A DNA stretch of 20,883 nucleotides, taken from the IMG/VR virus record IMGVR_UViG_3300003886_000052, positions 1 through 20,883 of that record. One strand, written 5' to 3'. Both the position numbers and the translations under genes were made by a program. Under the pieces are notes generated by a model. The model saw only the letters and a program-made list of their open reading frames with translations, had not been told where the DNA came from and made no database searches. This stretch comes from a virus. Below, piece after piece: positions 1 through 20,883 of the stretch (positions are counted from its first letter, which is position 1; each line of letters starts with the position of its first letter).

Positions 1-1
1 C

Positions 2-25
2 TATTCATTGGATGACAGTTTATGA
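2..25 (+). CDS. 3' end of an upstream CDS (partial)
   Basis: Only seven codons and a TGA stop are visible, reading YSLDDSL. The stop overlaps the ATG of the helicase in an ATGA arrangement, the same 4-nt coupling used at many junctions in this genome. That overlap is the only support. Another frame also ends early (TGA at 13-15), so the frame choice is uncertain and no function can be given. Confidence 0.3.
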   Translation, partial: YSLDDSL

Positions 26-1383
26 GCCAAAGTTGGCACCCCCATGAATATCAGCTAAGAGCTATGAAGCTTCTACTCTCGCAGGGGAGCGGAGGGCTTC
101 TTCTTGACCCCGGTCTGGGGAAGACTGCCATAGCCCTCGCAGCGTACAAGATATTACGAGACAAAGGGATGGCCCCAAAGGGGATGCTAGTTATCGCCCC
201 CCTACGACCCTGCTACAACGTCTGGCCTGACGAGATAGAAAAGTGGGCAGAATTCAACGACATAACTTATGCTGTCGTACATGGTGGAGATAAGGCTGCA
301 ATGCTCCGGGCAGATGTTGACATCCACATCATTAACCCGGAAGGGTTGAAGTGGCTATTCGCTGCCACAGCTTCGCACCGCAAGGAATGGACTATCCTGT
401 GTGTAGACGAGAGCACAAAATTCAAGAATTCTACCACCAAACGCTTCAAATTGATGCGGCCCCACTTCCCCAGATTTGCCCGGAGGTGGATACTGACAGG
501 TACTCCAATACCAAATGGTATAGAAGACCTATTCGGGCAAATATTCATATTGGACGAAGGGAGTGCCCTCGGCAAATATGTGACGCACTACCGGGCGAAG
601 TACTTTTATTCTAACGCTTGGGAGCCTTACAAGTTCTATGCCCAAGATGGAAGTTGGGGGAAGATTATGGCTAGGGTTGACCCACTGGTCCTTCGCCTAG
701 CTGCGAAAGACTATATAGACATGCCGCCCGTTTTACAAGAGCGGATATACGTCGACCTCCCAGAGACAGCAAGGGAGAAATACAGGGATATTGAAGATGA
801 GTTCATCACCCAGATTGAGGACGGAATCATCGTTGCGGCGAACGCAGCCGTGGCCGGAGGAAAGTGTAGACAAATCTGTAATGGAGCCATCTACACCAAC
901 AAGGAGCATGACTGGACGACGATCCACGATGCCAAACTTGACGCTATGGGAGATCTTCTTGAACAACTCGGAGGGGCTCCGCTTCTTATTATGTATGAAT
1001 TCAATCACGACAAAGAACGACTACTCGGACGCTTTGGCTCTTCAATCCCTATTCTTGGAGGAGGCACGTCGGCTGGAAAATCTGACCAGTACATACAGGA
1101 ATTCAATGCTGGGCAGCACCCGATAATGATTTGCCACCCTGCGTCAATGGCGCACGGCTTGAACCTGCAATCCGCTTGCCATCACATTTGTTGGTTCGGC
1201 ATAACTTGGAATCTTGAGTACTATGACCAAGCCAATGCCCGAATAAACAGACAGGGGCAAGAATTCCCAGTGTTCATCTACCACATACTCGCTAAGGACA
1301 CCCTAGACGATGTAGTGATGGATACTTTAGCTGAGAAGGACCACACACAGAAGAAGTTGTTTGCTTCGCTAACCACTTCTTGA
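22..1383 (+). CDS. SNF2-like superfamily 2 DNA helicase
   Basis: Predicted ATP-driven DNA translocase/helicase acting in phage replication, recombination or repair. Visible in order: a Q-motif-like stretch HPHEYQLRAM (residues 6-15); Walker A GLGKT (31-35, K34); motif II as DEST (129-132) rather than DEAH, which is common in phage SNF2-type proteins; motif III TGTP (159-162); motif V around HGLNLQ (378-383); and motif VI QANARINRQGQ (403-413) with the arginine finger. At 453 residues both RecA-like lobes appear complete. The ATG overlaps an upstream stop by 4 nt. It heads the rightward metabolic arm, and a gap with a promoter follows it. The family assignment is firm. The exact role (fork remodelling, recombination or transcription-coupled) is not readable from the sequence. 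Confidence 0.92.
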   Translation: MSQSWHPHEYQLRAMKLLLSQGSGGLLLDPGLGKTAIALAAYKILRDKGMAPKGMLVIAPLRPCYNVWPDEIEKWAEFNDITYAVVHGGDKAAMLRADVDIHIINPEGLKWLFAATASHRKEWTILCVDESTKFKNSTTKRFKLMRPHFPRFARRWILTGTPIPNGIEDLFGQIFILDEGSALGKYVTHYRAKYFYSNAWEPYKFYAQDGSWGKIMARVDPLVLRLAAKDYIDMPPVLQERIYVDLPETAREKYRDIEDEFITQIEDGIIVAANAAVAGGKCRQICNGAIYTNKEHDWTTIHDAKLDAMGDLLEQLGGAPLLIMYEFNHDKERLLGRFGSSIPILGGGTSAGKSDQYIQEFNAGQHPIMICHPASMAHGLNLQSACHHICWFGITWNLEYYDQANARINRQGQEFPVFIYHILAKDTLDDVVMDTLAEKDHTQKKLFASLTTS

Positions 1384-1393
1384 ATATAAATAG

Positions 1394-1422
1394 TTGCCTG
1401 AAGAGCGTCTCTATGGTATACT
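1394..1422 (+). promoter_or_regulatory. Candidate sigma-70 promoter for the 108-aa gene
   Basis: TTGCCT at 1394-1399 and TATACT at 1417-1422 are separated by 17 nt. A TG at 1414-1415, one base before the -10, makes it an extended -10 type. Transcription would start near 1429, about 33 nt before the ATG at 1462, with AAGGAG at 1450-1455. It lies in the first real intergenic gap of the arm, and a good terminator follows the gene. This suggests host RNA polymerase reads a short separate transcript. The call is from motifs only. Confidence 0.6.
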
Positions 1423-1461
1423 CTGAAATGCCCCCATATAACCCTAAGAAGGAGAACTAAA

Positions 1462-1788
1462 ATGGGAAAATCAAATGTTACGCCGCCGACCAAAGGTAAA
1501 GCTGACGCAAAGACGCCAGCAGCTGATGGTGAAAAGAAGCCCCGCGCCCCTCGGAAGAACTACGGGTACGCCAAAGGATCTGTCATCGCCCTAACGGATG
1601 GCGAACAAAAGTTCCGTGGCGCTCGTGCTCGTTGGTATGAGCATCTCCAGAAGGCTAGCGGCAAGACTGTGGAGCAATTCGCAGAGATCGCCGAGAAGGG
1701 CGGAGAGAAAGAGCAGCCTCGTGGCTGGCTCCGTTTCTTTGTTGAAGCAGAAGCCTGCACACTGACGCCGCCTCCGGCTGAAGCGTAA
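1462..1788 (+). CDS. Small basic Lys/Pro/Ala-tailed protein, function unknown
   Basis: A 108-residue protein I do not recognise. Residues 1-35 are a low-complexity, probably disordered basic tail rich in K, P and A (APRK at 29-32), resembling tails of nucleoid proteins. Residues 36-101 look folded: a KGSVIALTDGEQKFRGARARWYEH segment split around position 48, a helix near 68-79 and an aromatic stretch RGWLRFFVEAEA (87-98). The ATG has AAGGAG 6 nt upstream. It is the only gene in the arm with both its own promoter (1394-1422) and a clear intrinsic terminator (1795-1836), which implies high or early expression. A DNA-binding or host-takeover role fits but is inference. A long antisense frame over it is a shadow. 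Confidence 0.85.
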   Translation: MGKSNVTPPTKGKADAKTPAADGEKKPRAPRKNYGYAKGSVIALTDGEQKFRGARARWYEHLQKASGKTVEQFAEIAEKGGEKEQPRGWLRFFVEAEACTLTPPPAEA

Positions 1789-1794
1789 GCCCTA

Positions 1795-1836
1795 GAGCTC
1801 GGCTGGCCTTGTGTCGGTCGAGCTCGTTTTGTTTTT
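1795..1836 (+). terminator. Rho-independent terminator
   Basis: GAGCTCG (1795-1801) pairs perfectly with CGAGCTC (1819-1825). The stem extends inward through G-C and G-T pairs to a short loop around CTTGT, and GTTTTGTTTTT (1826-1836) follows at once. It sits just after the 108-aa gene and isolates it from the downstream genes. Confidence 0.85.
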
Positions 1837-1848
1837 GGAGAGGACTCT

Positions 1849-2010
1849 ATGAATACTGAGCAGAAATTAGCGGTAGCCAGACTTCTAAATCTCTTAATGG
1901 CTCTAGCGGTGAATGCAGACATGAGCGGCCAAGCCCACAAAGATATCTGGGCGGCTGCCGAAACATTTGGCATATCAAAGACTGATCTGTTGAAGGCTAT
2001 AGTCTTGTGA
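1849..2010 (+). CDS. 53-aa small protein, coupled to the glycosyltransferase
   Basis: The ATG has GGAG 8 nt upstream (1837-1840). The product is 53 residues, mostly helical by composition: MNTEQKLAVARLLNLLMALA (1-20), then a short polar turn, then a second helix around DIWAAAETFGISKTDLLKAI (32-51 region). The stop overlaps the GTG of the next gene as GTGA, so the two are probably translationally coupled. I do not recognise it. A small helical partner or regulator of the modification enzymes is possible but unsupported by homology. Good ribosome binding site and tight coupling argue that it is real. Confidence 0.7.
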   Translation: MNTEQKLAVARLLNLLMALAVNADMSGQAHKDIWAAAETFGISKTDLLKAIVL

Positions 2011-2828
2011 ACCTCTATATTATGACAAGAAACCGTGTAGGGCTTCAAAGAACCTACGCTTCAATACCGTGGTCCTGGCGGGACAAATGCTGGCTGGTCG
2101 TCCCAGAAAAGGAGCATGGAGTCCACTACACCTATAAGGGTGACGACCAAGCAAAAGAAATCCCCACCATTGCGGTGCCAGCCTCCGTCACTAACTACAG
2201 CGAAAAAATGAAGTGGATCATTGAAGACGGTATGCAAGACGGAAACGAATGCTGCGTCATCTTAGATGATGACCTCGTATTCAGCCACCAGTGGCTAAAG
2301 CCTGATGGGAAAATTGGGCTGAAAACATTAGAGGGAGAGACCACAGAACGGTTACTTTCCCTCTTCGGATATATGGAGATGTTACTTGAAGACACAGCAT
2401 TGGTGGGAGTCCACCCACGTCAAATGGGGCACATACAGAAGCCCCCCTATGTTGAAAACGGGAAAGTTATCTGCGTACAGGGGATTAATCGAAGCCTTGT
2501 GGGGGATATTCCTTATATTGACAAGTACCCTATCCTTTCTGACGTGGTGCTTAATGCAACTCTTCTAGCAAGAGGGCAGGGTAACAAAATCATTACTACA
2601 TTCTTTCAAGACTGGGGGAGCTGCAATGCTCCGGGCGGGTGTTCTACATACCGCACCCCCGAAATGCAAGCCGAAGCCTGTTACTGGCTAGAGGAGCGAT
2701 TCGGGCCTTACATCAAAGCTGTTGAAAAGGAGGCTAAAGATGGATGGTTGGGAGGTAAGCGCGTTGACTTTAGAGGTCAATGGAAAAAGCTATACAAGGC
2801 CGGAACTGCTGGCTTATTGGATATCTGA
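2007..2828 (+). CDS. GT-A-like glycosyltransferase, possibly of the TET-associated (TAGT) type
   Basis: Predicted nucleotide-sugar glycosyltransferase, 273 residues. It opens with a beta strand LYIMTRNR (3-10), as GT-A folds do. A DDD triad in VILDDDLVF (84-92) matches the DxD metal/nucleotide-sugar site. A C-terminal region with RTPEMQAEA (216-224) and a basic QWKKLYKAG (258-266) follows. The GTG start overlaps the previous stop by 4 nt. Its neighbours are a 5-hmdU-kinase-family protein, a MazG-like enzyme and a dUMP-hydroxymethylase-like enzyme. The most economical role is therefore adding sugar to hydroxymethylated or further modified pyrimidines in phage DNA. Glycosylation of surface structures is the main alternative. 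GT-like is reasonably secure; the base-modifying role is inference from context. Confidence 0.82.
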   Translation: MNLYIMTRNRVGLQRTYASIPWSWRDKCWLVVPEKEHGVHYTYKGDDQAKEIPTIAVPASVTNYSEKMKWIIEDGMQDGNECCVILDDDLVFSHQWLKPDGKIGLKTLEGETTERLLSLFGYMEMLLEDTALVGVHPRQMGHIQKPPYVENGKVICVQGINRSLVGDIPYIDKYPILSDVVLNATLLARGQGNKIITTFFQDWGSCNAPGGCSTYRTPEMQAEACYWLEERFGPYIKAVEKEAKDGWLGGKRVDFRGQWKKLYKAGTAGLLDI

Positions 2829-3588
2829 GCGTGAGCGGGTCCGACAGGCCAAAGAACGAGGGGACCCCCGACCTTGGTCATCTGATCTTGTGTTCCAAAA
2901 CACCTATTTCTGTAACGTTCACAGAGAAGACGATCGTGTTACAAGATGGGTCCGGGAAAACTATACTCCAGATATCTTCGGAGAGTACTATGAGGTTGCA
3001 ATCGTAGCTGCACGTCTCTTCAACAGGCCGGAAACGCTAGAGCAGATTAAGTTCACCCTAGTGCCCTCCCCCCACCTACAGTTGTGGGATTTGCTAAACA
3101 AGATGAAAGAAAACGAACAGCAAATCTGGAGCGGGGCGTATCTCATCACCACGCATGGCCGTAAGATGTCTAAGATAGACTACTGTGTGGAGCTTCTACA
3201 GAACTGTATAGACATCACCCCAGTCCATATGGAAGACCCCACCTGTGAGGGATACTTCCGTGCCTTCAAACGTATAGACGGTCTGGGCAGTTTCTTAAGT
3301 GCACAGATCGTTGCTGACCTAAAGAACACAGCACATCATCCCCTACAGGCAGCGACGGATTGGTACACTTTCAGTGCCCCCGGCCCCGGCTCTCTCCGCG
3401 GTCTGTCCTGGTTTCACAATCAAAGAATAACCCCCAGAGACTATCGTGGGGCTATCGAGAATGTGGCAGCCCACCTTGAATGGTCGGACTGTATGCAAGA
3501 CTTGCAGAACTGCATGTGTGAGTTCGACAAGTACTGTCGGGTCTTAACAGGTACGGGGCGGAGTAAGCGTAAGTATGCCGGGGTATGA
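2740..3588 (+). CDS. 5-hmdU DNA kinase / alpha-glutamyl-putrescinyl-thymine pyrophosphorylase family (helical domain) protein
   Basis: Member of the phage thymine-hypermodification family, 282 residues from the ATG at 2740. AAGGAGG at 2727-2733 sits 6 nt upstream, which favours this start over a TTG at 2722. Recognised features: a helix ending in ISERERVRQAKERGDPRPW (28-46), the signature FCNVHREDDRVTRW (57-70), a helix-hairpin-helix-like RIDGLGSFLSAQIVADL (178-194), APGPGSLRGL (213-222) and the C-terminal CMCEFDKYCR (258-267). Characterised relatives act on 5-hydroxymethyluracil in DNA, activating it for further substitution. No separate P-loop kinase domain is visible here, so the polypeptide may be only the helical, DNA-recognising part. 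It overlaps the glycosyltransferase by 89 nt. Family call is firm; the reaction is not. Confidence 0.88.
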   Translation: MDGWEVSALTLEVNGKSYTRPELLAYWISERERVRQAKERGDPRPWSSDLVFQNTYFCNVHREDDRVTRWVRENYTPDIFGEYYEVAIVAARLFNRPETLEQIKFTLVPSPHLQLWDLLNKMKENEQQIWSGAYLITTHGRKMSKIDYCVELLQNCIDITPVHMEDPTCEGYFRAFKRIDGLGSFLSAQIVADLKNTAHHPLQAATDWYTFSAPGPGSLRGLSWFHNQRITPRDYRGAIENVAAHLEWSDCMQDLQNCMCEFDKYCRVLTGTGRSKRKYAGV

Positions 3589-3610
3589 CGTAAAACGGCC
3601 CTACCAGACG

Positions 3611-3678
3611 CCGCTCGACAGCCAATCGCAATACGGCCCTTGCCTAGCTATGGCCCGGTTGCTCTGCTAGTCGAGTGG
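3611..3678. other. Intergenic long stem-loop
   Basis: In the 126-nt gap 3589-3714, CCGCTCGAC (3611-3619) pairs with GTCGAGTGG (3670-3678) over 9 bp with one G-T. Inside it, GCAA (3628-3631) pairs with TTGC (3659-3662) and GGCC (3635-3638) with GGCC (3652-3655). No U-tract follows, so it is a poor terminator. It could be a processing or stability element between the modification genes. The downstream TTTATAAAA (near 3694) is AT-rich but has no good -35. Nothing else is seen in this gap. Confidence 0.45.
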
Positions 3679-3714
3679 CTTACCTTAAAACCTTTATAAA
3701 ACAAGGGGTTACGC

Positions 3715-4029
3715 ATGTCAGAAGAAGAATTAGAGCGCCTAGCCCTCTTAGCAGAGGAGTGCGCAGAAGTGATAGTAGCTGTAGGGAAGATTCTACGGCA
3801 CGGGTATCAGTCATACAACCCTTTCCACTCAGAGTTAGGGAGCAATAAGGAACAGCTAGAAGCAGAGATTGCTGATGTTTGGTATGCAGTGAATCTTATG
3901 TTGGGGTGTGGTGATGTAGATATAGACGAAATAAATCATCACCTTGAACTAGCTGCGAAGTCTAAGCCCAAGTATCTGCATTACCAAAAGAGAGATATGC
4001 TAGACAGCCTCAAGGAGAAGGTGAAGTGA
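3715..4029 (+). CDS. MazG-like nucleoside triphosphate pyrophosphohydrolase
   Basis: Predicted cytosolic enzyme hydrolysing NTPs/dNTPs to the monophosphate and pyrophosphate. The 104-residue all-alpha protein has the MazG metal motif: E14-E15-x-x-E18 in LAEECAEV and E51-x-x-D54 in EAEIADVW. Its length fits the single-domain MazG-like phage family. AAGGGG precedes the ATG. Its stop overlaps the GTG of the thymidylate-synthase-like gene in GTGA. That pairing suggests it supplies dUMP from dUTP, or removes dTTP/unmodified pyrimidine triphosphates so that modified nucleotides are used. A broader role, such as lowering (p)ppGpp as proposed for some phage MazG proteins, is also possible. Confidence 0.9.
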   Translation: MSEEELERLALLAEECAEVIVAVGKILRHGYQSYNPFHSELGSNKEQLEAEIADVWYAVNLMLGCGDVDIDEINHHLELAAKSKPKYLHYQKRDMLDSLKEKVK

Positions 4030-4997
4030 TCATTGAAATTACAGGGCGAAATGCGCCTCAAGCATATATAGATGGTTTGTACAAGTTCCGTGCAGCAGCC
4101 AGATCAGAGATTACTCGGGGGGGAGAGGCGATGGTGCTTCCCGCTCCGGTCTTCTTAACGGTACAATTTCCTGAGGAGCGTCTACTCAATTGCCCTGTCA
4201 GAAGAGCTAACCCATTCTTCCACTGCATGGAGTTCGTGTGGATGATGGCAGGGTCTAACAATGCTCACTGGATATCTCGGTACAACAAGCAGATGATGGA
4301 GTACAGCGATGACGGAATACTCCGGGGGGCTTATGGATACCGATGGGCCAACCCAATCTTTCAGATACCGCAGGTTATTGAGCTCCTCCGCAAAGAGCCA
4401 GAAACAAGACAAGCTGTTCTGTCAATGTGGGATCCCGTACACGACGGGGCCAATGCCCAGACAAGCGACCGCCCCTGCAACACTCACATCTACTTTAGAG
4501 TAGATGAAACCGACTCCCTCAATATGACGGTATGCAACCGGAGCAACGATTTTGTCTGGGGGATGATGGGGGCGAACGTAGTTCACATGACTATGCTTCA
4601 AGAATTAATCGCCCTAGCCGCAGGATACAAGATAGGGATGTATCATGTGTTCAGCAATAATGTTCATGTATACACCAACCTCCCCCGGTTTGATGCTATC
4701 TACAACACGACCCTAGACGCTGACATATACAAAGGGATTAACCGATGTGAGGACCTCCTCCCTCTGATAGCTAAGGAAGAAATATATCACGAGTTTATTG
4801 AAGACTGTAAAGACTTTGTGGATGGGGCGGAGCAATTCCGTACTGACTGGATGAACGGGGTTGCCTACCCGATTAAGATGGCTTGGAATGATAAGAAAAA
4901 CAGGAATACTTGGATAAATGAAATCCTAGCAGCGGACTGGCACATCTGTTGTCAGGATTGGGAATACCGACGTCGGGGAAGGATTAAATTGAATTAG
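4026..4997 (+). CDS. Thymidylate synthase family, probable dUMP hydroxymethylase
   Basis: Predicted folate-dependent enzyme acting on C5 of a pyrimidine nucleotide, 323 residues. Visible: RGAYGYRW (100-107), nucleophile C151 in RPCNTH, NRSND (171-175), GANVVH (182-187) and HVYTN (214-218), matching ThyA's phosphate-binding, catalytic and nucleotide-binding stretches. The NRSND...WG..GAN...H block is typical of the phage clade that includes dUMP hydroxymethylases. The Asn in GAN (N184) argues for a uracil substrate, because dCMP hydroxymethylases use Asp there. The GTG start has AAGGAG 8 nt upstream and is coupled to MazG. With the helical-domain and glycosyltransferase genes nearby, making 5-hydroxymethyl-dUMP is likelier than plain dTMP synthesis. 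ThyA-like methylation cannot be excluded from sequence alone. Confidence 0.92.
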   Translation: MIIEITGRNAPQAYIDGLYKFRAAARSEITRGGEAMVLPAPVFLTVQFPEERLLNCPVRRANPFFHCMEFVWMMAGSNNAHWISRYNKQMMEYSDDGILRGAYGYRWANPIFQIPQVIELLRKEPETRQAVLSMWDPVHDGANAQTSDRPCNTHIYFRVDETDSLNMTVCNRSNDFVWGMMGANVVHMTMLQELIALAAGYKIGMYHVFSNNVHVYTNLPRFDAIYNTTLDADIYKGINRCEDLLPLIAKEEIYHEFIEDCKDFVDGAEQFRTDWMNGVAYPIKMAWNDKKNRNTWINEILAADWHICCQDWEYRRRGRIKLN

Positions 4998-5053
4998 GTC
5001 ACGACCGTAGGCTGGGGTATTATATAAATGTTGCTAACCCAAGGAGAATAATA

Positions 5054-5200
5054 ATGATTAAGGAAGAAGAAATGCAGGGCTACACTGAAGAAATGGAGAT
5101 GGGCAAATTTTTGAGCGACCTATATCGAGGGATAAACCATGTAAGGACGGGAGTTTGGCTTCTGGTAGTGTTGGAAGTAGCCAAGTTCGTGCTGTGGTAG
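5054..5200 (+). CDS. 48-aa small membrane peptide
   Basis: The ATG has AAGGAG (5041-5046) 7 nt upstream. The first 30 residues are polar and acidic (KEEEMQ, TEEMEMG). The C-terminus (residues 33-48, starting GVWLLVVLEVAKFVLW) is a short hydrophobic, probably membrane-inserting helix. It lies between the thymidylate-synthase-like gene and the DUF3310 gene, all in the same direction. Function unknown. A small membrane effector is possible, but no family is recognised. The upstream 56-nt gap has TATTAT/TATATAA (about 5018-5027), which may be a promoter -10, but no matching -35 is convincing. Confidence 0.65.
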   Translation: MIKEEEMQGYTEEMEMGKFLSDLYRGINHVRTGVWLLVVLEVAKFVLW

Positions 5201-5257
5201 CCCCCAATGAGTCTTTACGATTCAAGAGGACGAAGCGCGTTCTTAAAGGAGGGAAGG

Positions 5258-5596
5258 GTGGGAGCCAATGAACGACAAGTTGCCGGGACACACTACAAAG
5301 ACTCCTCTGCTCCCTGCCCACATTGTGGTACTGATCTTGAGCATTGGGATATTTGCTGGGCCTTTCGCTTTAATCAGTTTCAGTATTGTATATCTAAGTA
5401 CATTTGGCGTAAGAAGGGTCCGGGTGGCCGTCCCCTCCTCGATGATTTGGAAAAGGCGAAGCATCACCTTGAAAAATACATTGAGTGTGTCAAGGCAGAC
5501 GAAGATGTGGCAGCCGGGTACGGGCCAGACATTAACATGGCGCGCTTCGCCCAAGAGGAGGGAGGCGCAACACCAGATTATGTAGATCAAGATTAG
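5258..5596 (+). CDS. DUF3310-family phage protein with CPHC knuckle
   Basis: From GTG at 5258, 112 residues. AGGAGG at 5247-5252 is 5 nt upstream, so this start is preferred over ATG 5207, which has no Shine-Dalgarno and would add 17 residues. DUF3310 hallmarks: ERQVAGTHYK near the N-terminus (5-14), KYIWRKKG (47-54) and the DDLEKAKHHLEKYIE helix (62-76). Between them lies C20-P-H-C23-G, a single zinc-knuckle-like pair seen in one subset of the family. DUF3310 proteins are common in phage metabolic regions and are sometimes labelled nucleotide kinases, but the reaction is not established. It is the last rightward gene. A second frame (5268-5585) with a hydrophobic stretch overlaps it and is probably a shadow. 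Confidence 0.82.
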   Translation: MGANERQVAGTHYKDSSAPCPHCGTDLEHWDICWAFRFNQFQYCISKYIWRKKGPGGRPLLDDLEKAKHHLEKYIECVKADEDVAAGYGPDINMARFAQEEGGATPDYVDQD

Positions 5597-5612
5597 GGGT
5601 GCACGTTCCCCT
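5595..5612 (+). other. Short GC hairpin at the end of the rightward gene cluster
   Basis: AGGGG (5595-5599) pairs with CCCCT (5608-5612) around an 8-nt loop. It overlaps the DUF3310 stop codon. No U-tract follows, so termination is uncertain; it may mark or protect the mRNA end. Confidence 0.35.
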
Positions 5613-5622
5613 GCCAGCCCGA

Positions 5623-5735
5623 GATGCTCAACGGGTAGTGGTTAGCTCTGGGTGCGGCCGGAGTCAAGCATCACCGCACAACGAATTGTCGTAGAGTCGG
5701 AGGTGGCAAGCAGCCTTGCATACGATGCCGTTGAG
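5623..5735. other. Gene-free stretch with possible pseudoknotted RNA
   Basis: No ORF of note is found in 5597-5864. Local pairings: GATGCT (5623-5628) with AGCATC (5667-5672); CTCTGG (5646-5651) with CCGGAG (5658-5663, one T-G), leaving a 6-nt loop GTGCGG (5652-5657). All of that loop can pair with CCGCAC (5674-5679), a pseudoknot. Further on are ACGA/TCGT (5681-5692), GCAAG-CAGC-CTTGC (5706-5719) and a closing CTCAACGG/CCGTTGAG (5627-5634 with 5728-5735), which competes with the first stem. Individual 6-bp matches are expected by chance in this length. Only the combined nesting is suggestive. Confidence 0.35.
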
Positions 5736-5747
5736 AAAGACTCAATA

Positions 5748-5775
5748 TCGACGGATACAAGTGCAAACGTATAAT
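5748..5775 (+). promoter_or_regulatory. Candidate sigma-70 promoter for the tRNA
   Basis: A perfect -10 TATAAT at 5770-5775 lies 16 nt downstream of TCGACG (5748-5753), a 4/6 match to TTGACA. The start would be near 5782, giving a leader of about 83 nt before the tRNA. The placement in a gene-free gap before the tRNA supports it. The weak -35 keeps confidence moderate. Confidence 0.5.
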
Positions 5776-5856
5776 AGAGTTACGAGGACGCCGGGAAATT
5801 AGCATTGCACACACAGGCGTGACAGGAGGGAGAGACCCCACCGAATATTTTCTAGC

Positions 5857-5948
5857 CAGTATTCGGGCTTGTAGCTCAGTTGGTTAGAGCAAGGGGCTCA
5901 TAACCCCTAGGTCTCAGGTTCGATCCCTGACAAGCCCACCAAATACTG
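5857..5948 (+). other. Leader-trailer helix extending the pre-tRNA acceptor stem
   Basis: CAGTATT (5857-5863) just before the tRNA is exactly complementary to AATACTG (5942-5948) just after its CCA. This extends the acceptor stem by 7 bp across a small internal loop (C5864 opposite 5938-5941). A competing hairpin, CCGAATA (5841-5847) with TATTCGG (5860-5866), would take up the same leader bases and the first two tRNA bases. The symmetry about the mature ends makes chance unlikely. A role in precursor folding or processing is inference. Confidence 0.5.
5865..5941 (+). tRNA. tRNA with CAT anticodon (elongator Met or lysidine-type Ile)
   Basis: Full cloverleaf: acceptor GGGCTTG/CAAGCCC, D stem GCTC/GAGC with GTTGGTTA-type loop, anticodon stem AGGGG/CCCCT around CTCATAA (anticodon CAT), 5-nt variable loop, T stem TCAGG/CCTGA with TTCGATC loop, discriminator A5938 and encoded CCA (5939-5941). 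G1-C72 pairing and C11-G24 exclude a normal initiator. The anticodon stem nevertheless has the three consecutive G-C pairs (29-31/39-41) characteristic of initiators. CAT with CTCATAA can be elongator Met or tRNA-Ile2 that needs lysidine modification; I cannot decide which. A candidate promoter lies at 5748-5775. Confidence 0.95.
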
Positions 5949-5950
5949 AC

Positions 5951-6053
5951 GCCCTAGAAGTATAAGGGCTGAGAAGGGAAGGGTCTTGAGCAGCACAGCG
6001 CAGTCTGCCAAGTCTTCGGGGACCTGCATTTGCCGAAGAGAACCTCTCAGCCC
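5951..6053. other. Three-way-junction RNA fold at the convergence point
   Basis: The outer stem is GGGCTGAGA (5966-5974) with TCTCAGCCC (6045-6053), 9 perfect bp. Inside are two abutting hairpins. The first is CTTG-A-GCAG (5985-5993) with CTGC-CAAG (6005-6012). The second is TCTTCGG (6013-6019) with CCGAAGA (6033-6039). A mutually exclusive hairpin, GCCCT (5951-5955) with AGGGC (5965-5969), would break the outer stem. It sits between the tRNA and the holin stop (6056), where both transcripts converge. U-rich but interrupted stretches flank both sides, so it could be a bidirectional terminator. It could also be a small structured RNA cut from the tRNA transcript. Confidence 0.55.
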
Positions 6054-6055
6054 GA

Positions 6056-6487
6056 CTATTTCTTACCTTTGATGGAGTTGCGCTCAACCCCCAGCCGCTT
6101 CTCGTAGGTGCGAAGACCTCCTAGCCCAAGCATACCGAGGAGCAGGGTCATCAGTGGTCCCATATCAAGCTCTGGGAAGGAAGGTAACTCCCTAACACTG
6201 AAGGCGAGCAAAGCCCACGTCGCCATAGGCTCCAATAGGAACTGCCACATCAATGCAAAGCCGCAGACCCACATGATGAATGGTCTTGCCCCGGCAACGA
6301 AGATGCTGGAGTGTTTGGCCTGTTCCTTATTGATTTCAAGCTGGCCCTGAACCAGACCAGTCATAGCATTGAGCATCTGACCTTCAAACTGCTCCTTTGC
6401 TTCTTCTCGTTTGTTCTTGTCGGGGATAAGCCGCAAGACTCCGTCCAATATAGGGCCGAGCGCCCCCTTGATGAGATCTCCTAACAT
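6056..6487 (-). CDS. Holin, 3TM superfamily (PF11351-like)
   Basis: Predicted inner-membrane protein that forms lesions to end the infection cycle. The 143 residues show the family layout: an amphipathic N-terminus with LRLIPDKNKREEA (18-30), a polar helix to about 58, then HSSIFVAGARPFIMWVCG (59-76), where AGARPF replaces the usual AGWRPF. Hydrophobic segments lie near 69-86, 87-98 and 110-126, and the tail is basic (KGKK). The ATG overlaps the previous stop as TAATG, with GAGG about 11 nt upstream. It is the last gene of the leftward arm, next to a DUF5675 gene. This family is found as holins and in gene transfer agents. Function is inferred from family, not tested here. Confidence 0.8.
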   Translation of the reverse strand: MLGDLIKGALGPILDGVLRLIPDKNKREEAKEQFEGQMLNAMTGLVQGQLEINKEQAKHSSIFVAGARPFIMWVCGFALMWQFLLEPMATWALLAFSVRELPSFPELDMGPLMTLLLGMLGLGGLRTYEKRLGVERNSIKGKK

Positions 6488-6951
6488 TACGCTACGTCCT
6501 CTATTGTAATCCAGACCTCCTCTTGGCTCAAAGCCTCGAGGATTTTTTCGTACAAGCGGGTGTATGCGGCGACACTCGTACTGACCTGCCCCCGATCAAC
6601 CACATTGGATATCTGACCATCCCCCACAAGGATACAGCCTTCCGTATCGTCGTCACTGTTACCTACATGAATGTAGATATACTTGAAGTTGGGCACATCT
6701 TGGAGGTGCAGCATCCCCCGGTGAAAGTCAAACCTCTTGTTGTACCTCTTCACCATCCCACCCTCATTACGAAGGAGGATACGGTAGCGTCCAGGAGGGA
6801 TGCGGGTTTCTTTGGCTACCTTGACATCTTGGCGTTGATCCTCCAAGGTGTAGCAGCGAAAGGTTAGGTCGTCAGTGCCTGTTACGTCAAACAGGTTGCC
6901 AAGAGTGGACTCGTCCCCACTGGAGATTCTAGTTAGTAGGAGCTCCATCAT
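6487..6951 (-). CDS. DUF5675-family protein, possible cell-wall enzyme
   Basis: 154 residues from the ATG at 6951, which has GAGG about 6 nt upstream; a GTG at 6957 and an ATG at 6948 are alternatives. The DUF5675 signature is visible: ETRIPPGRYRI (48-58), FHRGMLHLQ (76-84), YIHVGNSDDDTEGCILVG (93-110) and an SVAAYTRLYEKI helix (126-137). The family has no established activity. A His in a beta strand (H95) before a TEGC cysteine (C106) recalls, loosely, the H...(S/T)HGC active site of L,D-transpeptidase-like enzymes. The gene occupies the usual endolysin slot beside the holin. A wall-directed function is inference only; the His-Cys spacing is shorter than in YkuD proteins. Confidence 0.8.
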   Translation of the reverse strand: MMELLLTRISSGDESTLGNLFDVTGTDDLTFRCYTLEDQRQDVKVAKETRIPPGRYRILLRNEGGMVKRYNKRFDFHRGMLHLQDVPNFKYIYIHVGNSDDDTEGCILVGDGQISNVVDRGQVSTSVAAYTRLYEKILEALSQEEVWITIEDVA

Positions 6952-7168
6952 TGGCACCCTCAGGTATTTTAGGAGGAAGGTCGGGGGTCACCGGCTGGGC
7001 CGTGTCTGTAATCCTCAGTTGTCCGTTAGCGATGGCGGCGAGCCAGAGCTTCATCTCTACGACTGTTTCAGCTTGGGCTGAGGATACTTGAATCCCCTGC
7101 CCCTGTGCGAAGATGCCGTGTATTGATGCTGCCATCTTCTGGTGAGTGTTCGGTTGTGCTTGACCCAT
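6929..7168 (-). CDS. 79-aa hypothetical phage protein
   Basis: The start is taken at ATG 7168, because AAGGAG precedes it by 7 nt. The longer frame from 7195 would place that ribosome binding site inside the coding region. The protein begins MGQAQPNTHQ, has an amphipathic helix around QAETVVEMKLWLAAIANGQ (31-49), and ends in a proline-rich tail with PPKIPEG. It overlaps the DUF5675 start by about 23 nt. No family is recognised. Its initiation region is a near-duplicate of that of the scaffold gene (see the repeat entries). Confidence 0.75.
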   Translation of the reverse strand: MGQAQPNTHQKMAASIHGIFAQGQGIQVSSAQAETVVEMKLWLAAIANGQLRITDTAQPVTPDLPPKIPEGANDGAPTN

Positions 7169-7183
7169 TTCATTCTCCTTATT
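7165..7183 (-). repeat. Repeated initiation module, copy 1
   Basis: On the minus strand this reads AATAAGGAGAATGAAATGG. The final ATG starts the 79-aa gene. The same 19 nt occurs at 20376-20394, with 14 nt of it at 17744-17757. A second ATG sits 5 nt before the real start, out of frame. Confidence 0.7.
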
Positions 7184-7202
7184 ATGTAGACTCAATTATA
7201 CG

Positions 7203-7502
7203 TTACTGCGCTTGCTCACGCAAGTAATCAATAAACAGAGTGTTGAACTCTTCTTGACCATCCTTTAAGTCTGCAAGAGCGAGGGCATTGTCGGATATCC
7301 CATCCTCCACAAGACCCATCCGATTGTTAAGGGTGACGATGGCTGGGGGGTCGCCCTGCTCAGAAACCTGCTGAAGCTTGGCATCCACGGCGTTGTTTAT
7401 CCAGAATTGCATAGCCATCCCGAGGATGGTCAGGCCCAGACCCCCGCCAACGAGGGACCCGAAAACCCAGATCCCAATTTTCTTAGCGTTCTTCGTCATC
7501 AT
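7203..7502 (-). CDS. Single-pass membrane protein with helical domain
   Basis: 99 residues, ATG at 7502 (or 7499), starting inside the end of the preceding gene. Residues 1-8 are basic (TKNAKK) and residues 9-33 form one transmembrane helix rich in Gly (SLVGGGLGLTILGMAMQFWI region). Then comes a polar, helix-prone domain with LNNRMGLVEDG (58-68) and a C-terminal helix ending YLREQAQ. Basic residues before the helix predict N-in, with the polar domain in the periplasm. That is i-spanin-like topology, but no matching lipoprotein gene is seen, so a spanin call is not justified. It lies between lysis-type and virion genes. No family recognised. Confidence 0.8.
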   Translation of the reverse strand: MMTKNAKKIGIWVFGSLVGGGLGLTILGMAMQFWINNAVDAKLQQVSEQGDPPAIVTLNNRMGLVEDGISDNALALADLKDGQEEFNTLFIDYLREQAQ

Positions 7503-8088
7503 CCTCTAACTGCTCCAATGTATGTTGTGCGTATGCCCGACGTTCACTAGCTTTCCTGGAAGCAGCTTGATTGTAAGACTCAAGATTTCTAATCTTAGCC
7601 TGTAGATCTTCATACAACATGGCTTGTTCTTGCTGTTGCTCCATCACGTATTCTTCCAATACAGCAGAATCGTGAGAAGAGCTGGGAGGGTCTACAGACA
7701 CTGGCGCGGGGGGAGCAACAGGGGAAGGGGCAAAGTCATGCGCCAATTCACAAGCCTCTTCCGTAGCAAACTCCCTTAGGATTTCTGGTTGGTTACACAG
7801 AGCCATCGCTGCGAGGGCATACTTCCCCGCCTTCAGATAGAACTCTGCCATACAGACATTGTTAAGTACGAGCTTCTGTCTGCCACCCAGAAGAGTATCC
7901 CATTGAGTAGACCCCAAGCACTGAGCAATATCCACATCACCAAGAGCGTGACCAAAAGCAAACGCCTTCGACGAATTTCCACCGAGTATAATCTCCCCTG
8001 CGGTCTGGTTGTTCATGTCATTAGACTGGATAATTTCATCCGGACCAGCAAAGGCGATGACCGGGAGTAGTAAGAGTAACCATTTCAT
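7483..8088 (-). CDS. Secreted or periplasmic phage protein with signal peptide
   Basis: 201 residues. MKWLLLLLPVIAFA-GPDE is a type I signal peptide with a likely cut after AFA (residue 14). No lipobox cysteine is present, so it is not a lipoprotein. The mature part has four Cys (in AQCLG, NNVCM, ALCNQ, EEACEL), which could form disulfides. A Pro/Ser linker (about 120-138) and a C-terminal helical, Gln/Glu-rich coiled-coil-like tail ending in DDDEER follow. The SKAFAFGHALGDVDIAQCLG stretch is one I have seen in environmental podovirus genomes without a function. The ATG overlaps the upstream stop as ATGA. An envelope role during lysis or entry fits; nothing more specific can be supported. Confidence 0.83.
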   Translation of the reverse strand: MKWLLLLLPVIAFAGPDEIIQSNDMNNQTAGEIILGGNSSKAFAFGHALGDVDIAQCLGSTQWDTLLGGRQKLVLNNVCMAEFYLKAGKYALAAMALCNQPEILREFATEEACELAHDFAPSPVAPPAPVSVDPPSSSHDSAVLEEYVMEQQQEQAMLYEDLQAKIRNLESYNQAASRKASERRAYAQHTLEQLEDDDEER

Positions 8089-8561
8089 AAGACTGTAGCC
8101 TCTATTTGGACGACCACTGCCCCAGTCGTATTGGCTGGATCAGCAATCTCTCGTATCTCTATTGTACCATTCCAGAAAGCAGACCCTGATGCGGCAGCAT
8201 CCTTCTGCCAAGTGATTATTCTTTCTAATGTAGTGGTTAAGAATGTGTTGAGTGTCCCGGTAAGAGTCCCAGCGTCCCCCGAGGTAGAGGTTTGTATAAA
8301 CTCTACTTCGAACTGAGTATTCAACCCAGAGATAAGCCAGTCGTCTCCAAACTGGGCAAATACTCCAGGGGCCATATCTGACCCTACACGAGACTGACCC
8401 TCCCCGTTAGAGTTTATATTGTAGGAACCTCTAGGTAAGAGCCCTCCTCCGAAGGGTACTCCCGCAATAAGAGGGGTTGGGAGGTCATTCAGCTCCGCAA
8501 CAGCCGCACCTCCTGCACCAATCACCGCAGCTACCCCGACAGATGCCATTTGGATTGTCAT
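8085..8561 (-). CDS. Hypothetical virion-region protein, beta-rich
   Basis: 158 residues. The N-terminus is a small hydrophobic Ala/Gly stretch (ASVGVAAVIGAGGAAVAEL, 6-24). It is followed by Gly/Ser/Thr-rich beta-type sequence, including QFEVEFIQTSTSGDAGTLTG (82-101). The C-terminus alternates polar and hydrophobic (IEIREIA, VVVQIEATVL). It lies directly after the tail fibre gene and overlaps its stop by 4 nt (ATGA). It may be a tail-fibre partner, a minor virion protein or a capsid-surface protein. No known family is recognised and no function is assigned. Confidence 0.8.
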   Translation of the reverse strand: MTIQMASVGVAAVIGAGGAAVAELNDLPTPLIAGVPFGGGLLPRGSYNINSNGEGQSRVGSDMAPGVFAQFGDDWLISGLNTQFEVEFIQTSTSGDAGTLTGTLNTFLTTTLERIITWQKDAAASGSAFWNGTIEIREIADPANTTGAVVVQIEATVL

Positions 8562-9844
8562 ACGAGGTTAGGTCCAGTCAGGTAGTACTCTGTGTCTGTT
8601 CGCTTGTATATAGTGAACTGACCTTCTCCTGCCGTCACAAATCCGGCTACGAGGCTGGTGGTCCACGACGCACCGTTCCAAAAGGTTATTATCACTCCAG
8701 CCCCAGCTTGGAAGAGAATATTGCCTGCGCCAGCGTCGTTTATGACACTCCACATAGACCCAACTTTGGTGTTGGAGATATCATTTAGCGAATACGTTCT
8801 CGGAGTAACCTCATCATGAATTACCATTTCTCCGACGTTACTTAGGCCGACTATTAAATCTGCATTTTGTACACGAAGAGGCAACACGTTCATGCCAACA
8901 GGTTCAAAATTCCCGTTAATAGTGAACACCTCGGCCCCCATACCGACATCGGCACCTCCATTATCGGAAGTCCTAAGCGCATTCTGCCCATCCCAGAAGA
9001 AGCTGACTGCCCCATTCGCGAACATGCTTATCCAGGTATCCTCGAGAATGCCGCTGTCGGAAGTCTGTTGTAGGTGCGCTGCCGTCCCACTAGACGAGTC
9101 GAAGAAGATTCTTAGCGCCCTCGCCCCAGTAGAGGTAGATGTGAGGAGTATGGAAGACCCCCCACCACCGTCTGTCTCGTCCAGCACCAGCCCTGCCTGA
9201 CTTGCCGCAATGTTCAGAACACTGCCGCTGAATACCAGACCGGAAACTCCCTCAACTGTAGTTGCGTTGATCCAGACAGCCAGTTGATTATTGACAGGTG
9301 TTCCAGAAATCTGTGCTCCGCCAGCAGAAATCATACTGTTAGAAACACCGTTCTGATCCACAAAGAATATATCGTCGCCAAAGGCATGGATTTGCCCAAC
9401 ATTCGGCAGATCGGCAACCGCCACCCCATAGTCTAGACGAACAGGGAGGTTGAATTGCCACTGCCCTGAGGGTTCGTAGTCGCCCCCTTCATTCATCACT
9501 GGCACCCACACGGACGAAATAAATATGTCCATAGGGTTGAGTGCACTACTGGTGAATCTGGCTTTGTCTACCCCCGCTACACTGACCCGCATTTCATCAA
9601 GGCCGGGACGGTAAAATCCCATGCTCGGCTGGTTAGACCAAGAAATTCCTGGGAGGGCAGCCGTACCATCCGCATTGAGGAAAGGTACAAGCATCCCCCC
9701 AGACCCTGAACGGCTGAGGCTGTCGGTCATTGACGCAGCCAAATCATCCAAAGTAAGGTTCTGCACCGCAGAAGATATAACCGTACCCGATATTACCGGA
9801 TTGCCAGCCGGAAGCGAGTAGTTTCCTGATCCATCACGTGGCAT
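8558..9844 (-). CDS. Tail fibre / tail appendage protein
   Basis: Predicted receptor-binding appendage, 428 residues. The N-terminus, MPRDGSGNYSLPAGNPVISG (1-20), is the characteristic anchor segment of many phage tail fibres, followed by a short helix TLDDLAASMTDSLSRSG. The middle is Gly/Ser/Thr/Asn-rich with repeated short beta segments, typical of a trimeric shaft. The C-terminus (NDAGAGNILFQAGAGVIITF, then GQFTIYKRTDTEYYL near the end) resembles the repeated tip module of fibre proteins. It starts with TAATG overlap after the large ejection-type gene. I see no paired variable/template repeat or reverse transcriptase that would indicate targeted diversification. Receptor unknown. Confidence 0.85.
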   Translation of the reverse strand: MPRDGSGNYSLPAGNPVISGTVISSAVQNLTLDDLAASMTDSLSRSGSGGMLVPFLNADGTAALPGISWSNQPSMGFYRPGLDEMRVSVAGVDKARFTSSALNPMDIFISSVWVPVMNEGGDYEPSGQWQFNLPVRLDYGVAVADLPNVGQIHAFGDDIFFVDQNGVSNSMISAGGAQISGTPVNNQLAVWINATTVEGVSGLVFSGSVLNIAASQAGLVLDETDGGGGSSILLTSTSTGARALRIFFDSSSGTAAHLQQTSDSGILEDTWISMFANGAVSFFWDGQNALRTSDNGGADVGMGAEVFTINGNFEPVGMNVLPLRVQNADLIVGLSNVGEMVIHDEVTPRTYSLNDISNTKVGSMWSVINDAGAGNILFQAGAGVIITFWNGASWTTSLVAGFVTAGEGQFTIYKRTDTEYYLTGPNLV

Positions 9845-11508
9845 TATTCTTCTCCTGCCAAAATCTGTTGTTTGATTGCTACCTGTTGACGCCCCGTATA
9901 CCCAGCCGTCTTAAGAAACAATGCGAATTGGGGGTGGCTGAGGAGCTCCTTACCTCGGTGCTGCCCAGAAATAAATTTCTGAAACCCTTTCGTTGCCAAG
10001 AGCTTCCCAACAGCAATCGCTGTCCCTGCCCCGATAGCTACGGGGACTCCAGCCCCCGCGAAGACACTAGTCGCCAACCCCAGAGCAGCTACAGTCTGGA
10101 ATATACCTTGTCGGGAGGGGAAGTCAGGCAAGGCTCGCATCGCTGAGTCTGCGGTCTGCTGTAGAGGACGCCCCCCAGACCTTGCCCCGACGCCGCCCTT
10201 TTCAGCCGCTGCTGTAAGGAGTTGTTGAGGGGTAAACTCCTGCCCTGCTGACTTAGCCTTGTCCACTGCCCTGTTCAGTATTTGGTAGTTGTGATAGTAA
10301 GGCTCCAATGCTCGGTAGCCTTGATACACTTCATCATCCAACCCCTTCTTAAGGACATCATCAATGTTCTTAAGGGCAGAATCAATTTGCCCCCGCATTG
10401 CCTTGTCTAACTGTCCTGGGGACAACTGACCCTTCAATTCGTTGAGGGCATTCTTGTAGTTCAGCAAATGCTGAGCCTTAGCGGATGCCGCAGGCTTGGG
10501 GATGCGATACATCCCACCTGTTTCTTTCTTTAACAGGTTAGTCACCGCTGCTGGTGTTCTTAGTCCTCTAGTACTGAGAACACTAGCCCCGATATCGTCA
10601 TATGCTGTGGACCAGAAGTCGTCCAGCTTGCCAATGACTCCGTGTATTGTATCCTTAGCCCCGAAGGTCACTCCTTCATAGCCAGGAACTGCTTGCTCAC
10701 CAACCCACCTTCGTAAATCGTTGACCGCATCATCGTACTGGTTGCGGATTTTACCGCCCACTCCTGGGATATTAGCAAGGATGGCATTGTAGAATTGCTT
10801 GATGACCCCCGGCTTCGCTGACTGCGACAGAGGGATAAACTTCCCTGTCTCATTCATAACAGTGCGGGCTTCATCCGTCATGGAAGTGAGTCGGAAATTG
10901 CCCCATGCAGAACCCAGCTTCTTCCCCAGTTGTCCAAAGCCTGCACCTAAGAGGAGGCCTCCAGCAGCCCCAGCCGCACGATCCTCATGGTCCCCCAAAA
11001 GTCCGCCATACGCAGCGCCCTCGACAGCCCCTCGAGCAACCGGACTTTGTAGCAGCCTGCCACCGCGTACCGCATTGGCCCGACTTAGGTTGCCAGCGGC
11101 TCGAGCGGTTCTCAGCCCATGACCTGCGGCTGCCCCGGCCTTACTTACAGCACCCCCCAGCGGAACGGCTGTCGCAGCAATCTGACCTACGATATTGCCC
11201 GTCGCACCCATGCCAGTCGCCAGTAAATCACGATCTAAATCATCCGCTTCCGACATTTCTTCATCAGTAATGATGCCTGCGAAATTGCCGACGTTACGGG
11301 CGACATCTACCATCCCCCGACCTACACCTTCTAGGAACCGCAGCCCTTTGGAGTCTCCGGCTGCGCCAAGTTCCCCCATACCGCTGTCGTAGCCAAAATC
11401 CTCATTGGTGGCAAGACCATTACGGATAGCCTTCATAGCAATCTGATGTTTGGGGGTGCCATCGGGGATATCCCGAAGCACGACACCATTAGGGAGGGTT
11501 ACATTCAT
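9844..11508 (-). CDS. Large internal virion / DNA-ejection-type protein
   Basis: 554 residues from ATG 11508, chosen because it gives the genome's usual ATGA overlap with the upstream stop and has a G-rich site before it; ATG 11523 is the alternative. The N-terminus MNVTLPNGVVLRDIPDGTP is a short module found at the start of several phage internal proteins. Gly/Ala-rich hydrophobic stretches occur near 80-115, 160-195 and 495-530 (for example AGAGVPVAIGAGTAIAVGK), consistent with membrane-inserting segments. A helical middle section has a DEVYQGYRALEPYYHNYQIL region. The location between other presumed ejection proteins and the tail fibre supports a role in forming a DNA-transfer channel. No lytic transglycosylase motif is obvious. 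Function is by position and composition. Confidence 0.82.
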   Translation of the reverse strand: MNVTLPNGVVLRDIPDGTPKHQIAMKAIRNGLATNEDFGYDSGMGELGAAGDSKGLRFLEGVGRGMVDVARNVGNFAGIITDEEMSEADDLDRDLLATGMGATGNIVGQIAATAVPLGGAVSKAGAAAGHGLRTARAAGNLSRANAVRGGRLLQSPVARGAVEGAAYGGLLGDHEDRAAGAAGGLLLGAGFGQLGKKLGSAWGNFRLTSMTDEARTVMNETGKFIPLSQSAKPGVIKQFYNAILANIPGVGGKIRNQYDDAVNDLRRWVGEQAVPGYEGVTFGAKDTIHGVIGKLDDFWSTAYDDIGASVLSTRGLRTPAAVTNLLKKETGGMYRIPKPAASAKAQHLLNYKNALNELKGQLSPGQLDKAMRGQIDSALKNIDDVLKKGLDDEVYQGYRALEPYYHNYQILNRAVDKAKSAGQEFTPQQLLTAAAEKGGVGARSGGRPLQQTADSAMRALPDFPSRQGIFQTVAALGLATSVFAGAGVPVAIGAGTAIAVGKLLATKGFQKFISGQHRGKELLSHPQFALFLKTAGYTGRQQVAIKQQILAGEE

Positions 11509-12413
11509 CGGAGTTCCCCCCATATAAATGACCCATCTCCAGACTCACCTCCAGCGGGGCGGTCCCCGTCCTGGCCGGAGGGGGAAGCTGTGGGAGCTCC
11601 AAATTGTGGCATCGGGGTAATGTCTCCATAGACGCTCTGCACCCACTCAGGCTTGTACAGGGGAGCATCATTCGCATACTGCTCCTTCAGCTTACGTTCT
11701 GCAATTTCCGTCAAGGTTTTTAAGCCTCGTTGGATGACCTCAGGCGGGGAGTTGGGGCTGATATTAGCACCCTCCCATGCTCTGATTTCTGAATCCGTCA
11801 AAGCTGACCCGAACAACTTATTCCTACGGCCCAAAGTGTAGAGGAGGTCGTAGTCCGCCCACCAGCGCGACTGATCTTGCTGGTCGTCTGTACCCGTATA
11901 CTTTCCGAAGGTATTGCTGATGCTCCCTTCAAAGGGGAAGAAGGTATTGTTCGCGTAGTCTTCCTTGTAGCTCTTCAACACCCTCTGCAAACTCTGGTAG
12001 GACTCCTTAGCTTCCTCCGTCTTCTTTTGGGCGGAAACTGTAGGAGCCTTAAATGACCCCATAGGGTTAGAACGCAGCAACTGATTCTTTTCAGTGGCCC
12101 GGTTGTGACGTTCGTACTCCTCTTGCTTACGAAGGGCCATAGCATTCTTCAGAGCTGACTGTTCAGCCATCTGTTTGTAGTAGCCGCTAGTGAGCTGACG
12201 CTGAGCATCCGCCTCCATAGCTTTTTTCTCAAGCTGGGTGTCTCGGGAAACCGAGGCTGCCAAGTTTTGACCAAAAGGCGTGAGTACATCGTCTCCAGTT
12301 ATCTGAGCGAGCTCACTGATTTCCCGGCGTCGGCGCAACCCGGACGACAGTGCCTTCTGCATATCGTCATCTCGGTTGCTGCCAGACGTCAGCATAATTT
12401 CTAAAGGATCCAT
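11505..12413 (-). CDS. Internal virion protein, helical
   Basis: 302 residues. Rich in Lys, Glu, Gln and Arg, with long predicted helices: RRRREISELAQITGDDV (27-43), then a highly charged segment (about 60-115) and KTEEAKESYQSLQRVLKSYK. A later motif, SALTDSEIRAWEG (202-214 region), occurs in ejection-type phage proteins. The C-terminal 35 residues are Gly/Pro/Ser-rich and probably disordered. Starts with a TAATG overlap and ends overlapping the large ejection-type gene. An internal-core or ejection role is inferred from position between tail-hub and large ejection proteins. No enzyme motif is visible. Confidence 0.8.
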   Translation of the reverse strand: MDPLEIMLTSGSNRDDDMQKALSSGLRRRREISELAQITGDDVLTPFGQNLAASVSRDTQLEKKAMEADAQRQLTSGYYKQMAEQSALKNAMALRKQEEYERHNRATEKNQLLRSNPMGSFKAPTVSAQKKTEEAKESYQSLQRVLKSYKEDYANNTFFPFEGSISNTFGKYTGTDDQQDQSRWWADYDLLYTLGRRNKLFGSALTDSEIRAWEGANISPNSPPEVIQRGLKTLTEIAERKLKEQYANDAPLYKPEWVQSVYGDITPMPQFGAPTASPSGQDGDRPAGGESGDGSFIWGELR

Positions 12414-12991
12414 TATGCGTATCCTGTCTCGTCTTCCTCAAAGAGGCCAGCCGCACCCCCTATACTCCCATCAATTATGGTTTCAAGGTTTTGCTTCTTG
12501 CCCTTGTTTCTCAGCAGGTCAATTATAGACACCCTGCCCTCAGTCTGCTTTCCGCCAATCTTCTTAGAGTCCCGAGCACCCTTGAATCGTTTAGCCCCCA
12601 CCACCAGATGTTCAAGTGGGGAAGCTGCCACGAAAGTGCGCCCTTGATTGACGTACTGGCCTTCAGCAGTCTTAGTCTTCCGCATCTCCTGAGCCTGAGC
12701 CTGCTGCCTTTTGAGGTCTCCCATGCCGCCAAATTTAGCAATGTCCTCATCCGACATATTGTCGTAGATACTGCCCTGCCCCGCTTGAGGAGCAGCCCCC
12801 GCTTGAGGGGCCGAACCTTCTGGTGCGGTTCCTGCAATGTGCATCGTGCTCAGCTCCATAGGGTTCTCAGGAGAGCCCTCTTTAGCACCAACAGAAGCTG
12901 AAGCATCTTGTGTGACGAACCACTCAGGGATCGGATCACCCTGCTTCCACCCGGAAGCCAAGAGTTTTTGCATAGCGGCTTGATTCTTCAT
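12413..12991 (-). CDS. Hypothetical internal virion protein
   Basis: 192 residues with no recognised domain. Residues 1-30 look folded (LLASGWKQGDPIPEWFV). Residues 35-75 are Ala/Gly/Pro/Gln-rich with a near-duplicate GAAPQAGAAPQAG-like element. The second half is basic (KRFKGARDSKKIGGKQ) and ends with an acidic LFEEDETGYA. One-nt overlaps link it to both neighbours, so it is part of the same translational unit. Virion or assembly role by context only. Confidence 0.8.
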   Translation of the reverse strand: MKNQAAMQKLLASGWKQGDPIPEWFVTQDASASVGAKEGSPENPMELSTMHIAGTAPEGSAPQAGAAPQAGQGSIYDNMSDEDIAKFGGMGDLKRQQAQAQEMRKTKTAEGQYVNQGRTFVAASPLEHLVVGAKRFKGARDSKKIGGKQTEGRVSIIDLLRNKGKKQNLETIIDGSIGGAAGLFEEDETGYA

Positions 12992-13371
12992 CAGTATACT
13001 CCTCTACCTGCCTGAAGAGGCCCTCGAGTCCTCATCGGTGTACGATTCCCCGAAGGGTTTGGCGCAGAAGGAGCCCCTCGCAATCCTTGTGTCTGGGTGA
13101 TCTGTCTCTGGGCCTGAGGCTGGGGCTGAGACTGAGGGTTAGGGATCCTTTGGGGCACCTGAGGGGGGAGAGCTCGGGCAGGGATGCCACCCCCAGATGC
13201 AGGGATATTTGGCTTCTGCATCTGTACGGGGGCTGACTTTCCACGCAACTGCTGGATCATCCCGCTAACCCCACTCATACGAGGATCCGCTTGTCCCACC
13301 CCTTGTTGGGGGAACCCCTGCATGATGCGACCCATCATTGGTCCGTCGCCACCACCTTTTCCAAAAGCCAT
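12991..13371 (-). CDS. Small Pro/Gln/Gly-rich protein
   Basis: 126 residues from ATG 13371, 5 nt after AGGAGA; ATG 13374 directly before it is too close to that site. The sequence is low complexity: GKGGGDGPMMGRIMQGFPQQ near the start, then PPQVPQRIPNPQSQPQPQ and basic Pro-rich runs, ending RTRGPLQAGRGVY. It is probably disordered and binds DNA or partner proteins. It sits among internal virion genes and its ATG overlaps the preceding stop by 1 nt. No family recognised. Low complexity makes the coding call less certain, but the unbroken frame and coupling support it. Confidence 0.75.
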   Translation of the reverse strand: MAFGKGGGDGPMMGRIMQGFPQQGVGQADPRMSGVSGMIQQLRGKSAPVQMQKPNIPASGGGIPARALPPQVPQRIPNPQSQPQPQAQRQITQTQGLRGAPSAPNPSGNRTPMRTRGPLQAGRGVY

Positions 13372-14408
13372 CATATTCTCCTGTAATCAACGATAGCGTA
13401 GCCGCCGACGTAGCCAGCCACCATATCGGGATTGTCTTGTGCAAGTATACCGAAACCTTGTTGTCCCCAGAGGTAAGTCCAGCGGTAGAACTGTCTGCCG
13501 AGGAATTCACCTACGTATTCAATACCACGCTTCAGCCGTATGTCTGAAAAGCTCATCGCCCCTGCCCCAGCACTAAGGACAGACTGCATCATTGCTTGGT
13601 CAGCACTGAAAGCATCCATCTCTGCACTGTAGGTGTCCTGTGCGGCCCCAGTATAGTCAGCTCCGCCAACCATCCCCGCTGTATTAAATCCAGGAGCCGT
13701 CGGCATACCGACTTGTTGCCCGGTCAGTATAGCGTTAATCTCGTTGAGGCTAAAGCCCCTCATTTGCATCTCTTCAGCGATCTGCTGTTGTCGCAAGGTG
13801 TTCTGGTAGTTGGCCGCAGTCAAATCTTGCCCCTGCATACGGGAAGCCTCCGCCCCAGCCCCTATGTCAGCGCCGAAACCGGCCTGCTGATAAGCATCCG
13901 CTCGGGTACGCTCCATATTCGCCATAGCATTGTCGTAAGCCTCATCCCCAGGACGCAACCCCTGATTTCGTAAAGAAGACTCTGTCTGCTCAGATCGCTG
14001 TTCCCACTGAGGGTCCAACCGAGAGGTGGCCCGACCATACAGAGCATCACCTGCCTGCTCATTGTAGCCGGACCCTCCCCCGATTGGTCCTGCGAGCTCT
14101 TGAAACTGGGACCAATCCATAAGGCCGCCAAACTCATCCTCCACCCGGTCCATCATACCACCGGCGAGGTTGCTGCGACCGACTTGGATGCCTAGTTGAG
14201 CATCTAATGCTTCCTGCTGCTGAGGATTGAGGCTGACATTTTGAGTCCAATCCCCACCATCTCCCTCGTCCCATTCAATCGTACCCCACGGAGTTATTTG
14301 GGTCGGACGGTTTGCCCGAGTCTGTGCCTCCAGGTTGGCTAGATTTCCTTCAGCAGTACGTTCAGCCGCGGATTCGTAATCAGGCGGCGGCGGCGCTTTC
14401 TTGCCCAT
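13371..14408 (-). CDS. Internal/tail virion protein with S74-like C-terminal chaperone module
   Basis: 345 residues. The N-terminus MGKKAPPPPDYESAAERTAE is a known podovirus structural-protein start. The middle is helical and Gln/Ala/Met-rich (NYQNTLRQQQIAEEMQMRG). The last 58 residues begin S288-D-I-R-L-K293 and contain YRWTYLW, GFGILAQDNPDMVAG and IVDYRRI, matching the core of the endosialidase-type intramolecular chaperone (peptidase S74). There, a Ser-Lys pair drives self-cleavage just before the Ser. The module is shorter than a classical S74 domain. The ATG has GAGG 7 nt upstream. It overlaps the GNAT-like gene by 29 nt. Internal-core or tail assignment is by position. Confidence 0.83.
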   Translation of the reverse strand: MGKKAPPPPDYESAAERTAEGNLANLEAQTRANRPTQITPWGTIEWDEGDGGDWTQNVSLNPQQQEALDAQLGIQVGRSNLAGGMMDRVEDEFGGLMDWSQFQELAGPIGGGSGYNEQAGDALYGRATSRLDPQWEQRSEQTESSLRNQGLRPGDEAYDNAMANMERTRADAYQQAGFGADIGAGAEASRMQGQDLTAANYQNTLRQQQIAEEMQMRGFSLNEINAILTGQQVGMPTAPGFNTAGMVGGADYTGAAQDTYSAEMDAFSADQAMMQSVLSAGAGAMSFSDIRLKRGIEYVGEFLGRQFYRWTYLWGQQGFGILAQDNPDMVAGYVGGYAIVDYRRI

Positions 14409-14820
14409 TGCATATCCTCAAGTATTTACAGTCTTCTTTACGAAGTTCCTGTATGACATAATCAACCCCGATGTTGTACCCGTCTTTCACACGGTACAGC
14501 TCTTCCAGGCCAACCCTCTTGTTAAATCTCAAAGCTCTTTCATTGCTGGCAGCGGTAACGCCTATGACTACACCCTTATCACAAGTATCAAAGATGTACC
14601 CAAAGACGGCCTCAGGAAACCCATGTCTCATGATGTGGCTATCCTCTAAAGCAATGTGGATATTCACCGCATTGTACGACCAACTATCCAGAGCAACTGC
14701 CCCAACAATCTTACCGTTCTTCCAAGCCACCAGACCTTTAGTATCTTCACACCAGACACACTCAGCTAGATTCTTAATCCACAACCATTCTTCTACCTGA
14801 TCCATAGCCTTAATAATCAT
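14380..14820 (-). CDS. GNAT-like acetyltransferase
   Basis: 146 residues from ATG 14820, which overlaps the previous stop as ATGA; a GTG at 14841 would add 7 residues and lacks that coupling. GNAT-type features: GLVAWKNGKIVGAVAL (29-44, the central beta hairpin), VVIGVTAASNERALRFNKRVG (84-104, beta strand then a helix with the N-x-R-A-L...R-x-G pattern) and a final strand ending YVIQELRKED. Proteins of this type occur among podovirus tail genes, with unknown targets. Whether it still binds acetyl-CoA is unclear, because the usual Q/R-x-x-G-x-G/A pyrophosphate loop is not obvious. It ends in an alanine run. Confidence 0.8.
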   Translation of the reverse strand: MIIKAMDQVEEWLWIKNLAECVWCEDTKGLVAWKNGKIVGAVALDSWSYNAVNIHIALEDSHIMRHGFPEAVFGYIFDTCDKGVVIGVTAASNERALRFNKRVGLEELYRVKDGYNIGVDYVIQELRKEDCKYLRICNGQESAAAA

Positions 14821-16409
14821 AGCAGACCCCCATCGTCCCACATAAGGCCAATAGCGATGAGAGTAGTCTCAACCTGGGACTTTCCTCGTAAAGATACTGC
14901 ACAGGTCTTCCCAATGCCCCATGCCCCACGAGGAGGTTGCACATTGACCGCCCCGCCGCCCCAGACAGCCGTGTCCCACAAGCCAGTATCCCAAACACCG
15001 ACCCCAAAGGCGCTCGCATTGGGGGGGCTGGGCAATTCTGTAAGATCATAGTCGTAATACGCTCTTACAGTGTAAGACGGTACTGCCTGAGCTAAAAAGA
15101 TAGGGCGAAGGAATTGCATCCGCTTGAACTGCTCAGGGAGATCCAAATCTTGGTAACTTGTGAGTAACTGCCACTCAATCTGTAAGGGATTTGGGGAAGT
15201 AAGTTCTACATTGTCTATCGTACCTTCGACCCGCCACACACTGATGCTGGAAGACCCAAAATAGAATTCACTTTGGTATTGCTCACTGGTTAGGACAGGG
15301 ACATCATACCAGATACTCCATGCCTTCAAGTTAAGCTCATAGACATATTGAATGTCTGGTTGGGACAGTTCTTTTGGGGTGGAGATCACCAACCTGCTGA
15401 GGCTGGGGTGGAGCTTGATTTCCCAACCAAAATCCCCACGAGTTCGGGTCATTTGCTGATTGATGAAGGCTTGGATTTTCCAGCTGAGAGAAGACTCAAG
15501 GCTGAAAGGATCCTTACCCTGCAACAGCGCCGTCATGCTTATCAAGCCATAGGTTGAAAGTAAGAGCAGGTCTCCACCAAACAAGGAACTGATACGCCTC
15601 CCGAAAGGCATTGCCCCGACGAACCATAGCCCAATGATTCCAAATGTGCTCGAACTGCTCGGATCTGTTCCGGCGTAAACAACGACGTCGCCTCCGGTAG
15701 AAACTGCCACGAGGTAGTCGTCTGGTCCCTCACCGCTATCAAGCGTCCAGTCTGCGAGAATAGCAAGACCTCCCCCGTAGCGAAATCTAGAGCCAAAGTT
15801 AAATTCAGTGAGTGTGCCTGCGAAGGTCCCGACATCGGAATACCAAGCTGATGTTGAATTCTTTTCAATGTACCAAATCCTATTTTTCCAAGACATGACA
15901 AAGGCAATGTCTGTTGCGCCTCCTGCGGGTCCGACAATGGCGGGTATAGTCCAAAGACCCGTACTTTCCTCGTAAGCAACCAGACCATTTTCTTCATCTG
16001 CTGCTAGGAGTATGTGGGCTCCCCCATCATTAGTGAATTGGGTGTAAGACATACGTCCTGCCGGAGTAGTCTTATTGAGCCAATCAACCTCCTTTACGGG
16101 GGCCATCGTACTTGCGCTTATGTCGTAGATACCATCATTGTTTGCCGCAAAGAGGCGATCCTCGGAGCCGTCATCCATCGACCCGGAGAATGGTAGGATA
16201 GTTTGAATTCCAGCCCCGAGGAAGCCATTCGCATATTCTGCATATCCGGGGCGAACCTTCAACCCGTAGGTTGTGGCATCAATATTGATTGATAGTATGC
16301 AATCACGAGGCTCCATGCCGTAGAGGTTAGATATGGAGTTAATCCCCGACGTAGGAGCCGGCATCGTGGCTGGCTTAGTCGTTTGCTCCGAGGGAGCTAT
16401 CCCAAACAT
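14817..16409 (-). CDS. Tail hub/nozzle-like protein (P22 gp10 / tail tubular B analogue)
   Basis: 530 residues, predicted to form the nozzle of a short tail. Visible: ISNLYGMEPRDCILSINI (26-43) and LKVRPGYAEYANG, typical of the N-terminal segment of this family. A long run of short beta segments in blade-like repeats follows (for example RLFAANNDGIYDIS and HILLAADEENGLVAYEEST), as in beta-propeller tail proteins. The C-terminal region has FKRMQFLRPIFLAQ and a conserved YDYDLTELPSPPNAS. It follows the adaptor gene with TAATG overlap, matching podovirus gene order (adaptor, then nozzle). Sequence similarity to P22 gp10 or T7 gp12 is not claimed; the assignment is by order, length and beta-rich pattern. 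Confidence 0.83.
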   Translation of the reverse strand: MFGIAPSEQTTKPATMPAPTSGINSISNLYGMEPRDCILSINIDATTYGLKVRPGYAEYANGFLGAGIQTILPFSGSMDDGSEDRLFAANNDGIYDISASTMAPVKEVDWLNKTTPAGRMSYTQFTNDGGAHILLAADEENGLVAYEESTGLWTIPAIVGPAGGATDIAFVMSWKNRIWYIEKNSTSAWYSDVGTFAGTLTEFNFGSRFRYGGGLAILADWTLDSGEGPDDYLVAVSTGGDVVVYAGTDPSSSSTFGIIGLWFVGAMPFGRRISSLFGGDLLLLSTYGLISMTALLQGKDPFSLESSLSWKIQAFINQQMTRTRGDFGWEIKLHPSLSRLVISTPKELSQPDIQYVYELNLKAWSIWYDVPVLTSEQYQSEFYFGSSSISVWRVEGTIDNVELTSPNPLQIEWQLLTSYQDLDLPEQFKRMQFLRPIFLAQAVPSYTVRAYYDYDLTELPSPPNASAFGVGVWDTGLWDTAVWGGGAVNVQPPRGAWGIGKTCAVSLRGKSQVETTLIAIGLMWDDGGLL

Positions 16410-17149
16410 TACGGCCCCCCGTAATTCGTGTTCGGAATGTTCCTAAAGTCAAGGTAGTGGATTCCAGCCGCTCTAGCCCCAGCGTTCAAGATAGGGGAAG
16501 ACTTATTTCCTCCGGTAGCATTTTCAAATGCTTTCGCAAATGCTGCTGCTGCCCCGGCGGAATTGAATCCTTTAGCCTCTAAGAACTTGAACCGTAGGTA
16601 CTGGACAAGCATTACTGGTTTGAACAGTATGGTGTCCCCGTTGGCCGTGACGGTATCAGAATAGGTAATCCCTCCAGGATCAAGAACCCAATTTCTCGAA
16701 ATATACTCAAAATTGATGTCCAAACCGTTAGGAGGGGGTTGTGGAAAAATATTGAACTTGTTCTCCATGATCCGAAAACTGGCGTAGATCGTGTAGCTCA
16801 CCAAATCTCGACCCATAAGGTATGACCACTGCTGCGGGGAAAGAGGGCCTCCGAGGGGCACATTTTCACTGCGCTCCCATCCAGTCTGTGGAATCATATA
16901 CCCGAAATCATTAGGGAGATCATAAATCCCCGTATCTGGGGGGACAACAGTTAAAATCTGATGCTCCCTCCGTAAGACTTCCCAGGGGTACGACTCAACG
17001 AGATCCTGACCGCATGTTGTGATCAGGTTTCGTAGCTGGACAAAGCTGGGGTTGGTGTCAGAGAATACATCAATACTGGGCTCAAGACCGCACTCAACTG
17101 CTGCACGATTGATTATGTCCGAAGCTGAGATGTATCTACTGACCGGCAT
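16409..17149 (-). CDS. Head-tail adaptor (gp4-like / tail tubular A analogue)
   Basis: 246 residues. The N-terminus MPVSRYISASDIINRAAVECG (split at 20) and the helical segment FVQLRNLITTCGQDL (31-45) match the adaptor family's start. WEVLRREHQILTV, YDLPNDFGYMIPQTGWERS (75-93) and PLSPQQWSYLMGRDL form its hallmark central block. A later helical part (VQYLRFKFLEAKGFNSAGAA) follows. Adaptors join the portal to the short tail nozzle and keep packaged DNA in. Gene order, upstream of the long nozzle-like gene and downstream of capsid genes, fits this. It starts just after the coiled-coil gene's stop. Confidence 0.85.
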   Translation of the reverse strand: MPVSRYISASDIINRAAVECGLEPSIDVFSDTNPSFVQLRNLITTCGQDLVESYPWEVLRREHQILTVVPPDTGIYDLPNDFGYMIPQTGWERSENVPLGGPLSPQQWSYLMGRDLVSYTIYASFRIMENKFNIFPQPPPNGLDINFEYISRNWVLDPGGITYSDTVTANGDTILFKPVMLVQYLRFKFLEAKGFNSAGAAAAFAKAFENATGGNKSSPILNAGARAAGIHYLDFRNIPNTNYGGP

Positions 17150-17746
17150 TTACTTCTTTCCCTTTTTCTCCAGCATATTGACCTTCTCTATGAGATCATC
17201 AATTGCCTGCTGCTGAGCAGCAAGTTCTGAATCCTTCTGGTCAATAGCCGCATTGAGCTGTTCCAGAGGGGCAGCTTCCCTAGCGGCTTGAATGTAAGCC
17301 TTCGCTTTCGTCTTTAAGGAGCCAACCCCCATGAATTTCTGCACATGGACGTCAGCCAGATCCGCCAACTGCTCAACAGTGTAGACGCCGAAAAACTTGA
17401 GCTCCTCCACCTGTGCGCGGGTGACCATAGGCCACGCCTTCAGCGGGGTGCCCTCGTGTATCTCACCTTCACCATTTTTGAAGGCGGCGAACTGTTTGGA
17501 AAACCGATCTTGATCCATCTGGCGAGCGGGTCGGATGACAATGCTATCCTTATCCCCGGGAACCATGATGCGAACGTAGCATTCGTCCTTATACATAGGA
17601 CGCCCTTCTTTCAGGGTAGCTTGGTCATCTTTCCGTGGGTGGTTGAAGAACACCACGAAGAGCTTGCTGTCTCCAGCAAATCGTGCACTGCCCTGCTCAT
17701 TGAGCATAGCAGCTTCGGTTATTTCGTAATTGGCTTCTTGTAACAT
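17150..17746 (-). CDS. Conserved phage protein with HhH-like and coiled-coil segments
   Basis: 198 residues, unknown function. Residues 1-105 look like a beta-rich domain (KLFVVFFNHPRKDD, 28-41; CYVRIMVPGDKDSIVIRP, 56-73). Residues 112-150 contain VEELKFFGVYTVEQLADL and GVGSLKTKAKAYI, a helix-hairpin-helix-like pattern. Residues 160-195 form a coiled coil (DQKDSELAAQQQAIDDLIEK), with a basic end. It sits between the capsid-adjacent gene and the adaptor, so a virion-assembly or DNA-contacting role is possible. The ATG follows AGGAGAATGAA, the repeated initiation module. An upstream 7-bp GC hairpin separates it from the capsid region. Confidence 0.83.
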   Translation of the reverse strand: MLQEANYEITEAAMLNEQGSARFAGDSKLFVVFFNHPRKDDQATLKEGRPMYKDECYVRIMVPGDKDSIVIRPARQMDQDRFSKQFAAFKNGEGEIHEGTPLKAWPMVTRAQVEELKFFGVYTVEQLADLADVHVQKFMGVGSLKTKAKAYIQAAREAAPLEQLNAAIDQKDSELAAQQQAIDDLIEKVNMLEKKGKK

Positions 17747-17757
17747 TTCATTCTCCT
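17744..17757 (-). repeat. Repeated initiation module, partial copy
   Basis: Reads AGGAGAATGAAATG on the minus strand, 14 nt identical to the copies at 7165-7183 and 20376-20394. The last ATG starts the coiled-coil gene. Confidence 0.6.
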
Positions 17758-17791
17758 AATTCTAATTATTATATTTTTAGACTTAAGAGTT

Positions 17792-17809
17792 GGGGGGCCG
17801 AAGCCCCCC
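17792..17809 (-). terminator. GC-rich hairpin after the capsid-adjacent gene
   Basis: On the minus strand GGGGGGC-TTCG-GCCCCCC gives a 7-bp stem with a UUCG tetraloop, 11 nt after the 105-aa gene's stop. The sequence after it (AACTCTTAAGTCTAAAAAT) lacks a tight U-run, so it may be a leaky terminator or an mRNA-protecting end. Confidence 0.55.
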
Positions 17810-17820
17810 GTCTCCGTTCT

Positions 17821-18138
17821 TTAGGTAGCGTCTGCTGTGATGACCGCATTGCGAACCCAACCGTACTCGTTGTCAGCGAATGCGAGAGTCCCAACGTAGG
17901 CACCACCACCGTCCGAAGCTTGACCTGCGGCGTCAACCGCAATGTCAATCTGGGAGGCTGCGATTGCACCACTTGCCTGGACATACCGATACATGAACCC
18001 ATCCGACCCTTTCTGTTGCGTGTTCAATGCAAAGTCTGGGGCAGGGCGAGTACCATCACCACCGTCTGAATTGATCAGAATACGACTATCCGGATCGACG
18101 GCACCGATTCGTCCTTCGGCTGTTGCTAGATTTACCAC
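17821..18138 (-). CDS. Capsid-adjacent small protein, possible head decoration
   Basis: 105 residues from a GTG at 18138, 8 nt after GAGGAG. An out-of-frame ATG just upstream stops after three codons. Content is Ala/Gly/Asp-rich and beta-prone: VNLATAEGRIGAVDPDSRIL (2-21), DGFMYRYVQASGAIAAS (46-62), IDIAVDAAG and GAYVGTLAFADNEYGWVRNAVI. Small genes placed directly after the major capsid gene often encode head decoration proteins, which is the basis for the suggestion. No homologous family is recognised. It is bracketed by hairpins at 18152-18178 and 17792-17809, so its mRNA level is probably set separately from capsid. Confidence 0.75.
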   Translation of the reverse strand: MVNLATAEGRIGAVDPDSRILINSDGGDGTRPAPDFALNTQQKGSDGFMYRYVQASGAIAASQIDIAVDAAGQASDGGGAYVGTLAFADNEYGWVRNAVITADAT

Positions 18139-18151
18139 TTCATTGTCTCCT

Positions 18152-18178
18152 CAAAAAGAGCCGGGCCGAAGCCCGACT
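18152..18178 (-). terminator. Intrinsic terminator after the major capsid gene
   Basis: On the minus strand AGTCGGGC-TTCG-GCCCGGCT forms an 8-bp stem (one T-G) with a UUCG loop, followed by CTTTTTGA. It lies 13 nt beyond the capsid stop and ends just before the ribosome binding site of the next gene. Partial read-through is needed for the downstream tail genes unless another promoter exists. Confidence 0.82.
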
Positions 18179-18191
18179 GAAGCGTTAGCCC

Positions 18192-19151
18192 TTACGCGCC
18201 GTTGATACGACCCTGATACCGCGCACCCGATGACGTCAAGTTGCCAGCCCACGCCAGGATTTGCACTTCTGCATCCTGGTTAGTGCTGTACCGACGATTC
18301 GGAGAGAGCGGGACCATGTTCCGGTCGCTGTGAGGGCGGTAGAAGATGTAATCACAGTTAAGTGAGAACAACGTGCTCGCCGGTACGAAACCGCCGATAC
18401 CACCGTCCAGAACAACATCAGCGTCCATGAACTTCAGGGTGGGGAACCCGAGGTTGCCAACTTCCGGGGAGTTGAATCGTTGCTGGGCCTGTAAGGATGC
18501 AACGTAAAACTGCCAGAAGAGGTTATCCATCAGGAGTAAGTCGGGGCGATCTGATCCACGGACCTGGGATGCCCAGAGGCTGTTCATCGTGGCTTGGACG
18601 TTCGCGGCAGTGATCGTTATGGTCTGCACTTGCGAGCGCCAAAAGGTCCACGTGGCCCGATCGATCCCACCGTATGTCCCCGTAGTCGGGTCAACTGGTA
18701 CAGCGGCATCAAGGCCAGTAATTTCCTTACCTGCGGAGCCTGTACCGTCTGAGTACAAGCCGTCACTGATAAGATTTGCAAGGGTTGATTCTGCGACACC
18801 TAACCGACCTTCCATGAGGTCAATCATGCGTTCACGGCCGGAGTTTTGCAACATCTCCAGGCCAGAAATGACAACGGGGACCGCCGCCTGCTTCCAATCG
18901 TACTCGGCTGCGCTGAGCACGTCTGATACACCAACAGGCAGAAGGTCGTAACCGCTATACCAGCCCTGATTCGCATTCTCAGCGAATGAAAGTTCCTGCA
19001 AAATCTTTGTGCCGCCAGAAGCGGTTTTGATTTTGCCTTTCAAACTGAGTTTGCTCAGAAGAGCATTGTTTGCAGTCACGTTGTCAGCAATCTCGCGTGT
19101 ACGACTTTCAATCGTAGTAGCAACGATGTCGCTAACATTTGGAAATGGCAT
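18192..19151 (-). CDS. Major capsid protein (HK97-fold phage capsid family)
   Basis: Main head shell subunit, 319 residues. The N-terminus MPFPNVSDIVATTIESRTRE (1-20), then NNALLSKLSLKGKIKTASGG and WYSGYDLLPV, is the recognisable start of a common podovirus capsid family. The core has AAEYDWKQAAVPVVISGLEML (82-102) and LISDGLYSDGTGS. Later come TWTFWRSQ, a DLLLMDN strand and a C-terminal AEVQILAWAGNLTSSGARYQG segment. ATG at 19151 has GGAG upstream. It follows scaffold and precedes a terminator. No cleaved N-terminal delta domain is visible, which fits a separate scaffold gene. Confidence 0.94.
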   Translation of the reverse strand: MPFPNVSDIVATTIESRTREIADNVTANNALLSKLSLKGKIKTASGGTKILQELSFAENANQGWYSGYDLLPVGVSDVLSAAEYDWKQAAVPVVISGLEMLQNSGRERMIDLMEGRLGVAESTLANLISDGLYSDGTGSAGKEITGLDAAVPVDPTTGTYGGIDRATWTFWRSQVQTITITAANVQATMNSLWASQVRGSDRPDLLLMDNLFWQFYVASLQAQQRFNSPEVGNLGFPTLKFMDADVVLDGGIGGFVPASTLFSLNCDYIFYRPHSDRNMVPLSPNRRYSTNQDAEVQILAWAGNLTSSGARYQGRINGA

Positions 19152-19209
19152 TTATGATTCTCCAAGTGATTTGTGAAAAGATAATTTCTGCCAACTTGGG
19201 GAATCTGCA

Positions 19210-19240
19210 CTGAGGCTGGGAGTTCCTAGTTCCCAGTCAG
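19210..19240 (-). other. Stem-loop between scaffold and capsid genes
   Basis: In the 118-nt gap 19152-19269, CTGGGA pairs with TCCCAG around a 9-nt loop. An outer CTGA/TCAG pair is separated by a two-base bulge. No U-tract follows on the minus strand. It may protect or process the capsid mRNA 5' end. I found no good sigma-70 promoter in this gap. Confidence 0.4.
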
Positions 19241-19269
19241 GGTAGCATATAATAGGTGTGAGTTACAAG

Positions 19270-20379
19270 CTATCCGTGCCCTACTGACCCCTCTGCCTCA
19301 TCCCACAGCTCACTCATTATAGCTCTGGTGTCGGAAGAAGAACTACCTCCGCTACCGGCATTTGGAGTTCCTCTTATGCTTGAAGCTGCGGCCTTCTTAG
19401 CGGCTATAGCAGATGCGCTAACCTTCCCGGCTTCTGCTGCCACTCGCTGCTTCAGAATAGGGCCAATTTCAGGGTGGGCATTGGATGCGTGGCCGTATGC
19501 CTGTTCCAAGGTCATGGTACGACCTCGGTTCGTAGCCATCTCCATGAGATCAGCCATATCTTCTCGTAAGTCCTCATAAAACTCACTATGACTTTCTTGG
19601 AAGGACGACAGCTCAGTGCTAGCCTCCACATTGACCTGCTGGACTGCTTCAGTCCTTCCTGTATTTACTTGCCCCATGAAATCTTTTATAGGGGCGAGCT
19701 CCTTTTGTATAGACTGGAGCAGAGGAGCGTTAGGGTCTTCAGACACTTCCTGCCCCGAAAGCACATCATCCAACATACCAATATCCACCCCATACTGGTT
19801 GATGATATTCTTCACCACTTCCGCTTTCTTAGCGGGGGAGCCCATCGTCAACTGTGCCGCCGTAGTCATCAGCTCAGTTATGGCTTGTGCAGGGCTGGAC
19901 CCTTCTGCCTGGATAAAGCTCTGGAACGGGGCTACCGTTTTGTAATACTCATCAGCGACTCGTTTATGCCCGGAAGCCTGCTGCAAACCTCTTGCAATGT
20001 CAGACTCTCGTTTGGCGATTTCAGCTTGGGCTTCTGGAGGGATTGCTGCCCAGTGTTCACGGGCAGCAGGCGTCCAGGAAACGGGCGCTTTCGTATCTCC
20101 TCCAAGAGATCCAGCATCCCCTTCGGCAGAGGCTTCAGAAGAAACCGATTCAGATTCCTCACCTTTTGATTCATCACCAGTCCCGCCATCGTCGTCACCA
20201 CCTTCTCCTGGCGCTTCAGAACCTTCGGCTTCTCCTCCGGCGGATGCTTCGGCCTCCGCATCCCCCACGGAGACCTCGGAGTTCTCTGAGGATCCCCCTG
20301 CTTCTTGTTCTTCTTCTTCGGCATCATCTACCTCCTTAAAAGCAGATTCAAGCTGCTCACGAATTGATTCTCCGGCCAT
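19270..20379 (-). CDS. Capsid assembly scaffold protein
   Basis: 369 residues, predicted to template head assembly and then leave. The N-terminal 100 residues are extremely acidic and low complexity (Glu/Asp/Gly/Ser/Ala, for example EVDDAEEEEQEAGG). Next comes a helical region starting VSWTPAAREHWAAIPPEAQ (99-117) with AKRESDIARGLQQAS and a KKAEVVKNIINQYGVDIGML stretch (about 183-202), a pattern shared by podovirus scaffolds. The C-terminal part is helical, then Ser/Gly-rich, ending SELWDEAEGSVGHG. ATG at 20379 follows AAGGAGAATGAA. The order of small gene, scaffold and capsid supports the call. Antisense frames over its acidic tail are composition artefacts. Confidence 0.9.
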   Translation of the reverse strand: MAGESIREQLESAFKEVDDAEEEEQEAGGSSENSEVSVGDAEAEASAGGEAEGSEAPGEGGDDDGGTGDESKGEESESVSSEASAEGDAGSLGGDTKAPVSWTPAAREHWAAIPPEAQAEIAKRESDIARGLQQASGHKRVADEYYKTVAPFQSFIQAEGSSPAQAITELMTTAAQLTMGSPAKKAEVVKNIINQYGVDIGMLDDVLSGQEVSEDPNAPLLQSIQKELAPIKDFMGQVNTGRTEAVQQVNVEASTELSSFQESHSEFYEDLREDMADLMEMATNRGRTMTLEQAYGHASNAHPEIGPILKQRVAAEAGKVSASAIAAKKAAASSIRGTPNAGSGGSSSSDTRAIMSELWDEAEGSVGHG

Positions 20380-20394
20380 TTCATTCTCCTTATT
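20376..20394 (-). repeat. Repeated initiation module, copy 2
   Basis: Minus strand AATAAGGAGAATGAAATGG, identical over 19 nt to 7165-7183. The last ATG starts the scaffold gene. The copy also covers the stop region of the preceding 107-aa gene. Confidence 0.7.
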
Positions 20395-20713
20395 GTGATA
20401 GTTGGTCTATTGTTCGTTTGATAGCTTCAATTCGAGCACCCTTACCGTCAGGGTTGCCATTGAAGAAGCGGTCCCTCTTCCTGGCATCCCTAGACCAATC
20501 TTCATTGTGGCCTTCTTGGGTTTGGACAACATTGTGTCGACGATTATGATCGTGCAGCTCCCTTTTATTTCTTATCTCCTTACCATCAATTGGAGAGAGG
20601 AAATTGCAGTCAAACCGCAAGTCATCGCGAGGGATATGGGCAGAAGCCCCAACCTCTAGCATCTTGGTTGTTCCGTCAGACTGTTTAATCTGACGCCACG
20701 TTCGTCGACCCAT
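20390..20713 (-). CDS. Small conserved phage protein between portal and scaffold
   Basis: 107 residues, starting MGRRTWRQIKQSDGTTKMLE. The central FLSPIDGKEIRNKRELHDHN (38-57) and NRRHNVVQ (57-64) match a motif of a small protein that sits between portal and scaffold genes in many phages. The C-terminus is strongly charged (DARKRDRFF). Function is unknown; a head-assembly accessory or DNA-contacting role is possible. ATG has AGGAG 6 nt upstream, inside the previous gene's end, giving a 29-nt overlap. Its His/Arg/Lys content is high, but no zinc ligands form a recognisable finger. Confidence 0.84.
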   Translation of the reverse strand: MGRRTWRQIKQSDGTTKMLEVGASAHIPRDDLRFDCNFLSPIDGKEIRNKRELHDHNRRHNVVQTQEGHNEDWSRDARKRDRFFNGNPDGKGARIEAIKRTIDQLSQ

Positions 20714-20883
20714 TACCGGCTCCTGGTGTCTTCTTTACTTTAATCTTATTAGCGGTGGCTGAGTCATCCTGAACTATCGCTGCCTGACCTTGTGCCATCT
20801 CTTCTTGTATGGCCGCCAGCATTTCAGCCTGAATAGTCTTCATAGTATTTTGGAACTCAGCCATAAGTTCTTTTAAGTCAGAC
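20685..20883 (-). CDS. C-terminal end of a possible portal protein (partial)
   Basis: The frame is open to the window edge and ends at TAA (20685-20687), giving 65 visible residues. The segment near the edge is helical, LKELMAEFQNTMKTIQAEML then AAIQEEMAQGQAA, consistent with a C-terminal coiled coil. It ends in a polar tail with KIKVKKTPGAGNGS. By position before the small protein, scaffold and capsid, it is most likely the portal, but the visible part has no diagnostic motif. It overlaps the next gene's start. Confidence 0.72.
   Translation of the reverse strand, partial: SDLKELMAEFQNTMKTIQAEMLAAIQEEMAQGQAAIVQDDSATANKIKVKKTPGAGNGSTNVASD

Follow-up and report, generated by a model that had tools for sequence, protein, structure and literature searches.

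What does the gene cluster at positions 2007-4997 of IMGVR_UViG_3300003886_000052 do to the DNA of the phage that carries it? We analysed positions 1-20,883 of this record, the whole 20,883-nt stretch (the window), which is a genome fragment that has no polymerase gene of its own. A sequence-only reading had proposed that four neighbouring genes in this interval form a coherent path ending in a sugar-bearing thymine. All four genes were found there, adjacent, on the + strand and in the order glycosyltransferase (GT), HMUDK_hel protein (HEL), MazG-like protein and thymidylate synthase (TS) homologue; a search for DNA-level relatives among named phages returned none. The genes of the cluster and its neighbours are as follows.

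22..1383, + strand: SNF2-family helicase (PF00176 3e-25, phrog_62 1.9e-137)
1462..1788, + strand: small Lys/Pro/Ala-tailed protein, a conserved neighbour of the SNF2 gene
2007..2828, + strand: GT, TAGT-family glycosyltransferase of the GT-A type, 273 aa (phrog_842 1.1e-19)
2740..3588, + strand: HEL, HMUDK_hel (PF18723), 282 aa (PF18723 E about 1.2e-31 to 1.4e-31)
3715..4029, + strand: MazG-like all-alpha NTP pyrophosphohydrolase, 104 aa (phrog_4856 5.5e-16)
4026..4997, + strand: TS homologue, predicted dUMP hydroxymethylase, 323 aa (PF00303 E 7.6e-21; phrog_5131 E 1.2e-80)

We consider it fairly probable that this cluster encodes the sugar branch of a phage 5-hmdU pathway, in which, as predicted from its genes, 5-hmdU would be incorporated at replication and then O-glycosylated in DNA. 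GT, HEL and TS occur together in 100 viral loci (part of them from near-identical phages), so their association in the window is not due to chance. Of the four genes assigned to the path, these three make up the recurrent module; the MazG-like gene is not a conserved member.

M6-type hypermodification, found in Pseudomonas phage M6 and its relatives, combines a TS, a 5-hmdU DNA kinase, HMUDK_hel and an amino-acid:DNA transferase. The window shares with the M6 type its TS clade (by residues), the HEL family and a similar gene neighbourhood, but in the GT branch neither the kinase (PF18748) nor the transferase (PF18724) was found, and a TAGT enzyme sits in the slot. The locus survey that yielded the 100 GT, HEL and TS loci contained no locus with both a GT and a kinase. 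Among 66 HEL-seeded loci, taken where at least 1.5 kb of upstream sequence was present, 33 held a GT, 25 a kinase, 8 neither and 0 both (Fisher p 2.6e-11 for the exclusion of GT and kinase, with related loci counted as independent). On the HEL tree we counted 10 partner switches, 8 of which are forced by supported branches. The GT and HEL genes overlap by 89 nt in the window, with a median of -61 bp across loci, and the slot gene of one further locus (L124) gave a weak glycosyltransferase-4 match. Judged from these gene neighbourhoods, the GT fills the slot held by the 5-hmdU DNA kinase in M6-type phages. The mutual exclusion of kinase and GT strengthens the prediction of a sugar on thymine, which the present analysis supports.

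We next consider the constant member of these loci. HEL starts at an ATG at 2740 preceded by AAGGAGG, and its PF18723 match covers profile positions 6-276 of 281, the whole length, in agreement with the family assignment made earlier; the signature FCNVHREDDRVTRW cited for it is present in the translation. Its AF2 model (pLDDT 92.8) likely has a HhH DNA-glycosylase fold: the 50 matches listed in a fold comparison (VIA-align) were HhH DNA glycosylase-type or queuine-salvage DUF2419 enzymes at Z about 6-9.5, though these matches are weak (Foldseek E >0.5; Z <13 for a helical protein). Across 116 proteins the invariant charged residues are the same with a kinase or a GT partner, namely R31, R62, D65, K145, D193, D207 (115/116 proteins), E261 and K264. 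HEL is probably an interchangeable partner with a putative role in 5-hmU-DNA recognition. Our tentative extension of this, held at slightly less than even confidence, is that HEL may act as a general subunit for docking to 5-hmU DNA or flipping the base, plugged into a kinase, a TAGT or another GT type at one slot, which would make the window branch a phage counterpart of base J. HEL is not strictly required, because two kinase-type loci (L037 and L039) and one GT phage (L036, MW202897) lack it. The name HMUDK does not describe the GT branch, since the kinase PF18748 is not found there.

The same residues could instead form an active site, with HEL itself catalytic and the kinase or GT acting before or after it. 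So many invariant charged residues with either partner, the likely enzyme-like glycosylase fold and the sequence-inferred location of D207 at about the catalytic Asp of HhH glycosylases speak for this idea, but the usual HhH position, read from the sequence, lacks the lyase Lys, loci without HEL occur in both the kinase and the GT type, and unrestrained base excision would harm phage DNA. We regard a catalytic HEL as unlikely, and prefer its putative recognition role.

The window could alternatively derive from an amino-acid-type hypermodification system in which the GT only decorates the product of two enzymes encoded elsewhere in the genome, an amino-acid:DNA transferase and a 5-hmdU DNA kinase. 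HEL and TS are common to the M6-type pathway and the window is only a genome fragment, two points in favour of this alternative. No kinase PF18748 was found near the window module. Neither PF18748 nor PF18724 was detected in 19 longer records (17 with a GT, ~35-60 kb, and 2 with another slot gene), whereas the same search detected the kinase in 6 of 7 kinase-type control records, and our own profiles for kinase and transferase found no match in the near-complete relatives. Absence of the kinase is no proof, because IMG/VR records may be incomplete, though with most controls positive we judge the amino-acid alternative improbable and retain glycosylation of 5-hmU as the predicted chemistry.

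The glycosyltransferase itself is a divergent TAGT member, since the window protein alone gave no match in Pfam, TAGT included. The Pfam TAGT profile (PF20691) matched 50 of its 57 aligned relatives, a profile-profile comparison with TAGT proteins aligned 251 columns (hhalign, 100%, E 1.6e-40), and its PHROG match, phrog_842 (1.1e-19), is a beta-glucosyl-HMC-alpha-glucosyltransferase; the TAGT assignment rests on these relatives and the PHROG. The protein carries a DDD metal motif at 87-89 that is invariant among its relatives, a conserved D179 and GGC at 210-212. Its AF2 model (pLDDT 92.7) has a GT-A fold, as had been suggested, and aligned with GT-A structures at Z 11-13 (13.4 for ppGalNAcT-2); PDB sequence searches with the GT and HEL profiles gave nothing useful. 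In the profile comparison the enzyme falls in TAGT and not among surface-polysaccharide enzymes. Phage glycosyltransferases that act on virion proteins or the host surface exist (PMC12619734), and with such a target the DNA would carry only TS-made 5-hmdU. This is highly improbable for a TAGT enzyme whose gene overlaps HEL, adjoins TS (100 loci) and occupies the kinase slot. We predict, from sequence comparison, that the GT is a 5-hmU-DNA glycosyltransferase.

The catalytic residues of the TS homologue include the nucleophile C151 and N184, which was reported as kept, is present in the translation and corresponds to E. coli N177. An Asn at this position marks a uracil, not a cytosine, substrate. 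The Asn and the catalytic Cys are invariant in 62 TS relatives; the Cys together with E58, R126, R166, D169, H207 and Y209 is identical across the window TS and 61 relatives. In E. coli numbering, N177, N147, D143 and P51 are common to the window TS, M6 and SPO1 gp29, a comparison sequence recorded as a dUMP hydroxymethylase, whereas ThyA has H147, L143 and H51 at the same sites. A TS tree with ThyA and T4 references was not used for placement because its branches are very long; placement rests on the residues. These active-site residues agree with the dUMP hydroxymethylase proposed at the outset, and the protein is a predicted enzyme of this kind, not a ThyA nor a T4-type dCMP enzyme. Both placements named beforehand as refuting the sequence-only reading, a TS among true ThyA enzymes and a GT among surface-polysaccharide enzymes, thus went the other way. 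That it is an ordinary thymidylate synthase or dCMP hydroxymethylase within a nucleotide-salvage or cytosine-modification island, as superfamily membership and the label ‘predicted dCMP-hydroxymethylase’ used by the LuckyBarnes authors (PMC6588365) would allow, is hardly credible. We rejected dCMP chemistry because the window TS keeps Asn177, a residue missing both from T4 gp42 and from the enzyme of the Raoultella phage. The window TS also lacks the ThyA-specific H147 and L143, and its close annotated relatives, from M6-like and Bordetella phages, are TS/dUMP hydroxymethylases.

We propose the following order of events. Judging by its active site, the TS homologue would hydroxymethylate dUMP to 5-hmdUMP, which cellular kinases would convert to 5-hmdUTP for insertion at T positions by the phage polymerase, while the MazG protein would probably clear a dNTP that competes with it, for example dTTP. 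Once the DNA is replicated, the TAGT enzyme would move a sugar to the 5-hydroxymethyl oxygen of 5-hmU in it; the donor is probably a UDP-sugar of the host, since no sugar-nucleotide genes were among the Pfam matches of one relative (40.9 kb, 43 ORFs). From family, synteny and kinase replacement we infer the product to be a base J-like 5-(glycosyloxymethyl)uracil. More tentatively, given its likely DNA-glycosylase fold, HEL may recognise or flip 5-hmU in DNA for the kinase or the GT. If this pathway is correct, the phage DNA would resist restriction enzymes that read T-containing sites.

Each known system shares part of this scheme. SPO1-type 5-hmU phages have a dUMP hydroxymethylase active site like that of the window TS, and in the 49 kb of SPO1 examined neither a glycosyltransferase nor a HEL is annotated close to gp29. 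Base J is made by JBP1/2, which hydroxylate T in DNA, followed by a separate glucosyltransferase; the window phage would instead incorporate 5-hmU at replication. The likeness lies in the predicted product type only, base J of trypanosomatids being a sugar on 5-hydroxymethyluracil (PMC6449724). The T2/T6 enzymes belong to the same TAGT family (PF20691) as the window GT, and a T2/T6 member glucosylates phage DNA – though the base is hydroxymethylcytosine, the hydroxymethylase lacks Asn177, and the enzyme puts a second sugar, glucose, on already glucosylated hmC rather than a first sugar on hmU (PMC13216743). In a Raoultella phage a TAGT likewise adjoins a TS-superfamily hydroxymethylase, and no HEL was found in the stretch around it.

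Similar gene combinations have been noted in pelagiphage HTVC023P-type clusters (PMC9599517) and in Brevibacterium phage LuckyBarnes (PMC6588365), whose gene order is TS-GT-GT-HEL with two GT genes. The consulted parts of these papers report co-occurrence and describe no kinase replacement or partner switching, and the LuckyBarnes authors read the chemistry as dCMP-based. The suggestion that the system may be new therefore stands for the predicted chemistry and the slot-swap logic, and not for the gene combination. No report of glycosylated 5-hmU in phage DNA was found in the literature surveyed, which did not extend to Lee 2018, 2022, Iyer 2013 or Pyle 2024. LuckyBarnes, an isolated phage that bears the module, makes the predicted chemistry directly testable, and the repeated swapping of kinase and GT around a constant HEL offers an evolutionary argument on the role of the so-called kinase helical domain.

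The remaining genes are accessory. The MazG-like protein matched PRA-PH in Pfam (E 1.4e-4, 22.7 bits against a cut-off of 21.3), with MazG just under its own cut-off. It lies between HEL and TS in the window only and is absent from this slot in relatives, which rejects it as a core part of the module; it is probably an optional, predicted trimmer of the dNTP pool. The small basic protein at 1462-1788 was first counted in 71 of 124 loci of the GT type and in 1 of 35 of the kinase type, but in kinase loci, too, this gap holds a comparable protein with a Lys/Pro tail, and we rejected the small basic protein as a GT-specific partner. The SNF2 helicase gene is a recurrent neighbour of the module in GT phages and many kinase phages, and its product is outside the modification chemistry.

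The window, a virus record of 20,883 bases, carries a compact run of genes on its plus strand that includes a glycosyltransferase (GT), a protein with an HMUDK_hel domain (HEL), a MazG-like pyrophosphohydrolase and a thymidylate synthase homologue (TS); its minus strand carries structural and lysis genes. The plus-strand genes of interest are as follows.

22-1383, plus strand: SNF2 helicase
1462-1788, plus strand: small basic protein
2007-2828, plus strand: GT, assigned to phrog_842, with no Pfam match in the family search
from the ATG at 2740, plus strand: HEL, Pfam HMUDK_hel
3715-4029, plus strand: MazG-like protein, assigned mainly by PHROG
4026-4997, plus strand: TS, thymidylate synthase superfamily

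The GT and HEL genes overlap by 89 nt, with an AAGGAGG a short way 5' of the HEL start codon, and the start of TS overlaps the 3' end of the MazG gene. The small protein, whose gene has the SNF2 helicase on one side and the modification genes on the other, is conserved and has a tail rich in Lys, Pro and Ala; a protein resembling it occupies the same place in phages that encode the 5-hmdU DNA kinase. A tRNA-Met gene (CAT) at 5865-5941 separates the plus-strand gene block from the minus-strand one.

The glycosyltransferase was assigned to the TAGT family through its relatives. The Pfam TAGT family matched 50 of 57 aligned relatives, though not the window protein alone, and a profile built from its close clade matched a small TAGT set in a profile-profile comparison with 100% probability (E 1.6e-40). 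The window protein retains the DDD motif, D179 and GGC. Its AlphaFold model (pLDDT 92.7) has a GT-A fold, and the nearest structure is ppGalNAc-T2 (Z 13.4). The TAGT of T2/T6 is the enzyme that adds a second glucose to hmC (PMC13216743).

Synthase residues are numbered here after E. coli ThyA. The window TS retains the catalytic Cys and the remaining shared TS residues, and it also has Asn177 (uracil), which is missing from T4 gp42 and from the dCMP-type enzyme of a Raoultella phage. Neither this Asn nor the Cys varies among 62 relatives. N147, D143 and P51 are common to the window TS, M6 and SPO1 gp29, the last annotated as a dUMP hydroxymethylase; ThyA has H147, L143 and H51 at those positions. 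The nearest relatives among named phages include M6-like and Bordetella phages, some of which carry the annotation thymidylate synthase/deoxyuridylate hydroxymethyltransferase. Judged from its residues, the predicted function of the window TS is best read as dUMP hydroxymethylation.

Across related viruses, the position immediately before HEL is filled in most loci by either of two genes. Eight purpose-built profiles were used to sort 169 distinct loci: 100 had GT, HEL and TS together (a count that includes some near-identical phages), 32 had HEL, TS and the kinase of M6-type thymidine hypermodification, with or without the amino-acid:DNA transferase of that pathway, and none was classified as having GT alongside the kinase. 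To curb seeding bias, we retained loci found through HEL that had at least 1.5 kb of upstream sequence; of these, 33 had GT, 25 had the kinase, 8 had neither and 0 had both (Fisher p 2.6e-11, relatedness ignored). Since that p-value disregards relatedness, the HEL tree is the better measure: it records 10 partner changes, and strong branch support makes 8 of these unavoidable; a second analysis agrees. The data show that GT and kinase exclude one another and that partners have been switched, and they likewise show the identity and conservation of the module genes.

Neither the kinase nor the transferase was found by Pfam across the entire length of 17 GT records – including those of the Brevibacterium phage LuckyBarnes and of the GT phage MW202897, both deposited as complete – or across two records with another gene before HEL. 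Among seven kinase-type control records, Pfam detected the kinase in 6 and the transferase in 4, and the one missed kinase sets a limit on the sensitivity of the search. The purpose-built profiles agree with Pfam, finding no kinase or transferase in the near-complete relatives.

HEL is common to both arrangements. Its model (pLDDT 92.8) resembles HhH-type DNA glycosylases and queuine-salvage DUF2419 enzymes, with Z at most 9.5 among the 50 matches listed. HEL likely adopts an HhH-type DNA glycosylase fold, a grading that stops short of proven because Foldseek alone gave a result below significance for the model. An alignment position is conserved to 93% or more at 29 sites across 116 HEL proteins, among them R31, N59, R62, D65, K145, F185, D193, D207, GPG 215-217, C260, E261 and K264, and conservation among these proteins is the same with either partner. 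As read from the sequence, D207 would sit about where HhH glycosylases have their Asp, and a hydrophobic residue appears to occupy their lyase Lys position. One GT genome (MW202897) and two kinase loci lack HEL, which is easier to reconcile with a role in specificity or as an accessory than with an essential catalytic one. A preference for TG sites has been reported for the M6 kinase (PMC6449724).

In the pathway that we propose, 5-hmdUMP would be synthesized, 5-hmdU would be incorporated into DNA and O-glycosylation would then take place within the DNA. HEL would serve in recognition, MazG may act in the dNTP pool, and the predicted outcome is protection from restriction.

Four of the eight loci with neither partner (L124, L155, L156 and L173) have a long gene immediately before HEL. 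In three of them it is placed as follows.

L124, 8728-10002: weak matches to GT-B families
L155, 9033-9986: GT-B-like by eye only, with no match in Pfam or PHROG
L156, 9042-9992: GT-B-like by eye only

In L173 (8039-9984), a stand-alone radical SAM/SPASM gene is followed by a gene, GT-B-like by eye, that immediately precedes HEL and TS; this locus has neither TAGT nor kinase, and a different type of modification may occupy the position here. Primase-like and UvrD-like helicase genes precede HEL in L138, L139, L140 and L013, which have HEL and TS with no GT or kinase nearby.

Other loci elaborate on the TAGT gene. L053 (3324-5060) encodes a radical SAM/SPASM domain fused to a TAGT glycosyltransferase (PF20691 7e-19, PF04055 9e-12, PF13186 1e-9) and adjoining HEL and TS, which suggests that the sugar or base is remodelled further through radical chemistry. 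LuckyBarnes has two TAGT genes, gp40 and gp39, beside HEL and TS (L035, 7989-9600), as do the genomes of L082, L089 and L104; these pairs suggest a two-sugar modification.
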